Shown piece by piece: positions 1-64,000 of a DNA stretch of 64,000 nt. Position numbers and translations under genes: made by a program. The stretch covers positions 372,001 to 436,000 of the forward strand of contig NZ_VLNY01000001.1 of assembly GCF_008297975.1 (NCBI RefSeq), written 5' to 3'. A model generated the notes under the pieces. The model searched no databases, had not been told where the DNA came from, and saw only the letters and a list, made by a program, of their open reading frames with translations. How positions within the stretch are numbered: the stretch's first letter is position 1; every line of letters starts with the position of its first letter. This DNA comes from Antrihabitans cavernicola (GTDB taxonomy: Bacteria; Actinomycetota; Actinomycetes; Mycobacteriales; Mycobacteriaceae).

Positions 1-536
1 TTGTCCAGGTGGTTGTGCGACGAGAACAGCCCGGGCACGTTGCCGAGGTAGCGCCCGACCAGCCGGATCGCGGCGCCGTGGCTCACCACCACCACGTCGC
101 CGGAATCCAGGTACTGCTCGCGCAGTTGGTCGAGCACCGGCACGTAGCGGTCCAGCACGTCCTGACCCGACTCGCCACCGGGCACGCGCACGGTGAGATC
201 GCCCATGTGCCAATCGTGAAAGACCTTCTTGAACAATTCGTGCGATGCCTCGTCGGTCTTCCCTTCGAGGTCGCCCGCCTGCGCCTCGTGCAAACCGTCC
301 AGCGCCTGCACGATCAGACTCGTCGAGCCCTCGATGTAGCTCGCAGTCTGCAAGGCGCGCAACGCATGCGACGACACCAGCGCGACCGGCTCTTCGGCCG
401 CGAACCGCTCGGCGATGGTTCTGGCCTGCATGACACCCAACTCGGTCAACGGAGCGCCGGGCAGCTTGGTATCGAGCTGCTTCGCGACGTTGCCCTCGGT
501 CTCCCCGTGCCGCACCAGGATCAGCCGTCCGGTCAC
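1..536 (-). CDS. Histidine phosphatase (phosphoglycerate mutase-like), partial
   Basis: This is a phosphohydrolase of the histidine phosphatase superfamily, cut at its C-terminus by the left window edge. The reverse strand reads from a GTG at 536. The phospho-accepting histidine lies in an N-terminal LVRHGET motif (residues 7-13), and a second conserved histidine lies in VVSHGAAIR (about residues 149-157). About 178 residues are visible and the family usually runs to about 220. The GTG overlaps the TGA of pheA (GTGA), so the two are translationally coupled. M. tuberculosis has the same pair (Rv3837c next to pheA Rv3838c, from memory). The substrate is unknown; the name phosphoglycerate mutase should not be taken literally. 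Confidence 0.9.
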   Translation of the reverse strand, partial: MTGRLILVRHGETEGNVAKQLDTKLPGAPLTELGVMQARTIAERFAAEEPVALVSSHALRALQTASYIEGSTSLIVQALDGLHEAQAGDLEGKTDEASHELFKKVFHDWHMGDLTVRVPGGESGQDVLDRYVPVLDQLREQYLDSGDVVVVSHGAAIRLVGRYLGNVPGLFSSHNHLD

Positions 537-1456
537 AGGTCCGCCCGCCCTTCCCGTAGTTCGGCCAGCCACTGCGAGTCCGGAGCATCCGACGGTGGCG
601 CGGTGCCGAATTCGTTTGCTGCAGGCCATGATCCCAGGAACCGAACGCTTGCTGCCATGCGGTGCAACGCCTTCAACGCCTCACCGACGGCCGCGTCGTC
701 GATGTGCCCGATGCAGTCGAGGTAGAAGCGGTAGGTGCCGATGCCGGTTCTGGTCGGCCGCGACTCGATTCGGGTCAGATCGATTCCGCGCGTGGCGAAC
801 TCGGCGAACGCACCGAACAACGAGCCTGGCTCGTTAGGCAGTTCGAGGACGATCGACGTGCGATCGGATCCCGTCACCGCCGGTGCTCGACGCGGTTTGG
901 TGACGTGAACGAAGCGGGTGCGTGCACCCTCGTAGTCGACGACGCCCGAGGCCAACGACTCCAGACCCAGCCGCTCCCCCGCCAACGCCGTCGACACCGC
1001 CGCGTCGGCGAGGCCGTTCGCGACGTCCTCGGCCGCGGCGGCATTCGATGCCGCGTACCGCACCTCGACGTCCGGCAACTCACGTTCGAGCCACAGCCGC
1101 ACCTGCGCGGCCGCGACCGGATAGGCGCAGATGGTGCGGACGTCGGTCAACGCGGTGCCCGACTTGGCGACGATAGAAAAGCTCACGTCCAAGTCGATTT
1201 CGGCAACGATCTGCAGGCGCGCGCTCATCGCCAACGAATCCAATGTCGCTGGAATGGAGCCTTCGATGGAACTCTCGATCGGGACCACCGCACCGTCGAC
1301 ATCGCCGGCCCGAACCAGCTCCAACGCGGCAGGCTGACTGGCGGCGGTGACACGTTCGACGGTGCCGTCGAACGCACCGGCCGTCTCCAACCCGGCCAGT
1401 GCCATCTCGGTGAAAGTTCCGGACGGTCCGAAATACGCGATCCGCTGCACGCTCAC
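533..1456 (-). CDS. pheA: Prephenate dehydratase
   Basis: This enzyme converts prephenate to phenylpyruvate in phenylalanine biosynthesis. The N-terminal catalytic domain (about residues 1-185) begins with RIAYFGPSGTFTE and ends with the TRFVHV motif, whose Thr-Arg-Phe is catalytic in the family. A C-terminal ACT domain (about 195-280) carries ESRPTRTG, the phenylalanine-binding segment of allosteric dehydratases, so feedback inhibition by phenylalanine is expected. It is monofunctional, with no chorismate mutase domain. The frame opens from a TTG at 1468, but a GTG at 1456 or 1450 matches the usual family start better. The stop overlaps the downstream phosphatase start. Confidence 0.95.
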   Translation of the reverse strand: MSVQRIAYFGPSGTFTEMALAGLETAGAFDGTVERVTAASQPAALELVRAGDVDGAVVPIESSIEGSIPATLDSLAMSARLQIVAEIDLDVSFSIVAKSGTALTDVRTICAYPVAAAQVRLWLERELPDVEVRYAASNAAAAEDVANGLADAAVSTALAGERLGLESLASGVVDYEGARTRFVHVTKPRRAPAVTGSDRTSIVLELPNEPGSLFGAFAEFATRGIDLTRIESRPTRTGIGTYRFYLDCIGHIDDAAVGEALKALHRMAASVRFLGSWPAANEFGTAPPSDAPDSQWLAELREGRADL

Positions 1457-1496
1457 GAGGTTACGCAATGATGGGCCTCGCGTTGACGACCGTCGA

Positions 1497-2675
1497 GTGA
1501 ACGCGGTTGGATCAGCCGTGAACTCGAGCCGTAGCAGGTGGTCGGTACTGATCGCCTACGCGTCCGTTGCGGCGGCCTCGCAGACCTTGTGGCTGACCTA
1601 TGCGCCCGTCACCACGGTCGCGGCGGATCACTACGGAGTGTCTATCGGTGCGATCGGGTGGCTCGCCAACATCGAACCACTGCTCTACGTTCTGCTTGCG
1701 CTGCCCGCGGGTTTGTTGCTGGACAGGTCGTTTCGCTCGTCGCTCGCGGCAGGCGCCATCCTTTCGGCGATCGGTGCGATCGTCCGCCTGCTCGGCGACG
1801 ATTATTCGTGGGCGCTGATCGGTCAGCTGATCGCGGCTGTTGCGCAGCCGTTGCTGCTCAGTGCGATCGCGAAGGTCGCTCGCGAATACCTGACCGAGAA
1901 GGATCGTCCGGCCGGGATCGCGCTGGGCGCCTGCAGCCTCACCGCAGGACAATTGCTGGCAATCGTGTTGGGCGCGGCGCTGTCCGCCCCGGACCAGATT
2001 CCCGATCTGGAGCTGATCGGCGCCGTGTTCGCTGCGGTGTCGGCGATCGTGCTGGTGCTGTGTCTGCTGCGGCCGAGTCCCTACCCGTCCGGGCGAGTCG
2101 CGGCAGGGCTCGAATCATTGCGTGTCGTCTGGAGCGACCGCGCGATCCGGATCATGTGCGGCGTCGTCTTCCTCGGCTTCGGGATCTACATCGCTGAAAC
2201 CACCTGGCTGCAGGCGTTGCTGGAACCGGCGGGAATCACCGCGTCCTCAGCAGGCGTGTTGCTGGTGATCATGCTGGTTGCGGGCACCATCGGCGCTGCC
2301 ACCCTGCCGACCACCATCGCCCGCCGCAACGCGCAGCCCGCGATGCTTTTCGCGTCGGTCATCGTCGGCATTGTCGCCGCGCTTGCTCTCGCAGTCGCGC
2401 CGGGATTCGGGGTCGGCGTCGCCGTTCTCGCGGTGAGCGGTTTCCTCAACGTTGCCGCGCTGCCGGTGATTCTCGAGTTGGCCGAGCGCCGCGCGGGCGC
2501 GGCCGGTGGCGCCGTCGCATCGTTGGTATGGCTTGCCGGCAATGCAGGCGGACTGGTGGTCGCGCTGTCGGTCCAGGCGCTCGTCGACACTCCGGCCGCT
2601 GCGTTCACACTGCTCGCCGTCTTCGGTCTGCTCGCGGTTCCGCTGCTGGTGGCGCTGCGGAAGCGGATTGCCTGA
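1497..2675 (+). CDS. MFS transporter
   Basis: This is an integral membrane protein of about 392 residues with roughly twelve hydrophobic segments, as in 12-TM major facilitator superfamily carriers. Short basic loops after TM2 (LLLDRSFRSS) and between the halves fit the MFS pattern. Substrate is not recognisable; drug/proton antiporters and CynX/NarK-like carriers are the nearest type. The frame is open upstream into pheA, but those residues are not transporter-like. The start is therefore a GTG at 1497, or possibly the GTG at 1518. It is divergent from pheA, with about 40 bp between the chosen starts. Confidence 0.8.
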   Translation: MNAVGSAVNSSRSRWSVLIAYASVAAASQTLWLTYAPVTTVAADHYGVSIGAIGWLANIEPLLYVLLALPAGLLLDRSFRSSLAAGAILSAIGAIVRLLGDDYSWALIGQLIAAVAQPLLLSAIAKVAREYLTEKDRPAGIALGACSLTAGQLLAIVLGAALSAPDQIPDLELIGAVFAAVSAIVLVLCLLRPSPYPSGRVAAGLESLRVVWSDRAIRIMCGVVFLGFGIYIAETTWLQALLEPAGITASSAGVLLVIMLVAGTIGAATLPTTIARRNAQPAMLFASVIVGIVAALALAVAPGFGVGVAVLAVSGFLNVAALPVILELAERRAGAAGGAVASLVWLAGNAGGLVVALSVQALVDTPAAAFTLLAVFGLLAVPLLVALRKRIA

Positions 2676-2712
2676 ACGAGCGCGCCGTCGCCGCGTGTGA
2701 TGAGATTTCGGG

Positions 2713-5700
2713 ATGGGCATAAAGGTGGCACTCGAACACCGCACCACCTACACCTTCGACCGGCTGGTGGCGGTACATCCGCACGTGGTGCGGCTCCGAC
2801 CTGCTCCGCACACCCGGACGCCTATCGAGGCGTACACCCTGAAGGTGGAACCGGCCGAGCATTTCGTCAACTGGCAGCAGGACGTATTCGGTAATTTCCT
2901 TGCGCGCCTGGTATTTCCCGAACGTGCCAAGGAATTGAGCATCACCGTCGGCTTGATCGCCGACATGGAGGTGATCAACCCGCTCGACTTCTTCATCGAA
3001 GACTTCGCCGAGCACTACGGGTTCGAGTACCCCGCCGACCTGCTCGCCGACCTCGAGCCCTACCTACGACCTGTCGACGAGGGCGAACCCGGCTCGGGCC
3101 CTGGTGAACTGGTCAAGGATTGGGTGCGCGACTTCACCGTTCCAAGCAAGATCCGCACCATCGAGTTCCTCGCTCGCCTCAACCGCGAGATCCTGGACTG
3201 CGTGGGCTACACGCTGCGCATGGAAGTCGGCGTGCAGACGCCCGATCACACGTTGCGTGCTGCAATCGGATCGTGCCGCGACTCGGCATGGCTGATGGTG
3301 TCGATTCTGCGCGAGATGGGTTTGGCCGCACGCTTCGTCTCCGGCTATCTGGTACAGCTGTCGTCGGATGTGAAGTCGCTGGACGGCCCGTCCGGTCCGG
3401 AAGCCGACTTCACCGACCTGCACGCCTGGACCGAGGTCTACATTCCCGGCGCGGGCTGGATCGGCCTCGACCCGACGTCGGGGCTGTTCGCGGGCGAAGG
3501 CCACATACCGCTGTCCGCGACGCCGCATCCGTCGTCGTCCGCCCCGATCTCCGGCAGCACCGGCATCTGCGAGAGCATCCTCGACTTCGCCAACGTGGTC
3601 ACCCGAATCCACGAAGACCCACGAGTCACGTTGCCGTACACCGAAACACAGTGGACGGCCATTCAATCGCTCGGCGCGGAGATCGACCGGCGCATGGTCG
3701 ACAGCGACGTGGCGTTGACGATGGGTGGCGAGCCGACGTTCGTCTCGATCGACAATCAGGAAGACCCCGAGTGGACGACCGCCGCGGACGGGCCACACAA
3801 GCGTCGCCTCGCCAGCGAGCTCGCCTCCCGACTCAAGGACGTGTACGCACCCACCGGCTTCGTGCAGCGCAATCAGGGCAAGTGGTATCCCGGAGAACCG
3901 TTGCCGCGCTGGCAGATCGGGCTCTACTGGCGCACGGACGGCGGTGAGCTCTGGAACGATCCCGAACTGCTCGCCGATCCGTGGTCACCGGAACAGACCA
4001 ATAGCACCGAACCCATTGCGGCACAGAAATTGGCAGCCGACATCGCCGAGCAGCTCGGACTGCCGGACGCCCAGGTCCGCCCGGCGTACGAAGATCCGAT
4101 CGCCGATCTCGCGACCCTGCTTCGCCAACCCGACGGCGATCCCCCGACCACCGACCTCGATCCGACCACCGATTCCGTCGATGCGCGACAAGCATTGATC
4201 GACAAGGTTTCCCAGCCGGTGCGCACTGCCGCTGCATACGTTCTGCCACTGCACCGCGCGGAAGACGGCACCCTATGGGAGAGCGCCGACTGGAAGCTGC
4301 GGCGAGGGCGAATCGTGTTGCGGCCCGGCGACTCTCCCGCCGGTCTTCGTCTGCCACTCGATTCGATTTCCTGGCGCGCCTCCGAACCGCCTTTCGACGA
4401 CGATCCGACTGCGGACAAGGAGCCGATTCCCGACGAGGTCGACGAACCCGATGCCGAGGTAGTCACCGAGGCGCCGCGTGCGAAGGTCGGGTTGCCCACC
4501 ACTGCACTGGTTGTCGAAGTACGCGACGGCATTGCCTACGTGTTCCTGCCGCCCGTCGCGAAGTTGGACCACTTCGTCGACCTGATTTCGGTCGTCGAAA
4601 GCGCTGCCGAGGCGACGGGGACCGCGGTGGTGCTCGAGGGGTATGCGCCGCCGCCTGATCCGCGCATCGAAACCCTCACCGTGACACCGGATCCCGGTGT
4701 CATCGAAGTGAACATGCAGCCCACGTCGTCCTTCGCCGAACAATCGGAGCTGCTGGCGAACCTGTACGAGCAGGCGCGCCGAACCCGGCTCGGCACAGAG
4801 TCGTTCGACAACGACGGCACCCACGGCGGCACCGGCGGTGGCAACCACATCACCCTGGGCGGTCGGACACCCGCAGAGTCGCCGCTGCTGCGTCGGCCCG
4901 ACCTGCTGGTCTCGCTGCTCACCTACTGGCAGCGGCACCCGTCGCTGTCGTATCTGTTCTCCGGCAGGTTCATCGGGACCACGTCGCAGGCGCCGCGCGC
5001 GGACGAGGGCAGGCAGGAAGCGCTCTACGAGTTGGAGATCGCCTTCGCCGAAATCGATCGACTCGGCAGCGAAAACAACTCGCCCTGGCAAGTTGATAGG
5101 GCGCTCCGGCACCTCCTCACCGACATCACCGGCAACACCCACCGCGCCGAATTCTGCATCGACAAGCTCTACAGCCCCGATTCGGCGCGCGGTCGGCTCG
5201 GCCTGCTGGAGCTGCGCGGCTTCGAGATGCCTCCGCATCACCGGATGGCGATGGTGCAATCGCTGCTGGTCCGCAGCCTGGTCTCCCGGTTCTGGGACGA
5301 TCCCCTGAAGGCACCGCTGATCCGCCACGGCGCCAACCTGCACGGGCGCTATCTGTTGCCGCACTACATCATCGAGGACATCACCGCAGTCGCGGCCGAT
5401 CTGCGGGCGCACGGCATCGATTTCGACACCAGCTGGCTGGACCCGTTCACCGAATTCCGTTTTCCGCGAATCGGAACAGCGATCATCGACGGTGCCGAAC
5501 TGGAGCTGCGTGGCGCCATCGAGCCGTGGAACGTGCTCGGCGAAGAGTCGTCGCTGACCGGGACCGCGCGCTACGTCGATTCGTCGGTGGAGCGGCTGCA
5601 GGTGCGTCTCGCCGGTGCGGACACCGGTCGATACATCCTGACCTGCAACGGTTTTCCGGTACCGCTGATGGGTACCGACAAGTCGGACGTGCAGGTCGCC

Positions 5701-6036
5701 GGTGTTCGCTACCGCGCTTGGCAACCACCGAGTGCGTTGCATCCGTCGTTGACCGTCGACGGCCCTCTGGTCTTCGACCTTGTCGACACCGTCAACGGTC
5801 GCTCCCGCGGCGGCTGCACGTACCACGTATCGCATCCCGGTGGCCGCTCCTACGACGGTGCCCCGGTCAACGCCGTCGAGGCCGAATCGCGGCGGAACCG
5901 TCGCTTCGAGGCAGCCGGGTACACGCCGGGCCCCATCGATTTGTCAGACTTGCGCAGCAAACAGGCTCGACTGGCCACAGACGTCGGTGCTCCCGGGATA
6001 CTGGACCTTCGGAGGGCACGGTCCGTACTGAGGTAG
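2713..6036 (+). CDS. Transglutaminase-like / DUF2126 (putative amidoligase) protein
   Basis: This is a 1107-residue two-part enzyme. Residues about 1-290 are a bacterial transglutaminase-like domain with N-terminal beta region. The papain-like triad is Cys188 (in GSCRDSAW), His237 (HAWTEVY) and Asp253 (GLDPTSG). From about residue 330 the protein matches the DUF2126 family, annotated as a putative glutamine-synthetase-fold amidoligase; MGGEPTFVSID opens this part. It is the counterpart of M. tuberculosis Rv2566. Domain composition suggests that it makes or exchanges amide bonds, but no product is known. It is first of three same-strand genes; the next start is 20 bp downstream. No signal peptide is visible, so it is probably cytoplasmic. 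Confidence 0.9.
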   Translation: MGIKVALEHRTTYTFDRLVAVHPHVVRLRPAPHTRTPIEAYTLKVEPAEHFVNWQQDVFGNFLARLVFPERAKELSITVGLIADMEVINPLDFFIEDFAEHYGFEYPADLLADLEPYLRPVDEGEPGSGPGELVKDWVRDFTVPSKIRTIEFLARLNREILDCVGYTLRMEVGVQTPDHTLRAAIGSCRDSAWLMVSILREMGLAARFVSGYLVQLSSDVKSLDGPSGPEADFTDLHAWTEVYIPGAGWIGLDPTSGLFAGEGHIPLSATPHPSSSAPISGSTGICESILDFANVVTRIHEDPRVTLPYTETQWTAIQSLGAEIDRRMVDSDVALTMGGEPTFVSIDNQEDPEWTTAADGPHKRRLASELASRLKDVYAPTGFVQRNQGKWYPGEPLPRWQIGLYWRTDGGELWNDPELLADPWSPEQTNSTEPIAAQKLAADIAEQLGLPDAQVRPAYEDPIADLATLLRQPDGDPPTTDLDPTTDSVDARQALIDKVSQPVRTAAAYVLPLHRAEDGTLWESADWKLRRGRIVLRPGDSPAGLRLPLDSISWRASEPPFDDDPTADKEPIPDEVDEPDAEVVTEAPRAKVGLPTTALVVEVRDGIAYVFLPPVAKLDHFVDLISVVESAAEATGTAVVLEGYAPPPDPRIETLTVTPDPGVIEVNMQPTSSFAEQSELLANLYEQARRTRLGTESFDNDGTHGGTGGGNHITLGGRTPAESPLLRRPDLLVSLLTYWQRHPSLSYLFSGRFIGTTSQAPRADEGRQEALYELEIAFAEIDRLGSENNSPWQVDRALRHLLTDITGNTHRAEFCIDKLYSPDSARGRLGLLELRGFEMPPHHRMAMVQSLLVRSLVSRFWDDPLKAPLIRHGANLHGRYLLPHYIIEDITAVAADLRAHGIDFDTSWLDPFTEFRFPRIGTAIIDGAELELRGAIEPWNVLGEESSLTGTARYVDSSVERLQVRLAGADTGRYILTCNGFPVPLMGTDKSDVQVAGVRYRAWQPPSALHPSLTVDGPLVFDLVDTVNGRSRGGCTYHVSHPGGRSYDGAPVNAVEAESRRNRRFEAAGYTPGPIDLSDLRSKQARLATDVGAPGILDLRRARSVLR

Positions 6037-6055
6037 GAGCTGAGGAGGTGAGTCG

Positions 6056-8659
6056 ATGACCCAGGAAGCCACAGCGCCCGCAGCCGGCTCGCCACCCGAT
6101 GTCTTCGGCAACTACCGCACCGCCCGGCCGCAGGGTGCATTGTTCGAGCTCTCGCCCACGGAGACCCGCTACGACGAACTGTTCGACGCCACCGGAACAC
6201 TGAAACCCCACTGGGCCGACCCGGCGGCAGGCCTGTCGACCCGCGGCCATCCGGGGATGCAGTGGCTGCGCGATCGCGTCCGGCGCCTCGTCGACACCTA
6301 CGGCATCACCTACAACGAGACGTCGGTCGCCGAGCCCGGTAAGTCCGTCCCGCCGAGCCGGTGGCAGCTCGACGGCGTGCCGTTGGTGCTGGCACCCGAC
6401 GACTGGGCCACACTCGAAGCCGGTCTCACCCAACGATCTCGGGTGCTCGATGCCTTGCTTGCCGATCTGTACGGGCCGATGTCGGTGGTGCGATCGGGTC
6501 TGCTGCCACCGCAGCTGGTGTTCGGCCACCCCGGCTATCTCCGGGCCGCCCACGGCATCACGGTCCCCGGACCGCATCAGCTGTTTCTGCACGGGTGCGA
6601 CGTCAGCCGGTCCCCGACCGGCAGCTTCCGCGTCAACGCCGACTGGACGCAGGCGCCATCGGGTGCCGGCTACGCGCTCGCCGATCGTCGGGTGATCTCG
6701 CGCGCCTTGCCTGATGTCTTTCAGCAGACCGCGCCGCGCCCGATCTCGTCGTTTGCGCAGACCATGCGCCTCGCGCTGATCGACGCCGCACCGGATGCGG
6801 CGGAGAACCCGGTCGTCGTCGTGCTCAGCCCGGGTACACACTCCGAAACAGCATTCGACCAGGCCTATCTCGCGTCGGTGTTGGGTTTCCCACTGGTGGA
6901 GAGCGCCGACCTGACGGTCCGCGACGGCAAGCTGTGGATGCGGTCGCTGGGCACTCTCAAGCGCGTGGATGTTGTGCTGCGCCGCGTCGACGCCGCCTTC
7001 GCCGACCCGCTCGACCTGCGGGCAGATTCGCGACTCGGTGTGGTCGGGTTGGTCGAGGTGCTGCGGCGCGGCGCGGTCAGCGTGGTCAACACCCTGGGCA
7101 GCGGCGTGCTCGAGAACGCCGCCCTGCCCGGATTTCTCCCGCAACTCAGTCGTTCGTTGCTCGGTGAAGAGCTGTTGTTGGAGTCGACCCCGACCTACTG
7201 GGCAGGCGACGACCTGCAGAAGTCGCACCTGCTGGCGAATCTGGGATCGCTGGTGGTCAAGTCGACGGTCGGCACCGAGGTGCAGGTGGGCCGACTGCTC
7301 ACCGCGGCCGCGCGGGAGACGCTCGCCGCTCAGATCGAGGCCGAACCGTGGAAATGGGTCGGGCAGGAGCCGCCCCAGTTCTCGGTGGCGCCCATCGAAT
7401 CCAGCGCGTCGGCCGTACGATCCGCGCCGGTGGCGTTCCGCATGTTCGCCGTCGCCCAGCGCGCGGGTTTCACGGCGATGGTCGGCGGCCTCGGGCAGGT
7501 GATGGCGGAGAATCCGACGTCGTTGGCGTTGCACAGCATCGCAGCCAAGGACGTGTGGGTTCGCCCGGCCGATCGGGGTGGCGCTGCCGATGCCACCGGC
7601 CCGATTCGCCTGGTCCCGCCGCCCGAATCGTTGCCCGTCTTCCATGCGGCGGTGGCTGATGTGGTCAGCTCGCCGCGCGTGCTGTCGGACCTCTTCTGGA
7701 TGGGCCGCTACGCAGAGCGTGCGGAAGATACGGCGCGACTGCTGATCGCGGTCCGCGACCGACAGCAGGAGTACCGCCACCGGATGTGGCTCGACGGCAG
7801 TGACAGCGTGACGATCCTGCTGGATGCGCTCGCCGAAATCACCGGTTCCATGGACGTCAACGCTCACGATCTGCAGCGAACGCTGACCGCCGACAAGACG
7901 CGCGCAGGCTCGCTGGCGCAGTCCGTCGACCGCCTCGGTTACGCGGCACGCGCTGTCCGCGACCAGCTCTCCAACGACACCTGGACCGTGCTGAGCACCG
8001 TCGACGCCGCGTTGGCAGAGTTCGCGACCGTCACCTACGACGACGGCAGCGCAATCGGATCCGTGCAGTCGGCGGTGCTCACCGGCATGTTGTCGCTGTC
8101 CGGACTGGGCGCCGAATCGATGGTGCACGATCCCGGCTGGTACCTGATGGACATCGGCAAACGACTCGAACGCGGTCTTCAGCTGACCGCGCTGCTCGGT
8201 GCCACTCTCGACGCGCCGCGGATGCCCTCGACCGAGCGGATGGTGATCGAATCCGTTTTGGCCGCAAGCGAATCGTCGGTGATCTACGCGCGCCGCAACC
8301 GGGGCGTCATTCGCCTGGCCGCCGTCGCGCAACTGCTGCTGTTCGACGAGGGCAACCCGCGTTCCCTTGTCTACCAACTGGATCGGCTCAAGGACGACCT
8401 GCACGCCCTACCGGAGGCATCGGGTTCCTCGCGCGCCGAGCGGCTCGCGGAAGAGATGAGCGCACAACTGCGCCGAGCCGATCCCGCCGATCTGGAAACC
8501 GTTGGGCCGGAAGGGTTGCGCACCGATCTGGTAGAGCTGCTGGACGGCATTCATGCGTCGTTGCGGTCGTTGTCGGAGATCATTCTGGCGACACAGCTGT
8601 CCATGCCACAGGACATTCAGCCACTGTGGGGACTCAGTCTTGCGCAGGTGTTGCCATGA
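6056..8659 (+). CDS. Circularly permuted ATP-grasp / alpha-E domain protein
   Basis: This 867-residue protein has two fused modules. About residues 60-520 match the circularly permuted type 2 ATP-grasp family (with a long loop region around VFGHPGYLRAAHG). About 540-850 match the helical alpha-E domain (starts near LSDLFWMGRYAERAEDTARLL). ATP-grasp enzymes activate a carboxylate as acyl phosphate and join it to an amine or thiol. In this family the substrate is unknown. A strong ribosome site (GAGGAGGTG) precedes the ATG, and the TGA overlaps the next gene by 4 bp. It is equivalent to Rv2567 of M. tuberculosis. Many bacteria encode the two modules as separate genes. Confidence 0.9.
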   Translation: MTQEATAPAAGSPPDVFGNYRTARPQGALFELSPTETRYDELFDATGTLKPHWADPAAGLSTRGHPGMQWLRDRVRRLVDTYGITYNETSVAEPGKSVPPSRWQLDGVPLVLAPDDWATLEAGLTQRSRVLDALLADLYGPMSVVRSGLLPPQLVFGHPGYLRAAHGITVPGPHQLFLHGCDVSRSPTGSFRVNADWTQAPSGAGYALADRRVISRALPDVFQQTAPRPISSFAQTMRLALIDAAPDAAENPVVVVLSPGTHSETAFDQAYLASVLGFPLVESADLTVRDGKLWMRSLGTLKRVDVVLRRVDAAFADPLDLRADSRLGVVGLVEVLRRGAVSVVNTLGSGVLENAALPGFLPQLSRSLLGEELLLESTPTYWAGDDLQKSHLLANLGSLVVKSTVGTEVQVGRLLTAAARETLAAQIEAEPWKWVGQEPPQFSVAPIESSASAVRSAPVAFRMFAVAQRAGFTAMVGGLGQVMAENPTSLALHSIAAKDVWVRPADRGGAADATGPIRLVPPPESLPVFHAAVADVVSSPRVLSDLFWMGRYAERAEDTARLLIAVRDRQQEYRHRMWLDGSDSVTILLDALAEITGSMDVNAHDLQRTLTADKTRAGSLAQSVDRLGYAARAVRDQLSNDTWTVLSTVDAALAEFATVTYDDGSAIGSVQSAVLTGMLSLSGLGAESMVHDPGWYLMDIGKRLERGLQLTALLGATLDAPRMPSTERMVIESVLAASESSVIYARRNRGVIRLAAVAQLLLFDEGNPRSLVYQLDRLKDDLHALPEASGSSRAERLAEEMSAQLRRADPADLETVGPEGLRTDLVELLDGIHASLRSLSEIILATQLSMPQDIQPLWGLSLAQVLP

Positions 8660-9543
8660 CGGGCGAAACCAAGCGCTATCGGATCACACATCGAACCACG
8701 TACACCTACTCCGACGATGTTTCGAGTTCGTACGGTCGCACCCATCTGACTCCGCGGGAACTACCCGGACAGCGAATCACCGACGCGGAGTTGATCATCG
8801 AACCGGAACCATCGGACCGATCGACCAGTCCCGACGTCTTCGGCAACACGACAGCGTTCTTCCACATCAACACCGATCACCGCACACTTGTCGTCACCAA
8901 CGTATCCACCGCCGAGGTTGATCCGCCGGACGAGGTGCGACTGCAACGCGGCTATTCGACTGCGCCGTGGGAGGATTCGCGTCCCACGGGTGTCGCGGGA
9001 GCGTTGGCCACCGAGTTCGTGCTGGATCTGGTGCCGCCGGAGATCACCGACGCGGTTCGCGACTATGCCGCCGTGACCTTCACACCCGGCAGACCGTTGG
9101 TCGAGGTGATCCGTGAACTCACCACCCGCATCTTCACCGACTTCACCTACAAGTCCGGATCGACCACCAATTCGACCAAGGTGGCCGAGGTGATGGAGGC
9201 ACGCTCCGGCGTGTGCCAGGACTTCGCCCGAATCGCGATCGCCTGCCTTCGCTCGCAAGGACTAGCGGCACGGTATGTCTCGGGATATCTGTCGACGCGG
9301 CCGCCGCCCGGCAAGGAACGGATGATCGGCGTCGACGCGTCGCACGCATGGGCTGCCGTCTGGTTGCCGGACGACGAGTGGCTGGCGTTCGATCCCACCA
9401 ACAACCAGCTGGCCGACGAGCGCTACATCACGGTCTCGTGGGGCCGCGACTACGCCGACGTTCCGCCCTTGCGCGGCATCATTTACACCGATTCCAAGAA
9501 GTCGACGATCAACGTTTCGGTGGACGTGGCTCCGCTGGACTGA
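8656..9543 (+). CDS. Transglutaminase-like family protein
   Basis: This is a 295-residue transglutaminase-like protein with an N-terminal beta domain (RITHRTTYTYSDDV) followed by the papain-fold core. The triad is Cys187 (SGVCQDFAR), His230 (ASHAWAAVW) and Asp246 (AFDPTNNQ). The ATG overlaps the previous TGA (ATGA), so its translation is coupled to the ATP-grasp/alpha-E protein. It is likely a peptidase, amidase or acyl-transferase for the same product, by analogy with Rv2569c. It shares layout with the N-terminal domain of the first gene of the trio, so the operon carries two transglutaminase-type active sites. No secretion signal is seen. Confidence 0.92.
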   Translation: MTGETKRYRITHRTTYTYSDDVSSSYGRTHLTPRELPGQRITDAELIIEPEPSDRSTSPDVFGNTTAFFHINTDHRTLVVTNVSTAEVDPPDEVRLQRGYSTAPWEDSRPTGVAGALATEFVLDLVPPEITDAVRDYAAVTFTPGRPLVEVIRELTTRIFTDFTYKSGSTTNSTKVAEVMEARSGVCQDFARIAIACLRSQGLAARYVSGYLSTRPPPGKERMIGVDASHAWAAVWLPDDEWLAFDPTNNQLADERYITVSWGRDYADVPPLRGIIYTDSKKSTINVSVDVAPLD

Positions 9544-9590
9544 CGCCCGTCCTTGACCTGGAGCGCACTCCACGTCCTAACCTGCGTGAC

Positions 9591-10334
9591 ATGGACGAAC
9601 AGACAACACTTGCCGGTCGAGTCGCGCTTGTGACCGGTGGTTCTCGTGGGATCGGACGCGGAATCGCGGAGGCGCTCGGTCGGGCCGGAGCGGCGGTGGC
9701 CGTCAACTATCGCCACCGCGAGGACGAAGCGGCCGCAGCGGTCGCCGCGATCGACGAGGCCGGCGGCCGAGCAATCGCCGTATGCGCGGACGTCTCCGTT
9801 GCCGCCGAGGTGCAGGCGTTGACAGAACAGGTCGTGTCCGAACTGGGCCCGGTCGACGTGCTCGTGAACAACGCCGGAATCGCAACCATTCGCGGCGTGG
9901 ACGACATCACCGAGGCGGACTTCGATCAGACGCTTTCGGTCAATCTGAAGTCGGCCTTCCTGTGCACCCAAGCCGTGCTCCCCGGAATGCGAGAGCGAGG
10001 CTGGGGACGGATAGTGAACATCTCGTCGATCGCCGCGCGCGGCGCTGGCGGCATCGGCGTGCACTACAACGCGTCGAAGTCGGGATTGGAAGGGCTCACC
10101 CGCGGATACGCCGCACGGCTTGCGCCCGATGGGATCACGGTCAACGCCATCGCCCCCGGCCTCGTCGATACCGAAATGGCTGCACCACTGAAGGAATCGG
10201 GTGTCGCCGACCGCATTCCCGTCGGCCGAATAGGCAGACCGGACGAGATCGGTCAGGCCGTGTTGATGGTGATCGGCAACGCCTACCTGACTGGGCAGAC
10301 AGTGGCGGTGAACGGCGGCGGAAGCTTCGTATGA
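9591..10334 (+). CDS. SDR family oxidoreductase, 3-oxoacyl-ACP reductase-like
   Basis: This is a classical short-chain dehydrogenase of 247 residues. It has the cofactor motif TGGSRGIGRG near residue 16, the structural NNAG, and the catalytic Ser plus Tyr-x3-Lys set (ISSIAARG, then YNASKSG). The end (GQTVAVNGGGSF) is as in FabG-type reductases. Arg after the glycine motif and the overall likeness to FabG suggest NADPH use, but the substrate is unknown. No Shine-Dalgarno sequence is visible. A TAACCT element about 10 bp before the ATG would fit a leaderless transcript. It lies 47 bp after the transglutaminase gene on the same strand, so co-expression is possible but not shown. Confidence 0.88.
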   Translation: MDEQTTLAGRVALVTGGSRGIGRGIAEALGRAGAAVAVNYRHREDEAAAAVAAIDEAGGRAIAVCADVSVAAEVQALTEQVVSELGPVDVLVNNAGIATIRGVDDITEADFDQTLSVNLKSAFLCTQAVLPGMRERGWGRIVNISSIAARGAGGIGVHYNASKSGLEGLTRGYAARLAPDGITVNAIAPGLVDTEMAAPLKESGVADRIPVGRIGRPDEIGQAVLMVIGNAYLTGQTVAVNGGGSFV

Positions 10335-10522
10335 CGCCCGTCGACATTTCGCGCACTGAATGTTCACCGGCGCAGTAAGTTTCGCGCGCGTACGCACATT
10401 CGGTGCGCGGAATCGGGAAGGAATAACCGGAAACCACTCATCCGTACGGGCCTCGGCTCCGAATGTCGGGTAATGCCGGAGCGTACCCACGCCCCGGAAA
10501 CCTGGGAGTCGGTGAGTTTCTC

Positions 10523-11230
10523 ATGAGCGCACGTTCTCTAGCGCGCTTCGTCGGTGCCGCAATCGTGGCAGCGGCGATTCCACTTGTTCTGCCCACCCAG
10601 CCGGCCTCTGCGGCGACGTGTCCCGACGTCGAGGTGATCTTCGCGCGGGGAACATCCGAACCGCCAGGGCTCGGCGTCACCGGGACGTCCTTCGTGGAGT
10701 CAGTGCGCTTGCTCGCGGTAGGACGATCGGTCGGATCGTATGCAGTCAATTACCAGGCAAGCAACAATTTCAACGACCCGATCGCCTTGGCCGGAACGGT
10801 CCTCGATGGCATCAGGGACGAGCAGGCGCACGTCGAATACATGGCGGCGAACTGCGCGAACACCAGGCTGGTGCTCGGCGGATACTCGCAGGGTGCAGCC
10901 CTGACCGGCTACGCGACCATGTCGGGAACGCCGGCAGCAGTGCCCACGGAGTACGCAGCCGACTGGCCTGCGCCGCTGCCACCTGCGGTGTCCAATCAGG
11001 TCGCAGCCGTGGTTCTTTTCGGCAAGCCGTCGGACCGATGGTTGCGTGACGCCGGGGCGCCGCCGGCAATTGTCGGTCCGCTCTACGCCGGAAAGAACAC
11101 CGAGTTGTGCATCGGCGGCGACACGATCTGCGACGGCTCGGGCGTCGGCCAGCCCAACGCGCTGCACGGTCTGTACGCCTTCAACGGAATGGCTCTCGGT
11201 GCGGCGGGATTCGTAGTCAGCCGACTCTGA
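10523..11230 (+). CDS. Secreted cutinase-family esterase
   Basis: This is a secreted serine esterase of the cutinase (CULP) family, about 235 residues. It opens with a Sec signal peptide (basic SARSLARF, a hydrophobic Ala/Ile/Leu core, then PASA-A as likely cleavage site). The nucleophile is in GGYSQGA. The C-terminal part holds ICDG (Asp of the triad between disulfide cysteines) and the His of HGLYAF. Four cysteines fit the two family disulfides. Actinobacterial relatives hydrolyse lipids or wax and polyester esters at the cell surface. An in-frame upstream extension exists but would bury the signal peptide, so the ATG at 10523 is preferred. Confidence 0.9.
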   Translation: MSARSLARFVGAAIVAAAIPLVLPTQPASAATCPDVEVIFARGTSEPPGLGVTGTSFVESVRLLAVGRSVGSYAVNYQASNNFNDPIALAGTVLDGIRDEQAHVEYMAANCANTRLVLGGYSQGAALTGYATMSGTPAAVPTEYAADWPAPLPPAVSNQVAAVVLFGKPSDRWLRDAGAPPAIVGPLYAGKNTELCIGGDTICDGSGVGQPNALHGLYAFNGMALGAAGFVVSRL

Positions 11231-11259
11231 CAAACACCTCGCACCATTACTGTGGCCTG

Positions 11260-12552
11260 GTGCCCGCAATCACCCCCATGCCCCCGCTCGCGGATGGCGT
11301 CGGACTTCCGTGGGACATCGCCGTCGACGACGCGGTAGCCGAGCTTGCGCACGCCCGCGACGCCTACGGTGACACCTTCGTCGTCGACAGTGGCGGCGAC
11401 CGCTACCTGTTCACTTTCTCCGCGCAGGGCGTCGAGTCCTTCTATGCGCTGCCGGAGGCACAGGCCAGCAAGGGCGTCGCCGATTTCCTGATGCTCCGAC
11501 GCAAGCTGCCCGACGAGATCTTTCTCGGCCGCCGGATACTGCCCGGTGGACTGTTTCGGCGCGGCGATGTCGCCACGTATCTGAGCAACCTCGACCACGC
11601 GTTGGTCGAGACCGTCACCGAACTCGGCGACGCCGGAACGGTCGACGTCTTCGCCCTCACGCGACGACTCGGTCACCGGATGGGACTGGCGTCCTGGGCA
11701 GGTCCGGGCAACGACACCGGCGACAACTTCGAGCGACTCGTCCTGGCCTTCGACACCCTCGACGGCTCCGACGCCTTCGTTCATCCCGACGCGATGGCCG
11801 CTGTCGCCGCATCGGGCAAGAAGGCTGAGCGCGCGGCACTTGCCGACGTCGGCGAGGTGATCGGTGCGGCTCTCGAGCTGCACAACGGCACTGAAAGCAA
11901 CGACCCCGACGACTCGCTCTTCGGTCGCATCGCGGCGGCCTGGGCCGACGAGCCCGACGATGTTCGCCGCACCGGTGTGGCGGGCGATGTCGCGCTGATC
12001 CACATCGCGTCGATGTCCAACCTCGCCGCGGCCCTCGGCTGGGCGCTGGTCGATCTGGTCGGGCATCCGCACGAGCGCGACCTGGTCGCCGCCGGTGATC
12101 GAACACTCGCCGACCGCTGCGCGTTGGAATCCACCCGACTCGCGCAACGCTCGATCATGGCGCGCAGCGTGCTCGAGCCCGTCGAATTCGCAGACGGCAC
12201 AACCACTTACCGCGTCGATCCCGGTTCGACGATCGCCACGTTGCTACCGCTGACCAACACGTCGGCGGGTCCCGGGTTGACCACGTGGGATCCGCTGCGC
12301 TGGGACCGGCATCGGCTCGCCGACACCAGCGGGCTCGCGTCGGCGCAGTTGGTGACGTCGTTCGGGCACGGCAAGCACTCGTGTCCAGCTCAACCGTTCT
12401 CGCTGGCTGCGATGTCGAAGGCCCTCATCCATCTGCTCTCGACCTACCACGTCGTCGCGCAGTGGACCAGCTACCCGATCCCGGTGCCCGCGCAGATCGG
12501 CGGTGTCGCGCGAGCGGCAGGCCCATGTCCATTGGCTTACCGCCGTGCGTGA
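11260..12552 (+). CDS. Cytochrome P450
   Basis: This is a cytochrome P450 of about 430 residues. The heme-binding loop SFGHGKHSCPAQPF supplies the thiolate Cys375, and the ExxR of helix K is ESTR. The helix I region (ALIHIASMSNLAAALGW) lacks the usual acid/alcohol-Thr pair, so oxygen activation may be unusual or the protein may have shifted chemistry. A proline replaces the glycine after the heme cysteine. The start is a GTG at 11260; an ATG at 11278 is an alternative. It overlaps the following metallopeptidase gene by 8 bp. No ferredoxin or reductase gene lies next to it, and the substrate is unknown. Confidence 0.85.
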   Translation: MPAITPMPPLADGVGLPWDIAVDDAVAELAHARDAYGDTFVVDSGGDRYLFTFSAQGVESFYALPEAQASKGVADFLMLRRKLPDEIFLGRRILPGGLFRRGDVATYLSNLDHALVETVTELGDAGTVDVFALTRRLGHRMGLASWAGPGNDTGDNFERLVLAFDTLDGSDAFVHPDAMAAVAASGKKAERAALADVGEVIGAALELHNGTESNDPDDSLFGRIAAAWADEPDDVRRTGVAGDVALIHIASMSNLAAALGWALVDLVGHPHERDLVAAGDRTLADRCALESTRLAQRSIMARSVLEPVEFADGTTTYRVDPGSTIATLLPLTNTSAGPGLTTWDPLRWDRHRLADTSGLASAQLVTSFGHGKHSCPAQPFSLAAMSKALIHLLSTYHVVAQWTSYPIPVPAQIGGVARAAGPCPLAYRRA

Positions 12553-13546
12553 CTTCACCTGCCCGGTCTGCGGGCAGCATCTTGCGTTCGACAATTCCGT
12601 CTGCCTGTCGTGTTCGAGCCCACTCGGGTACAGCCTCGACGACCGCACGCTGCGAGTGATCGGCAAGGACGGCGTCGACCCCACGCAGTTCCGGCTCTGC
12701 GACAACCTGCATATCGCGCGCTGTAACTGGTTGGTGCCCATCGGGATCGGCAGCGGACTGTGCGAATCGTGCAGACTCACCCGCACCCGACCTGCCGACG
12801 GCCGCACCGAAGACCTCGGCGACTTCGCTAACGCCGAAGCCGCGAAACGACGACTGATCGTGGAGCTGACCGAACTGGGGTTACCCATCGTCGGTCGGGA
12901 CGCCGATCCGCAGTTCGGCCTCGCCTTCGATCTGCTGTCCAGCCGATTCGAGCCGGTGATCACCGGGCACATGAACGGTGTGATCACCCTCGATCTCGCC
13001 GAGGGCGACGACGTGCACCGCGAACGATTGCGCGTGTCGATGGCCGAGCCGTACCGCACGTTGCTCGGACACTTCCGCCACGAGATCGGGCATTACTACT
13101 ACCCGAAGCTGGTCACCGTTCCGGATGCGCTGAACGAGTTCGTCGGACTGTTCGGCGATCCCAACGTCGACTACCGGTGCGCGCTCGAGCGGCATTACGA
13201 CACCGGGGCGCCGTCGGGCTGGGAGAAGACGCACGTGTCGTCCTACGCGACCATGCATCCCGCCGAGGACTGGGCCGAGACGTTCGCCCACTACCTGCAC
13301 ATCCGCGACACCCTCGACACCGCAGCCGCATTCGGAATGGTCCCTGCCGGAGCGACTTTCGATCGACCGCCGGAGGGACCGTCCGCATTCGACCAGATCA
13401 TCGAGATGTGGCTGCCGTTGTCGTGGTCGCTGAATATGGTGAACAGATCGATGGGTCATCCGGATCTCTATCCGTTCGTGCTGCCCGCGGCGGTGCTGGA
13501 AAAGATGCGGTTCATTCACACAGTGATTACGAGGAGCGGATCGTGA
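12545..13546 (+). CDS. Putative zinc-binding metallopeptidase (zinc ribbon + HExxH)
   Basis: This 333-residue protein is predicted cytoplasmic. The N-terminus is a zinc ribbon (CPVCGQH, then CLSC), and a further Cys pair (CESCR) lies near residue 75. The core has HEIGHYYY with His179, Glu180 and His183, the zincin signature. It matches the family annotated as putative zinc-binding metallopeptidase (Pfam zinc-ribbon_6 plus Peptidase_Mx, from memory). No substrate is known. It overlaps the P450 by 8 bp upstream and the hydroxyacid oxidase by 4 bp downstream, so the three are one translational unit. Related peptidases are often found near ATP-grasp/alpha-E/transglutaminase genes, which lie about 3 kb upstream here. 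Confidence 0.88.
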   Translation: MRDFTCPVCGQHLAFDNSVCLSCSSPLGYSLDDRTLRVIGKDGVDPTQFRLCDNLHIARCNWLVPIGIGSGLCESCRLTRTRPADGRTEDLGDFANAEAAKRRLIVELTELGLPIVGRDADPQFGLAFDLLSSRFEPVITGHMNGVITLDLAEGDDVHRERLRVSMAEPYRTLLGHFRHEIGHYYYPKLVTVPDALNEFVGLFGDPNVDYRCALERHYDTGAPSGWEKTHVSSYATMHPAEDWAETFAHYLHIRDTLDTAAAFGMVPAGATFDRPPEGPSAFDQIIEMWLPLSWSLNMVNRSMGHPDLYPFVLPAAVLEKMRFIHTVITRSGS

Positions 13547-14703
13547 ACTACAGCGATTACCAGTCGGGCATCTATGCCCAGGGCATGTTCGCGAACATGC
13601 TGCCCGAGGTGACCACCGATCTGGCCGGGCTCGAAGAGAAGGCCGCAGCGACGCTCTCCCCCGATGCCCTCGGCTACATCGTTCCCAGCGCGGGCAGCGG
13701 AGCGACGGCGCGCGCGAATCGCGCCGCGTTCGACAAGTGGCAGATCGTGCCGCGGATGCTGCGCGGGTCTGCCGAGCGCGACCTGTCGTGCACGGTGCTC
13801 GGAACCGACATGCCTGCCCCCGTGCTGATCGCTCCCGTCGGCGTGCAGCAGCTGGCGCATCCGGACGGCGAACTCGCGACCGCGCGCGCTGCAACGGCGT
13901 TGGGACTGACCTACACGCATTCGACGGCGGCGACGCATTCTTTCGAACAGGTTGCCGAGGCCAGCGGCACCGGTTCGCGCTGGTATCAGCTGTATTGGCC
14001 AACCGATCGCGACGTCTGCATCAGCTTTCTGAAACGCGCGAAGGACAGCGGCTTCACCACGCTGGTAGTCACCCTCGATACCGGTGTGCTCGGTTGGCGG
14101 CCCAAGGACCTCGACCGCGGCTACCTGCCGTTCCTCGTTAACACCGGCCTCGCGAACTACCTGACCGACCCGGCCTTTCTTGCCGGCCTCAGCAAGCCAG
14201 TCGAACAAGATCCTGCCGCTGCGACAGCACGCTGGATCGGCATGTTCCCGCACGTCGGACTCGCCTGGTCCGATCTGCCCTTCCTGCGCGAACATTGGGA
14301 CGGCCCGATCGTGCTCAAGGGCATCTGCTGTGTCGAGGACGCGCGACTGGCCGTCGACGCGGGTATGGACGGCATCATCGTGTCGAACCACGGCGGCAGG
14401 CAGATAGACGGCGCGCGGGGTTCGCTCGACGCGCTGCCCGCGATCGCCACTGCCGTCGGCGGGCAGATCGCGGTGCTCTTCGACTCCGGTGTGCGCACCG
14501 GCGCTGACTTGTTCAAAGCGCTCGCATTGGGTGCCGACGCCGTGCTGATCGGCAGGCCTTTCCTCTACGGCCTCGCACTGGCCGGACAGTCCGGCGTAGA
14601 GCAGGTCATGCGCTCACTGCTCGCCGAATTCGACATCACCCTGGCGCTCTCCGGCTACGGTTCGCCGGCGGAGCTCGGCCCGTCGTCACTCCTTCCTGCG
14701 TAG
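13543..14703 (+). CDS. FMN-dependent alpha-hydroxyacid oxidase (lactate 2-monooxygenase-like)
   Basis: This is an FMN-dependent 2-hydroxyacid oxidising enzyme of 386 residues with a TIM barrel. The catalytic histidine is His283 in VSNHGGRQIDG; FMN-binding segments include YQLYWPTDRD, VTLDTGVLGWRPKDL and LFDSGVRTGAD. The order and spacing of these motifs resemble mycobacterial lactate 2-monooxygenase (lactate + O2 to acetate, CO2 and water) more than respiratory lactate dehydrogenase. The actual substrate may differ, given its neighbours. The GTG overlaps the metallopeptidase stop (GTGA) and has a GAGGAG ribosome site. Confidence 0.9.
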   Translation: MNYSDYQSGIYAQGMFANMLPEVTTDLAGLEEKAAATLSPDALGYIVPSAGSGATARANRAAFDKWQIVPRMLRGSAERDLSCTVLGTDMPAPVLIAPVGVQQLAHPDGELATARAATALGLTYTHSTAATHSFEQVAEASGTGSRWYQLYWPTDRDVCISFLKRAKDSGFTTLVVTLDTGVLGWRPKDLDRGYLPFLVNTGLANYLTDPAFLAGLSKPVEQDPAAATARWIGMFPHVGLAWSDLPFLREHWDGPIVLKGICCVEDARLAVDAGMDGIIVSNHGGRQIDGARGSLDALPAIATAVGGQIAVLFDSGVRTGADLFKALALGADAVLIGRPFLYGLALAGQSGVEQVMRSLLAEFDITLALSGYGSPAELGPSSLLPA

Positions 14704-14728
14704 CTGCGCACCTTGCGCCAGCCGCACC

Positions 14729-15060
14729 ATGACGATGACCAATTTTGGGAGCAATCTTGGTGCCCTGAATTTGTACGGATCGACGCCGTATGCGTTCGAT
14801 AGCGCTTCCTACGGCACCGCCGAAGCATTAGCCACCATGCGGCTATCGCATTGGGCGGAGCACAGCAACAACAGCAATGGTCCTCGGCTCTGGCGTCCCG
14901 CGACATCATCGGGCGACCCAAAGGCATGCTCATGGAGCCCTACGCCATCACTGCTGTGCAGGCCTTCAGCTTGCTCACCCAGCTCTCCCAGGAAGGAAAC
15001 ACCAAACTGGGCGACGTCGCGCAATCACTCGTCGAACTCGGCAGCGATCGCCAACCCTGA
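14729..15060 (+). pseudogene. GAF-ANTAR RNA-binding antiterminator, truncated and frameshifted
   Basis: Two frames together encode the end of a GAF-ANTAR regulator. One frame (14729 to about 14836) gives the GAF end (SNLGALNLYGSTPYAFDS). After a shift near 14836 the other gives HAAIALGG, then the ANTAR core ASRDIIGRPKGMLMEPYAIT and LSQEGNTKLGDVAQSLVE. Joining the frames needs one extra base in the C-run of GCCACCATG, so a single-base deletion explains it. The first 100 or more residues of the GAF domain are absent. ANTAR proteins bind paired stem-loops in RNA and prevent termination. This copy is probably dead, though a 69-residue ANTAR-only peptide from 14851 could still be made. The other bases of the 14704-15202 gap show nothing further. 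Confidence 0.75.
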
Positions 15061-15202
15061 GCCAGACCACCTCGCCGAGCCGCTCATGGCTACTGCCGCC
15101 GGATTGCCATTTGTCGGATGTTCCGTAGCATCGAAGGTGCACGCCGTCGGCAATGAAGCAGCCCGTTGTACACGGATTCCATTGCTGGCAAAAGGATTTC
15201 TG

Positions 15203-16345
15203 ATGCGCGCAGTTGTCTACAACGGTCCCCGCGACATCTCTGTCGAGGAGGTGCCCGACGCGAAGATCGAGCAAACCACCGATGCAATCGTCAAGATCAC
15301 CGCGACCAATATTTGTGGGTCAGACCTACACATGTACGAGGGGCGAACCAGCCTCGACGCCGGCAGAGTCATCGGCCACGAGAATCTGGGCGAAGTCGTC
15401 GAGGTCGGTGCCGGGGTGTATTCGGTCAAGGTCGGTGATCGAATTGCGTTGCCTTTCAACATCGGTTGCGGATTCTGCGCAAACTGCACTAGCGGATTGA
15501 CAGCGTTCTGTCTGATCGTCAACCCTCCCAATGCAGGCGGCGCCTACGGTTACGCCGAAATGGGGCCGTACAACGGTGGACAAGCAGAGTATCTGCGGGT
15601 GCCGTTCGCCGATTTCAACGCGCTGCAACTTCCCGAAGACAGCGTCGAGAAAGAAAACGACTACGTCATGCTCACCGACATCATGCCCACCGGATGGCAC
15701 GGAACCCGGCTGGCGAAACTGCAGCCAGGCGAGAGCATCGTCGTCTACGGCGGCGGTCCGGTCGGGCTGATGGCCGCCTATTCTGCCGAAATACAAGGCG
15801 CAAGCAGGGTTTTCGTCATCGACCACATCGGGGAGCGAGTCGCCCTAGCGGAGAAGTTCGGCGCGACCGGCATCAACACCGCCGACGGCGATCCAGTGGA
15901 ACAGATCAACGAGATCACCAACGGGGCCGGCGTCGATCGCGGTGTCGAGGCCGTCGGCTATCAAGCCCACGACTCCTCCGGTGTCGAGCGATCGAACCTC
16001 ACGATGAACGCACTCGTCGACATCGTGAAGCCCACCGGCGGAATCGGCGTCGTCGGCGTCTTTTTGCCCGAGGATCCTGGGGCCGACGACGAACAGGCGC
16101 GCGAGGGACGGATGGACTTCGACTTCGGGAAGTTCTTCTTCAAGGGTCAGACGATCGGTACCGGCCAGGCCAACGTCAAGGCCTACGATCGGCAACTCCG
16201 CGAGCTCGTCCACCACGGCAAAGCGACACCGTCACGACTCGTCTCCCACAACCTCGGGCTCGATGCCGCTCCGGATGCGTACCGGCACTTCGATGCTCGC
16301 GACGCGGGATGGACGAAGGTTGTCCTCAATCCCACCGGCGGCTGA
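15203..16345 (+). CDS. Zinc-dependent alcohol dehydrogenase, formaldehyde dehydrogenase-like
   Basis: This is a medium-chain zinc dehydrogenase of 380 residues. Catalytic zinc ligands are Cys38 (NICGSD) and His59-Glu60 (IGHEN). The structural zinc site is Cys89, Cys92, Cys95 and Cys103. The NAD(P)-binding motif is GGGPVGLMAAY near 185-195, followed by IDHIGERVALAEKFGA. The long insert with GYAEMGPYNGGQAEYLRVP and the region around GYQAHD resemble glutathione-independent formaldehyde dehydrogenases and related dismutases. The true substrate could be another aldehyde or alcohol. An AAAGGA ribosome site precedes the ATG. A strong hairpin follows at 16357. Confidence 0.9.
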   Translation: MRAVVYNGPRDISVEEVPDAKIEQTTDAIVKITATNICGSDLHMYEGRTSLDAGRVIGHENLGEVVEVGAGVYSVKVGDRIALPFNIGCGFCANCTSGLTAFCLIVNPPNAGGAYGYAEMGPYNGGQAEYLRVPFADFNALQLPEDSVEKENDYVMLTDIMPTGWHGTRLAKLQPGESIVVYGGGPVGLMAAYSAEIQGASRVFVIDHIGERVALAEKFGATGINTADGDPVEQINEITNGAGVDRGVEAVGYQAHDSSGVERSNLTMNALVDIVKPTGGIGVVGVFLPEDPGADDEQAREGRMDFDFGKFFFKGQTIGTGQANVKAYDRQLRELVHHGKATPSRLVSHNLGLDAAPDAYRHFDARDAGWTKVVLNPTGG

Positions 16346-16356
16346 ATCGACGAACG

Positions 16357-16384
16357 CCACTCTCGCCCGGGAGGGCGAGAGTGG
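16357..16384. terminator. Bidirectional hairpin terminator
   Basis: A perfect 12-bp stem, CCACTCTCGCCC pairing with GGGCGAGAGTGG, encloses a GGGA loop. It sits between the end of the zinc dehydrogenase (plus strand) and the end of the SnoaL-like gene (minus strand), so it can terminate both. There is no T-run, as is common for high-GC actinobacterial terminators. Confidence 0.85.
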
Positions 16385-16389
16385 ATGGT

Positions 16390-16800
16390 TCAGGCCAGCC
16401 CTAGCTGCGTCCGGATCCCGAGTTCGTCCGAACTGCCCCATCGCTCAGTCATCTTGCCTGCACTGAATTTGCTGATCTGCACTCCACGGACGTTGATCGA
16501 TTTGCCCGTGGCGTCGTGGCCGTCGAACACGCCACCATGAGTGCCGGTGAGGGTGTATGCGAACGCGACCTGGTCATTGTCGGCGACCAGTGTTTCCACC
16601 TCGACATGGAGATCTGGGAACGCGGTACGCATATCGCTGAAGAACGCCTTGAACCCCTGCGGCCCCGGCACCTGCCCCGGTGCCGGGTCGTGATCGACGC
16701 ACTCGGGTGCAACGACGGTGTCGAATACGTCGAGGTCGCCGCTGTTGACCGCATCTCCGAAGGTCTGCTGGGTGGCAATGTTGCTTTCCGTCTCACTCAT
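16390..16800 (-). CDS. SnoaL-like / ester cyclase family protein
   Basis: This 136-residue protein has the NTF2-like alpha+beta barrel pattern of the SnoaL-like polyketide cyclase/ester cyclase group. It carries FGDAVNSGDLDVFDTVVAPE, CVDHDPAPGQVPGPQGFKAFF and, at the end, a conserved WGSSDELGIRTQLG tail. The Asp-His pair in CVDHDP corresponds to the region of the active site in such proteins. Most bacterial members have unknown substrates. The longer upstream frame has atypical composition; the ATG at 16800 with GAGGAG about 12 bases before is preferred. It follows the FMN reductase-like gene by 116 bp on the same strand. Confidence 0.85.
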   Translation of the reverse strand: MSETESNIATQQTFGDAVNSGDLDVFDTVVAPECVDHDPAPGQVPGPQGFKAFFSDMRTAFPDLHVEVETLVADNDQVAFAYTLTGTHGGVFDGHDATGKSINVRGVQISKFSAGKMTERWGSSDELGIRTQLGLA

Positions 16801-16916
16801 CTTTTGTGTGCTCCTCAATTGTCGAGATATGGCTGCTTGTAGGTGTTCGGGATCCCGCACCCAGCAGTGCTTGCGAGGGCGGGACAGTCTCGCTGTCAAC
16901 ACTTTTCGACACGCCG

Positions 16917-17519
16917 TCAAGGCGCTGGGTAGTTGTCTTTGAGCAACCGTGCCAAGTGGATCGCGTTGGTCGCGGCAGTCTTGGTCGTTCCGGCCGTCTT
17001 CTCAGGAACATCGTCGAGGTCTTGGTAATCGATGCCGTGCATCGCTTCGCCGTTCCAGTAGGTGACGCCCTGGGCAGGAACGGTGAACCCGACATCGTTC
17101 AAGCATTGGTAGATGATGCCGCTGATGTGATGGGCCCCGTCCTCGTTACCGACCACGACCGCGACAGCGACCTTCCCGAACGTCAACGGCCGGCCCTGCG
17201 CATCGGTCTCGGACAACTCGGCATCCAAACGCTCCAGAACCCGCTGACACACACTGCTGGGCTGACCCATCCAAGTCGGCGTCGCCAACACGAGAATGTC
17301 GGCATCGACCAGTTGGGATCGAATAGCCGGCCATTCATCGCCCGAACCCATATCGAGCTCTACGCCCGCGGTGATGTTGTGATCGACCACCCGCACGACC
17401 GAAGCATCCACGTCGGGCATCTGCTCGAGCAGTTGCCGCGCGAGCAGTTCGCTGCTGGAGGAGGCCGGGCTGGGACTCAAGGTGCACACCAGCACTAGCG
17501 CACGCAACAGTTCCGCCAT
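16917..17519 (-). CDS. Flavodoxin-fold NAD(P)H-dependent FMN reductase-like protein
   Basis: This 200-residue protein has a flavodoxin-like fold. The N-terminal strand LVLVCTLSPSPASSSSELL forms the phosphate-binding loop for FMN. The middle motif ATPTWMGQPSS is typical of NAD(P)H-dependent FMN reductases/flavodoxin-family oxidoreductases. Its role could be quinone, nitro-compound or flavin reduction; nothing in the sequence decides. The ATG at 17519 follows AAGGCGG and is preferred to the in-frame ATG at 17534. Together with the SnoaL-like gene it may form a short operon. Confidence 0.85.
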   Translation of the reverse strand: MAELLRALVLVCTLSPSPASSSSELLARQLLEQMPDVDASVVRVVDHNITAGVELDMGSGDEWPAIRSQLVDADILVLATPTWMGQPSSVCQRVLERLDAELSETDAQGRPLTFGKVAVAVVVGNEDGAHHISGIIYQCLNDVGFTVPAQGVTYWNGEAMHGIDYQDLDDVPEKTAGTTKTAATNAIHLARLLKDNYPAP

Positions 17520-17603
17520 GCTTACCGCCTTCATCGTCGGTGCGACATGTCTGCCGCCGCCACATCTGGCGTACCCGCCCCGGTAGCTGACGAAACGAAA
17601 CAA

Positions 17604-17703
17604 GCGGCGGGCGCACCCGCCGCGGCGATCTGTCACCGACCGACCCGCCCATCACAGACCTGAACTGCCTCATTTCCAGCGCCTACTGGACGCAATAGGC
17701 GCT
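17604..17703. promoter_or_regulatory. Two inverted repeats in the 300-bp gap before the heme dioxygenase
   Basis: The 17520-17819 gap has no credible gene. It holds a GCGGCGGG/CCCGCCGC hairpin (17604-17623, 4-base loop). It also holds a second perfect repeat, AGCGCCTA/TAGGCGCT (17678-17703, spacer 10). The second has the spacing of a regulator site upstream of the plus-strand dioxygenase gene. Its role is inferred only. A TAGGTT element at 17808-17813, six bases before the dioxygenase ATG, is a candidate -10 for a leaderless transcript. Confidence 0.4.
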
Positions 17704-17819
17704 CTAGGACCGAGCTGAGTTTTCTGCCGACCACCGCGCGATTCCGCGTAGACTCCGCGCTGTTCGCCAAGTGTGATCCCGGCCACAGTGTTTCCTCAAA
17801 ACAGCGTTAGGTTTGCAGT

Positions 17820-20294
17820 ATGAGCGTCCTGGATGGACATTCGCCGACCGATGTCGGCACCCGTATCGCCGAATTACGCGAGCATGCAGCGAAAGACGAG
17901 CATGCAGCCGCACTCGAAGGTTGGTCCTTTCTCGAAGAGCTGGAGCAACTCGCCAACGCCGATCGCGCGGCGGGCGTAGCCGCTTTGGACACCGTGTTCG
18001 CCGACGGCTCGCTACCGGCCGATCTGGACGGACCCACCGCCGGAAAGCTGCTGGTCCCGCTGGTCCAGCCGATAGTCGACCGCGCCGCCAAGGCCTTCGG
18101 ATCGGTCTGGATGCCTTGGCACGGAATGCATTTCGACAAGGAAGGCAACCGCGGCACCAACAACATCGGCGACACCGCGCGGTGGCCGGCGAAGCTGGTG
18201 TGGCCGCTGTATCAAACCGGCGAGGACGACGACGGCCGCCACATCTTCGACTTCGACACCCGCGTGGAGCCTGGCGTCGAGAACCCCGATCTGGATGTGC
18301 TGGTCCTGGACTTCGCCACCATCAGCGCCAATCCGTCGTTGCTGGTGAAGGGCCTGCGCGACGAACTGGTGCAGGTGGTGCCGCAGGTGTTCCTCGGCAA
18401 GGTGATGCATCGCTCCGGCGGCACATACGGAACGGTCGGCTACTTCGCGCTGCGGTCGGTCGACGTGCCACCGCACAAGCCGGAGGGCACGGTCGACACC
18501 GTTCTCGGCGTCGTCGAGAAGAGCTTCGGTGGGGTCAACTCCACCGTGTTCCGTCAGGTCAACAAGGCGCGGGACTGGTGGAAGCTGCCGACGCCGATCG
18601 CGCTGCTGAACCTACGCGCGCTGCGCGACGATCTCCGCGAATACAACCTCTACGACACCCGCACACCCGGTGAGCGGACCCCGTCGGAGGATCTGCCGCC
18701 GTACCGTACGTACGACGGCGCCGATCAGGACCCGTACGACCCCGAGATGGGCAAGGTGGGCACCCGGTTCGGTCGCAACGCACCGATCGACGCCACCGCT
18801 CCCGAGCCGCTACCGGAGCGGATGGAGCCGAATCCGCGACTGGTCGCCAGCAAGCTCATGCACCGCGACGTGTTCAAGCCCGCCACCACGTTGAACGTGC
18901 TCGCCGCGTGTTGGATCCAGTTCCAGAACCACGGCTGGTTCGGGCACGGGGAGAACTCGCCCAGCGAGTACATCGACATCGAGCTGGACGACAACGACGA
19001 GTGGCCCGAGGGCACGCCGATGCGGGTACGGGCGACCAGCCCCGACCGCAGCCGAGCCGACACCGAAGGCGATCCGCCCACCTACGTCAACACCGTCACG
19101 CACTGGTGGGACGGCTCGCAGATCTACGGCTCCACCGAAGCCCGTAACCGCGAGCTGCGGACCGGCGCGTCGGGCAAGCTGATCGTCGAAGACGGCATGC
19201 TGCCCAACGAGAGCGACAAGAAGCTCGACGGTGTCGACCGGACCGGCTTCGCCGACAACTACTGGATCGGGCTCTCGCTGCTGCACACCTTGTTCGTCAA
19301 GGAGCACAACGCGATCTGCGACCATTTGGCCAGCGTGCACCCCACCTGGGACGACGAAAAGCTTTTCCTGACAGCACGATTGGTCAACGCCGCATTGATG
19401 GCGAAGATTCACACTGTCGAGTGGACCCCCGGCATTCTCAATACCCCTGTCCTGGACCGCGCGATGAACGCCAACTGGTACGGCGTGCTACCGCGCTGGA
19501 CGCGGGAGAAGTTCGGGCACCTCGGCACCGAAATGATCGGCGGCATAGTCGGATCCGCGCAAGATCACGGCACCGCGCCGTATGCGATCACCGAGGAGTT
19601 CATCTCCGTCTACCGGCTGCATCCGTTGATACCCGACGACTACGAGATCCGCGACCACACCGACGACTCGCTGATCGACACCGTCGACTTCGACCCGATC
19701 CAAGGCAAGGGCACGCGGCCGACGATTCGACGCTACGGCTGGTCCAACCTGCTCTACTCGTTCGGCGTCGCGAACCCCGGCGCCATCACGTTGAAGAACC
19801 ATCCGAAGGCGCTCACCGATCACGTCCGACTCAACGGTGATCGCGTCGATCTCGCGACCATCGACATCGTGCGCGACCGGGAACGAGGGGTCCCGCGCTA
19901 CAACGACTTCCGCGAGAAGCTACGCAAGAGTCGGATCACCCGATTCGAGGATCTCACCGACGATCCGGAGTTGGCCGAGGCGATTCGGGAGGTCTACAAC
20001 GACGACATCGATCGCGTCGATCTGCAGGTCGGGATGCTGGCCGAGACGCCGCCGCCCGGATTCGGCTTCAGCGACACCGCATTTCGCATCTTCATCCTGA
20101 TGGCATCGCGCCGGTTGAAGTCCGATCGTTTCTACACCGACGACTACACGCCCGAGGTTTACACCCCTGAAGGCATCCGGTGGATCGAGACCAACAACAT
20201 GACCGACGTGCTCCTGCGTCATCACCCCGAATTGGCCCCAGCTCTCGACGGCGTCGCCAACGCCTTCGCGCCCTGGAACCGGATAGCAGAATGA
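17820..20294 (+). CDS. Animal-type heme peroxidase, fatty-acid alpha-dioxygenase-like
   Basis: This is an 824-residue member of the animal heme peroxidase/cyclooxygenase superfamily. The peroxidase core spans about residues 330-820. The distal His371 lies in QFQNHGWFGHG, and Tyr598-x-x-His601 lies in SVYRLHPLIPD. In cyclooxygenases and alpha-dioxygenases this Tyr forms the radical that attacks a fatty acid and the His is the proximal heme ligand, so a fatty-acid dioxygenase is likelier than a simple peroxidase. Residues about 1-250 form an additional region I cannot assign. No signal peptide is seen. Its stop overlaps the P450 start (ATGA), so an oxygenation cascade on one substrate is likely. 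Confidence 0.88.
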   Translation: MSVLDGHSPTDVGTRIAELREHAAKDEHAAALEGWSFLEELEQLANADRAAGVAALDTVFADGSLPADLDGPTAGKLLVPLVQPIVDRAAKAFGSVWMPWHGMHFDKEGNRGTNNIGDTARWPAKLVWPLYQTGEDDDGRHIFDFDTRVEPGVENPDLDVLVLDFATISANPSLLVKGLRDELVQVVPQVFLGKVMHRSGGTYGTVGYFALRSVDVPPHKPEGTVDTVLGVVEKSFGGVNSTVFRQVNKARDWWKLPTPIALLNLRALRDDLREYNLYDTRTPGERTPSEDLPPYRTYDGADQDPYDPEMGKVGTRFGRNAPIDATAPEPLPERMEPNPRLVASKLMHRDVFKPATTLNVLAACWIQFQNHGWFGHGENSPSEYIDIELDDNDEWPEGTPMRVRATSPDRSRADTEGDPPTYVNTVTHWWDGSQIYGSTEARNRELRTGASGKLIVEDGMLPNESDKKLDGVDRTGFADNYWIGLSLLHTLFVKEHNAICDHLASVHPTWDDEKLFLTARLVNAALMAKIHTVEWTPGILNTPVLDRAMNANWYGVLPRWTREKFGHLGTEMIGGIVGSAQDHGTAPYAITEEFISVYRLHPLIPDDYEIRDHTDDSLIDTVDFDPIQGKGTRPTIRRYGWSNLLYSFGVANPGAITLKNHPKALTDHVRLNGDRVDLATIDIVRDRERGVPRYNDFREKLRKSRITRFEDLTDDPELAEAIREVYNDDIDRVDLQVGMLAETPPPGFGFSDTAFRIFILMASRRLKSDRFYTDDYTPEVYTPEGIRWIETNNMTDVLLRHHPELAPALDGVANAFAPWNRIAE

Positions 20295-21595
20295 GCGGAG
20301 TGCACGCAATGTCCGAAGCCTTCTCCAAAGCCACCATCGGCGAGAACGCGCTGTTCAACTCGCTGGTAGTGGTGCCCAACGTGGTGCAGGGACTGTTTCG
20401 CCGCAGGTCGACGCCTGTCGCGGCGGCCACGCTTGCCGACGTCGACGGCAAGGCGATCAGCTTCCTCGGCAGTGTCGATCGGCGCTACCAGAGCAGGCCG
20501 GTGTGGGTGCGGATGGGACTCGACGAGGCGCTGCTGGTGCTGAACCCGGACGATGTCGCGCGAGTGCTCGACGCCTCCCCTGGGCAGATCGCCGCGGATC
20601 CGGACGCCAAACGTAAAGGGATGGTGCACTTTCAGCCCGATGCGGTGACCATATCGCGGGGCGAGGAATGGTCCAGCAGGCGCCGATTCACCGAGTCGGT
20701 GCTCGGCAAGGTCGGCCCGCCCGGCGGGCTCACCGAGCGGGTGGAGCAGATCACCCGCGAGGAGATCGAACCGGTAGGCGCCGAAACCGGTGAAATCTCC
20801 TGGCAGCCATGGAACAAGGCCATCCAGCGGATCACCCGACGCGTGATCCTCGGCGACGCTGCCGCGGGCGACTGGGCTCTCACCGACACGCTCGAGCGGA
20901 TGATGTCCGGCGCCAACTCGATGCCGGGCAAACCCTCCGGCGACCTGGGCGCGTTCACCGATCGCATCGCCGCATACATTCGACGGGCCGAAAAGGGCAG
21001 CATCGCCGGCTTTTTCGCCGATGCGCCGGTCGACAGCCTGACCGCGCCGGTCGGGCAGGTGACGCATTGGATGTTCGCCATGGGCGACACGCTGGCGATC
21101 AACACGCTGCGTGGCTTGGTGCTGCTGGCGAATCATCAGGAGAAGCGTGAGCACGCGATCGCCGACGGTACGGACGAATACTTGCAGGCGTGCCTGCAGG
21201 AGGCGATGCGCCTGTGGCCGACGACGCCGATGCTGTCACGGGAGACGATCACCGAAATCGATTGGGGCGGTGGACTGACCATCCCGGCGGGTACCCAGGT
21301 GGTGGTCGTGAACACGTACGGCCATCGGAACAAGGAGCGGCTCGATTTCGCCGATCGCTTTGCTCCCGAGGAATGGGTCGACGGCGACGCGGGGAGCTAC
21401 CCCGGATTCAACGCGTTCAGCCGTGGACCGCAGGGCTGCCCCGGCAGCAATCTTGCACTGCTGATCGGCCGGGTCGCGATGCGAGTTGCGCTGGAAGGCA
21501 GAACGATCGAAGCGAAGCAGCCCATCCTGCGTGACCCGGCAAGCCTGCCGCACATGATGGACTACTTCACTGCGAAGATCGTGGTCAAGGACTAG
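20291..21595 (+). CDS. Cytochrome P450 paired with the heme dioxygenase
   Basis: This P450 of 434 residues has the ExxR motif in QEAMRLWP and the heme loop FSRGPQGCPGSNLAL with the thiolate Cys. The FxRGPQxCPG loop recalls P450s that rearrange peroxides rather than bind O2. The helix I stretch (THWMFAMGDTLAINTLRG) lacks a clear acid-Thr pair, consistent with that idea but not proof. Its ATG overlaps the dioxygenase stop, so the proteins are made together. It may isomerise or hydroxylate the hydroperoxide made by the dioxygenase. An in-frame ATG at 20309 is also possible. Confidence 0.88.
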   Translation: MSGVHAMSEAFSKATIGENALFNSLVVVPNVVQGLFRRRSTPVAAATLADVDGKAISFLGSVDRRYQSRPVWVRMGLDEALLVLNPDDVARVLDASPGQIAADPDAKRKGMVHFQPDAVTISRGEEWSSRRRFTESVLGKVGPPGGLTERVEQITREEIEPVGAETGEISWQPWNKAIQRITRRVILGDAAAGDWALTDTLERMMSGANSMPGKPSGDLGAFTDRIAAYIRRAEKGSIAGFFADAPVDSLTAPVGQVTHWMFAMGDTLAINTLRGLVLLANHQEKREHAIADGTDEYLQACLQEAMRLWPTTPMLSRETITEIDWGGGLTIPAGTQVVVVNTYGHRNKERLDFADRFAPEEWVDGDAGSYPGFNAFSRGPQGCPGSNLALLIGRVAMRVALEGRTIEAKQPILRDPASLPHMMDYFTAKIVVKD

Positions 21596-21599
21596 CTCC

Positions 21600-21792
21600 G
21601 TCGAGACGGCTGAACGCGCACGCCACTTCGCACCGTCGTTGCGGACGTCGCGCTGCCGATCGGAGGCGTGACGTCGGTAGAACCTCCGCGACGTGCACTG
21701 ACTCCGGTCGAGACGGCTGAACGCGCAGGTTGTGTACGTGTCGCATGGGTTGCAACCTGTGCGACACGTACACAACCTGCGCGTCTCGACCG
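21600..21792. repeat. Long hairpin with a direct copy of one arm
   Basis: The 200 bp between the P450 and the convergent ABC permease hold a long inverted repeat. The left arm is 21705-21745 and the right arm 21760-21792: CGGTCGAGAC pairs with GTCTCGACCG, and 23 bp beginning GCGCAGGTTGTG pair with their complement, with 8 unpaired bases on the left. The tip contains the palindrome GGTTGCAACC. A 21-bp piece of the left side (GTCGAGACGGCTGAACG...) also occurs at 21600-21620. It may be a two-way terminator or a REP-like intergenic repeat. Confidence 0.7.
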
Positions 21793-21800
21793 TTAGAGCG

Positions 21801-22592
21801 TCAGTTGCTCGGATCCCTGGCGTACAGCTTGCGGGCCCACAGGTAGCCGAGCCCGGCGATCACGATGCACCACCCGATGGCCAGTGCCGCACTGTTGCCG
21901 ATCGACGTGCCCATCAGCAGTCCGCGCAGGGTCTCGGTGATCGGCGTGAACGGTTGATACTCGGCGAACCACCGGAGTCCGGTCGGCATCGAGTCGGTGG
22001 GCACGAAGGCGCTGCCGAAGAACGGCAGGAGCATCAGGAACATCGGTGTGTTGCTTGCGGTTTCGACACTTTTCGACACCAACCCCATAGCGACGGTGAG
22101 CCAGGTGAGCGCGAACGCCGTCAGCACCACCATGCCCACAACGGCGAGCCACTCGATGGCGGTTGCGTCAGGCCGGAAGCCCACCAGGAACCCGACGGCC
22201 ACGGAGACCGCGACGCAGAGCATCGACTGGATGACGGCGCCGAAGACGTGGCCGGTGAGCACCGACGACCTGGTGATCGCCATGGTGCGGAAGCGGGCGA
22301 TGATGCCTTCGGTCATGTCCATCGCGACCGAGATCGCGGTCCCCTGCGCGGTCGCCGCGAGAGCCATCAGCATGATGCCGGGGACCACGTAGTTGACGTA
22401 AGCACTTCGGCCGCCTGCCGCCTCCCCCAGTCCACTGCCGAGGGTGCCGCCGAAGACGTAGACGAACAGCAGCAAGAACACCACCGGCATGCCGATCAGC
22501 ATCACCGTCATCGAGGGATATCGCCGCATATGACGTAGGTTGCGCCGCAACATCGTCGCGGAATCGGTTGCTGCGTAAGTGAGCGTGCTCAT
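21801..22592 (-). CDS. ABC transporter permease (ABC-2, DrrB-like)
   Basis: This 263-residue membrane protein has about six hydrophobic segments and is an ABC-2 type permease of the daunorubicin-resistance (DrrB) kind. The N-terminal cytoplasmic helix RRNLRHMRRYPSMTVM and the central AMDMTEGIIARFRTMAITRSSVLTGH loop, which contacts the ATPase, are typical. It forms an exporter with the preceding ATPase; the two genes overlap by 4 bp (ATGA). The substrate is unknown; small hydrophobic drugs or lipids are usual for the class. Confidence 0.92.
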   Translation of the reverse strand: MSTLTYAATDSATMLRRNLRHMRRYPSMTVMLIGMPVVFLLLFVYVFGGTLGSGLGEAAGGRSAYVNYVVPGIMLMALAATAQGTAISVAMDMTEGIIARFRTMAITRSSVLTGHVFGAVIQSMLCVAVSVAVGFLVGFRPDATAIEWLAVVGMVVLTAFALTWLTVAMGLVSKSVETASNTPMFLMLLPFFGSAFVPTDSMPTGLRWFAEYQPFTPITETLRGLLMGTSIGNSAALAIGWCIVIAGLGYLWARKLYARDPSN

Positions 22593-23530
22593 GACTGCAA
22601 CTCCTTTGCCTGTCCGGTGAGAGAGAGAAACACGTCGTCCAGATCGGGGGTGTGGACAGTCAATCCGACGATCTCGATCGCTTCGGCATCGAGGCGATCG
22701 AACACGGCGCGCATCGCTGCCACACCACCGTCGCTGGGCACCTGCAGTGTCAGGGCGTCGTCGTCACGACCGACGGAATCGATTGCGTGAGCGGCCCTGT
22801 CGAGGCTTTCGACATCGGCGAACTGCAGCTCGAGATGCCCGCCGGGGATCAGCCGCTTCAACTCGTCAGCGGTGCCCTCGGCCACCAGGATGCCGTGATC
22901 GAGCAGGGCGATCCGGTCGGCGAGCTGATCCGCCTCTTCCAGATACTGCGTGGTGAGGAAGATGGTGACGCCGTCGTTCGCGACCAGGTTGCGGATGATG
23001 TCCCACATGGTGCGCCTGCTGCGCGGGTCGAGTCCGGTGGTCGGCTCGTCGAGAAAGATGATGCGCGGGCTCCCGACCAGCGTCATCGCCAGATCCAGTC
23101 GACGCCGCATGCCGCCCGAGTAGCTGGCGGCCGGCTTGCCTGCGGCCTCGACGAGATCGAACTGCACAAGCAGTTCCTGCGCACGGCGGCGACCCTCAGC
23201 CCTGCCGAGCCGGTGCAGGTCGGCCATCAGAATCAAGTTCTCGGTGCCGGTCAGCAGGCCGTCGACGGCCGAGAACTGGCCGGTGACACCGATTTCCGCG
23301 CGAACGGCGTCGGGATCGGCGGCAAGGTCGTGACCGGCGACGCGGACGATCCCCGAGTCGGCACCGATCAACGTCGAGAGGATCTGCACCATCGTGGTCT
23401 TGCCCGCGCCGTTGGGCCCGAGCAGCGAAAAGACGGTGCCCTCCGGTACTGCCAAGTCGATGCCGTCGAGCACGGTCTTCTCACCGAACGACTTGCGAAG
23501 ACCGGTGACGGCGATTGCTGTGGTGCTCAT
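22589..23530 (-). CDS. ABC transporter ATP-binding protein (DrrA-like)
   Basis: This is the ATPase of the exporter, 313 residues. It has Walker A (GPNGAGKTT), the signature SYSGGMRRRLDLA, Walker B (RIIFLDEPTTGLD) and a C-terminal extension as in DrrA. A start at the ATG of 23530 has GGAG six bases before it. A GTG/ATG-open frame upstream (ATG at 23545, overlapping the stop of the DUF4097 gene) is also possible and would couple translation. The operon order is RHH regulator, DUF4097, ATPase, permease. Confidence 0.93.
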   Translation of the reverse strand: MSTTAIAVTGLRKSFGEKTVLDGIDLAVPEGTVFSLLGPNGAGKTTMVQILSTLIGADSGIVRVAGHDLAADPDAVRAEIGVTGQFSAVDGLLTGTENLILMADLHRLGRAEGRRRAQELLVQFDLVEAAGKPAASYSGGMRRRLDLAMTLVGSPRIIFLDEPTTGLDPRSRRTMWDIIRNLVANDGVTIFLTTQYLEEADQLADRIALLDHGILVAEGTADELKRLIPGGHLELQFADVESLDRAAHAIDSVGRDDDALTLQVPSDGGVAAMRAVFDRLDAEAIEIVGLTVHTPDLDDVFLSLTGQAKELQS

Positions 23531-23541
23531 GTCTGCTCCAT

Positions 23542-24405
23542 TCATGATCGGTACGCCACCGAGGATCGGTGAACGATGATGTCGCCCATGGACGTTCGGG
23601 CGCGGACTTCGACGACCTTGCCCGCCGCAGGGCTGCCGGACTCGTCGAGCGTGCTGTCGACGCGGCCGAATTGGGTGTGAGCGTCCAGCCATGCCGCGGT
23701 TCCTTCGCGGACACCGATTTCCAACTCCCCCAGTGCCGTTTCGAGAACGACTGCGCCCTCCACGACCTCGGCGACACGAATGTTGCCGTTGGCCGTCTTG
23801 GCATCGACGGACGCGTGAGCCGACCCGATGGTGACGGCACCGTTGGCTGAATTGACCCGAATGTCGCCGGTCACGACGTCGACCCGGGTCTCGCCGTTGG
23901 AATTCTTGATCGCGGCGGTGCCGTCGATATCGCGAAAGGTGATGGCGCCGTTGCCGGTGCTTGCTTCGGTACGACCGATGACGCGATTCACCGTGATGTC
24001 ACCACTCGAGCTGTCCGCGTTCAGCTTTGCGGTCTGGTCGAGGTGAATGCCGCCCATCGAGGTCTTGATGATGCAGTCACCGAGCCGCCCCTCGCTCCGG
24101 AACGTTCCGAGCGACGAGTCGCCGGAAACCTGCGATCCAGTCGGCACCTCGACGAGGACGTCGATGGATCCGGTCGGGCCGAACGGGCTGTACATCTTCC
24201 ACTGCTTGAGTGACTTCACCGTCAAACGGCCGTCGGCGAACCCGACCTTGCACTGCTCGGCAGCTTTGACGTCGGCAGGCTTGGACGGATTGCTCGGCGT
24301 CACGGTCACCATCGAGTCGGTGCGGTCGGACGCGTCGATCGTCACGTCAGCCACCATCACGTCGATGATCACGGCGATCGGATTGGGAGTGTCGTAGGTC
24401 TGCAT
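23542..24405 (-). CDS. DUF4097 family beta-strand repeat protein
   Basis: This 287-residue protein is built of short repeated beta strands with Asn/Ser-Gly turns (NSNGETRVDVVTGDIRVNSANG, TANGNIRV). That is the parallel beta-helix-like DUF4097 pattern. It has no signal peptide or membrane segment, so it should be cytoplasmic. The function is unknown; such proteins often sit beside ABC exporters or anti-sigma-like regulators. A GAAAGGAAA ribosome site precedes the ATG. It is second in the operon, between the ribbon-helix-helix protein and the ABC genes. Confidence 0.85.
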   Translation of the reverse strand: MQTYDTPNPIAVIIDVMVADVTIDASDRTDSMVTVTPSNPSKPADVKAAEQCKVGFADGRLTVKSLKQWKMYSPFGPTGSIDVLVEVPTGSQVSGDSSLGTFRSEGRLGDCIIKTSMGGIHLDQTAKLNADSSSGDITVNRVIGRTEASTGNGAITFRDIDGTAAIKNSNGETRVDVVTGDIRVNSANGAVTIGSAHASVDAKTANGNIRVAEVVEGAVVLETALGELEIGVREGTAAWLDAHTQFGRVDSTLDESGSPAAGKVVEVRARTSMGDIIVHRSSVAYRS

Positions 24406-24431
24406 TTCGATTTCCTTTCGGGGAGACGGGG

Positions 24432-24926
24432 CTACTTGACCCAGCCGGTGTAGCGCTGACCGCCGGTGGACATGCGGCGGGTGGATCGGGGTTCGGGGGC
24501 TTCGAGCGCCGCGGAGGCAGCCCGGACGAGCCAGGTGTTGACGGAGAGCGACTCGCGGGCGGCCGCTTCCTCGATGCGCGTCTTGAGGCTTTCGGGAAGT
24601 CGAAGATTGATGCGTGACGTGGTTCCGTCGTCGTCGGCGATCACCGGCAGCGGCGCCGCCTGTACCTCTGCCGGGTGTTCTTCGGGCGGAAGCGTGACGC
24701 GGAAGCTCGGGTCGACGCCGCGCAGGCGAACGTCGACGTAACCGGGCGCAAGTTCGCGGGTGATTTCGCCCGCCGCATCGGAGAGTGCGCTCAGGAGCGT
24801 GAGCCTGACGGCCGATTCCAGCGGAGCCGTCAGACGATCGGCAAGGGCGCGAGCATCGTCGCCACCTGCTTCGGCTGCAACCGCCAGTTCTCGACGGAGG
24901 TTGTTTACGTAAGGCGTGAGGTCCAT
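24432..24926 (-). CDS. Ribbon-helix-helix (HicB/Arc-like) regulator
   Basis: This 164-residue protein has a C-terminal ribbon-helix-helix DNA-binding segment (about residues 103-145: SRINLRLPESLKTRIEEAA, then SVNTWLVRAASAAL). It is of the kind annotated as HicB-family antitoxin. The N-terminal 100 residues are helical and acidic, possibly an effector or dimerisation part. No HicA-like toxin is adjacent. As first gene of the DUF4097-ABC operon it is more likely the operon's regulator than an antitoxin. The ATG at 24926 is chosen because upstream codons are unlike coding sequence. Confidence 0.8.
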   Translation of the reverse strand: MDLTPYVNNLRRELAVAAEAGGDDARALADRLTAPLESAVRLTLLSALSDAAGEITRELAPGYVDVRLRGVDPSFRVTLPPEEHPAEVQAAPLPVIADDDGTTSRINLRLPESLKTRIEEAAARESLSVNTWLVRAASAALEAPEPRSTRRMSTGGQRYTGWVK

Positions 24927-24948
24927 GGCATCACTATGGCACCGTCGT

Positions 24949-24965
24949 GGTGTCATTGCAACACC
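24949..24965. promoter_or_regulatory. Candidate operator of the RHH regulator
   Basis: GGTGTcattgcaACACC is an inverted repeat with 5-bp arms and 7-bp spacer, 22 bp upstream of the RHH gene's ATG. Further GGTGCC/GGCACC half-sites flank it on both sides (near 24938 and 24970). Short arms in tandem are usual for ribbon-helix-helix operators. Autoregulation is inferred. Confidence 0.4.
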
Positions 24966-25014
24966 TATGCGGCACCAAGTTGCCGGACGCTGGCGCCGCC
25001 CCACGCCAGCGAAG

Positions 25015-25050
25015 GGTCCCCCGCCACCTATAAACGGTGGTCAGGGGACC
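25015..25050. terminator. Hairpin terminator after the DHA2 exporter gene
   Basis: Arms GGTCCCC and GGGGACC enclose an inner stem CCACC/GGTGG with loop around TATAAAC. It lies just past the end of the minus-strand MFS exporter gene and upstream of the divergent RHH promoter region. The outer GGGGACC arm resembles that of the terminator at 31120-31162. Confidence 0.7.
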
Positions 25051-25063
25051 TCTTGCTCACGTT

Positions 25064-26593
25064 CTAGACAGTGTCGAGATGGCCCGCATTGCGGAGAAAT
25101 AGTGCACAGAGGATGGCGGCGGCGACCATGACAACCGCGCCGGCGCTGGCCTCGACGTTCATTCCGGTGGTGAAGGCATCGCGTGCGGCAGCAAGGATGG
25201 CACCACCGTTGGGCAGGTGATCGGTGACCGCGATTGCGCCGCCGAGCGTCTCGCGGATCGCGTGCCGAGTCTCGTCGGGAGTTCCCGCCGGAATGGCCGA
25301 CGCGACATGATTGCCGTAGACCGCGGCACCGATACTGCCGAGGATCGCGATGCCAAGGGCGCCGCCGAACTCGGAGCCCGTTTCGATCACTGCGGACGCC
25401 GACCCTGCACGCTCCGGCGGGATTGCGCCGAGCGCAACCTCGGTCACCAACGTCATCACCGCGACGAGCCCGGCACTGAGTACGGCGGCTCCGATCAGAA
25501 TGACCGCAAGCGACGACGTCGCATGGACGTTGGCAACGATTGCGAATCCGGCCGCTGCGATCAGAAATCCGCCTGCCAGCACATATGCGCGATTTACCTT
25601 GGCGCCGAGCGTCGTTGCGATCGGCGCCGCCCCTGCGACCACCACGGACGGAGCCAAGCTCCACAGCGCTGCCTTCAATGGGCTCATCGCAAGCACCGAC
25701 TGCAGGTACTGCGTCATGAACACCGCGTTCCCGACCAGCGCGAACATTGCAACCGAGTTGGCGATCGCCGACGCGTTGAAGCCGCGGTTGGCGAAGAGCG
25801 ACAGGTCCAGAATCGAATCAGGGACAACGCGCTGCCGCTGCACGAACGCCCCACCGAAGATCAGACCTACGACGATGAATCCGACGTAGTCGGCCGAGAA
25901 TCCGTTGGCCGCCCACTCTTTGATGCCGTAGATCAGCGGCAGAATTGCGGCGAGCGAGAGCACCGAGCTGATGTAGTCGAAGCGGCCGGGGTTCGGCGGG
26001 CGGAACTCTGGCAGCAATACCGGTCCGATGGCCAGGAGCAGGAGCATCGCCGGGATGTTGATCAGGAACACCGAGCCCCACCAGAAGTGCTCGAGCAGGG
26101 CGCCACTGATCACCGGTCCCAGCGAGATGCCGCCGGTCATCACGGCAGTCCAGATCGCGATGGCTTTACCGCGATCTTCGGCGTTGTGGAACATATTGCG
26201 GATCAGCGCCAACGTCGATGGCATCAAAGTGGCACCGGCGATGCCGAGAATGGCGCGCGCGGCGATGAGAACCTCGGCCGAGGGCGCGTACGCGGCCAGG
26301 ATCGAGGCGAGGCTGAACCCGACGGCGCCGATCAGCAGCAACCGCCTGCGACCGATCCGATCGCCGAGCGACCCCATCGTCAGCAGCAGACCTGCTAGGA
26401 CAAATCCGTAGATGTCGAAGATCCACAGCTGCTGCGTAGCGCTCGGGTCCAGGTCACGGCTGATGAACGGCACCGCGAAGTAGAGGACGGACACGTCCAT
26501 CGAGACCAGCAGCAACGGCAGCGCCAGGACTGCCAGGCCGGTCCATTCCTTGCGTCCGGCTCGCTGTTCCTCGTCTTGCATCATTTCGGTCAT
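25064..26593 (-). CDS. MFS drug exporter, DHA2 (EmrB/QacA) family
   Basis: This is a 509-residue inner-membrane protein with about 14 hydrophobic segments. It has DHA2-type motifs: LLTMGSLGDRIGRRRLLLIG (motif A) near residues 75-95, RAILGIAGATLMPSTLALI (motif B region) and TGGISLGPVISGALLEHFWW (motif C, the antiporter motif). It is predicted to expel drugs or organic cations in exchange for protons. The ATG at 26593 has GAGGAG eight bases upstream. It is divergent from a TetR-type gene, the classic regulator-exporter arrangement, with candidate operator repeats between them. Confidence 0.92.
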   Translation of the reverse strand: MTEMMQDEEQRAGRKEWTGLAVLALPLLLVSMDVSVLYFAVPFISRDLDPSATQQLWIFDIYGFVLAGLLLTMGSLGDRIGRRRLLLIGAVGFSLASILAAYAPSAEVLIAARAILGIAGATLMPSTLALIRNMFHNAEDRGKAIAIWTAVMTGGISLGPVISGALLEHFWWGSVFLINIPAMLLLLAIGPVLLPEFRPPNPGRFDYISSVLSLAAILPLIYGIKEWAANGFSADYVGFIVVGLIFGGAFVQRQRVVPDSILDLSLFANRGFNASAIANSVAMFALVGNAVFMTQYLQSVLAMSPLKAALWSLAPSVVVAGAAPIATTLGAKVNRAYVLAGGFLIAAAGFAIVANVHATSSLAVILIGAAVLSAGLVAVMTLVTEVALGAIPPERAGSASAVIETGSEFGGALGIAILGSIGAAVYGNHVASAIPAGTPDETRHAIRETLGGAIAVTDHLPNGGAILAAARDAFTTGMNVEASAGAVVMVAAAILCALFLRNAGHLDTV

Positions 26594-26606
26594 CACTGCT
26601 CCTCAT

Positions 26607-26676
26607 ATCTGTTTACGTCGTCTACTGTCGACGATGTAAGCAAATGTACAACTCGCTGTGTAGGATGTAAACAGAT
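26607..26676. promoter_or_regulatory. Candidate TetR operator between exporter and regulator
   Basis: The 110-bp divergent region holds a 10-bp inverted repeat ATCTGTTTAC (26607-26616) / GTAAACAGAT (26667-26676), and between them CGTCG/CGACG and two further GTAAGC/TGTACA-like pieces. The AT-rich arms lie close to both start codons, consistent with one repressor controlling both directions. The repeated TGTAAAC-type half site is the best guess for the recognised sequence. Confidence 0.45.
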
Positions 26677-26703
26677 CGAGCAAAAATTCTTCGAGGAGTC
26701 GAG

Positions 26704-27447
26704 ATGACGCAGGAAATGGCAGGTGGCGAGGTCGAGATCCCCGACTTCCTTCGGCAGCTGTGGACAGGCGTCGACGTGGCCCGACCGGGTCCGAAGCGCG
26801 GCGTCGACCTTGCGACCATTGCCGCTGCCGGCGTTGCCATCGCAGATGCAAAGGGGCTGGCGGCGGTATCGATGCGCAACGTCGCCGCCGAGCTCGGGCT
26901 GACGTCGATGGCGCTCTACCGGTATGTGAAGTCGAAGGAAGAGCTGGTCACGCTCATCGTGGACGAGGCATTCGGTATCCCGGACTATGCCGACGAGCCG
27001 GACGCGTCGTGGCGCGAACTGCTGAACGCATGGGCGCAGGCCAACCGCGGCAAGCTCGTACAGCATCCGTGGGTGATGGAGGTGGCTGTCAACGAGCCGC
27101 CGCTGCTGCCGCACCAGATCGCATGGATGGAACGTGGCCTCGCAGCGTTCGCGGATACCGGCCTGGAACAACAGGAGAAGCTGTCGTCGATGTTGTTGGT
27201 CGACGTCTATGTTCGCGGCCAGACCCAGCTGTCGGTCGGCTTCGGTGGCGACACCGATGCGGGTGAGCTGTACGGGCGCCGATTGATGCAGCTGATCGAC
27301 CATGAGCGTTTTCCACGCATCACCGATGCGCTGATGTCAGGCGCTCTGGAAGACGACAACAGCGATTTCGCGGTCGACGAATTTCGCTTCGGTCTCGATA
27401 CCGTTTTCGACGGCATAGCAGCCCGAATTGCTGCGCGCGCAAGCTAA
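26704..27447 (+). CDS. TetR/AcrR family regulator
   Basis: This is a 247-residue regulator. The helix-turn-helix is in the N-terminal part, with SMRNVAAELGLTSMALYRYVKSKEELVTLIVDEAF at about residues 57-95. The C-terminal domain is of the TetR_C type, common in tetracycline-repressor-like proteins. It probably represses the divergent DHA2 exporter and itself. GAGGAG precedes the ATG. Its last codons overlap the end of the converging SDR gene by 4 bp. Confidence 0.92.
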   Translation: MTQEMAGGEVEIPDFLRQLWTGVDVARPGPKRGVDLATIAAAGVAIADAKGLAAVSMRNVAAELGLTSMALYRYVKSKEELVTLIVDEAFGIPDYADEPDASWRELLNAWAQANRGKLVQHPWVMEVAVNEPPLLPHQIAWMERGLAAFADTGLEQQEKLSSMLLVDVYVRGQTQLSVGFGGDTDAGELYGRRLMQLIDHERFPRITDALMSGALEDDNSDFAVDEFRFGLDTVFDGIAARIAARAS

Positions 27448-28160
27448 TTCAGGTAGTCGCCGCCACCGACATAGACGGTGTGACCGGATTCGACGGGCGA
27501 GTTGACAGCGTCAGCGATAGCTACAGCAAATTCCTCGACGGTCGGCAGGTCGCCGTGCTCACGGCGCGCATCGACAGCGCCCGGGTTGCGACGTTCCAGC
27601 AACCGCACGATGATCGTGCCCTCGATCATGTCGCCGGAGACGACGACCAAAGTGATTCCGCGCTCGGCCAATTCGGGAAGCCTCGCGCGCAACGCATCCT
27701 CGCCTGCACGCTTGCTCGCCGCGATCGGCTCGTAGTCCGCAGGCACCGGTTTGCGGCCATGAAAGTGCGCCTGATGGCTGGTCACGAAGACGATCCGACC
27801 GCCGTCTACCAACTTCGGCAACGCGAGGTCGACCAGTCGTACCTGGGCGTCTCGGTTGATCGACATCGCGTAATCGGGTCCGGCGCCCAACTCCAGACCA
27901 CCGGATGCGTTGAGCACCAACACATCCAACTTGCCTATCTGGTCCAGCATCGCCTCCACCGCAACCGTGTCGGTGACATCGGCGCCGACGACGTCCGCCG
28001 ACCCACCGGCAGCGGTGATCTCGTCCGCAATCGCCTGTGCGCGTTTGCGTTTCTCCCGGTAGTTCAACACCACGTGGCTTCCGCCCGCCGCGATCTGCCG
28101 AGCAGCCTCCGCGCCGATCCCCCTCGACGCGCCGGTGATCAATACGACCCGCTTGTCCAT
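27444..28160 (-). CDS. Atypical SDR family oxidoreductase
   Basis: This is a 238-residue short-chain dehydrogenase with the cofactor motif TGASRGIG near residues 9-16. The structural motif is NASGG rather than NNAG. The active-site region reads DYEPIAASKRAG, so Tyr and Lys are seven positions apart rather than four, as in divergent SDR proteins. Catalysis may therefore differ. The ATG at 28160 has GGGAG five bases upstream; the longer frame runs through the HxlR promoter. It is divergent from an HxlR regulator, which probably controls it in response to an electrophile or quinone. Confidence 0.85.
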   Translation of the reverse strand: MDKRVVLITGASRGIGAEAARQIAAGGSHVVLNYREKRKRAQAIADEITAAGGSADVVGADVTDTVAVEAMLDQIGKLDVLVLNASGGLELGAGPDYAMSINRDAQVRLVDLALPKLVDGGRIVFVTSHQAHFHGRKPVPADYEPIAASKRAGEDALRARLPELAERGITLVVVSGDMIEGTIIVRLLERRNPGAVDARREHGDLPTVEEFAVAIADAVNSPVESGHTVYVGGGDYLN

Positions 28161-28181
28161 CCGACTCCCTCCCCTGAGTGC

Positions 28182-28194
28182 TTCTAATTTAGAA
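28182..28194. promoter_or_regulatory. Candidate HxlR operator
   Basis: TTCTAATTTAGAA is a perfect 6+1+6 palindrome in the middle of the 52-bp region between the SDR and HxlR starts. Its position lets one dimer block both promoters. HxlR-family proteins bind short AT-rich palindromes, so the site is a good candidate. Confidence 0.5.
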
Positions 28195-28212
28195 TCACTA
28201 TGGTAGTTCGGA

Positions 28213-28515
28213 ATGAGAAGCGCAAATGATCTGTCGCCGATGCTGGCCGCCATGGATCTGGTGGGCCAGCGCTGGATCCTGCGTTTGCTGTGGGAGTTGG
28301 AGCCCGGTCCGCTGGGTTTTCTCGAGCTACGACGCCGCGTCGGCAATTGCTCGTCCAGCGTGCTTTCCGAACGGCTGCAACAACTTCAGACGGCGTGGAT
28401 CATCGAGAAGGATGCGAACGCACAGTACGAACTCACGCCGAAGGGCGTCGAACTCGGCGTTGCGCTCGAACCACTGTGGAACTGGTCTGAGCGTTGGAGC
28501 AAGCTGGGGAAGTAG
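28213..28515 (+). CDS. HxlR family winged-helix regulator
   Basis: This 100-residue protein is a complete HxlR-type winged helix-turn-helix: DLVGQRWILRLLWELEPGPLGFLELRR, then SSVLSERLQQLQTAWII and the wing YELTPKGVEL. Unlike HypR or QorR, it has no cysteine in the N-terminal helix; the only one is in GNCSSS. That cysteine (about residue 45) could be a redox sensor, which is inference. It is divergent from the SDR gene and converges on the patatin gene. Confidence 0.9.
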   Translation: MRSANDLSPMLAAMDLVGQRWILRLLWELEPGPLGFLELRRRVGNCSSSVLSERLQQLQTAWIIEKDANAQYELTPKGVELGVALEPLWNWSERWSKLGK

Positions 28516-28533
28516 CCCGTGCCAACGAATACC

Positions 28534-29526
28534 CTACGCCTCCGCGAGGTGCCTGACACCGCGGCGGCGCGCGAGAAAGGTTGCCGCAGCCGACCGACCG
28601 GCTTCGTAGAGCGTCTCCTGCGCCTGCGGTTGGATGCCGAAGTCGAGCGATTGGAATCCGCTGGTGTCGACGTAGATGGTGCGCTTGTTGATGCCGTCGT
28701 CGGTGTCGAGACTGTAGCGATTGGTGTCGTCGGACGTCATCGTGTGCAAGCAAGCCAATGCGATCTTGGCGGCGGAGTTCAACGGTTCGTCTTCTGCCGT
28801 GATCGTCGGCTTGGCAGAGAGCTTGATGCCGAAGGTGGGCCAGCGCTCGGGTTTGTCGTCGGTGCGATCGAAGACCGTGATCGGGAAGTTCGAGAGCAAC
28901 CCACCGTCCACCCAGGTGCACGAACCGTTCCCCGAGTCGACGGTGACGGGCCGAAAGAAGAACGGGACCGACATCGACGCGCGCACGGCGTGCACCACAG
29001 ACTGGTCGTCGGCCACTTTGGTGTAGTGGTGGTAGTCCCACGGCAACCGCACCAACGCCTTCCGAGTCAGGTCGCTGGTATGAACCACCAGCGAATAGCG
29101 CTGGTGCGCTGCGAGACTGCTGCCCTCGTCGGGTGGCAACCGTAGATCCCTGAACGTACGGACGTCGACGTCCGCCAACAACGGACCGAGCCACTGGATC
29201 AGATAGTCGCCCGTGTGCGCACCCTTGTGCAGCAACACTTCCCATCCGTCACCAACCTGACCGACGGCCTTCTGTAGCCGATTTCCGTCCTCGAAGCGGC
29301 GATAGTTCACTTCTCGCATCACGGGGACCAGGTCCTGTAAGTCGCGGCCCGCCCGCTGGTAAGCGGCGACAAGTGCGCCGACGATCGCGCCGGCGCTGGT
29401 CCCCGCGATTCGCTCGAAACGGTAACCGGCGTCGGATAGTCCCAGCACCGCGCCCAGCAGCGCGATTCCCTTCACCCCGCCACCTTCGAGCACCAGATCG
29501 ACAGATTGTTTCGGCTGTTCAGGCAT
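28534..29526 (-). CDS. Patatin-like phospholipase
   Basis: This is a 330-residue patatin-fold lipid acyl hydrolase. The oxyanion-hole motif GGGVKG is at residues 15-20, the nucleophile Ser lies in GTSAG (about residue 43), and the catalytic Asp lies in VDGGL (about residue 206). That completes the Ser-Asp dyad. No signal peptide is present. Bacterial homologues hydrolyse phospholipids or neutral lipids and some are toxins, but nothing here shows secretion. The ATG at 29526 is preferred to the GTG just before it. Confidence 0.92.
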   Translation of the reverse strand: MPEQPKQSVDLVLEGGGVKGIALLGAVLGLSDAGYRFERIAGTSAGAIVGALVAAYQRAGRDLQDLVPVMREVNYRRFEDGNRLQKAVGQVGDGWEVLLHKGAHTGDYLIQWLGPLLADVDVRTFRDLRLPPDEGSSLAAHQRYSLVVHTSDLTRKALVRLPWDYHHYTKVADDQSVVHAVRASMSVPFFFRPVTVDSGNGSCTWVDGGLLSNFPITVFDRTDDKPERWPTFGIKLSAKPTITAEDEPLNSAAKIALACLHTMTSDDTNRYSLDTDDGINKRTIYVDTSGFQSLDFGIQPQAQETLYEAGRSAAATFLARRRGVRHLAEA

Positions 29527-29619
29527 CACGACCCCCGCGAGACTCTGTGGCTTGTCTACCCATCGAACGCTATCTCCGGCGCGAAATGGAAGCGTGAGTA
29601 GCGCGGTACTCGTTTCGGC

Positions 29620-30300
29620 TCAGTCGAGCAAACCTGCGGCGACGAGGTACGCGGTCGCTTCGTCCACATCGCCGATCTCGATGCCCAGCAACACTTCCCG
29701 GACGGCCGCGCCGGCATCCGGGTGCAGCGCGTTCAGCGCAGGGACGTTCGGAGCCGCGAGGGCCGTCCGAATATCGTCGCCCCGCAGTGCCGCAACGGTG
29801 GCGGCAAGGATCCGTACGACGGCGGCGCCGTCCGCCGCGCGAGCAACGAAGCCGACGTCGGTATGGGCGATGACGGCGAGAAAGTCGGCGATCCGCCCCA
29901 CCGGTTCGGATACCGCGATTCCCGCGCTGTGCCCCGCCGCGGCGATCGCGCGCGTCGACTCCCCATCCGGATCGGCGACGAAGATCGCGAGCGGGCCCGG
30001 CAACGCCAGCGCCTCGCCGAGCTGATCGGCGGGCACATCGAGGTGATAGCGCACGATCCGATCGCTGCGAGTCGGCTCTTGATCCACCGCCACGATCACC
30101 TCGCCATCGGAGCTCTCGAACTCCGACGCCCGCACGATCCGCGGCCCGATGTGCGCACCGCGAGGCCGCCCTGACCTGGGCAAGAGCAGCCGATCGGTGA
30201 GACCTGCGCGATCTCGCGGTTCCGGCATTCCGAGGGTCAACGGTATGGACACCCGATCACCGTAATCCAACGAAAGACTTGCGCTCACGATCCGGCTCAC
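29620..30300 (-). CDS. Conserved hypothetical protein, divergent from DUF2470 gene
   Basis: I do not recognise this protein of up to 226 residues. It is soluble, Ala/Asp-rich and has alternating strands and helices (RYHLDVPADQLGEALALPGPLAIFVADPDG; VSEPVGRIADFLAVIAHTDVGFVARAADGAAVVRILAA). No signal or membrane segment is seen. The start could be the GTG at 30300, next to the iron box, or the GTG at 30252. If the long form is right, the iron box lies immediately upstream and may control it as well as the divergent DUF2470 gene. Confidence 0.7.
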   Translation of the reverse strand: MSRIVSASLSLDYGDRVSIPLTLGMPEPRDRAGLTDRLLLPRSGRPRGAHIGPRIVRASEFESSDGEVIVAVDQEPTRSDRIVRYHLDVPADQLGEALALPGPLAIFVADPDGESTRAIAAAGHSAGIAVSEPVGRIADFLAVIAHTDVGFVARAADGAAVVRILAATVAALRGDDIRTALAAPNVPALNALHPDAGAAVREVLLGIEIGDVDEATAYLVAAGLLD

Positions 30301-30319
30301 TTAGCTTAGGTTTACCTAA
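30301..30319. promoter_or_regulatory. IdeR/DmdR-type iron box
   Basis: TTAGCTTAGGTTTACCTAA agrees with the actinobacterial iron-box consensus TTAGGTTAGGCTAACCTAA at 16 of 19 positions. It lies 25 bp before the DUF2470 start and directly at the start of the divergent gene. IdeR bound to Fe(II) represses at such sites, so one or both genes are likely turned on by iron shortage. As I recall, M. tuberculosis Rv3839, the counterpart, belongs to the IdeR regulon. Confidence 0.8.
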
Positions 30320-30343
30320 TACTCCGACAGTGAGGGTGACACC

Positions 30344-31111
30344 GTGGCCGTCATCTCGACCGTTGCGCCTTCGACAGCAGAACGCATCCGCAGTGCCTGC
30401 GCGCGTGCGTCCGACTCGATGCTCGCCATCCCGGGCTGCGATCCCGTTCCCACCGCCGTCCACCATCTCCGCCCGTGCGGCGACGCGATCGTGGCCGTGC
30501 ACACGGATTCGGTTGCCACAGCGTTGGCCTGGCAGTCGGGCAACAGCGGACTGCCCGGCGTCCTCGAGCTCACCGATCGGACGCCGTTGGCGTTGCGCGA
30601 GCCGGTCCGATCGTTGGTCTGGCTACGCGGCACGGTTCGCCCGTTGGCGCCGCATGTCGAGCGTGTGATGCTCACCGAGGTTGCCGAGGAGCACCCACAC
30701 CCGGCGCTGCTCGACGTCGGGCATACGACGTCGTTGCTGTGGCTGCAGCTGGGTTCCGCGGTGGTCGCCGATGCGACCGGTGCCGATTCGGTGGACGTCG
30801 AGGATCTCCGCGGCGCGACCCCGGATCCGTTCTGGGAAATGGAGACCGAGTGGCTCCAACACCTCGACGAGGATCACGGCGACGTGATCGATCAGCTGGC
30901 CCGCCGCGTGCCACCGTCGTTGCGGCGCGGCCGAATTCGGCCGCTCGCGCTCGATCGGTACGGCATTACGTTGCGCGTCGAAGGCGATCACGAGGACAGC
31001 GATGTCCGGCTGCCGTTCAACCAGCCGGTCGACGACGTCGACGCTCTCGGCAAGGCTGTGCGCATCTTGATCGGCTGCCCATTCATGAACGGCATCCGCA
31101 AGCGCGCCTGA
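30344..31111 (+). CDS. DUF2470 domain protein under iron-box control
   Basis: This 255-residue soluble protein has a C-terminal DUF2470 domain (about residues 160-245, with EWLQHLDEDHGDVIDQLARRV and ALDRYGITLRVEG). DUF2470 also forms the C-terminal part of HugZ-like heme-degrading proteins and of the plant glutamyl-tRNA reductase-binding protein. The N-terminal half may be a diverged split-barrel. Regulation by iron and this family tie suggest a role in heme or iron metabolism; direct evidence is lacking. The start is a GTG at 30344. It corresponds to Rv3839. A terminator follows. Confidence 0.85.
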   Translation: MAVISTVAPSTAERIRSACARASDSMLAIPGCDPVPTAVHHLRPCGDAIVAVHTDSVATALAWQSGNSGLPGVLELTDRTPLALREPVRSLVWLRGTVRPLAPHVERVMLTEVAEEHPHPALLDVGHTTSLLWLQLGSAVVADATGADSVDVEDLRGATPDPFWEMETEWLQHLDEDHGDVIDQLARRVPPSLRRGRIRPLALDRYGITLRVEGDHEDSDVRLPFNQPVDDVDALGKAVRILIGCPFMNGIRKRA

Positions 31112-31119
31112 ACGCGAAC

Positions 31120-31162
31120 GAGGGGACCACCCGCTCCCCCGACGGAAGCAAGTGGTCCCCTC
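31120..31162. terminator. Terminator after the DUF2470 gene
   Basis: An 11-bp perfect stem, GAGGGGACCAC with GTGGTCCCCTC, encloses a 21-base loop. It lies between convergent genes, DUF2470 (plus) and csbD-like (minus), and probably serves both. Confidence 0.8.
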
Positions 31163-31177
31163 AGTGCGTGGTGCTGG

Positions 31178-31351
31178 TTACTTCTTGAAGACGTCCTTGA
31201 CGCTCTCGCCGACCTTCTTGACGCCGGCGACGCCCTGGTCGCCCTTGCCTTCGGCCTTCAGGTCGTCGTTGTTGGTGACATCTCCGACAACTTCCTTGGC
31301 CTTACCGACGGCGTCCTCTGCAGCGTTCTTCGCCTTGTCGATGAATCCCAT
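31178..31351 (-). CDS. CsbD-like stress protein
   Basis: This 57-residue gene encodes a small, charged, Lys/Glu/Asp/Ala-rich protein beginning MGFIDKAKNAAEDAVGKAKE and ending VKDVFKK, the pattern of the CsbD family. These proteins are strongly induced in general stress responses; in Bacillus subtilis csbD depends on sigma-B. Their function is unknown. A GAAAGGA ribosome site precedes the ATG. It ends the minus-strand Asp23/AmaP cluster, and a terminator follows. It could equally be transcribed from its own promoter. Confidence 0.88.
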   Translation of the reverse strand: MGFIDKAKNAAEDAVGKAKEVVGDVTNNDDLKAEGKGDQGVAGVKKVGESVKDVFKK

Positions 31352-31363
31352 GGGTTGTTCCTT

Positions 31364-31933
31364 TCAGTGATCGCCCGCGGTCGCGGGCGAATTCTGTGAC
31401 TGCCGCACGGTGTGCAACAGAATTCTCGAGGCAACAGTCATTCCGGCTGCGGCACGGTCTAATTGGCGGCGGGTGGCAACGGCGTCGTCCGCGACGCTGT
31501 TGAGGTCCGCGGCGGGGTCGATCACGGCGGCGATCTCGAGGATCACTGTGCCGCGCTCACGCACCGCTCGCCCCTTGGCGCTGACTATGTTGGGTCTGCC
31601 GGCCAGATCGCTCGCTGCCACGGAGGCGATCGCCGATGCGTCGACCTTCAATGCGCCGGTCGGGTTGGAGCTCGGCAGCGGTTGCGCACCAACGGATCTG
31701 CCGGGCAAGTGACCCAGCAACCAGCGCAACCCGACCAGGACGAGCACCACCCCGGCGGCTCCGACGGCCCACAACCACCATGACGATTCGCTGGCGTCGA
31801 GTAACGCGGGCGCCGCGATGCGCTCGCGGTCGTCGGGCAGGTATCCGCGTTGCCAGGCAAAGGCACCCAAACCCACCGCGATCAGCAACAGCCCCAGAAG
31901 CGCAGCGACACAACGATCTACGACTCTGTTCAC
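31364..31933 (-). CDS. AmaP-like alkaline shock membrane anchor protein
   Basis: This is a 189-residue protein with two N-terminal membrane helices (about residues 9-30 and 52-72), a short loop and a soluble C-terminal domain. In Staphylococcus AmaP anchors Asp23 to the membrane and the same two-helix topology is seen here. It overlaps the preceding Asp23/DUF6286 gene by 4 bp (ATGA). Together with the neighbouring Asp23-like proteins it probably forms a membrane-associated stress scaffold. Confidence 0.82.
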   Translation of the reverse strand: MNRVVDRCVAALLGLLLIAVGLGAFAWQRGYLPDDRERIAAPALLDASESSWWLWAVGAAGVVLVLVGLRWLLGHLPGRSVGAQPLPSSNPTGALKVDASAIASVAASDLAGRPNIVSAKGRAVRERGTVILEIAAVIDPAADLNSVADDAVATRRQLDRAAAGMTVASRILLHTVRQSQNSPATAGDH

Positions 31934-32841
31934 GGCTGCACCGCCGCAGCGACCTTGACCTTGATGTTCGGCACGGGCGTCAGGATGGCGACTTCCCTCG
32001 CCACTGCGTCGGTCACATCACGGTGGACCGTTTTCGTGTCGGCATCGGGCAACGCGGTGACCGTAATCTTGGCGCTGCGCTTCGACGACGTCGCGCGACC
32101 TGCGACTGCGCCTTCGACGCGCCCGACTGCCGTTTCCAGCAGGTCACCGAGATCGTTGCGGCGCAAGAACACTCCCTCCAGCAGCAGTGCGCGATGGGTA
32201 CGACGCCGCGGCTTGATCGCGAGCAACACCAGGATCACGCCCAGCAGGGCAGCACCGACGCCGGCGGGCACCATCCATGACTGCGCCTGCAGCCCGTCGA
32301 TCCAGTCGACGACCGGCGGCGACCAGCGCGCACCACCGATGGCTCCGGCCCCGATCAGGACCTCACGTATCGCGACCACACCACCCGCGATCAGCAGCAA
32401 GGACGCGAGCACGCCGACGGATGCCGCTGCAGGCGTAGCCCTGGGAACGAGGCCGCCCGGAAGTTCCGGAGCCGCGTCCTCTTCCGCCGCGACATCTCCT
32501 GCCACCAATGCCTGCACCGTCACGTCGACCTTCTCGACTGTCTGGCCGGACATTTCGGCAATGTCGGAAGCAACACGATCGCGCGCCGCCGCGGCGACCT
32601 TGTCTATCGATTGCGGCCAGTACGCGGCGACGGCAACATTCGCCCGCACCAGCCCGCCTCGGTTGTGCACGTCGACGCGCGGCAACGTGCGGCCCGCAAG
32701 CTTCGCGAGACCGGACGACGCCTGCGACGACGTGCCGTCGACAGCCGCTGCTGCCGCCGATGCGATGGTCGACACTGCGCGGTCGTGGACGGTGAGCGTC
32801 CCACGATCGTCCGTCAGCGTCGGCGTGGTTGGACTAGTCAC
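31930..32841 (-). CDS. Asp23/Gls24-like domain with DUF6286 membrane region
   Basis: This protein of about 303 residues has an N-terminal Asp23-like beta-sandwich (TLTVHDRAVSTIASAAAAAVDG to about residue 110). Then come two membrane helices (LASLLLIAGGVVAI; VGAALLGVILVLLAIK) and a C-terminal DUF6286-type domain (KPRRRTHRALLLEG to the end). Its start is a GTG at 32841 that overlaps the small membrane protein gene by 8 bp; seven more codons upstream are in frame but unneeded. It lies centrally in the cluster. Confidence 0.82.
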   Translation of the reverse strand: MTSPTTPTLTDDRGTLTVHDRAVSTIASAAAAAVDGTSSQASSGLAKLAGRTLPRVDVHNRGGLVRANVAVAAYWPQSIDKVAAAARDRVASDIAEMSGQTVEKVDVTVQALVAGDVAAEEDAAPELPGGLVPRATPAAASVGVLASLLLIAGGVVAIREVLIGAGAIGGARWSPPVVDWIDGLQAQSWMVPAGVGAALLGVILVLLAIKPRRRTHRALLLEGVFLRRNDLGDLLETAVGRVEGAVAGRATSSKRSAKITVTALPDADTKTVHRDVTDAVAREVAILTPVPNIKVKVAAAVQP

Positions 32842-33013
32842 GGCCGCGCCCCCGCAGCACACCGCTCAGATCCAGGTCGCCGTCGAGGTAACTGCCGACG
32901 CCGTAACCGACGGCGCCCAGCACAACTGCGAACAAGAAACCGGTGAAACCGCCTGCGGCACCTGCGATCGCAAGCAACAGCCCGACGATCAAGCCGATAT
33001 AGGGGGTACGCAT
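32834..33013 (-). CDS. Small DUF2273-like membrane protein
   Basis: This 59-residue protein begins MRTPYIGLIVGLLLAIAG, has two hydrophobic segments with Gly-rich turns (FTGFLFAVVLGAVGYGVG) and ends in the charged SYLDGDLDLSGVLRGRGRD. Its size, topology and position match the DUF2273 proteins found in Asp23/AmaP operons. AGGAG precedes the ATG. The last eight bases overlap the Asp23/DUF6286 start. It probably interacts with AmaP in the membrane. Confidence 0.82.
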   Translation of the reverse strand: MRTPYIGLIVGLLLAIAGAAGGFTGFLFAVVLGAVGYGVGSYLDGDLDLSGVLRGRGRD

Positions 33014-33028
33014 AACGTCAACTCCTGC

Positions 33029-33304
33029 TCATGGCGTGACGACGTCTTCGATCGTCACATGGATCGGACCGCTCACTATCGGGGCAACCGCGTTGCGCAC
33101 GACGGATGCGGTTTCTCGAACCGGCGCGCCGAACTCGAGCGAAACGTGCACTTCGGTTCCGTTGTCCGCGAACCGAATTCCTGACACCTTGCGCCCCGGT
33201 AGATAAGTGGCAACCTCGCCGAACATCCCGGCGTGCAACTGTGCCACGCCGGGAACGGCGGTCACCGCCGCAGCGATCGCGTCGGCCTTGTCGTCGTCTG
33301 TCAC
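33029..33304 (-). CDS. Short Asp23-related protein
   Basis: This 91-residue protein (GTG start) has the Asp23-like pattern of alternating strands: PGVAQLHAGMFGEVATYLPGRKVSGIRF, TEVHVSLEFGAPVRETASVVRNAVAPIVSG and the final HVTIEDVV. The last strand matches the end of the Asp23 fold (compare the VNITVHDVYLD of the neighbour). It overlaps the upstream Asp23 gene by 4 bp (GTGA). The role is unknown; it may co-assemble with Asp23. Confidence 0.78.
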   Translation of the reverse strand: MTDDDKADAIAAAVTAVPGVAQLHAGMFGEVATYLPGRKVSGIRFADNGTEVHVSLEFGAPVRETASVVRNAVAPIVSGPIHVTIEDVVTP

Positions 33305-33789
33305 TGCACTCGCGCGGTCTGCGCGGGAGCCTGCTCGTCGTCGCCGCCCTCGTCGAGGTAGACGTCGTGCACCGTGATGTTCACTTCGGTGACATCCAAC
33401 CCGGTCATGCGCTCCACTGCAGCAATCACGTTGCGGCGGATGCCAACTGCCAGGTCGGCGATCGACACGCCGTAGTCGGCGACGATGTCGATGTCGACGG
33501 CTGCCTGACGTTCGCCGACCTCGACCGACACGCCCTGCGAGTGATTGACGCTGGCACCGGGGATGCGCTCACGCAGTGCGCCGATAGCGCGGGATGCACC
33601 GCCCCCGACGGCGTGGACGCCCTGCAGCTCGCGGGTCGCGATGCCGGCAATCTTCGATACGACGGTGTCGGCGATCGTGGTGCGGCCGGTGGAACTGACC
33701 AAGGCGGAGTCGCCGCGGGTCGCAACGTTGGACCCGGTCGTCGTCGCGCTCTGCGTGGCGGAAGGAGCGGTGGTCGTCGAACTGGTCAT
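33301..33789 (-). CDS. Asp23/Gls24 family envelope stress response protein
   Basis: This is a 162-residue Asp23/Gls24 protein. The N-terminal 30 residues are Thr/Ser/Ala-rich and probably disordered. The Asp23 fold follows (TTIADTVVSKIAGIATRELQGVHAVGG, then SVEVGERQAAVDIDIVADYGVSI and RMTGLDVTEVNITVHDVYLDE), with an acidic tail. It leads the minus-strand cluster and is divergent from an ECF sigma factor gene. Asp23 proteins localise near the membrane and respond to cell-wall stress. Promoters for both directions must lie in 33790-33897. Confidence 0.9.
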   Translation of the reverse strand: MTSSTTTAPSATQSATTTGSNVATRGDSALVSSTGRTTIADTVVSKIAGIATRELQGVHAVGGGASRAIGALRERIPGASVNHSQGVSVEVGERQAAVDIDIVADYGVSIADLAVGIRRNVIAAVERMTGLDVTEVNITVHDVYLDEGGDDEQAPAQTARVQ

Positions 33790-33897
33790 GGGTTACCTTT
33801 CCCGTAGATTCTTTCTGACAGACAGTGAGTCGTAGGTAGTGCGGGAAACCGAATGCCGATCTCCTGTGACCTGCATCACACTTACTGGGAGGCCTGT

Positions 33898-34464
33898 ATG
33901 CCGCAGTCTCCCGAGAGGTGGGAAGACAAGTCCGACGAGTCACTGGTGCGTGCCGCGGTCATCGGCGAGCAAGCGGCGTTCGTGACGATCGTCAACCGGT
34001 ACGGCCCGCAGATGCTGCGTTACTCGCGCACCCTGCTGCACGATTCCGCGGACGCCGAAGAAGCGGTCCAGGATGCGTTGACCGCCGCATGGAAAGGGTT
34101 GGACGACTTCCGTTTCGAGTCCAGCCTGCGCACCTGGTTGTTCACGCTTACCGCGCACAAGGTCATCGATCGACGCAGAAAGCGTAGTGTCACCACGATC
34201 GGCGGCGAGGTGCCCGACACTCGGCCCGCCGACGCAAGTTTCGATCCCGAGGCACGCGCGAGCAACGCGCAATTGTTCGACGCACTCACTGCCGCGCTGG
34301 CGGATCTGCCGTACCGGCAGCGCGCGTGCTGGTGGCTTCGAGAGATCGAAGGGATGCGACTGACGGAGATCGGCACGATCTTGTCGCTGAGTCCGGATGC
34401 GGTGCGCGGCCAGATCGATCGAGCGCAGAAGGCGCTCAGGACGAGGATGGTGAGGTGGACATGA
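33898..34464 (+). CDS. ECF-type RNA polymerase sigma factor
   Basis: This is a 188-residue ECF sigma factor. Region 2 is residues about 20-90, with RYGPQMLRYSRTLLHDSADAEEAVQDALTAAW and FESSLRTWLFTLTAHKVID for -10 recognition. Region 4 is about 125-185, ending with LTEIGTILSLSPDAVRGQIDRAQKAL, which reads the -35. GGGAGG eight bases before the ATG at 33898 supports that start, rather than the in-frame ATG at 33853. A GGGAAAC-like element at 33843-33849 and a similar GGGAAA on the other strand near 33801 could be sites for self-directed transcription. It probably drives the Asp23 cluster. Confidence 0.88.
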   Translation: MPQSPERWEDKSDESLVRAAVIGEQAAFVTIVNRYGPQMLRYSRTLLHDSADAEEAVQDALTAAWKGLDDFRFESSLRTWLFTLTAHKVIDRRRKRSVTTIGGEVPDTRPADASFDPEARASNAQLFDALTAALADLPYRQRACWWLREIEGMRLTEIGTILSLSPDAVRGQIDRAQKALRTRMVRWT

Positions 34465-34928
34465 CGGACAGCGACGCCGACGACGCGATTGCGCGAGCTG
34501 TGCGCGAAATCCGTTCCGCCCCAGAGGAATCGAACTGGATCGACATCAGCAGTTCCATCATCTCCAAGATTTCGAAGACCGGTCGACGAAGCTGGCCCAT
34601 CGACGCAACCTTCACGGCCGGCGCGCCCGACCGTTCGGACGACACTCTCCGCATCGGTGATCGATTGGTACGCACAGCATTACGGCGTGCCGTCGATGGC
34701 GTGCACCGCTGCGAAGTGACGGCCGTCGACCTCTACCTCGACGACCACACCTGTACCGGCGCATCCGTCACCGTCACCGGGATCTACGGTGACGACCTTC
34801 GAGCTGTCGGTGCCGAGTTGGCACGCACCGCGGCAGGCGCACTCGACGACATACTCGGCCCCGCGGCTGCAGGACGCACCATCGACATCACCATCGACGA
34901 CATCCACACCGGTCAGCATCGAATCTGA
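34461..34928 (+). CDS. Asp23/Gls24-like protein coupled to the sigma factor
   Basis: This 155-residue protein overlaps the sigma factor stop by 4 bp (ATGA), the position of an anti-sigma factor. Its sequence looks Asp23-like: the N-terminus is helical (DDAIARAVREIRSAPEESNW), then strands IDATFTAG, VDLYLDDHTCTGASVTVTGIYG and DITIDDIHTG. It has no membrane segment or anti-sigma zinc motif. A regulatory role on the sigma factor is possible, which would be an unusual use of this fold. That is inference. Confidence 0.75.
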   Translation: MTDSDADDAIARAVREIRSAPEESNWIDISSSIISKISKTGRRSWPIDATFTAGAPDRSDDTLRIGDRLVRTALRRAVDGVHRCEVTAVDLYLDDHTCTGASVTVTGIYGDDLRAVGAELARTAAGALDDILGPAAAGRTIDITIDDIHTGQHRI

Positions 34929-34930
34929 AG

Positions 34931-34975
34931 GCTCACTCACAGTTGCGGCAGGCACAATCGGACCCGTGAGTGAGC
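34931..34975. promoter_or_regulatory. Inverted repeat covering a start codon
   Basis: GCTCACTCAC (34931-34940) is perfectly matched by GTGAGTGAGC (34966-34975). The second arm is the GTG start region of the CPBP gene. In RNA a stem would bury the start codon. It may alternatively be a terminator for the sigma/Asp23 pair. Confidence 0.45.
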
Positions 34976-35730
34976 AGTCGACCGCGCCGGACGAGCGCAC
35001 AGGCATCAAGGTCGAGATCGTCGTCGTCCTGCTCGTCACGTTCGGATTGAGCGGACTGAGTTCGCTGGTCTCGCTCACCGAGTCGCTCAGCAACGGTGCC
35101 CTTGCCGGCCAAACCGTCGCTCTCAATCCGTCGCGGTCGAACAATTCGATGTTCGACCTGCTGTGGCAACTTCTCGGCGTGCTGAAGCTGTGCGCCTGGT
35201 CGGCGCTCGGGCTGTATCTGTTGTGGCGCAGCGGCGTGCCACCGCGGCTGGTCGGCCTCGCGAAATCACATCTACGACGCGACATACTTCCCGGCCTCGG
35301 GTTGGCCGCACTGATCGGTATTCCCGGCCTCGGGCTGTATCTGATCGCGCACGCACTCGGCGCGAGTCTGACGGTCATCCCCAGTTCACTGCACGAACAT
35401 TGGTGGCGACTGCCCGTGCTGTGTCTGTCCGCCATCGCCAATGCCGCCGCCGAAGAGGTGCTGGTGGTCGGCTATCTACTCACCCGACTACGACGACTCG
35501 GCTGGTCCGAGAACCGATCGCTGCTCGCGTCGGCCCTGTTGCGCGGCAGCTACCACCTCTACCAGGGCATCGGTGGTGGCCTCGGCAACGTGGTGATGGG
35601 ACTGATCTTCGGAAGGGTGTGGCAGCGAACGAACCGACTGTGGCCGCTGTTCATCGCACATGCGCTGATAGACGTCGTCGCTTACATCGGATATTCGGCG
35701 CTACACGGACACGTGTCGTGGCTCCCCTGA
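34966..35730 (+). CDS. CPBP family intramembrane glutamic endopeptidase-like protein
   Basis: This is a 254-residue protein with about seven membrane helices, of the CPBP (Abi) family. The diglutamate is Glu163-Glu164 in NAAAEEVLVVGYL, with a conserved His in RGSYHLYQG and Asn-rich NVVMGLIFGRVWQRTNRLWP plus HALID. In the classical motif EExxxR the sixth residue is Arg; here it is Val, as in some actinobacterial members, so activity cannot be assumed. The GTG start lies inside a hairpin arm. It precedes the LCP gene by 22 bp, and both may be concerned with the envelope. Confidence 0.85.
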   Translation: MSEQSTAPDERTGIKVEIVVVLLVTFGLSGLSSLVSLTESLSNGALAGQTVALNPSRSNNSMFDLLWQLLGVLKLCAWSALGLYLLWRSGVPPRLVGLAKSHLRRDILPGLGLAALIGIPGLGLYLIAHALGASLTVIPSSLHEHWWRLPVLCLSAIANAAAEEVLVVGYLLTRLRRLGWSENRSLLASALLRGSYHLYQGIGGGLGNVVMGLIFGRVWQRTNRLWPLFIAHALIDVVAYIGYSALHGHVSWLP

Positions 35731-35752
35731 CCTGGGGCCGCCGCTACCCGTA

Positions 35753-37318
35753 ATGTCGGAGAACATGACCGGCAACCCCCGCGACGACGAGAACCCACCG
35801 CGCATTGCGCGCAGGCAGGGTCCCCCGCCGCAACAGGGACCGCCGCAACAGCAGCAACCTCCGCGCCAGCCACCGCCTCGCCATCAGGCTCCGCCGCCGC
35901 CTCGAAACCCCCAGCCTGGGCGTTTCGGCCCGCCGCAGCAGGGTTCGGCGCGTCAGGGCCCGCCCCCACAAGGGCCGCCGCAGCAGGGTCCGCCTCCACA
36001 GCGTCCGCAGTACCAACCGCCGCCACCGCAACAACAACCCCCGCAACAACAGCCCCCGCGCAGGCCCGATCCCGACGCTACGCATGTCATCAGGCCCAAT
36101 CGTCCGTCGCCGCCGCCCGCAGGCGGTCAGGCCTGGTCGCAGGTCCCGGAACCGCCGATCCTGCAACGACGCGAGGCGCCCCGCCCGCAACAGCCACCGC
36201 CGGCGCGCAGCCACGCACCGACCCAGCAGCCGCAACCGTTTGCCGAGCCGCCACCACCGCGTCGGCCGGGCCGCGCTGCGGTACCGCCGCGCAAGCCACC
36301 GAAGCCGCTCGCCTCGAAACCACCACGCGAGCCGAAGCCGCCACGTAATCCCAAAACACCGAAGCCACGACGCAAACGTCGTTGGGGTCGCCGCATCGGT
36401 CTGCTTCTACTGGTTCTGCTGATCGCGTTCGTAGGCAGCATCATCTATCTGGATCGGGCTCTGACCCGAATCGATGCGCTTGCCGACTACCCGGATCGCG
36501 TCGGCGATACACCGGGAACCAATTGGCTGTTGGTCGGTTCGGACAGTCGTAGCGGGTTGACGCCCGACCAAGAGCAGGCTCTCGCGACCGGCGGTGACAC
36601 CGGCGCGGGCCGCACCGATTCCATCATCTTGATCCACATTCCGAAGTCCGGGCGTTCGACGATGGTGAGCATTCCGCGCGATTCCTACGTCGACATTCCG
36701 GGCAACGGCAAAGACAAGATCAACGCCGCGTTCGCGTTCGGTGGCGCACCGTTGCTGGTGCAGACGGTCGAAGGGGCGACCGGCATTCACATCGACCACT
36801 ACGTCGAGATCGGCTTCGATGGGTTCTCCGGCATGGTCGACGCGGTCGGCGGCATCGACGTGTGCCTCAAACAACCCATGAACGATCCGCTGGCCGGCGT
36901 GAACCTGCCCGCAGGTTGCCAAAAGCTGAAGGGTCCGCAGGCGCTCGGCTTCGTCCGCAGCCGCGCGACGGCCCTGGCCGATCTGGACCGGATGAACAAT
37001 CAGCGCCAGTTCATGTCGTCGTTGATGAAGAAGGCGACCAGCGCAAGCACGTTCCTGAACCCGTTCCGGTTGTTGCCGCTGATCGACGGGACCGCCAAGT
37101 CGTTGACGGTCGACAATGGCGACCACCTCTGGAACCTCGCGGGATTGGCGTGGGCGATGAAGGGCGACATGGTCACCACCACGGTGCCGATCGGTGGATT
37201 CGAAGACGAGGACGGCTCCGGCAACGTCGCCCTGTGGGACCACGACAAGGCCGACCAGTTCTTCGGGGCTCTCGCGAAGGACCAACAGATACCGGACTCG
37301 TTGCTCACCGTGGGCTGA
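35753..37318 (+). CDS. LytR-CpsA-Psr (LCP) family cell-wall ligase
   Basis: This is a 521-residue protein with three parts. Residues 1-215 are cytoplasmic and very rich in Pro and Gln, ending in a Pro/Lys/Arg stretch. One membrane helix follows (about 221-240, IGLLLLVLLIAFVGSIIYL), then an extracytoplasmic LCP domain. The latter has LLVGSDSR, RTDSIILIHI, VSIPRDSYV and RSRATALADLDRMNNQRQF, including the Arg and Asp residues that bind polyprenyl phosphate. LCP enzymes of this group attach glycopolymers such as arabinogalactan to peptidoglycan. The N-terminal tail is low complexity and may bind partners or SH3-like domains. It corresponds to Rv3840. Confidence 0.93.
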   Translation: MSENMTGNPRDDENPPRIARRQGPPPQQGPPQQQQPPRQPPPRHQAPPPPRNPQPGRFGPPQQGSARQGPPPQGPPQQGPPPQRPQYQPPPPQQQPPQQQPPRRPDPDATHVIRPNRPSPPPAGGQAWSQVPEPPILQRREAPRPQQPPPARSHAPTQQPQPFAEPPPPRRPGRAAVPPRKPPKPLASKPPREPKPPRNPKTPKPRRKRRWGRRIGLLLLVLLIAFVGSIIYLDRALTRIDALADYPDRVGDTPGTNWLLVGSDSRSGLTPDQEQALATGGDTGAGRTDSIILIHIPKSGRSTMVSIPRDSYVDIPGNGKDKINAAFAFGGAPLLVQTVEGATGIHIDHYVEIGFDGFSGMVDAVGGIDVCLKQPMNDPLAGVNLPAGCQKLKGPQALGFVRSRATALADLDRMNNQRQFMSSLMKKATSASTFLNPFRLLPLIDGTAKSLTVDNGDHLWNLAGLAWAMKGDMVTTTVPIGGFEDEDGSGNVALWDHDKADQFFGALAKDQQIPDSLLTVG

Positions 37319-37322
37319 CGAA

Positions 37323-37631
37323 TCAGCGGGGCACCACAGTGCCCTCCGGGAGTTCGTACTCCTTCAGCACCACAGCATCGCCATAGAGAATCGGAAAATC
37401 GTCGCCCTGAACTTTCGGAACGATGAACATCATCTTCAGGAACAGGTTTGGATCGACACCACGTAGCGGCTCCAGCGACACCACCTGCCTACTGCCGTAG
37501 GGGTCACCGACCTCGCCTTCCCATCCACCGAATTCCTCGATGTAGCTGGCGAGCGTTCGCCCCTTGTAGCCGAACCGGGCCGCATAATCGATCGCAGAGG
37601 GTTCCGCTGCAATCCGAACTCGTTCCTTCAC
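37323..37631 (-). CDS. Hypothetical protein
   Basis: I do not recognise this protein of 102 residues. It is soluble, with no signal or membrane segment. Features are PSAIDYAARFGYKGRTLASYIEEFGGWEG and DPNLFLKMMFIVPKVQGDDF. A GTG start at 37631 has AGAGGA upstream. It starts 12 bp after the end of the small secreted-protein gene (also minus), so the two form an operon. It converges with the LCP gene, whose stop is 4 bp away. Confidence 0.7.
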   Translation of the reverse strand: MKERVRIAAEPSAIDYAARFGYKGRTLASYIEEFGGWEGEVGDPYGSRQVVSLEPLRGVDPNLFLKMMFIVPKVQGDDFPILYGDAVVLKEYELPEGTVVPR

Positions 37632-37643
37632 AGGAGTCCTCTT

Positions 37644-37877
37644 TCAGTTGAGCCGGTAACTGATGATTCCGCCGCCGCAATCTTCGACGGCCCACACAGT
37701 TCCATCTGCATCCCTGGTGACGCCAACAGGCACGCACTCCATCGGCGCGGACGAGTGACCCACTCGCGCCTGCACCGTCGAGGCAGCAATAGACGGCACC
37801 CCCGCCGCCGCAGATCCAATACCGCCGAGGATCAAGCCCACCCCGGTAACAACGGTGACACCAACCTTCGTCAACAT
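37644..37877 (-). CDS. Small secreted hypothetical protein
   Basis: This 77-residue protein starts with a Sec-type signal (MLTKVGVTVVTGVGLILGG, then GSAAAG as probable cleavage zone). The mature part is about 48 residues with two cysteines (PMECVPVG; VEDCGGG) that could form one disulfide. The function is unknown. The ATG at 37877 has GAGGGGG upstream; ten more in-frame residues would spoil the signal peptide. It is co-transcribed with the 102-residue gene. Confidence 0.72.
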   Translation of the reverse strand: MLTKVGVTVVTGVGLILGGIGSAAAGVPSIAASTVQARVGHSSAPMECVPVGVTRDADGTVWAVEDCGGGIISYRLN

Positions 37878-38040
37878 CCTTGCCCCCTCTGGTCGAGACT
37901 CCGGCACTAACCGCTTGCTGGAGCCCGCTTCGAATTCCTGTCACAGAGTTAGATGCAGAAGAGCGCCCGATGGTTCCCTGACGATTGTTCGAATCTCCGC
38001 AGCGAGGATGGATTCCACGCCCTCTAGTAGCCTTCGATGC

Positions 38041-38592
38041 ATGTCGAATCCGTTCACCAAGAGTGACAGTGCATTCCACACTTTGCTTCGCGAGCAGATC
38101 CGGCACGAGTTCACCGCGTCCCAGCAATACATCGCGATTGCCGTGTACTTCGATTCGAGCAGGCTGCCGCAACTGGCGCGCCGCTTCTACACGCAGGCGA
38201 GCGAGGAGCGCGGGCACGCGCTGATGATGGTGCAATACCTGCTCGACCGCGATCTGCCCGTCGAGGTATCCGGCATGGACGAGGTGACGTCGACCTTCGA
38301 TTCCGTCTCCGGCGCAGTCGAACTCGCTCTGAACATGGAGAAGGACGTCACCGCGAAGATCACCGCGCTATCGCGCAGCGCTCGGGAAACCGGCGACTAT
38401 CTGGGCGAGCGATTCATGCAGTGGTTCCTGCAGGAGCAGGTAGAGGAAATCGCGAGCATGACCACGTTGCTGACGGTGATCGACCGCGCAGCAGGCAACA
38501 CATTCGACATCGAAGAGTACGTCGCCCGCGAATCGAGCACGACGACCAGCGCCGGCGCAGCCGCCCCGAAAGCCGCAGGCGGCGGCGTCTGA
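38041..38592 (+). CDS. Ferritin (first copy)
   Basis: This is a 183-residue heme-free bacterial ferritin (BfrB/Ftn type). Ferroxidase residues are present in helices A and B: IRHEFTASQQYIAIAVYFDS gives Glu and Tyr, and SEERGHALMMVQYLLDR gives Glu-x-x-His. Helix C/D contribute LNMEKDVTAKI and WFLQEQVEEIASMTTLL. The C-terminal tail is Ala/Gly-rich. It stores iron and detoxifies Fe(II). It is about 60% identical by eye to the second ferritin at 39042. No convincing iron box is seen upstream; a TAGTAGCCT near the start could be a -10 element. Confidence 0.94.
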   Translation: MSNPFTKSDSAFHTLLREQIRHEFTASQQYIAIAVYFDSSRLPQLARRFYTQASEERGHALMMVQYLLDRDLPVEVSGMDEVTSTFDSVSGAVELALNMEKDVTAKITALSRSARETGDYLGERFMQWFLQEQVEEIASMTTLLTVIDRAAGNTFDIEEYVARESSTTTSAGAAAPKAAGGGV

Positions 38593-38616
38593 GTAGCGAC
38601 TATGTTTGAGTAGCGA

Positions 38617-38832
38617 CTACGGTGCCGTCGCGAATCCGTTGACAGGGGCGGACGGCGAACTCGACGGCGCGCTATCCGTCGCAGGCACCATGGTGGCGGA
38701 CGTCGGCCCATGCGGTTGTGACGACTCCGCATAGGCCGTGACGGATCCCGCGATGGCGCCTGCGACGCCGAGCGAAACCAGCACGCCCGCTGCTCGCCGC
38801 ACCAACCGACGATTCGATTCGACCGTAGCCAT
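38617..38832 (-). CDS. Small membrane-anchored or secreted hypothetical protein
   Basis: This 71-residue protein has a basic N-terminus (ATVESNRRLVRRAAG), a single hydrophobic segment (VLVSLGVAGAIAGSVTAYA) and a Ser/Pro/Thr/Ala-rich tail. That fits a signal peptide ending at AYAES or an anchor. The tail is low complexity. AGGAG five bases before the ATG at 38832 supports the start. It lies between the two ferritin genes on the opposite strand. The function is unknown. Confidence 0.65.
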   Translation of the reverse strand: MATVESNRRLVRRAAGVLVSLGVAGAIAGSVTAYAESSQPHGPTSATMVPATDSAPSSSPSAPVNGFATAP

Positions 38833-38954
38833 GTGCTCCTCCATCCAGCGGAGTCATCATCGACATCGGCTGACTCTGTGAGGACCATCGTGTCGCCGCA
38901 TGCTGGGAAATCTCTCTGAAAGCGATGTGAAGTGGCTTCGACAATCGCAGCGAA

Positions 38955-38988
38955 TTAGCTCTTCCTAATTTAGGGAACACTGCCCTCA
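38955..38988. promoter_or_regulatory. Possible tandem iron boxes before the second ferritin
   Basis: Two overlapping 19-bp stretches, from 38955 and 38970, match the iron-box consensus at only 11 and 12 positions. The shared core CCTAATTTAGG is a clean 5+1+5 palindrome. They lie about 55-85 bp before the ATG. In mycobacteria IdeR activates ferritin genes from paired upstream boxes, so the place fits even though the match is weak. TATATC at 39027-39032 may be the -10. Confidence 0.35.
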
Positions 38989-39041
38989 ATAAGGCTGGAC
39001 TTGGATGACAAGGCCTTCTGACCAGCTATATCTTTGTCGAC

Positions 39042-39590
39042 ATGAGCGCACCAGCCGACACCCCGCGAAGCAAATTCCACGCCCTGCTCCACGATCAGAT
39101 TCGCAACGAATTCAACGCCTCGCAGCAATACATTGCGACGGCAATTTGGTTCGACAATGCCGATCTGCCGCAGTTGGCCAAACATTTCTATTCTCAGGCC
39201 GTCGAAGAGCGCAACCACGCGATGATGATCGTCCAGTACTTCCTGGACCGTGACATGAATGTCGACCTCACCGGTGTCGACGCATCGAAGTCGCACTTCG
39301 ACGACGCCCGCGAACCGATCGCCCTGGCGCTGACGCAGGAGAAGACCGTCACCGATCAGATCGTCCAGCTCGCGTCCACCGCGCGCGAAGAGGGCGACTA
39401 CCTGGGTGAACAGTTCATGCAGTGGTTCCTCAAGGAGCAGGTCGAGGAGGTCGCCACCATGACGACGCTGCTCACCATCGCCGATCGCGCCGGTGCCAAC
39501 CTGTTCGACCTGGAGGAGTTCGTCGCCCGCGAAATGGGCGCTGCGGCAGACACTTCCGGTGCTCCGGCAGCGGCAGGCGGAGCTATCTGA
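39042..39590 (+). CDS. bfrB: Ferritin (second copy)
   Basis: This is a 182-residue ferritin, closest in layout to mycobacterial BfrB (Rv3841). The ferroxidase helices read IRNEFNASQQYIATAIWFDN and VEERNHAMMIVQYFLDRD, and the C-D part LTQEKTVTDQIVQLA and WFLKEQVEEVATMTTLL. It is a tandem paralogue of the first ferritin; both share the Ala/Gly tail. Assemblies of one or both subunits are possible. Candidate iron boxes upstream suggest IdeR-dependent expression when iron is plentiful. Confidence 0.94.
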   Translation: MSAPADTPRSKFHALLHDQIRNEFNASQQYIATAIWFDNADLPQLAKHFYSQAVEERNHAMMIVQYFLDRDMNVDLTGVDASKSHFDDAREPIALALTQEKTVTDQIVQLASTAREEGDYLGEQFMQWFLKEQVEEVATMTTLLTIADRAGANLFDLEEFVAREMGAAADTSGAPAAAGGAI

Positions 39591-39601
39591 CGTCCACTTC
39601 G

Positions 39602-40096
39602 ATGGACAGCGACGACGTGCGGATCGAAGCGTTCGAGGGCGATCATCGCAGCCTCGAATGGTCGTTTCGCGAAGCCGAAGACTCCCAGTCGAAGCTCGAC
39701 AGCTACATCGACGACGGACGGGTGTGGGTGGCGGTCACCGCGGAGAACGAGGTGATCGGCCATCTCCACGTCATCGCCAGCCCGGATGGCACCAGTTGGG
39801 AAGTGGTGAACACCGCCGTCGTCGAACGTCGGCGCGGGTCGGGCGTCGGTCGCCGCCTGCTCGACACAGCCGTGGACGAGGCTCGTCGAGCGGGGGCGCA
39901 CCGCATCGAATTGGCCACGGCGACTGCCGATATCGGCAATCTCCGGTTCTATCAGCGATGCGGATTTCGAATGCGCTCGATCGTGCGTGACGCGTTCGGC
40001 CCGCACACCGGCTACAACGAACCGATCGACGTCGACGGCATTCCCCTCCGAGACCAGGTGTGGTTCGACCTCGATCTCCAGTCGTCGACGCTCTAA
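39602..40096 (+). CDS. GNAT family N-acetyltransferase
   Basis: This is a 164-residue GNAT acetyltransferase. The acetyl-CoA pyrophosphate loop is RRRGSGVGRRLLDTAVDEA (about residues 76-94), followed by the beta strand HRIELATATADIGNLRFYQRCGF, the usual asparagine-x-x-phenylalanine-tyrosine motif. The substrate is unknown. The ATG follows the ferritin stop by 11 bp, so it may be co-transcribed. Its last codons are contained in a 15-bp tandem repeat shared with the end of the convergent ABC permease gene. Confidence 0.9.
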   Translation: MDSDDVRIEAFEGDHRSLEWSFREAEDSQSKLDSYIDDGRVWVAVTAENEVIGHLHVIASPDGTSWEVVNTAVVERRRGSGVGRRLLDTAVDEARRAGAHRIELATATADIGNLRFYQRCGFRMRSIVRDAFGPHTGYNEPIDVDGIPLRDQVWFDLDLQSSTL

Positions 40097-40120
40097 TCCT
40101 CGACGCTCTAATCCTCGACG
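40086..40120. repeat. 15-bp tandem repeat supplying two opposing stop codons
   Basis: The unit CGACGCTCTAATCCT occurs at 40086-40100 and 40101-40115, followed by a third CGACG. The first copy holds the GNAT stop (TAA at 40094-40096). The second holds the stop of the minus-strand permease (40108-40110). A recent slippage duplication is the simple explanation. Confidence 0.85.
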
Positions 40121-41322
40121 CGCAGGGCCTGACGGAAACTCAGTCGGCCCTGCGTTTGCATGAGCGAGCGTCGATAGATCTTTTCCGCGATCACCACCAC
40201 GCCGTAGGCGGTCGCCGCCATGATCGCGAGTGAGAGCAGCGGCTCCCACCACGACGCTGTGCCTGCCACGACTCGGCTGGGCATCGCCACGATCGACACC
40301 AGTGGCACATACGACGCCACCACCTGGCCGACGCCGGACACGAAGATGCCGATGAACAGCACCGCCATGATCATCACCGACAGCGGCGTCGCCGTCGACT
40401 GCAGATCTTCGCTTCGCGTCGACAGGGAACCCGCCACCGCCCACAGCGCTGCCAGCGCCAAGAACCCGACAACGAAGAAGACCACGAACCAGCCCGCCGC
40501 TCCGGCAACCTGCCCGATCTGACTACCTCGGCCCGTCGCCGCCATCCCGATCAAACCCGCGGCGACGAACAGCACCAGCTGTCCGAGAGCCATGGCCGTG
40601 CTCCCGAGCACCTTCCCGACCAGCAACTGCCGCAACGGAATTGCGCTCGCCAGGATCTCGACGATCCGATTCTGCTTCTCCTCCACCACGCTCTGCGCGA
40701 TCACCATGCCGAACACAATCGACGACAGATAGAAGAGGAAGGCGAACACGAAACCGACCACCTTGGCGGTGCCTGCGTCGGCGCCGTCGGGGTCGAGCAG
40801 GTCGTAGGTGACGGAGCTGCCGCTCTGCAGTTGCTGCACCGAGGTACCCGCGGCCTTCGCGTTGCGCTCCACCGATATCTGCTGTGCTGCCGCGGTGATG
40901 TATTTGGTGGCATCGGTGTTCTCGTTCGACTTGCCGATCAGCCGCCAACCACCGTCGACGGGAATCAGACCGACGTCCACCTTGCCGTCACGCACCTGCT
41001 GCTCGAGGCCTGCGAGATCCGGGGAGTCGTGCGTGTTCAACTTCACGTTCGCATCTTGGCTGTCCGCGATCTTCTGACCGGTCTGCAGCACGGTCGCGGC
41101 ATCCTGGCCGGTCACCGCGACGTCGATCGTGGTGGCGCGGCCACTGATCCAGCCGCTGAACAGGATCGAGGCGACGATGATGACCAGGGTCACCACGGTC
41201 GAGACCAGAAAGTTGCGGTCGTGCAGCTTCACGGACATCTCGCGGGCAGCGACGATTCGCCAAGCGCCGCTGACCGGTTGCCGTGCGGCGGTGGCTGAGC
41301 TTTCGGACACACTGCTACTCAC
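40108..41322 (-). CDS. ABC transporter permease (NatB-like)
   Basis: This is a 404-residue ABC-2 type permease of the NatB/YhaP kind. One N-terminal helix (STVVTLVIIVASILFSGW) is followed by a large extracytoplasmic domain (about 60-190). Five or six more helices follow, with the coupling segment VVEEKQNRIVEILASAIPLRQLLVGKVLG. In Bacillus NatAB exports sodium; others confer peptide or drug resistance. It overlaps the ATPase gene by 4 bp. The substrate is unknown. Confidence 0.9.
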   Translation of the reverse strand: MSSSVSESSATAARQPVSGAWRIVAAREMSVKLHDRNFLVSTVVTLVIIVASILFSGWISGRATTIDVAVTGQDAATVLQTGQKIADSQDANVKLNTHDSPDLAGLEQQVRDGKVDVGLIPVDGGWRLIGKSNENTDATKYITAAAQQISVERNAKAAGTSVQQLQSGSSVTYDLLDPDGADAGTAKVVGFVFAFLFYLSSIVFGMVIAQSVVEEKQNRIVEILASAIPLRQLLVGKVLGSTAMALGQLVLFVAAGLIGMAATGRGSQIGQVAGAAGWFVVFFVVGFLALAALWAVAGSLSTRSEDLQSTATPLSVMIMAVLFIGIFVSGVGQVVASYVPLVSIVAMPSRVVAGTASWWEPLLSLAIMAATAYGVVVIAEKIYRRSLMQTQGRLSFRQALRVED

Positions 41323-42197
41323 GCCGAGACCTCTCGGTAGATGTCGGATATCGACGGCGCCACTTCGGAGAGTTCCCGAACTCCGCCGCGGCGCAACGCC
41401 TCGGCCAGCACCTGGTCGGTGGTTGCGCCGGTCAGTTCCAGCAGCGCCGACGAGCCGTTGTGCTCGACGACGGTGAGCCCGGGTACCTCACGCAACCACG
41501 ACGCGTCACCGTCGAGGACGAGGCGGTGGCGCGTCGTTCCGGTGTTGCGGAGATCGTCGGCGGTGCCCTGCGCCACGATGCGACCACGGTTGAGAATGAT
41601 CAATTGATCGCACAGCCGCTCCACCAGATCGAGCTGATGCGACGAGAACAACACGGGTACACCACGATTCGTGTACTCGCGAAGCAGGTCGACCATCGAG
41701 TCGACGGCGATCGGATCCAAGCCGGAGAACGGCTCGTCGAGGATCAGCACGTCGGGCTCGGCGATCACCGCGGCCGCGATCTGGACGCGCTGCTGATTGC
41801 CGAGGGACAGCGACTCCAGCTTGTCGGAACTGCGATCGGCGAGCGAGAACCGTTCGAGCAAGCCGGCTGCCGCCGTCTTCGCGGACGCGGCATCCCGGCC
41901 CTGCAAGCGCGCTAGGTAGATCAGCTGGTCCAGCACCGGCTGCTTGGGGTAGAGACCACGTTCTTCCGGCATGTAACCGAAGCCACGGCGGTCCACGGCC
42001 GTCACCGGCCTTCCCTGCCAACGAATTTCGCCACCGTGCGACGCAAGAACGCCCATGATCATGCGCATCGTTGTGGTCTTGCCCGCACCGTTGCCACCGA
42101 CGAAGCCGGTCAGCTGCCCGCCGGGAACGCCGAACGAAATGGCGTCGACCGCAACGCTGTCACCGAATCGTCTTGTGAGCCTGTCGATCTCGAGCAC
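41319..42197 (-). CDS. ABC transporter ATP-binding protein (NatA-like)
   Basis: This is a 292-residue ATPase partner of the NatB-like permease. It has Walker A (GGNGAGKTTTMRMI), the signature LSLGNQQRVQIAAA and Walker B (VLILDEPFSGLDPI). A C-terminal region of about 80 residues follows the H-loop (SSHQLDLVE). The ATGA overlap with the permease shows that they are co-translated. Confidence 0.93.
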   Translation of the reverse strand: MLEIDRLTRRFGDSVAVDAISFGVPGGQLTGFVGGNGAGKTTTMRMIMGVLASHGGEIRWQGRPVTAVDRRGFGYMPEERGLYPKQPVLDQLIYLARLQGRDAASAKTAAAGLLERFSLADRSSDKLESLSLGNQQRVQIAAAVIAEPDVLILDEPFSGLDPIAVDSMVDLLREYTNRGVPVLFSSHQLDLVERLCDQLIILNRGRIVAQGTADDLRNTGTTRHRLVLDGDASWLREVPGLTVVEHNGSSALLELTGATTDQVLAEALRRGGVRELSEVAPSISDIYREVSA

Positions 42198-42215
42198 AGA
42201 TCCCCCCTCGTTGCC

Positions 42216-43121
42216 TTACCGCAGCGTGACCTGCCTGCTGCGGATGCCGTCACGCGAACGCCGTTCCTCCGACGTCAGCGGTGTATCGATGGCGAGAGCC
42301 TCCACCAGGCGCTCGCCCAATTCTGTTGCCGCAGGGGTCCATTCGCTCGCATGGCGCTCGTTGTCCAGATCGAACACCGGAACAAGCAGGCCGTGCGTGC
42401 GGAACGATCCCGCAAATCGCGAACCCTCGCCCAGGTTCAGTTTGCCCGCTGCGTGCAGGCGGGCGAGGGCGAGCATCAGGTCGTCTTCGCCTTCCGGTCG
42501 CACCCAGCGCAGGTGCGCCTTGTCGCCGGCGTCGACCCACCACGCGGCGTTCAGCCCGTCCAGGCGTGCCGACGGCATGATCGCCTGGTTGGCGCGCTCT
42601 ACGGTGGCCGCCACCTCGGCATCGGGCGCAACGCCCTCTGGGATCCACCAGTTGAAGTCCTTGTGGACCGTGATGTCGAGGACCGCGTCGGCGTCGACGA
42701 TGTCCGCGAAGGTGGGCGTGACCGCATCGAGCGGTGCCGAGTTCAGCGACTCACCGGGCTCGACCGTCGTCGCCCACTGCGCTGAGAATCCGAAGCCGAC
42801 CGCAGGATCGGCAGGCTCGGCCTGCACCTGGACGGCGATGTAGCCGGTGGGCACGTCGTCCTCGGAGCGAACCAGAGCTGCCACCGCTCCGGGCAGCACG
42901 GTCGCCAGATTCAGGAGACGGTTGCCGTCGCGAAGTGTCAGCGGGGCGGTCGCCGTCGGGACGAATTCGCGCATCGCGACGAGATCGCATTCGGCGGCAA
43001 GACCCTCGAACGGCCGGACCACGGCGGTCGACGCCTGTTCCTGCGCGGCCCTGCGCTCGGCGAGCTTCTCGGCTCGATTGCTGTTCGGCTTCGGAGTGTT
43101 GCGTTTGCTCTTCTTACCCAC
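42216..43121 (-). CDS. DUF5926 family protein
   Basis: This 301-residue protein begins with a basic tail (MGKKSKRNTPKPNSNRAEKLAERRA) and has a soluble actinobacteria-specific domain (DUF5926, often mislabelled topoisomerase II). It has ITVHKDFNWWIPEGV and AGSFRTHGLLVPVFDLD. No enzymatic motif is visible. The basic, nuclear-like tail suggests nucleic acid or ribosome contact; that is a guess. It ends 19 bp before the NatA gene and begins 11 bp after the glycerophosphodiesterase stop, so it could be read together with them. Confidence 0.82.
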   Translation of the reverse strand: MGKKSKRNTPKPNSNRAEKLAERRAAQEQASTAVVRPFEGLAAECDLVAMREFVPTATAPLTLRDGNRLLNLATVLPGAVAALVRSEDDVPTGYIAVQVQAEPADPAVGFGFSAQWATTVEPGESLNSAPLDAVTPTFADIVDADAVLDITVHKDFNWWIPEGVAPDAEVAATVERANQAIMPSARLDGLNAAWWVDAGDKAHLRWVRPEGEDDLMLALARLHAAGKLNLGEGSRFAGSFRTHGLLVPVFDLDNERHASEWTPAATELGERLVEALAIDTPLTSEERRSRDGIRSRQVTLR

Positions 43122-43132
43122 GAAGGCAAAAC

Positions 43133-43900
43133 CTACACGGCAGCAAGCCAGCCCTTGGTTCTGCCGGGGTGGTTGGTGGCCAGCCAGCTGACGCCGAGAT
43201 CACGGCACAGGGCGACATCCTCTTGATCGTCCACGGTCCAGCAGTAGGTGGCCCGGCCTGCCGCGGCAGCACGATCGACCAGCTCAGGATGCTCGCGCAG
43301 CGTCTTGACCGACGGGCCGACGGCCGTGGCGCCGACGGTCGTGGCCGCACCGCCTCCCAGGTACACCGACGAGTCGCCAAGCAGCACGGTCGGCAACAAC
43401 GGCGCCGATCGACGAATCCGCCACACAGCGGTGGCCGAGAAGGACATGACGACGGCGCGCGAATGATCGGCCGACGGTGGCGAGGCGATGCCGAATCGCT
43501 GCAACTCGGCGAGCACCTTGTTCTCCACCAGCCCGCCGTAGCGAACCGGATGCTTGGTCTCGACGAACAACTTTGTGGGCCGCGCGCGCCAGTCGAGCAC
43601 CAGCGTGATCAGTTCGCCGAGCGTCAGCACCGTCGCAGGCCTGCCGGGGCCGCCGAAGTCGAGTTCGCGTAGCTGTTCCAGCGTCATCTCGCTGACCAGG
43701 CCGGTGCCGTTGGAGGTGCGCTCGACGGTCCGGTCGTGCACACAGACGAGGTGTCCGTCGCGGGTCAGCCGCACGTCGCATTCGACGCCGTCGGCACCCT
43801 GTTCGAGCGCGAGTTCGTAGGCGGCGAGGGTGTGTTCCATCCGCTCGGCCGATGCTCCGCGATGTGCGACGACGAAAGGCTCGCGAGCGTCCGGGGTCAC
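43133..43900 (-). CDS. glpQ: Glycerophosphodiester phosphodiesterase
   Basis: This is a 255-residue TIM-barrel phosphodiesterase that hydrolyses glycerophosphodiesters to glycerol-3-phosphate and an alcohol. The hallmark motif is VVAHRGASAERMEHT at the start. Others are GADGVECDVRLTRDGHLVCVHD (metal-binding Glu and Asp) and the later VETKHP. No signal peptide is present, so it is probably cytoplasmic. The GTG at 43900 overlaps the preceding gene's stop (GTGA). The much longer open frame upstream (to 44860) is a shadow of the DUF4328 gene. It matches GlpQ1 (Rv3842c). Confidence 0.93.
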   Translation of the reverse strand: MTPDAREPFVVAHRGASAERMEHTLAAYELALEQGADGVECDVRLTRDGHLVCVHDRTVERTSNGTGLVSEMTLEQLRELDFGGPGRPATVLTLGELITLVLDWRARPTKLFVETKHPVRYGGLVENKVLAELQRFGIASPPSADHSRAVVMSFSATAVWRIRRSAPLLPTVLLGDSSVYLGGGAATTVGATAVGPSVKTLREHPELVDRAAAAGRATYCWTVDDQEDVALCRDLGVSWLATNHPGRTKGWLAAV

Positions 43901-44883
43901 TTCGCAACGACCTCCTGCTGAGCAGTCTTCGCGACCGGCCGGATCGGCTCGATCACCGGGTGTGCGGGACCGGTGGCAGGCAGCCACCGCTTCGGGACCA
44001 GTGCCCGACCCACCGCGTCCTGGCCGTCGATATCTCGCATCACCATGATTGTCAGCACCGCGACGCCCATCGCAACCAGGTCGGTGAGCGCGGTGAAGAA
44101 CACGCCGTCCACCTTGGCCTGCAACGAATCCGCGAAGCGCCACGCCAGGGCTGCGATCGTCATCGCTCCACCGAAAACCCAGGCGCACCACCAGGTTCGG
44201 ATCAGTTTCTTGCGCTTGGGCGTTGCGTCCGCCGTGAGCTCGGTGAGGAAGACGCCCGGCATCGCCAGGTTCACGACAGGGATCAGACAGCCGAGCGCCA
44301 GCGTTCGCAACGACCGCGGATCTCGACGTCCGGCGTTGTCGAAGGTGCGTCGACGCGCTGCGGCAAGCCACCCGACCGCGGCGACCGCGGCGACCACCGC
44401 GGCAAGCAGAGCCAGGATCGACATCATCCAGACGGCGGTGTCGGACAGCGCGAGCACCAACGGATCGATCAGCCGTGTCCGGTTGTACAGCAGCACGATG
44501 TAGCGACCGATCTCCGCAGCGCCTGCAACGGCGAACAGCACGGCGGCGACGGTCGTGAAGTAGGGCGCGCGATCGGCCAGTCCGGCGAATCCGCGTCGAC
44601 GACGTGTGCTCGGCAGCGCGGGCGGTGGATCGAGCAGACCCCAGCGCGGTGTCTCGCGGTAGGCGGGCGTCGGACCGAGTCGGGCGGGCCTGCGCCGCGG
44701 TTGCGTGGTCGGACCGTCGGGCCGACGGACCACCCAGCGGTAGTTGCGTCGGCGCGCAGGAGCATCGATAGGCGCAGGTGCGAACAACACACCCTGGCAA
44801 CGCGGACACCACTGGATCGGCTGGCCCTGGACCGGCCACTGCGCGCCGCATCGCGCGCACAGTTGCACCGAGTTCGCGTTCAT
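43897..44883 (-). CDS. Zinc-ribbon / DUF4328 membrane protein
   Basis: This 328-residue protein has an N-terminal zinc ribbon (LCARCGAQWP and WCPRCQGVLF). A basic, Pro/Arg-rich cytoplasmic linker follows, then about six membrane helices matching DUF4328 (PYFTTVAAVLFAVAGAAEIGRYIVLLY; LGCLIPVVNLAMPGVFLTEL). It has no known activity. It corresponds to Rv3843c by position and domain. Start and stop overlap the rhodanese and GDPD genes, so the three are one transcription unit with that gene order. Confidence 0.85.
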   Translation of the reverse strand: MNANSVQLCARCGAQWPVQGQPIQWCPRCQGVLFAPAPIDAPARRRNYRWVVRRPDGPTTQPRRRPARLGPTPAYRETPRWGLLDPPPALPSTRRRRGFAGLADRAPYFTTVAAVLFAVAGAAEIGRYIVLLYNRTRLIDPLVLALSDTAVWMMSILALLAAVVAAVAAVGWLAAARRRTFDNAGRRDPRSLRTLALGCLIPVVNLAMPGVFLTELTADATPKRKKLIRTWWCAWVFGGAMTIAALAWRFADSLQAKVDGVFFTALTDLVAMGVAVLTIMVMRDIDGQDAVGRALVPKRWLPATGPAHPVIEPIRPVAKTAQQEVVAK

Positions 44884-45224
44884 CAGTAGATCTTCGCCTG
44901 ACCGTCCTCGTTGGTCAGCGGACGTCCCGCCTTCTGCCACGCGACCATACCGTCACGCACGTTGACGGCGTCGAATCCCACGTTGTTCAGAAACTCGACG
45001 GCGTGCACGGAACGGCCGCCCTGTCTGCACACCACGTAGAGGTCGGCATCCATGTCGACTTCGCCGAACCGCCCGGGGATCTCCGCCAACGGAATATGGA
45101 CGGCACCCGGGGCGTGGCCCAGCGCCCACTCGTCGTCTTCGCGGACGTCGAGCAGCACCACCGACTCGGACAACTCCGCAGGCACCTCGGTGGCCGAAAT
45201 CGACGGAACGTGGGGGAAAGTCAC
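44883..45224 (-). CDS. Rhodanese-like domain protein
   Basis: This is a single-domain rhodanese of 113 residues. The active-site loop is VVCRQGGRS with Cys66, following strand DADLYVVC. Other conserved parts are LLDVREDDEWALGHAPGAVHIPL. A six-residue CxxxxxR loop is usual for sulfurtransferases, rather than the seven-residue loop of Cdc25-like phosphatases. It moves sulfur between small molecules or proteins. Start at a GTG (45224). The divergent promoter region on its 5' side contains the DnaA-box cluster. Confidence 0.9.
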   Translation of the reverse strand: MTFPHVPSISATEVPAELSESVVLLDVREDDEWALGHAPGAVHIPLAEIPGRFGEVDMDADLYVVCRQGGRSVHAVEFLNNVGFDAVNVRDGMVAWQKAGRPLTNEDGQAKIY

Positions 45225-45277
45225 ATCTTCGATACTGTCACGCCCCGCATACCCTGCACACTGCCCCTGATCCAGGA

Positions 45278-45439
45278 TGTGGATAACTTCCAGCGAACTT
45301 GGACAGCCGGTTTGTTTCTGTGGATTATCGCCACAGTCGGGCTGGAAATGTGAGCCACGCCACTGCCCCTGGGTACCTTATCCACAGTTTCCACAGGCTG
45401 ATCCACAGAAATTGGCTATCGGGGCGCCCGTGTTCCACA
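45278..45439. other. Cluster of DnaA-box-like sites
   Basis: Within 162 bp there are two exact TTATCCACA boxes: 45378-45386 on the plus strand and 45278-45286 on the minus strand. Two have one mismatch: 45319-45327 on the minus strand (TAATCCACA) and 45399-45407 on the plus strand (TGATCCACA). Two more have two mismatches (45387-45395 and 45431-45439). Three are nearly contiguous. The region lies between the rhodanese start and the gene at 45712 and has no other function that I can see. No dnaA or dnaN is in the window, so this is a site that DnaA may bind, not shown to be the origin. Confidence 0.65.
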
Positions 45440-45563
45440 GGTTGCGCCTATCAGAGCTAACAACACGCTCAGGAAGAAGGACCCTTGCGCGGACCACGAC
45501 CGGGCCGAGATTCCCCCTCCAAGACCTCGGGCCGGCCGCGTCCACCTGTGCGAGGCCACTCCT

Positions 45564-45624
45564 CCCCCACATATATTGAGACGGACGTGGGGGCCGTTCG
45601 GTTCCACGCGGTGACGAATATTCG
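45564..45624. repeat. Hairpin and palindrome in the same intergenic region
   Basis: CCCCCAC (45564-45570) and GTGGGGG (45587-45593) form a 7-bp stem with a 16-base loop. CGAATATTCG (45615-45624) is a perfect palindrome. Open frames here are short and atypical, so I see no gene in 45225-45711. TTAGCCT about ten bases before the GTG at 45712 is a candidate -10. Confidence 0.45.
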
Positions 45625-45711
45625 TGCGGCCATGCCGAATCGCCGGTCGGCCAGGTGAGCAACAAACATTTTCGCCACTCCCGGTTCGCTCGGATCGGTT
45701 AGCCTGAGCGC

Positions 45712-46308
45712 GTGGAACTGAGCGACGAGCAACGCCACGGACTCAATACCGCCCTCTCCGAGGCCACCTACGTGGGGCTGACGATCGATGAAGCGGCTGC
45801 CACCGTGCGGGTCGAACTACAGGTACTCGCCCTTCCGGCAGAGGGTCCCGCAACCGAGAATCGGACCGTCATCCTTGCGCTGACCGGCGTCGGACGGATT
45901 GCCGCGTCGTTGCGCAAGAAGGACTGGTACGACGAGGATCCGATCGTCGAGCCGCTGGACCTGGCGGGTATCGATGCCGCCGTTCGTAGCTTCGGCGGCG
46001 GTGCTCTGCACGGCTGGGAATTCTTCGATCTACCGGACAGCAGCTGGACGCAGTGGCGTGAGTTGCTGAGCCTCGACACGAAGGTCTCCGACCAGCCCGC
46101 CGACCACGTGGTCGAGCTGTATCAGCAGGACGGTGTCGGCCCACGCGAGCTGGACATGCGGATCTGGTTCACCGACGTGTCCATCCGCAACGACGGTGAC
46201 GCCGATATTCCCCTGCAGGACTTCATCGACGGCGGCGCCCGCTGGTGGGACGCACACGATCACAACGATCCGCGCGCAGTGACCGCAGAGGTGGCACCGC
46301 CGCTGTAG
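45712..46308 (+). CDS. Conserved hypothetical protein
   Basis: I do not recognise this 198-residue soluble acidic protein. It has strands VGLTIDEAAATVRVELQVLAL and NRTVILALTGVGRIAASLRKKDW, and the trace GALHGWEFFD and MRIWFTDVSIRNDGDADIPLQDFIDGG near the C-terminus. These are similar to proteins that occur only in actinobacteria. The start is a GTG at 45712. A leaderless transcript is plausible. The stop is 8 bp from the end of the convergent msrA. Its role is unknown. Confidence 0.78.
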   Translation: MELSDEQRHGLNTALSEATYVGLTIDEAAATVRVELQVLALPAEGPATENRTVILALTGVGRIAASLRKKDWYDEDPIVEPLDLAGIDAAVRSFGGGALHGWEFFDLPDSSWTQWRELLSLDTKVSDQPADHVVELYQQDGVGPRELDMRIWFTDVSIRNDGDADIPLQDFIDGGARWWDAHDHNDPRAVTAEVAPPL

Positions 46309-46316
46309 TCGAGTTC

Positions 46317-46985
46317 CTAGGCCCCCAAGCCGACCGGGCAGCTGACGCCGGTCGCGTGGATCGGGCAGTAGCCGCCGGGGTTCTTGGCCAGGTACTGCTG
46401 GTGGTAGCCCTCGGCGTAATAGAAGTGCTGTAGCGGCGCGATCTCGGTGGTGATGGCTCCGTAGCCGGCATCGGCCAAGCGCTTGCCGTACGCCTCCGCG
46501 GTGCTGCGGGCAATCTCGGCTTGCTCGTCGTTGGCCGTATAGATCGCCGAACGGTATTGCGTGCCTTGATCGTTGCCTTGCCGCATGCCCTGCGTCGGGT
46601 CGTGGTTCTCCCAGAACTGCTTGAGAATGCCGTCGTATCCGATCACCTTGGTATCGAACACCACCAACACCGATTCGGTGTGGCCGGTGCGACCGGAGCA
46701 GGTCTCCTCGTACGTCGGGTTCGGCGTCACACCACCGGCGTATCCGACGGCGGTCGAATACACACCGTCGAGCTCCCAGAACTCCTTTTCGGCGCCCCAG
46801 AAACATCCCATCGCGACGATCGCGGTTTCCATGCCCTCCGGAAACGGCGGCTGCAAGGTATGTCCGTTCACGTAATGCGTGTTCGGAACCGCTATCGGAT
46901 CAGCTCGACCGGGCAGCGCCTGATCGGGCGAGACCATTACCGACTTTGCGCCAACTTTTCCGAGGAGTTCGTCGTACCAAGACAT
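46317..46985 (-). CDS. msrA: Peptide methionine-S-sulfoxide reductase
   Basis: This is a 222-residue MsrA that reduces methionine-S-sulfoxide in proteins. The catalytic Cys61 lies in [11 protein letters not shown], with conserved Tyr/Glu residues in [15 protein letters not shown] and [10 protein letters not shown]. The C-terminus has two recycling cysteines ([15 protein letters not shown]) for thioredoxin-dependent turnover. The long N-terminal part ([18 protein letters not shown]...) is seen also in the E. coli protein, so the start at 46985 is trusted. That start lies inside the end of the acyltransferase gene, which overlaps it by 49 bp. Confidence 0.95.
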
Positions 46986-48151
46986 GGTTCGATGCTACGC
47001 GCGGCGATGCGCTCGGTCCTGGCGCGATATCTGCCGGTGATCCATTTGGCGCACGGCACTTCCACCCAGCGGTACAGCGCTTCGGAACACAGACCGGCGA
47101 TCACCAGGAAGACCACGATCGCACCGGTCTTGCCGAAGAAGCCGACGGTCATGTCGTAGGCGCGGTACAGCACGAGGGTGTGCACCAGGTAGATCGCATA
47201 ACTGCGAGTGGCGAGCCACTTGACCACCCGGGCCTGCGCGAGCGGTCCACCGTGGGTGGCGAGCAGCAGCACGACGGCGGAGACGACGGCCATCGTCCAG
47301 AGGTAATGCTCGACGCCCGCTCCGTAGGCGTCCCAGCCGCTTGCCAGGCGCACCACCTCCACCTGCACCAACGTGGCGGCGACCACCCAACGCCAGTCGG
47401 CGATACCGGTCCAGGCCAGGTAGATGATCTGGCCGACGAAGATAGCGGGCAGTGTGCCTGCCACCTTGAAGAGGATCGGCACCTCGGCCGGGTTGTGGAC
47501 GAGGAAGTGGTACGCGATCAGCACGGCACCGGAGAACAGTCCGCCTGCCAGGGGCACCAGGATCGGCTTGGTCTGCAGCACCCGTCGTGCGGAAATGCAG
47601 TAGACGTAGAAGAAGATCTGCACCAGCAACGTCCAGGTCACGCCGAGAACGACAGCCTGGTGATCGAGGAAGAACCCGCCGAAGACGAAGCTCAGCAGCG
47701 CCTGGCCGTTGGTGATGGTCGGCTGGCCGCTGAAGAGGCTGTTGATGCCCAGCCGTACCAGCACGATCGCCACGACCAACGTCAGCCACAGCGACGGCAC
47801 CAGCCGGGCGATGCGATTGACCATGAACTGCATGGGCTTCTGCCGCGTCGCGGAGCCGGTCAGGAGAAATCCGGTGACGACCATGAAGAACGCGACACCC
47901 AGGAACGACAGGTGCTGGTTCAGTCCGATGGCGTTGACGAACACCGCATAGACCCAGTCGATCAGCCACCAACCGGTGTGCAGATCGTCGATGAGGTAGT
48001 ACGAAATGTGCGAGTAGATGACCGTGAGGACGGCGATCGCGCGGATCAGATCTATACCGGGGAGCTGCATCCGGCGAGGAGGAACCGATGGCGTCTCACC
48101 CTGCTCCGACGCCACCTGCGGCACCGACGAACGGGGTACGACACTGGTCAC
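46937..48151 (-). CDS. Membrane acyltransferase (OafA/YrhL-like)
   Basis: This is a 404-residue acyltransferase 3 family protein with about ten membrane helices. The N-terminal helix has the family pattern ([20 protein letters not shown] with His of the active site). Further conserved parts are [19 protein letters not shown] and [10 protein letters not shown] (Arg-rich motif). Such enzymes O-acylate surface glycans, lipids or macrolides; the acceptor is unknown. The start is a GTG at 48151. Its last 16 codons overlap the start of msrA, so the two are probably co-translated. Confidence 0.88.
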
Positions 48152-48218
48152 GACATCTCATATTAAGCGCGCGTTCACCGGACCCGCCAATCGAAGAGCT
48201 GCACTGCTGGTAGGCGCG

Positions 48219-48293
48219 GTGCACAGTTCGTGCACTCGGTGATCTTGACGGTTGCCATGGGTGTACGAATGAGAAAGGGTGGGAATACCCACC
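48219..48293. promoter_or_regulatory. Palindromes upstream of the superoxide dismutase gene
   Basis: The 212-bp divergent gap between acyltransferase and sodA holds GTGCACagttcGTGCAC (48219-48235) and GGTGGGaataCCCACC (48278-48293). Either might bind a metal- or redox-sensing regulator. No known box was identified. Confidence 0.35.
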
Positions 48294-48363
48294 TGACGTC
48301 ATCTATTGCACTGGGTAGTACCGCACCAACTGGGTCGCAATACAAAACTACGAAGGGACGCTC

Positions 48364-48984
48364 GTGTCTGACTACACCTTGCCGGATCTCGACTGGGACT
48401 ACTCCGCGTTGGAGCCCCACATCTCGGGCGAGATCAACGAGCTTCACCATTCCAAGCACCACGCCGCCTACGTGGCAGGCGCCAACACCGCGCTGGAGAA
48501 GCTCGCCGCTGCCCGTGACGCCGACGATCACGGTTCGATCTTCCTCTTCGAGAAGAACCTCGCATTCCACCTCGGTGGTCACGTGAACCACTCCATCTGG
48601 TGGAAGAACCTTTCCCCGAACGGTGGCGACAAGCCCGAGGGCGACCTCGCGGCCGCGATCGACGACCAGTTCGGCTCGTTCGACAAGTTCCGCGCGCAGT
48701 TCACCGCTGCGGCCAACGGCCTGCAGGGCTCCGGCTGGGCAGTCCTCGGCTACGACACGCTCGGCAAGAAGCTGCTCACCTTCCAGCTCTACGACCAGCA
48801 GGCCAACGTGCCGCTCGGCATCATCCCGCTGCTCCAGGTCGACATGTGGGAGCACGCCTTCTACCTGCAGTACAAGAACGTGAAGGCCGATTACGTGAAG
48901 GCGTTCTGGAACGTCGTCAACTGGGCCGACGTCCAGGCACGCTTCACCAACGCAACCTCGCTGACGGGCATCGTCACGGCGTAA
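48364..48984 (+). CDS. sodA: Superoxide dismutase (Fe/Mn)
   Basis: This is a 206-residue Fe/Mn superoxide dismutase. Metal ligands are His28 (ELHHSKHH), His76 ([10 protein letters not shown]), Asp160 and His164 (VDMWEHAFY). Start is a GTG at 48364 with GAAGGGA ribosome site. No secretion signal is present, although mycobacterial SodA is exported by an accessory route. The metal specificity cannot be settled from sequence; GDT1-type transporter nearby makes Mn plausible. A hairpin follows at 48996. Confidence 0.95.
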
Positions 48985-48995
48985 TGCGACTTCGT

Positions 48996-49045
48996 CGCAG
49001 GTGAGCGTTTAGTTGGTCCCTGGACCAACTTTCCGCTCACCTGCG
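48996..49045. terminator. Long hairpin after sodA
   Basis: Outer arms CGCAGGTGAGCG (48996-49007) and CGCTCACCTGCG (49034-49045) enclose three unpaired bases on each side and an inner stem AGTTGGTCC/GGACCAACT. It is a strong candidate terminator. Its CGCAGGT outer end and symmetric internal bulge resemble the 21705-21792 hairpin. Confidence 0.75.
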
Positions 49046-49178
49046 CGTAGCGCACTTTTCTGGCACTCCCCCTCTCTTGTGTGCCAGCCCAGTTGTGCCG
49101 CAATCTTTGTGTAGCTGGGCAAGGTGGCCCCGGAACGGTTTTCGAAAAAGCTGGTCGGGATGCACCGAGGAGGCACAC

Positions 49179-49706
49179 GTGAACGAAAACGATTTTGTGG
49201 GCGTATCGCCCTTTCACGCCGCCGGCACGCTTCGCGGCTTCGTCATCTCCGGTCGGTGGCCCTACACGACCAAGGAGTGGGCACAGATTCTCGTGCTCGC
49301 CGTTCGGGTCGCCACCCTCCCCGGTTTGCTGTCCACCACGACGGTGTTCGGTGCCCGTGAGGAACTTCCCGACAATCCGCAGCCGGGAACGGTGGGCTTG
49401 GTGCTCTCCGAGGGGCCGGTGATCGGCGAGTCCGCCGTCACCCCCGGACGGTTCGCAGCGCACCTCCCGCCCGCGCTGCTGATGTTGCATCCGCCGTCGG
49501 AAACCCGTCCGTCCCTGCCCGAGTGTGAGGGCGCCGCATCGGGTTGCCTTCTGCTGCCGGGCATTCCGCATCTGGGTCTCGAGCATCGTGCGGCATGGGT
49601 GGAGACCGAGTCCGACGGAACCGTCACCTCCATGGTCAGCCGAATCGGCATCGACCCGATCAGCGATCCCGACACCGCGGTTTTGGCTATGCTCCTCGCC
49701 TCGTAA
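49179..49706 (+). CDS. Conserved hypothetical protein (Rv3847-like by position)
   Basis: I do not recognise a domain in this 175-residue protein. It starts MNENDFVGVSPFHAAGTLRGFVISG, has WAQILVLAVRVATLPGLLSTTTVFGA and a proline-rich middle (LPPALLMLHPPSETRPSLPECEG). It has no signal peptide. The GTG at 49179 follows GAGGAGG. By position between sodA and the GDT1 gene it resembles M. tuberculosis Rv3847. Function unknown. Confidence 0.78.
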   Translation: MNENDFVGVSPFHAAGTLRGFVISGRWPYTTKEWAQILVLAVRVATLPGLLSTTTVFGAREELPDNPQPGTVGLVLSEGPVIGESAVTPGRFAAHLPPALLMLHPPSETRPSLPECEGAASGCLLLPGIPHLGLEHRAAWVETESDGTVTSMVSRIGIDPISDPDTAVLAMLLAS

Positions 49707-49834
49707 GGGTCACCGAAACCGAACGGCGGGTCACCCTGAATCGCACCACCGGTTCACCCAAACTTATTGTGCGCATTGCCTTTTCGTAGTTCCACGTTTT
49801 GCGCACACTTTCCGCCTTCCGTACAGTTTCGATC

Positions 49835-50563
49835 ATGCTTGCTGCCCTGCTCCTCAGCTTCGGCGTGATCTTCGTTGCCGAACTCGGCGACAGGTCACAA
49901 CTGATGGCCATGACCTTCGCCCTCCGCTACAAGTGGTGGGTGGTGTTGAGCGGCATCATCGTTGCGACCACCGTCGTCCACCTGCTCTCGGTCGCTATCG
50001 GCCACTTCCTGGGCGCAGCGCTGCCTACCAACCTGATCGCGATCATCGGTGGCGTCGCGTTCCTCACCTTCGGGGTGTGGACGTTGCGCGGTGACACACT
50101 CGAGGACGACGACGCCACCAAAGCCCAGCGCACCACCGCCCCCGCGATATTCGCCGTTGCGTCGGCATTCCTGCTCGCCGAACTCGGTGACAAGACGATG
50201 CTCGCGACCATCACCCTTGCCGCGGACAACGATTGGGTCGGCGTCTGGATCGGCTCGACGATCGGCATGGTTGCCGCCGACGCACTCGCGATCATCGTCG
50301 GCGCGGTCGCCGGCAAGCATCTGCCGGAACGCCAGATCACCATTGCCGCGGCCGGGCTGTTCCTCTTCTTCGGAGTCTGGCTGATTTCCGAAGGGGCACT
50401 GGATGTCTCGACCGGTACAGCGATTCTGATCAGCACGGCGGGGACAGTCGTACTCGCTGCAATCCTGTGGCTGTTCCGAAGCCGCTTCCGCGCGATCACG
50501 CGCAATCCGACTGACTCACGCGATACGACGCAAGATCTCGAGCACCTGCCCGATCATCGCTGA
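49835..50563 (+). CDS. GDT1/TMEM165-family cation transporter
   Basis: This 242-residue membrane protein has two repeats of the ExGD motif that defines the UPF0016/GDT1 family: VAELGDRSQLMAM near residue 13 and LAELGDKTMLATI near residue 111. These acidic residues coordinate the cation. About six or seven helices are present. Family members carry Mn2+ or Ca2+ (bacterial MneA-type exporters, TMEM165), so manganese export or import is the best guess. It is near sodA, whose enzyme uses Mn or Fe. Its 3' end overlaps the LysR gene end by 48 bp. Confidence 0.9.
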   Translation: MLAALLLSFGVIFVAELGDRSQLMAMTFALRYKWWVVLSGIIVATTVVHLLSVAIGHFLGAALPTNLIAIIGGVAFLTFGVWTLRGDTLEDDDATKAQRTTAPAIFAVASAFLLAELGDKTMLATITLAADNDWVGVWIGSTIGMVAADALAIIVGAVAGKHLPERQITIAAAGLFLFFGVWLISEGALDVSTGTAILISTAGTVVLAAILWLFRSRFRAITRNPTDSRDTTQDLEHLPDHR

Positions 50564-51394
50564 ATCGGCGGGATTCGACTGGGCAGCAGCAAGATCCATG
50601 CCCGCATCGGCCGACAGCGGCACGTAGGTGACACCGGCGAGGTCGAGAGCCGACGTCGGGTCCGGCACCACGGCGACACCGAGACCGGCCGCGACGAACG
50701 TGATGAGTGTCGATGTCTCCGCCACTTCGTGTCGGACGTTCGGAGCGAATCCGGCAGTCGCACACAACTCCGTCAGGGCATCGCTCATCACCGAGCGCCC
50801 CTGTCCGAGATGGGCAATGAAGTTGTCGTCACGCAGATCGGCGATATCGATCCTGTCGTGAGATGCAAGACGATGACTGTCGGGCAGCGCGACGATCAGC
50901 CGGTCACGACGGATCACCTCGAGACGGAGATCGCCTGCATCGCGTGGCGGACGCAGTATAGCCAGGTCGATCTCGCCCGCACGCAACGCCGCGACCTGTG
51001 CGGGCGCAAGCATTTCGCCCCGCAGATCGACGTCCAGTCCTGGCAGTTCCTCCCGCAGCACCCGAACCAACCGCGGCAGCAGGGAGTAGGTCGCCGACCC
51101 GACGCACCCGATCGTGAGATGGCCTTCGACGCCGTCTGCGATTCGCCGTGCGTGCAGTTCTGCAACGTCCACCGCACCGAGGATGTCGACTGTGCGGCGC
51201 AGGAAGTCCTCGCCCGCCGAGGTGAGCTCGACCCGTCGGGTAGAGCGCACGAGAAGCGCGACGCCCAACTCCCGTTCAAGTTGGCGGATCTGCTGCGACA
51301 GCGGCGGCTGGGCGATGTGCAGCCGTTGCGCGGCCCGGCCGAAGTGCAGTTCCTCGGCCACGGCTCGGAAGTAGCGCAGGTGACGAAGCTCCAT
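50516..51394 (-). CDS. LysR family regulator of the pca operon
   Basis: This is a 292-residue LysR regulator. The N-terminal winged helix has FGRAAQRLHIAQPPLSQQIRQLERELGV, and the effector-binding domain runs from about 90. It resembles CatM/BenM/CatR-type regulators in this region (HFGRAAQRLH). It is divergent from pcaF, so it probably controls pcaFDIJ, with a muconate- or ketoadipate-type inducer; that is inference. It is paralogous to the LysR gene at 62376. Convergent overlap of 48 bp with the GDT1 gene is noted. Confidence 0.9.
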   Translation of the reverse strand: MELRHLRYFRAVAEELHFGRAAQRLHIAQPPLSQQIRQLERELGVALLVRSTRRVELTSAGEDFLRRTVDILGAVDVAELHARRIADGVEGHLTIGCVGSATYSLLPRLVRVLREELPGLDVDLRGEMLAPAQVAALRAGEIDLAILRPPRDAGDLRLEVIRRDRLIVALPDSHRLASHDRIDIADLRDDNFIAHLGQGRSVMSDALTELCATAGFAPNVRHEVAETSTLITFVAAGLGVAVVPDPTSALDLAGVTYVPLSADAGMDLAAAQSNPADSAMIGQVLEILRRIA

Positions 51395-51472
51395 TCAATC
51401 CATACTAATGAGATATCAATAGACATGTTTTAGGTATTTCAGAATATCGACCGATCGGCCTACCGTCGAAGC
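51395..51472. promoter_or_regulatory. AT-rich divergent promoter region of LysR and pcaF
   Basis: This 78-bp region is notably AT-rich for this genome. It holds imperfect dyads (GATATC near 51411 and AATATC near 51442) and TATT-TCAG-AATA. LysR proteins bind such T-N11-A dyads. TACCGT seven bases before the pcaF ATG is a possible -10 for a leaderless transcript. Confidence 0.4.
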
Positions 51473-52696
51473 ATGACTTCCGATTCCGACGTGGTGATCT
51501 GCAACCCGCTCCGCACCCCGGTGGGCCGCATGGGCGGCGCGCTCGCCACACTCACCGCATCGGATCTGGCCACCACCACGCTGCGCGAACTGGTCGTCCG
51601 CACCGGGCTCGCCGAGGGCGACGTCGACGACGTGATCCTGGGCCAAGGCTCGCCCAACGGCGAAGCGCCCGCGATCGGACGAACCGCCGCACTCGACGCC
51701 GGGCTCGGTATCGGAGTTCCCGGGATGCAGGTCGACCGGCGCTGCGGTTCCGGTCTGCAGGCCGTGCTGTTCGGTGCTGCGGCTGTGGCGACCGGTGGCG
51801 CCCAGCTGGTCGTGGCGGGCGGCGTGGAATCGATGTCGAACGTCGAACACTATGCGCTGGGCCTGCGAACCGGAATACGCAGCGGCGGTGTCGAACTCAT
51901 GGATCGGCTAGACCGAGCCCGGGCCACCGCAGGCGGGCAGTCCCATCCGATCGACGGCGGGATGATCGAGACGGCGGAGACGCTGCGCGCCCGCTACTCG
52001 ATCTCCCGAGCTGATCAGGATGCCCTTGCCGCACAGTCACATCGACGCGCCGTTGCCGCACACCACGCAGGACACTTCGCCGACGAGCTGGTAGCGGTGA
52101 CGATTCCAGGGCGTCGGGGTGCCCCGGACACCGTCGTCGACCGCGACGAACATCCACGCGCCGATATTTCCCCGGAAAGCCTTGCCGCACGGAAGGCGGT
52201 ACGCCGTCGCGCCGATCCCGACGCCACAGTGACCGCAGGCAACGCGTCCGGGCAGAACGACGGCGCGGCGATGTGCGTCGTCACCACCCGACGGCGTGCT
52301 CTCGATCTGGGCCTTACTCCCCTGCTGACGTTGCGTTCGTGGGCTGTCACCGGTTGCGAACCGGAGGCGATGGGCCTCGGCCCAGTTGCCGCGACCGCCG
52401 CGGCGTTGTCGCGCTCCGGGCTGAGCCTGGCCGATATGGACCTCATCGAGCTGAACGAAGCCTTTGCAGCACAGGTGCTCGCCGTCCTCGCCGAGTGGGG
52501 TATCGCAGCCGGGGACCCTCGACTCAACCCGAACGGTTCCGGCATTTCGCTGGGCCATCCGGTCGGTGCGACCGGCGCCCGCATCCTCGCCACCGCGGCG
52601 TACGAAGCGAAGCGTCGCGATGCGCGCTACGTGTTGGAGACCATGTGCATCGGCGGCGGTCAGGGCATTGCGGCAGTCTTCGAGGCGATCCGATGA
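51473..52696 (+). CDS. pcaF: Beta-ketoadipyl-CoA thiolase
   Basis: This 407-residue thiolase cleaves beta-ketoadipyl-CoA to succinyl-CoA and acetyl-CoA, the last step of the pathway. The nucleophilic Cys is in DRRCGSGLQAV, the His in SLGHPVGATGAR and the final CIGGGQG contains the second catalytic Cys. The pathway assignment rests on context, since acetyl-CoA acetyltransferases look similar. The ATG start overlaps no gene; pcaD follows with ATGA overlap. Confidence 0.9.
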   Translation: MTSDSDVVICNPLRTPVGRMGGALATLTASDLATTTLRELVVRTGLAEGDVDDVILGQGSPNGEAPAIGRTAALDAGLGIGVPGMQVDRRCGSGLQAVLFGAAAVATGGAQLVVAGGVESMSNVEHYALGLRTGIRSGGVELMDRLDRARATAGGQSHPIDGGMIETAETLRARYSISRADQDALAAQSHRRAVAAHHAGHFADELVAVTIPGRRGAPDTVVDRDEHPRADISPESLAARKAVRRRADPDATVTAGNASGQNDGAAMCVVTTRRRALDLGLTPLLTLRSWAVTGCEPEAMGLGPVAATAAALSRSGLSLADMDLIELNEAFAAQVLAVLAEWGIAAGDPRLNPNGSGISLGHPVGATGARILATAAYEAKRRDARYVLETMCIGGGQGIAAVFEAIR

Positions 52697-53463
52697 GCGC
52701 CGTCGAGGTCTTCGCCGTCGAGAGCGGTCAGGCGACGGGACCGACTGTCGTGCTGTCGAATTCGCTCGGCTCCGACCACCGGATGTGGGATCCCCAGCTC
52801 ACAGCACTGGAGGAACGATTCCGAGTGATCCACTACGACACCCGCGGACACGGCCGCTCGCCGGTGCCTGCCGGGCCGTACACACTCGACGATCTCGCCG
52901 ACGACGTCGTCGCACTGCTCGATCGCGTCGGCGTTGAGCAGGCGCACCTGGTCGGACTGTCGCTCGGCGGCATGACGATGATGCGGGTTGCCGCACGAAA
53001 TCCGGATCGGGTCAATCGTTTGGTGGTGCTGTGCACCGGCGCCCAGCTGCCACCGGCGAGCAACTGGCTGGACCGCGCAGCGCTCGTGCGTAGCTCGGGT
53101 AGCGCGGCCATTGCCGCCTCGGTGGTGGCGCGGTGGTTCACACCCGACTATCTCGAAGCCAATCCGGATCGCCGAGAGTTCTACCAGCGCATGGTCGCCG
53201 ACACACCAGCCGAGGGATATGCAGGCTGCTGTGACGCGCTGGCACGACTGGACCTCCGCGACGACCTGCCGCGCATCGTCGCACCGACCCTTGCGATCGC
53301 CGGCGCCGACGACGTTGCAAGTCCGCCTGCCAAGCTGGCAGAGATCGCCGGTCGCGTCGCCGACGGCACCCTGTTAGTAGTCCCAGACAGCTGCCACCTC
53401 GCCAACGCTGAACAGCCACAAACTATTACGCCCGCCATCGTCAAACACTTGGAGCAATCATGA
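52693..53463 (+). CDS. pcaD: 3-oxoadipate enol-lactonase
   Basis: This 256-residue alpha/beta hydrolase opens beta-ketoadipate enol-lactone to beta-ketoadipate. The nucleophile Ser lies in GLSLGGM, near residue 95, following VVLSNSLGSDHRMW and RVIHYDTRGHGRS. The Asp is in AGADDVASPPAK and the His in SCHLANAEQP. It is a stand-alone PcaD, not the PcaL fusion with PcaC seen in some actinobacteria. It is fully overlapped at both ends (ATGA). Confidence 0.92.
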   Translation: MSAVEVFAVESGQATGPTVVLSNSLGSDHRMWDPQLTALEERFRVIHYDTRGHGRSPVPAGPYTLDDLADDVVALLDRVGVEQAHLVGLSLGGMTMMRVAARNPDRVNRLVVLCTGAQLPPASNWLDRAALVRSSGSAAIAASVVARWFTPDYLEANPDRREFYQRMVADTPAEGYAGCCDALARLDLRDDLPRIVAPTLAIAGADDVASPPAKLAEIAGRVADGTLLVVPDSCHLANAEQPQTITPAIVKHLEQS

Positions 53464-54230
53464 GTCTCGACAAGGTCTCGCCGTCGGCGGCCGCGGCAGT
53501 AGCCGACATCCCCAGCGGCGCAAGCCTCGCGGTCGGCGGCTTCGGACTCGCGGGCATCCCGTGGTTCCTGATCGAAGCCTTGCTGGAGCAGGGCGCCGAC
53601 GACCTCGAGATCGTCTCCAACAACTGCGGAGTCGACGGCGCAGGCCTCGGACTACTGTTGGAAGCCAGGCGAATCAGCAAGGTGATCGCCTCCTACATCG
53701 GCGAGAACAAGGAGTTCGGACGCCAATTCCTCGCCGGTGAAGTGACCGTCGAACTCACCCCGCAAGGCACCCTGGCCGAGCGCATGCGATCGGGCGGCAG
53801 TGGCATCGGCGCGTTCTTCACACCCACAGGGATCGGCACCCTGGTCGCCGAAGGCGGACTGCCATGGCGTTACAACGCCGACGGCACCGTCGCACTGACG
53901 TCGTCCCCCAAAGATGTCCGCACCATCGCGGGCAAGGAGATGGTGCTGGAGGAGTCGATCGTCACCGACTACGCACTGATCCGAGCCGCTGTGGTCGACA
54001 AGGCGGGCAACTGCCGATTCCACTCGGCTGCAAGAAATTTCAATCCCCCTGCCGCGATGGCAGGCCGCATCACCATCGTCGAGGCCGAGCGGATAGTCGA
54101 GGTCGGCGGACTGGCGCCCGACGACGTCCACCTGCCGGGAATCTTCGTTCAGCGAATCGTCGAACTCACTCCGGAACAGGCGGCACGCAAGTCGATCGAG
54201 CAGCGCACAACCCGAAAGAGGATCCGATGA
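53460..54230 (+). CDS. pcaI: 3-oxoadipate CoA-transferase subunit A
   Basis: This is the 256-residue alpha subunit of a class I CoA-transferase that activates beta-ketoadipate with succinyl-CoA. It begins with [26 protein letters not shown], the Gly-rich CoA-binding loop. [25 protein letters not shown] is also typical. It works with PcaJ. Its ATG overlaps the pcaD stop and its stop overlaps the pcaJ start (ATGA). Acetoacetate transferases look alike, but neighbours favour PcaI. Confidence 0.9.
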
Positions 54231-54877
54231 GCTGGACACGCGACGAGATGGCAGCTCGTGCTGCCGCGGAACTCTCCGAAGGCGACTATGTGAACCTCGG
54301 AATCGGTTTGCCCACACTGATTCCCGACCACATGGCCGAGGATGCGAACATCACCCTGCACGCGGAGAACGGCATCCTCGGTGTCGGCCCGTTTCCCTAC
54401 GAAGAAGACGTCGACCCCGACCTGGTCAATGCGGGCAAGCAGACGGTGTCCGTGCAGCCGGGTGCGTCTTTCTTCGACTCCGCGACCAGCTTCTCGATGA
54501 TTCGAGGCGGGCACGTCGACGTTGCGGTGCTGGGCGGCATGCAGGTGGCTGCCAACGGCGACCTCGCCAACTGGATGGTTCCCGGCGCAATGGTCAAGGG
54601 CATCGGCGGCGCCATGGATCTGGTCAACGGCGCGGGTGTGGTGATCGTATTGATGGAACATTCGACGAAACGTGGTGAACCCAAACTGGTTGCTGCGTGC
54701 AGTCTTCCGCTGACCGGCAAGGCGGTGGTGCAGCGGATCATCACCGACCTCGGCGTTTTCGACACCACGGGTGCCGGCTTCGACCTGATCGAGCTTGCCC
54801 CTGGCGTCACCTACGACGACGTGGTGGCGAAGACCGGCGCACCGGTGATCGACAAGACGAGCGTGGCCTCAGCGTAG
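54227..54877 (+). CDS. pcaJ: 3-oxoadipate CoA-transferase subunit B
   Basis: This is the 216-residue beta subunit. The catalytic Glu lies in [15 protein letters not shown], which forms the glutamyl-CoA thioester. Also present is [14 protein letters not shown] at the N-terminus and [29 protein letters not shown]. Its last three codons overlap the converging LuxR/LAL gene by 9 bp. No transcription terminator is visible in the overlap. Confidence 0.92.
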
Positions 54878-57526
54878 GGACGCTGCGAGCTCCGACCTCG
54901 ACCGCACACCGAGCTTCGCGTAGACCCGAGTGAGGTGGTACTGCACCGTCTTCTGCGAGATGTACAACTCAGCGGCCACCTCGCGATTCGACATCCCTTG
55001 CGCGACAAGCGAAGAGACTGCTTCCTCCTGCGGAGTGAGGTCGATGTCCACGGTACGACCGCGCGGCGCGTTGAAGCCACCGGCACGCAGTTCCCTGTCG
55101 CAGCGCGCGACATAAGTGGTTGCCCCGAGCGACCGGTAGAGGTCTCTCGCATTGGACATGATCGCATCGGCCGCGCGGCGTTTACCCGCCCTGCGCAGGG
55201 TTTGACCGTACGCGAAGTTGACTCGGGCCTGGTCGTAGCGCAGTGGCAAGCCTTCCAACGCGGCCAATGCCGACTCGAACGTTCTTCTGGCAGCAGGCAG
55301 CTCACCCGCCGCCCCCAGCAGACGTCCACGCGCGTAGGCCAGGCGAGCCGTCGCCGACCGCTGCCCTCGGTCGCGCGCGCATTCCTCGTGCGGGCGAAGC
55401 AACTCGTCGGCTTCGTTGAGCTGCCCCTCCAGCACCAGCGCGTTGGCTAGCACGTCCACCCACGGCCAGAAGCCGGGCTCGACAAGCGCCGGCGTCGTCT
55501 CCGACAGCCGAACCATCGGATGGAGCACCTGGCGCACCCGAGCGTAATCGGCTGCGGACTCCGCCAATTGAGCTCGTGCGAGCAGCGTCGGTACCGCCAT
55601 TATCTGGTACGACCCGTCGGTCGCGATCGCCTCCTCGACCGCTTCTTGCGCGCCGTCCCAGTCGCCGCGCAGAGAATGAATCTGCGTCGCGGTCCACTCC
55701 AACAACGGTGTCGCGAGCACGATCCCGCTGTTGCGCGCCAAGATTCGGCCGCGGGCGACGGTCTGCAGCGCCGCATCCCAATCGCCGGTGACGAACTCGA
55801 CGCGCGCCAACCAACCCAGGGACCACAGTGTGATTCGCGTCGATCCGCCGAGTGCGGCCATCGATTCGGCGGCTTCCAAACTGCTCCGTGCGGCCACCGG
55901 GTCGTCGAGACCGAATTCCAACCAGCCTCGTGCCATCGTCACCCGCTGCGACTGCGCGCCGTGTCGAATGGTTCCGGATAGCCGGTCGTACATCGCTCGC
56001 GCCTCGCCGGTCTGCCCGGACCACGCCAGACCGAGACCGCGAATTGCCGACGCCTCGACACCCGTCGGTGTGTCCGGTCCGTCGAGTTCGATTGCCCTGT
56101 CGGCCCATTCGACCAGCGTCGAGCCCTGACAGCGCGCCAGCGAGTCGAGGACGTATCGCTGCGCGATCACTGCGGCAACGTCGGGTTCACGCTCGACCAC
56201 CACGATGTTCCACGCTCGACTCAGTCTCATGCCCGCCTCGTTGGCCCGTCCCCGCAGTATCGCCAGATACGCGAGAGTTGCGTTGCGCAAGGGTGTTTCC
56301 CGCAAGCTCTCCACCGCAGGCACAAGGGCGGCTGCACCGAGGCAGTCACCGGCCGCGAGCAGCGCGTCCACCGCGCGGATCAAGCGGTCGTCGCGAACGA
56401 GAGGATCCGCACTCAATTGCGCTGCTTGCCTGAACAATCCAGCCGCATCGCTCCAGCCACCGTCGGTGGCGCGTTCGCGGCCCAGCGCGTCGAGCCGATA
56501 CGCCAGCGCGGGATCCGCGGCCGAGGTCGCCGCCACCCGGTGATGCAGCGTCCGCGCTGGATCGGTCACGATCGCCGCCGCACGGCGATGGGCATCGGCG
56601 GTGGCTCGCACGCCCATCAGCGTTGTGACCGCCGCGGCGAACAGCGGGTTGCGCAGCTTCGGCAACTCGGCGGCCGGACGCAGATCGCCAGGCGCCGCAA
56701 GCAGTCCGACCCGGGCAGCATCGTCGATGGCGGTGAACGGGTCTTGCAGACCCGCCAGTTCTGTTGCGGTGGCGAAGTTCTCGCGATCGTCGAGAATCGC
56801 GAGGGCCTGCACCAGTGACCGCCCGTGAGCGGTGCAGGCGTCCAGGCGTTCACGCACGTCGTCGACGACGAATCGCGGTGCCGGTATCTCGGTGTCCGGC
56901 TTCGCCCACGCAGCGGCGGGCACCTCGCCAAGGAGAGCAAGCACAGCACGCGGGTTGCCGCATGTGTGGCCGGTGAGCCGCTCGACCGTGGCGGGGTGCA
57001 TCACCAGACCCGCTCGCTGGGCGAGTCGCATCACGGCAGCACCGCCGAGTCCGTCGAGTCGAATGCGTGTCGACGTGCGGGTGTCCACCAGTGCGTCGGT
57101 GTCACGCGATGCCAACACCACCAGGGTCGCCGTAGCTCGGTGGTGCGCGGTGATGCTGATCAGAATCTGCATCGATTCGCGGTCGGCGTAGTGGGCGTCG
57201 TCGATGACGATGAGCCCCGGCCCGTCGTGCTGCCACCGCGTCAGCGCATCCGAATACTCCGCAGCACTGGTGAATTCAGCCTGCAACAGTTGCCCGAGCA
57301 CTGCGAACGGCCGCTGCGCTTCCCATTCGACAGCCTGCGCCCACAGCGCGGGATGCACACCGCCGCTGGTCCGTTCGTAGAGTGTGCGCAGCACTGTGCT
57401 CTTACCGATCCCCGGTGGGCCGAACAGGGTGACGAACGCCGCCCCGTCGGTCGAGGTAGCTGCAACCCGCTCGACAAGATCGGCCACGACGGCGTCGCGG
57501 CCGACACAGTCCGTCGAAGCGGTCAC
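54869..57526 (-). CDS. LAL-type LuxR regulator (ATPase + TPR-like + HTH)
   Basis: This is an 885-residue large ATP-binding regulator of the LuxR family. The N-terminus has a Walker A ([12 protein letters not shown], residues 35-46) and a Walker B ([11 protein letters not shown]). The middle (300-800) is helical and TPR-like. The C-terminal LuxR helix-turn-helix includes [45 protein letters not shown]. It follows the benC/benD gene by 18 bp, so it is the last gene of the benzoate operon and a candidate activator of it. Effector and ATP requirement are unproved. Confidence 0.92.
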
Positions 57527-57544
57527 CGCATCATCGTATGCCGG

Positions 57545-60238
57545 TCACCCCAGGTCCCCGCCCGCCACCGGAAGCACGGTTCCGGTGATGTAGGACGCCT
57601 CGTCGGAGGCGAGGAAGCAGATAGCCGCCGCCTGCTCGTCGAGGGTGCCGTAACGCTTGAGCAAGGACGACCCGATGGTCTGATCGATATGCGCCTGGAA
57701 CCAGTCGCGCTCGACGTCGGTCTTCTGCTCCGGTGTACCGCGCGAGATGCGGCGCGGCGGAGCCTCGGTTCCACCGGGAGCGGTTGCTACCACCCTGATT
57801 CCATCGTCGGCGTACTCGAGCGCCAACGACGCGGTGAGGGCGTTGATCCCGCCCTTCGCAGCCGAATAGGGAATCCGGTTGATGCCGCGCGTCGCCGCCG
57901 ATGACACGTTCACGATCACTCCGCTGCGGCGCCCCACCATCTCCGGAAGCACAGCTCGCGCCATGTACAGCGTCGTCATCAGCGATCGCTCGATCTCGGC
58001 GCGAATCTCGGAGTCGGTGAACTCGATGAACGGTTTGAAGTTGATGGCACCGCCGACGTTGTTGATCAGCACGTCGATGCGCCCGTAGGTGGCGAGTGCG
58101 TGCCGCACGACCGCGACCGCGCCTGCGGACGATTCGAGGTCTGCGGTGACCGCAGATGCCTCACCGTCGGTGGCGAGGTCGGTTGCCAACTCGCGCACCA
58201 ACTCCGAACGATCTGCAAGGACCAGCCGTCCGCCCTCGGCGCCGATTCGGCGGGCAGTCTGCTCGCCGATCCCTTGTGCGGCACCGGTGATGACCACCAC
58301 CTTGTCCGCGAAACGACCGGGCGTGACGAACTTCGGCCGTCGCGCAGTCGAGCGGTCCGCCATGGCACGCCGCATCGTCTGCTTCGACCGATCGGCATGC
58401 GCGCTGACCAGCGCGCGGGCCTTGTCACGGTCGCCGGATTCGAACGCGTCGACGATGTCCACGTGGTCCTGCGAGCACAGCGGATGGCACCAGGTCGCGT
58501 CGCGCAGCGCCTCACTCATCCGGCCCTTCACGTCGAGAGCCTTGTATGCCTCCAGCAGGTGGGTGTTGCCGGTCTGCGTGAACAGGTAGTCGTGGAATGC
58601 GGCGTTGGTCTCGGTGTATTCGGTTGCGTCGACGAAGTGATCGCCCGACACATAGGGCATAGTTGCGTCGGCTAGCAGGCGATAGCCGGATAACTGTCGA
58701 CTGGTCATCCGCCCGAACGTCAGCTCCAGCGCGCCGAGTTCCAACGCAGCTCGAGCCTCGAAGACCGCGTCGGACTCGTGGATTCCAGGATGCTCCTCAC
58801 CGATCTGGTAGCCGGCCGAACCGACAGTGACGGGAACGGGCGCGGGGGTAGGCGAAGGCGAAGAAGAAGGCGCGGCGAACATCTCCTGCCCCGCGATCGA
58901 CCGACCGCCACCGGAAAGCAACATCCCGCTGTCCGCGTCCAGCGGCGTCGATTCGCCTGCCCTGGCAGGCCAAATCGATTGACCCGCGATCTGTCTGCGT
59001 GAATCGGCGTCGTCGGTGCTCGGCATCGCGCCGTCCCATGGTGTCATGGCAGCGGCAGGCAGAATCTGCTGGCGTGCAACGGTTCTGGCATCGGTTGCAA
59101 TGATCAACTCCTCGGACACGACGTCGACCGACAACTGCGCGGGGCGCTCGGCGACAGCAGCCGGCCTTGCGGCCAGCGCGAACTTCTCGTAGTAGAAGCC
59201 GGTCGGCTCCACCCCGGACTCCGAAATATGGGTACGCACCGATTCCACCATCGGCGGTGGGCCGCACAGGTAGATCGCGACGTCGCCGTTGTAGAGGTGT
59301 CGCGGTTCGAGCAGGCTCGTCACGTAGCCCTTGTTCGCGGCGGTGCTGGTATTCGACGAGACGCAATGGTCCCAACTGAATCCGGGCAGCGCTGACTCGA
59401 AGTATGCGATCTCGTCCAGTGCCACCAGATCTTCGTCCGTCGAGACACCGTAGATCAGGTGTGCCTTGCGAGGACTGTTGTCGTCGTGCATCTTCGAAAG
59501 CATCGACAGGATCGGAGCGAGCCCGGTGCCACCGGCAAGGAGCACCACCGGCCGTGCCGACTCACGGAGGAAGAACGAGCCGTGCGGACCGGTAAAGGTG
59601 ATCGCGTCGCCCACCGCGGCTCGATCGGCGAGGTAGGTTGACATCGCGCCGCCCTGAGTCAGCTTGATCAGGAAGGTCAGCCGCTCCTCGTGCGGCGCGT
59701 TGGAGAACGAGTACGACCTCGTCACCGGCGCCCCCGACCCGTCGTCGGTTCCCGGTACTGCGATGTTGACGTATTGACCTGGCAGAAAAGCCAATTCACC
59801 GCGGTTGGGGATGGTCACCGCGATCTTCATCGTGGTGCCGGACAGACGAACCAACTCCACGACCGTGGCGCTGAAGGTGGCTGCCTGCGTCTTGGCGATG
59901 TCCGACGTCGCGGCGATCTGCAACACCAGATCGGAGCGCGGCTTCATGCAGCAGGGCAACGCGTAGCCGTCGTCGGATTCGCTGGGCGACAACGCATCGT
60001 CGATGTAGGTGCCGCCGTCGTAGTCGCCACTTTCGCAGAGCGCCTTGCAGGTCCCGCACGCACCGTCACGACAGTCGAGCGGAATGTTGATCCGTTGCCG
60101 ATACGACGCGTCGGCGACGGTCTGGTCTTCGCGGCAGGTGATGAAACGGGTTACGCCGTCCTCGAAGGCCAACGCCACCTGGTGGGTCGCACCCGCGGAA
60201 GTGGTTGCGCCCGCGGTTCGTTCGTTCGTGACTGTCAT
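57545..60238 (-). CDS. Fused BenC-FCD-BenD: benzoate dioxygenase reductase with cis-diol dehydrogenase
   Basis: This 897-residue protein combines two pathway enzymes. Residues 18-110 are a plant-type [2Fe-2S] ferredoxin (CRDGACGTC, Cys56, 61, 64 and later Cys96 or 97). Residues 115-355 are FAD (RSYSFSN) and NAD (GGTGLAP, CGPPPM) modules: BenC, which feeds electrons to BenAB. Residues 356-480 form a low-complexity Pro/Ser linker. Residues 485-627 match the FCD domain of GntR regulators (His549, His592, His614 as metal ligands) without any DNA-binding part. Residues 640-897 are a classical SDR (TGAAQGIG, NNVGG, YSAAK): BenD, which oxidises the diol to catechol. The frame is continuous, with no sign of a missing stop. 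Confidence 0.9.
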   Translation of the reverse strand: MTVTNERTAGATTSAGATHQVALAFEDGVTRFITCREDQTVADASYRQRINIPLDCRDGACGTCKALCESGDYDGGTYIDDALSPSESDDGYALPCCMKPRSDLVLQIAATSDIAKTQAATFSATVVELVRLSGTTMKIAVTIPNRGELAFLPGQYVNIAVPGTDDGSGAPVTRSYSFSNAPHEERLTFLIKLTQGGAMSTYLADRAAVGDAITFTGPHGSFFLRESARPVVLLAGGTGLAPILSMLSKMHDDNSPRKAHLIYGVSTDEDLVALDEIAYFESALPGFSWDHCVSSNTSTAANKGYVTSLLEPRHLYNGDVAIYLCGPPPMVESVRTHISESGVEPTGFYYEKFALAARPAAVAERPAQLSVDVVSEELIIATDARTVARQQILPAAAMTPWDGAMPSTDDADSRRQIAGQSIWPARAGESTPLDADSGMLLSGGGRSIAGQEMFAAPSSSPSPTPAPVPVTVGSAGYQIGEEHPGIHESDAVFEARAALELGALELTFGRMTSRQLSGYRLLADATMPYVSGDHFVDATEYTETNAAFHDYLFTQTGNTHLLEAYKALDVKGRMSEALRDATWCHPLCSQDHVDIVDAFESGDRDKARALVSAHADRSKQTMRRAMADRSTARRPKFVTPGRFADKVVVITGAAQGIGEQTARRIGAEGGRLVLADRSELVRELATDLATDGEASAVTADLESSAGAVAVVRHALATYGRIDVLINNVGGAINFKPFIEFTDSEIRAEIERSLMTTLYMARAVLPEMVGRRSGVIVNVSSAATRGINRIPYSAAKGGINALTASLALEYADDGIRVVATAPGGTEAPPRRISRGTPEQKTDVERDWFQAHIDQTIGSSLLKRYGTLDEQAAAICFLASDEASYITGTVLPVAGGDLG

Positions 60239-60251
60239 CGGAGAATCCCTG

Positions 60252-60767
60252 TCAGAAGTGGTAGATGTCCACGACGTGGTGGATGTAGTCGTTCTTGAGC
60301 ACTACTGTCTTGCGACGGATCAGTGGCTGATCACCGGAGAAGTCGATCGTGTAGAACGACGTTCCGTAGTACGCATCGATGGTCTTGTACCGGAAATACA
60401 TTGTGTGCCAGTTGAATCGGATGTCGACCAGGTCCCCGGTGCGCTCGATCACCTCCACGTTGGAGATGTTGTGGCTGGTCCGCGGTTCCGGGATGGACGT
60501 TGCCGACGATCGCTCGGTGCGGATGCGGAACACCCGATCTTCCAGACCGCCCTTGTTTGCGTAGTAGATCAACGAGACGTCGCGCTGCGGGTTCTCGACG
60601 AGCAGGTCGGCGTCGTCCCACGACGGCATCCAATAGACGACGTCGTCGGCGTAGCACTCCAGCCACTTCTCGAACTCACGGTCGTCGAGGTAACGCGCCT
60701 CGCGGTAGAGAAACTGTTCGATCACGTTCTGCGTGATCAACTTCGGGCTTGCTTGCGATGTGGTCAT
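60252..60767 (-). CDS. benB: Benzoate 1,2-dioxygenase small subunit
   Basis: This is the 171-residue beta subunit of the aromatic-ring hydroxylating dioxygenase. It has the cone-like NTF2-type fold of the family: FLYREARYLDDREFEKWLECYADDVVYWMPSW, and FRIRTERSS. It has structural and perhaps specificity roles. The start ATG at 60767 has AGGAG; the upstream frame is a shadow of benA. It begins 5 bp after the benA stop and ends 13 bp before benC/benD. Confidence 0.95.
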   Translation of the reverse strand: MTTSQASPKLITQNVIEQFLYREARYLDDREFEKWLECYADDVVYWMPSWDDADLLVENPQRDVSLIYYANKGGLEDRVFRIRTERSSATSIPEPRTSHNISNVEVIERTGDLVDIRFNWHTMYFRYKTIDAYYGTSFYTIDFSGDQPLIRRKTVVLKNDYIHHVVDIYHF

Positions 60768-60772
60768 CGTCC

Positions 60773-62173
60773 TCACTCCTGCGCCGCGGTTGTTGCGGAC
60801 TGCTCGGCGGACAACGCCGCTCGCATCGAATCGAGCCAGTACCCGTGCTGCACCGGATAGAGCCCCTCGTCCTCGTTCTTCACGCCTGCGGAGACCACGC
60901 CGTCCATGCCGAGCGACTTCGCGACGTCGTCCGGCCCGGTCAGCCAATGCTCGGCGCCACGGCTCATGTCGTTCCACGGCGCCGCTTCGCCGCGGAAAGT
61001 CAGCTGGCAGGAACGGAATTCCTCGAGATCGTCCGGCGTCGCCATGCCCGATGCGTTGAAGAAGTCCTCGTACTGCCGGATTCGAGACGACCGCGCTTCG
61101 TCGCTCTCACCCTTCGGTGCGATGCAGTAGATGGTTACCTCGGTCTGATCGGGCGCGATCGGCCGGAAGTGCCGGATCTGGGTGGAGAACTGGTCCATCA
61201 GGTACACGTTCGGGTAGAGGCACAGGTTGCGCGAACCCTTGACCATGAACTCGCCCTTGGCATCTCCGAACTCGTCCTTCAGTTGATCCAGTCGATCCCA
61301 CAGCGGTCGGTCCTCCGGGTTCGCCGCCCAGGTCCACAGGCAGAGGTGGCCGTTGGGGTACGACCAGTAGCCGCCACCCGACTTGCCCCAGCCGCCCGCG
61401 TCGAGCGCCTTGGTCTCGTTCTTCGATTCGCCGGTGTTGCGGCGGGAGGTGGTTGCGGCGTAGTTCCAGTGGGTGGCGGTGACGTGGTAGCCGTCGGCTC
61501 CGTTCTCCGCCTGCACCTTCCAGTTGCCGTCGTAGGTGTAGGTGGAGGCGCCGCGCAGGACCTCGAGTCCATCGGGTGACTGGTCGACCAGCATGTCGAT
61601 CACCTTGGTGGTGTCACCCAGATGCTCCGTCAGATCCACGACGTCGGGGTTGAGGCTGGCGAACAAGAAGCCGCGGTAGCTGTCGAACTTCGCGACCTTC
61701 GTCATGTTGTGCGAGCCGTTCTTGTCGAACGTCTGCGGGTAGCCGGCTCCCTCCGGGTCCTTCACCTTCAGCAACGTGCCGTCGTTGCGGAACGTCCAGC
61801 CGTGGAAGGGGCAGGTGAGCGTGGTGCGGTTGTCGGTTTTACGGCGGCAGATCATCGCGCCGCGGTGTGCGCAGGCGTTGATCAGGCAGTGCAAGTCGCC
61901 GTCTTTGTCGCGGGTGATCACGACCGGTTGCCGTCCCATGTAGGTGGTGAAGTAGTCGCCCGGCTTCTCCAGCTGGCTCTCGTGCGCCAGGTAAAGCCAG
62001 TTGCCCTCGAAGATGTGCTTCATCTCGAGTTCGAAGATCTCGCTGTCGGTGAAGATGCGGCGGTTCGCGCGGAACACGCCGGCATCGTGGTCGTCGACGA
62101 CGGCGTCGCTGAGCACCGACGCGACATGTCCCAGGTGCGTGGGGAGCGGCGTGGTGGGAAGAGAGGTGGTCAT
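60773..62173 (-). CDS. benA: Benzoate 1,2-dioxygenase large subunit
   Basis: This is the 466-residue alpha subunit that dihydroxylates benzoate. The Rieske centre is CAHRGAMIC...CPFHGW (Cys-x-His with 17 residues to Cys-x2-His). The mononuclear iron site is in [16 protein letters not shown], with two His, and a later Asp. A start ATG at 62173 follows GGAGGG; the 19 residues upstream are not conserved. First gene of the operon benA-benB-benCD-LuxR. Toluate and anthranilate dioxygenases are close relatives, so the substrate range may be broader. Confidence 0.94.
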
Positions 62174-62258
62174 GGTGGTCCCTCCAGATGAGCTGATACT
62201 TGGAGAGTGCCAGTGAGTGGTTTCCGTCACACCAGGTAAAACCCTAAGGTCGCGCCAG

Positions 62259-62291
62259 CAGTTATTGATAAACAGTCCTTCTCAATAACTG
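62259..62291. promoter_or_regulatory. Candidate LysR operator between benA and the LysR gene
   Basis: CAGTTATTGA (62259-62268) and TCAATAACTG (62282-62291) are perfect 10-bp arms separated by 13 bp. The region lies between the divergent benA and LysR starts. The arms and AT content are those of a LysR-type or GntR-type site. The 33-bp extent is larger than a single T-N11-A box. Confidence 0.6.
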
Positions 62292-62375
62292 CAAAACGAG
62301 TTCTTGCCCTCGATTTATCTGCGTCGTAACGTGGTCGTCAGTGGCAGCCGTCACATTCGAGAACGAGAGAAGCAG

Positions 62376-63278
62376 ATGGAACTTCGACACCTCAGGTACT
62401 TCGCGGCCGTTGCCGACACCTGCCATTTCGGCCGGGCCGCGCAGCGATTGCACGTCGCGCAACCTGCACTGTCGTATGCCATTCGCCAACTCGAAGCCGA
62501 ACTCGACGTCTCGCTGTTCACACGAACCACCCGCCAGGTGACGTTGACCGTCGCAGGCGAGTACCTCCGCGCCGAGGTCGACCGAATTCTGATGTCGGTG
62601 GACGACGCTGTCGAGGGCGTCCGTCGGATCGGGCAGGGTCAACGTGGACTGGTCCGGCTCGGACTCACCGGCACTGCCGCGTTTTCGCACCTGCCACGCA
62701 TCGCGCGGCTGATCAAGCAGGAGCTGCCCGACGTGGCGCTGCAGATCCAGGCCGACATGCTCACACCCGATCAGTGCGCGGGCCTACGCGAGGGCACGCT
62801 GGAGCTCGGTCTACTGCGACCACCTGCCGTCGGTGACGACATCTCGTTGTTCACGATCGACCGCGAGCCGCTGGTGTTGGCCGTGTCGGTCGATCATCGC
62901 CTCGCCGCCGAACCTGTTGTCTCCCTTGCCGATCTCCGCAACGAACCTTTCGTCATGTACAGCAATCGTGATTCTGCGGTGAACTCCGCGGTACTGCGCG
63001 GATGCAGGCACGCCGGTTTCGCGCCGCAGCGCGAGCACGAGGCACCGGGCACAGCGGTGCTGTTGGCTCTGGTGGCCGCCGGCCTCGGCGTCGCCGTAGT
63101 GCCCGGATCGGTTCGCTCGCTGCCGCTCGACGGCTTGGTGATCCGCGAATTGCCCGATGCCGGCGACGTCGAACTCGCCCTCGCCTGGCGCAATGGCACC
63201 GACAACCCACTGGTCGACGCGGTCACGCACCTCGTCAAGACCGCGTTCACGCCACTGACCTCTGAAGGCATCCGATGA
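62376..63278 (+). CDS. LysR family regulator of the cat genes (CatR-like)
   Basis: This is a 300-residue LysR protein. The DNA-binding part includes HFGRAAQRLHVAQPALSYAIRQLEAELDV. The remainder is a two-lobe effector domain. It resembles the other LysR gene at 50516 in the HTH. It overlaps the catB-like gene by 4 bp (ATGA), an unusual co-directional arrangement for a LysR gene, and is divergent from benA. It probably senses cis,cis-muconate and may act on both sides. The start ATG is at 62376, with GAGAG before it. Confidence 0.9.
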   Translation: MELRHLRYFAAVADTCHFGRAAQRLHVAQPALSYAIRQLEAELDVSLFTRTTRQVTLTVAGEYLRAEVDRILMSVDDAVEGVRRIGQGQRGLVRLGLTGTAAFSHLPRIARLIKQELPDVALQIQADMLTPDQCAGLREGTLELGLLRPPAVGDDISLFTIDREPLVLAVSVDHRLAAEPVVSLADLRNEPFVMYSNRDSAVNSAVLRGCRHAGFAPQREHEAPGTAVLLALVAAGLGVAVVPGSVRSLPLDGLVIRELPDAGDVELALAWRNGTDNPLVDAVTHLVKTAFTPLTSEGIR

Positions 63279-64000
63279 AGATCACCCAGATCGACGCTAT
63301 TCCGTTCGCCATCCCCTACCGCAAACCCCTGAAATTTGCGTCGGGCGAGGTCCGTGTCGCAGAGCACGTGCTGGTCCGAGTCCACACCGACGACGGCATC
63401 ATCGGCGTCGCCGAGGCGCCGCCGCGTCCCTTCACCTACGGCGAGACGCAAAGAGGCATCGTCGCCGTGATCGACGAGGTGTTCACACCGCAGATCGTCG
63501 GCCTCACCCTGCTCGAGCGTGAAGTCGTCCACGCACGACTGGACCGGACCGTGGGCAACCCGACCGCCAAATCGGCTGTCGACATGGCCATCTGGGATGC
63601 GCTGGGTCAGACGCTCGGCTTCTCGGTGACAGAGTTGCTCGGTGGCTACACCGATCGGATGCGGGTCTCCCACATGCTCGGATTCGCAGGCCCCGCCGAG
63701 ATGGTCGCCGAAGCCGAGCGCATGCGCGAAAGCTACGGCATCAGCACCTTCAAGGTGAAGGTCGGGCGCCGGCCCGTCGATCTCGACATCGCCGTCGTCC
63801 GCGCCTTGCGCGAGAGTTTCGGTGCCGACATCGACCTCTACATCGACGGCAATCGCGGCTGGACCGCGGCCGAATCCGCTCGCGCGATGCGTCAGATGGC
63901 CGACCTGGGCCTGCTCTACGCCGAGGAGCTGTGCCCGGCCGACGACGTACTCGGCAGGCGCTGGCTGGTGCAGCAGCTCGATATCCCTTTCATTGCAGAC
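63275..64000 (+). CDS. catB: Muconate cycloisomerase, partial
   Basis: This is the first 242 residues of a mandelate racemase/muconate lactonizing enzyme; the rest lies beyond the window. The N-terminal capping domain is followed by the barrel start. The catalytic lysines are in TFKVKVG (K-x-K), and metal ligands Asp (YIDGNRGW) and Glu (LLYAEELCP) are in place. It converts cis,cis-muconate to muconolactone after catechol cleavage. The ATG overlaps the LysR stop. Chloromuconate cycloisomerases are similar, so chloro-aromatics cannot be excluded. Confidence 0.9.
   Translation, partial: MKITQIDAIPFAIPYRKPLKFASGEVRVAEHVLVRVHTDDGIIGVAEAPPRPFTYGETQRGIVAVIDEVFTPQIVGLTLLEREVVHARLDRTVGNPTAKSAVDMAIWDALGQTLGFSVTELLGGYTDRMRVSHMLGFAGPAEMVAEAERMRESYGISTFKVKVGRRPVDLDIAVVRALRESFGADIDLYIDGNRGWTAAESARAMRQMADLGLLYAEELCPADDVLGRRWLVQQLDIPFIAD

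Follow-up and report, generated by a model that had tools for sequence, protein, structure and literature searches.

The fusion frame and its surroundings

The stretch of DNA analysed here, referred to as the window, comprises 64,000 nucleotides from Antrihabitans cavernicola. It contains a frame of 897 codons on the minus strand (57545-60238), which starts with ATG, has no internal stops and encodes a dioxygenase reductase (BenC), a linker, an FCD domain and a diol dehydrogenase (BenD) in one chain. The single 897-residue frame of the first-pass annotation is indeed one stop-free frame; the minus strand had gone unstated there, and the plus strand read from position 57545 contains several stops. 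The parts of the frame, the copies of a short motif in its linker and the two oxygenase genes upstream are the following:

57545..60238, minus strand: complete frame with BenC, linker, FCD and BenD, 897 aa plus stop; above the equivalog cut-offs for BenC and BenD
59174..60184, minus strand: BenC module, residues 19-355, with 2Fe-2S, FAD and NADH domains (NF040810; Pfam Fer2, FAD_binding_6, NAD_binding_1)
58787..59173, minus strand: Ala/Pro-rich linker, residues 356-484, no family matched
59057..59092, minus strand: linker motif copy 1, residues 383-394, DARTVARQQILP (motif weight matrix)
58967..59002, minus strand: linker motif copy 2, residues 413-424, SRRQIAGQSIWP (motif weight matrix)
58874..58909, minus strand: linker motif copy 3, residues 444-455, GGRSIAGQEMFA (motif weight matrix)
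58319..58786, minus strand: FCD domain, residues 485-640 (Pfam core 492-616), with Arg496, Asn545, His549, His592 and His614 (PF07729 and residue conservation)
57545..58318, minus strand: BenD module, residues 641-897, SDR (NF040811), stop included
60252..60770, minus strand: BenB, oxygenase small subunit, directly upstream of the fusion (TIGR03232, 267.9 bits, cut-off 225.55)
60773..62230, minus strand: BenA, oxygenase large subunit, upstream of the fusion (TIGR03229, 802.7 bits, cut-off 780.95)

The N-terminal half matches the NCBIfam equivalog NF040810 over fusion residues 19-354 with 459.2 bits (curated cut-off 430, model 1-331 of 333), and the C-terminal half matches NF040811 with 400.6 bits (curated cut-off 380, model 1-256 of 256). 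At the level of sequence profiles, these matches establish that the two halves belong to the BenC and BenD families. The Pfam matches are Fer2 at residues 26-100, FAD_binding_6 at 124-222, NAD_binding_1 at 233-335 and adh_short at 646-827. The FCD family PF07729 is found at residues 492-616 with 60.0 bits (gathering score 24.3, E 4e-16, model 2-124 of 125), within the segment 485-627 to which this domain had been assigned, and the proposed BenC/FCD/BenD make-up is confirmed by Pfam and NCBIfam matches over their cut-offs. No GntR HTH family occurs among the ten Pfam matches listed to E 1, so the winged helix of the GntR/FadR regulators was not found, in agreement with the proposal of an FCD domain without HTH inside an enzyme. 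Linker residues 356-491 searched alone gave no Pfam family to E 10 and no NCBIfam family to E 0.001. Residues Cys56, Cys61, Cys64, Cys96, Ser779/780, Tyr791 and Lys795, which we take to be the catalytic or cluster-binding residues, are invariant in an alignment of 57 rows.

Near the fusion there are also genes for LysR-type regulators, an actinobacterial-type catechol 1,2-dioxygenase (over its cut-off), a muconate cycloisomerase-like protein (below the cut-off of its model) and a pcaI/pcaJ-type CoA transferase pair with a thiolase. Judged by these gene assignments, the neighbourhood is a benzoate-catechol-3-oxoadipate cluster. The minus strand also carries, downstream of the fusion (54869-57526), an 885-aa protein whose C-terminus weakly matches the LuxR type; a frame that looks similar by eye is located after BenD in the loci L261 and L262.

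Distribution and architecture classes

A scan of the FCD segment against titled genome records gave 137 relatives, of which the best 80 were kept. All of these are actinobacterial by title, with genera including Gordonia, Mycolicibacterium, Williamsia, Nocardioides, Pseudonocardia, Saccharopolyspora, Geodermatophilus, Amycolatopsis and others, and in all 80 a single frame without stops spans BenC, FCD and BenD. A stop separating BenC from BenD, which the first-pass annotation had named as an outcome that would speak against the fusion, was found in none of them. Within the order, BenC passes its cut-off in 30 of 298 genomes and is fused in 27 of the 30, the window's own genome counted; these loci stop inside BenD, and wider stretches of four of them show BenD complete. 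Together with the 80 kept loci, this provides the taxonomic distribution that had been put forward as a check of the fusion.

In the overlapping samples of the class and phylum, BenC is over its cut-off in 13 of 394 and 4 of 396 genomes. In the family, BenC is over its cut-off in 99 of 301 genomes, with 51 frames of at least 858 aa and 48 shorter ones. Forty-four of the 48 short frames were examined: 40 are BenC-FCD with a separate BenD and four (G003, G1059, G1030 and G228) lack FCD. In the genus of G300, BenC is over cut-off in 42 of 297 genomes, with 38 frames of at least 868 aa and four short ones; the two genomes of the genus of G010 gave none. C. glutamicum, the named control, was positive for BenC in the genome scans. 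The viral collection contained no relative, and among the matches listed for the plasmid collection (at least 5000 records) none covers 80% of the fusion.

The fusion is therefore confirmed and widespread in actinobacteria. The possibility that it is an annotation or sequencing artefact is negligible: the same fusion recurs in every one of the 80 loci kept from the 137 titled relatives, which rules out read-through as well, and purifying selection acts on each of the three domains FCD, BenC and BenD. A different type of long reductase frame was met in seven genomes of one genus (g39, L137-L143; for example L137:4712-7522, plus strand). These frames of 854-937 aa start with an AntC/BenC-like reductase, and in L137 and L139, the two that were scanned, the remainder weakly matches FAD-dependent oxidoreductase families. 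FCD is absent, and they were rejected as members of the same kind.

The loci were divided into four classes: the triple fusion (class A); BenC, a short linker and FCD with a separate BenD (class B); BenC-FCD with a separate BenD in genus g4, of which seven were examined, with long linkers in six and a short one in the seventh (class C); and BenC without FCD (class D). In the careful BenC tree (55 rows, with L157, a BenC-like row on a long branch, left out), the fused class requires two changes (bootstrap 5-95% range 2-2). Change counts alone do not discriminate between histories; the two changes are read as one gain and one loss of the fusion because G300 and G228 nest inside the fused class. 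In the FCD tree (48 rows), a branch with support 100 separates class A from all other rows. In another family, G318 has BenC-FCD and a separate BenD, with an FCD 41% identical to that of the window. The frame L134:3233-6006 (plus strand) is BenC-FCD without BenD and its end adjoins the likely start of a separate BenD; it appears to have the same order of parts in unfused form.

BenC and BenD are both retained in the genomes whose BenC has no FCD (G003, G1030, G1059 and the G300 group). In five of these a close FCD was sought elsewhere and not found: G300 has one match at E 4.8e-4 and G228 none, and the best matches are at E 8.8e-7 in G003, 2.6e-9 in G1030 and 1.3e-7 in G1059, compared with 1.8e-45 or better for the FCDs linked to BenC. 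The locus of G003 (L202) holds an FCD-less, unfused BenC within the window's own genus. In the quick tree it groups with class B, with support 88, away from the window, which suggests that its ben operon was replaced or transferred. Judged from the trees, the fusion was probably assembled stepwise: FCD would have joined BenC first and BenD would have been fused afterwards, and later one lineage would have lost both FCD and the fusion and kept one copy of the linker motif.

The FCD domain and the linker motif

His549, His592 and His614, which had been proposed as the metal-type histidines of FCD, are correctly numbered. Together with Arg496 they are unchanged in all 140 distinct FCD slices (99 of class A, 34 of class B and 7 of class C), one of which is only 41% identical to the window's FCD; Asn545 is kept in 137 of the 140. 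The nickel of the regulator Ps5454 is reported to be bound by Asn144, His148, His192 and His214 (PMC7674646). The steps between these residues are 4, 44 and 22, compared with 4, 43 and 22 in the window's FCD, so that by spacing the domain has the histidines plus Asp/Asn of the metal type. In CitO, metal is reported to be needed for citrate binding, and in DgoR, mutations of metal residues are reported to weaken the binding of D-galactonate. Judged by place in the unaligned sequences, Arg496 may correspond to Arg97 of CitO or Arg102 of DgoR. The nearest solved chains to the window's FCD by sequence are weak matches (best E 0.015).

FCD is the most constrained of the four parts by median dN/dS, with values from 60 sampled pairs of 0.193 for FCD, 0.242 for BenD, 0.268 for BenC and 0.555 for the linker. 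It is also the part in which identity drops most between classes, from 0.763 within class A to 0.523 between A and B. BenB has the second-largest drop, from 0.861 to 0.687; BenA (0.796 to 0.697), BenD and BenC drop less. Class-specific conserved differences number 13 of 155 in FCD, or 11 without two gap columns, and are thus more frequent than in BenA, BenC and BenD together (18 of 1067). The low dN/dS and the drop in identity indicate that FCD is under strong selection and is the part most changed around the class split. It is not needed for catalysis, since it is absent from BenC in G003, G1030, G1059 and the G300 group. The conservation of the residues named above is the basis for reading FCD as a possible sensor.

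The linker contains a repeated motif with the consensus D-A-R-[AS]-[IV]-A-G-Q-E-[VMIL]-[FLW]-P, or in a shorter form A-R-[AS]-[IV]-A-G-Q-x-[VMIL]-[FLW]-P. A weight matrix, trained on the very linkers that it counts, found 220 copies in the 79 linkers that remain when duplicates are removed from the 81 of the 80 loci and the window, compared with a shuffled mean of 0.3 in total at equal threshold. Three copies are present in 62 linkers, two in 14, one in two and four in one. In the spacing analysis, where thresholds and linker ends differ, 66 linkers have three copies and the motifs are spaced by 28-34 and 28-42 residues. The pN/pS of the motif core is 0.583 and that of the flanks, whose codons were aligned by distance from the motif and not by homology, is 1.018. 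The linker thus shows what is expected of a docking array, in that a short motif recurs and varies less than the sequence around it, and its composition suggests disorder. The linker of L062 (Amycolatopsis tucumanensis) has, by eye, a near-exact tandem duplication of the motif-plus-spacer unit, giving four copies, and the array can therefore grow by unit duplication.

A different triple motif, ARPVGY, with a spacing of 28-32, was picked by eye in the class C linkers and is present by pattern in five of seven; L195 is a sixth linker with such a triplet, its middle copy recognized by eye only, and L198 has none. The ten class B linkers inspected, which are short, contain no motif over threshold, and neither do three FCD-less BenC tails (G003, G1030 and G1059). 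Docking is therefore, like FCD, not needed; FCD and the motif can each be dispensed with in some lineages. In G300, G228, G1365 and G1265, a single motif copy closes the FCD-less BenC immediately ahead of the stop codon, with V in place of A in G1265, and BenD is separate. The BenC tree includes two of these, G300 and G228, which share 295 of 335 residues in the body and 31 of 35 in the tail; the common tail of the four is partly inheritance because they are close relatives.

Outside the fusions, the motif was sought in the ORFs of L024-L103 and the window, with two weak matches (17.3 and 14.5) compared with 218 inside. In the window's own genome, the DNA pattern gave 18 matches and the reversed control 19, and matrix scores are 24.7-35.2 for the three copies of the fusion and at most 13.4 for any other frame; a genome-wide signal was rejected on these grounds. 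A motif-like match just past the window (G000:C1:436347) is antisense to a catB-like gene, scores at most 9 and was also rejected. With few matches in neighbouring genes and no excess in the genome, co-occurrence names no partner for the motif.

Possible roles of the fusion and comparison with known systems

It is well established that BenC consumes NADH and that BenD returns it; the BenAB oxygenase is trimeric. The reading that we favour, with a probability of roughly 0.45, is a bifunctional tethered enzyme whose linker would dock a partner, most plausibly BenAB, and whose FCD would bind a carboxylate of the pathway. BenC would take electrons from NADH and deliver them to the oxygenase, a separate protein; BenD would then oxidise the cis-diol carboxylate so formed to catechol, regenerating NADH. 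The evenly spaced motifs would make the linker a multivalent tether, and docking would keep reductase and dehydrogenase close to the oxygenase active sites, with NADH recycled locally. FCD would be a retained metal-carboxylate module that senses or holds benzoate, diol or muconate and tunes the complex.

We infer BenAB as the partner from the three motif copies, the trimeric oxygenase and an excess of class-specific conserved changes in BenB, 12 of 171 compared with 18 of 1067 in BenA, BenC and BenD together (Fisher p 3e-4, one clade contrast). This excess may reflect clade divergence because class B comprises only nine sets in the comparison. A more elaborate form, in which a trivalent array that arose or was rewritten on two occasions (R-x-[IV]-A-G-Q and ARPVGY) clips one chain onto the BenAB trimer, appears quite unlikely; it would yield a self-assembling benzoate-to-catechol complex with local NADH recycling, in which FCD gates or hands over the diol carboxylate.

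The conservation of FCD could be interpreted in other ways. The domain might be structural only, serving dimerisation or spacing, with its metal and ligand site a fossil of regulator ancestry. Several lineages do without FCD on BenC, and with no HTH family found no DNA output is expected from it. However, a fossil site should drift, and here Arg496 and three histidines are invariant in all 140 sequences, one of them only 41% identical to the window's FCD, in the most constrained part of the protein, which makes a purely structural FCD rather doubtful. The first-pass annotation proposed that FCD could be a genuine allosteric sensor, with BenC or BenD activity switched by the binding of benzoate or muconate. 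The conserved carboxylate- and metal-type residues fit it, as does the involvement of metal in the reported binding of citrate by CitO and D-galactonate by DgoR. However, a long linker without family precedes FCD and only BenD directly abuts it, and we regard such switching as a minority possibility. The linker motifs, for their part, might bind in cis to FCD, BenC or BenD and fold the protein back on itself, as the confinement of the motif to the fusion protein, within what was searched, would allow. Against this, four genomes keep one copy at the end of a BenC without FCD in frame and with BenD separate; FCD in cis therefore cannot be the sole partner. Binding in cis, for which BenC or BenD might still serve as partner, seems improbable on the whole.

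If the array docks the oxygenase, the favoured tethered enzyme would be a natural, compact coupling of a Rieske dioxygenase, its reductase and the next enzyme with NADH recycling, a design usable in biocatalysis, and FCD would be the ligand domain of a regulator reused within an enzyme. The patterned linker makes the assembly hypothesis testable, and natural variants with and without each part exist for comparison.

It is important to compare the fusion with the systems already known. The solved BenC structure 1krh (338 aa) matches fusion residues 18-354. This protein and two proteobacterial outgroup BenCs have no linker, FCD or BenD attached, unlike the fusion. The metal-type FCD regulators of the FadR/GntR family (Ps5454, TM0439, DgoR and CitO) share the FCD family with the fusion; in the fusion, no winged-helix HTH family was found and FCD is embedded in an enzyme. 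The closest precedent is in Gordonia alkanivorans YC-RL2, whose genome paper (AMB Express 2019, PMC6362181) describes a fusion of benC and benD that includes an FCD domain. The view that no example had been described is thus not tenable. The parts are the same, and the passages of that paper on the fusion do not deal with distribution, linker motif, history or mechanism. In Rhodococcus sp. TG-1, benC is named as an FCD domain-containing protein (PMC11858498); FCD follows BenC as in the fusion but BenD is a separate frame, the arrangement of the 40 short frames above. The benC of R. ruber is listed under a joint reductase/dehydrogenase name (PMC6498646). In the open-access literature we found no dedicated study of the fusion protein and nothing on its linker. 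The fusion itself is not new. What is new is its history, the invariance and constraint of the FCD residues and the spaced motif of the linker, and this repeated motif, overlooked by the first-pass annotation, is the part with the least precedent.
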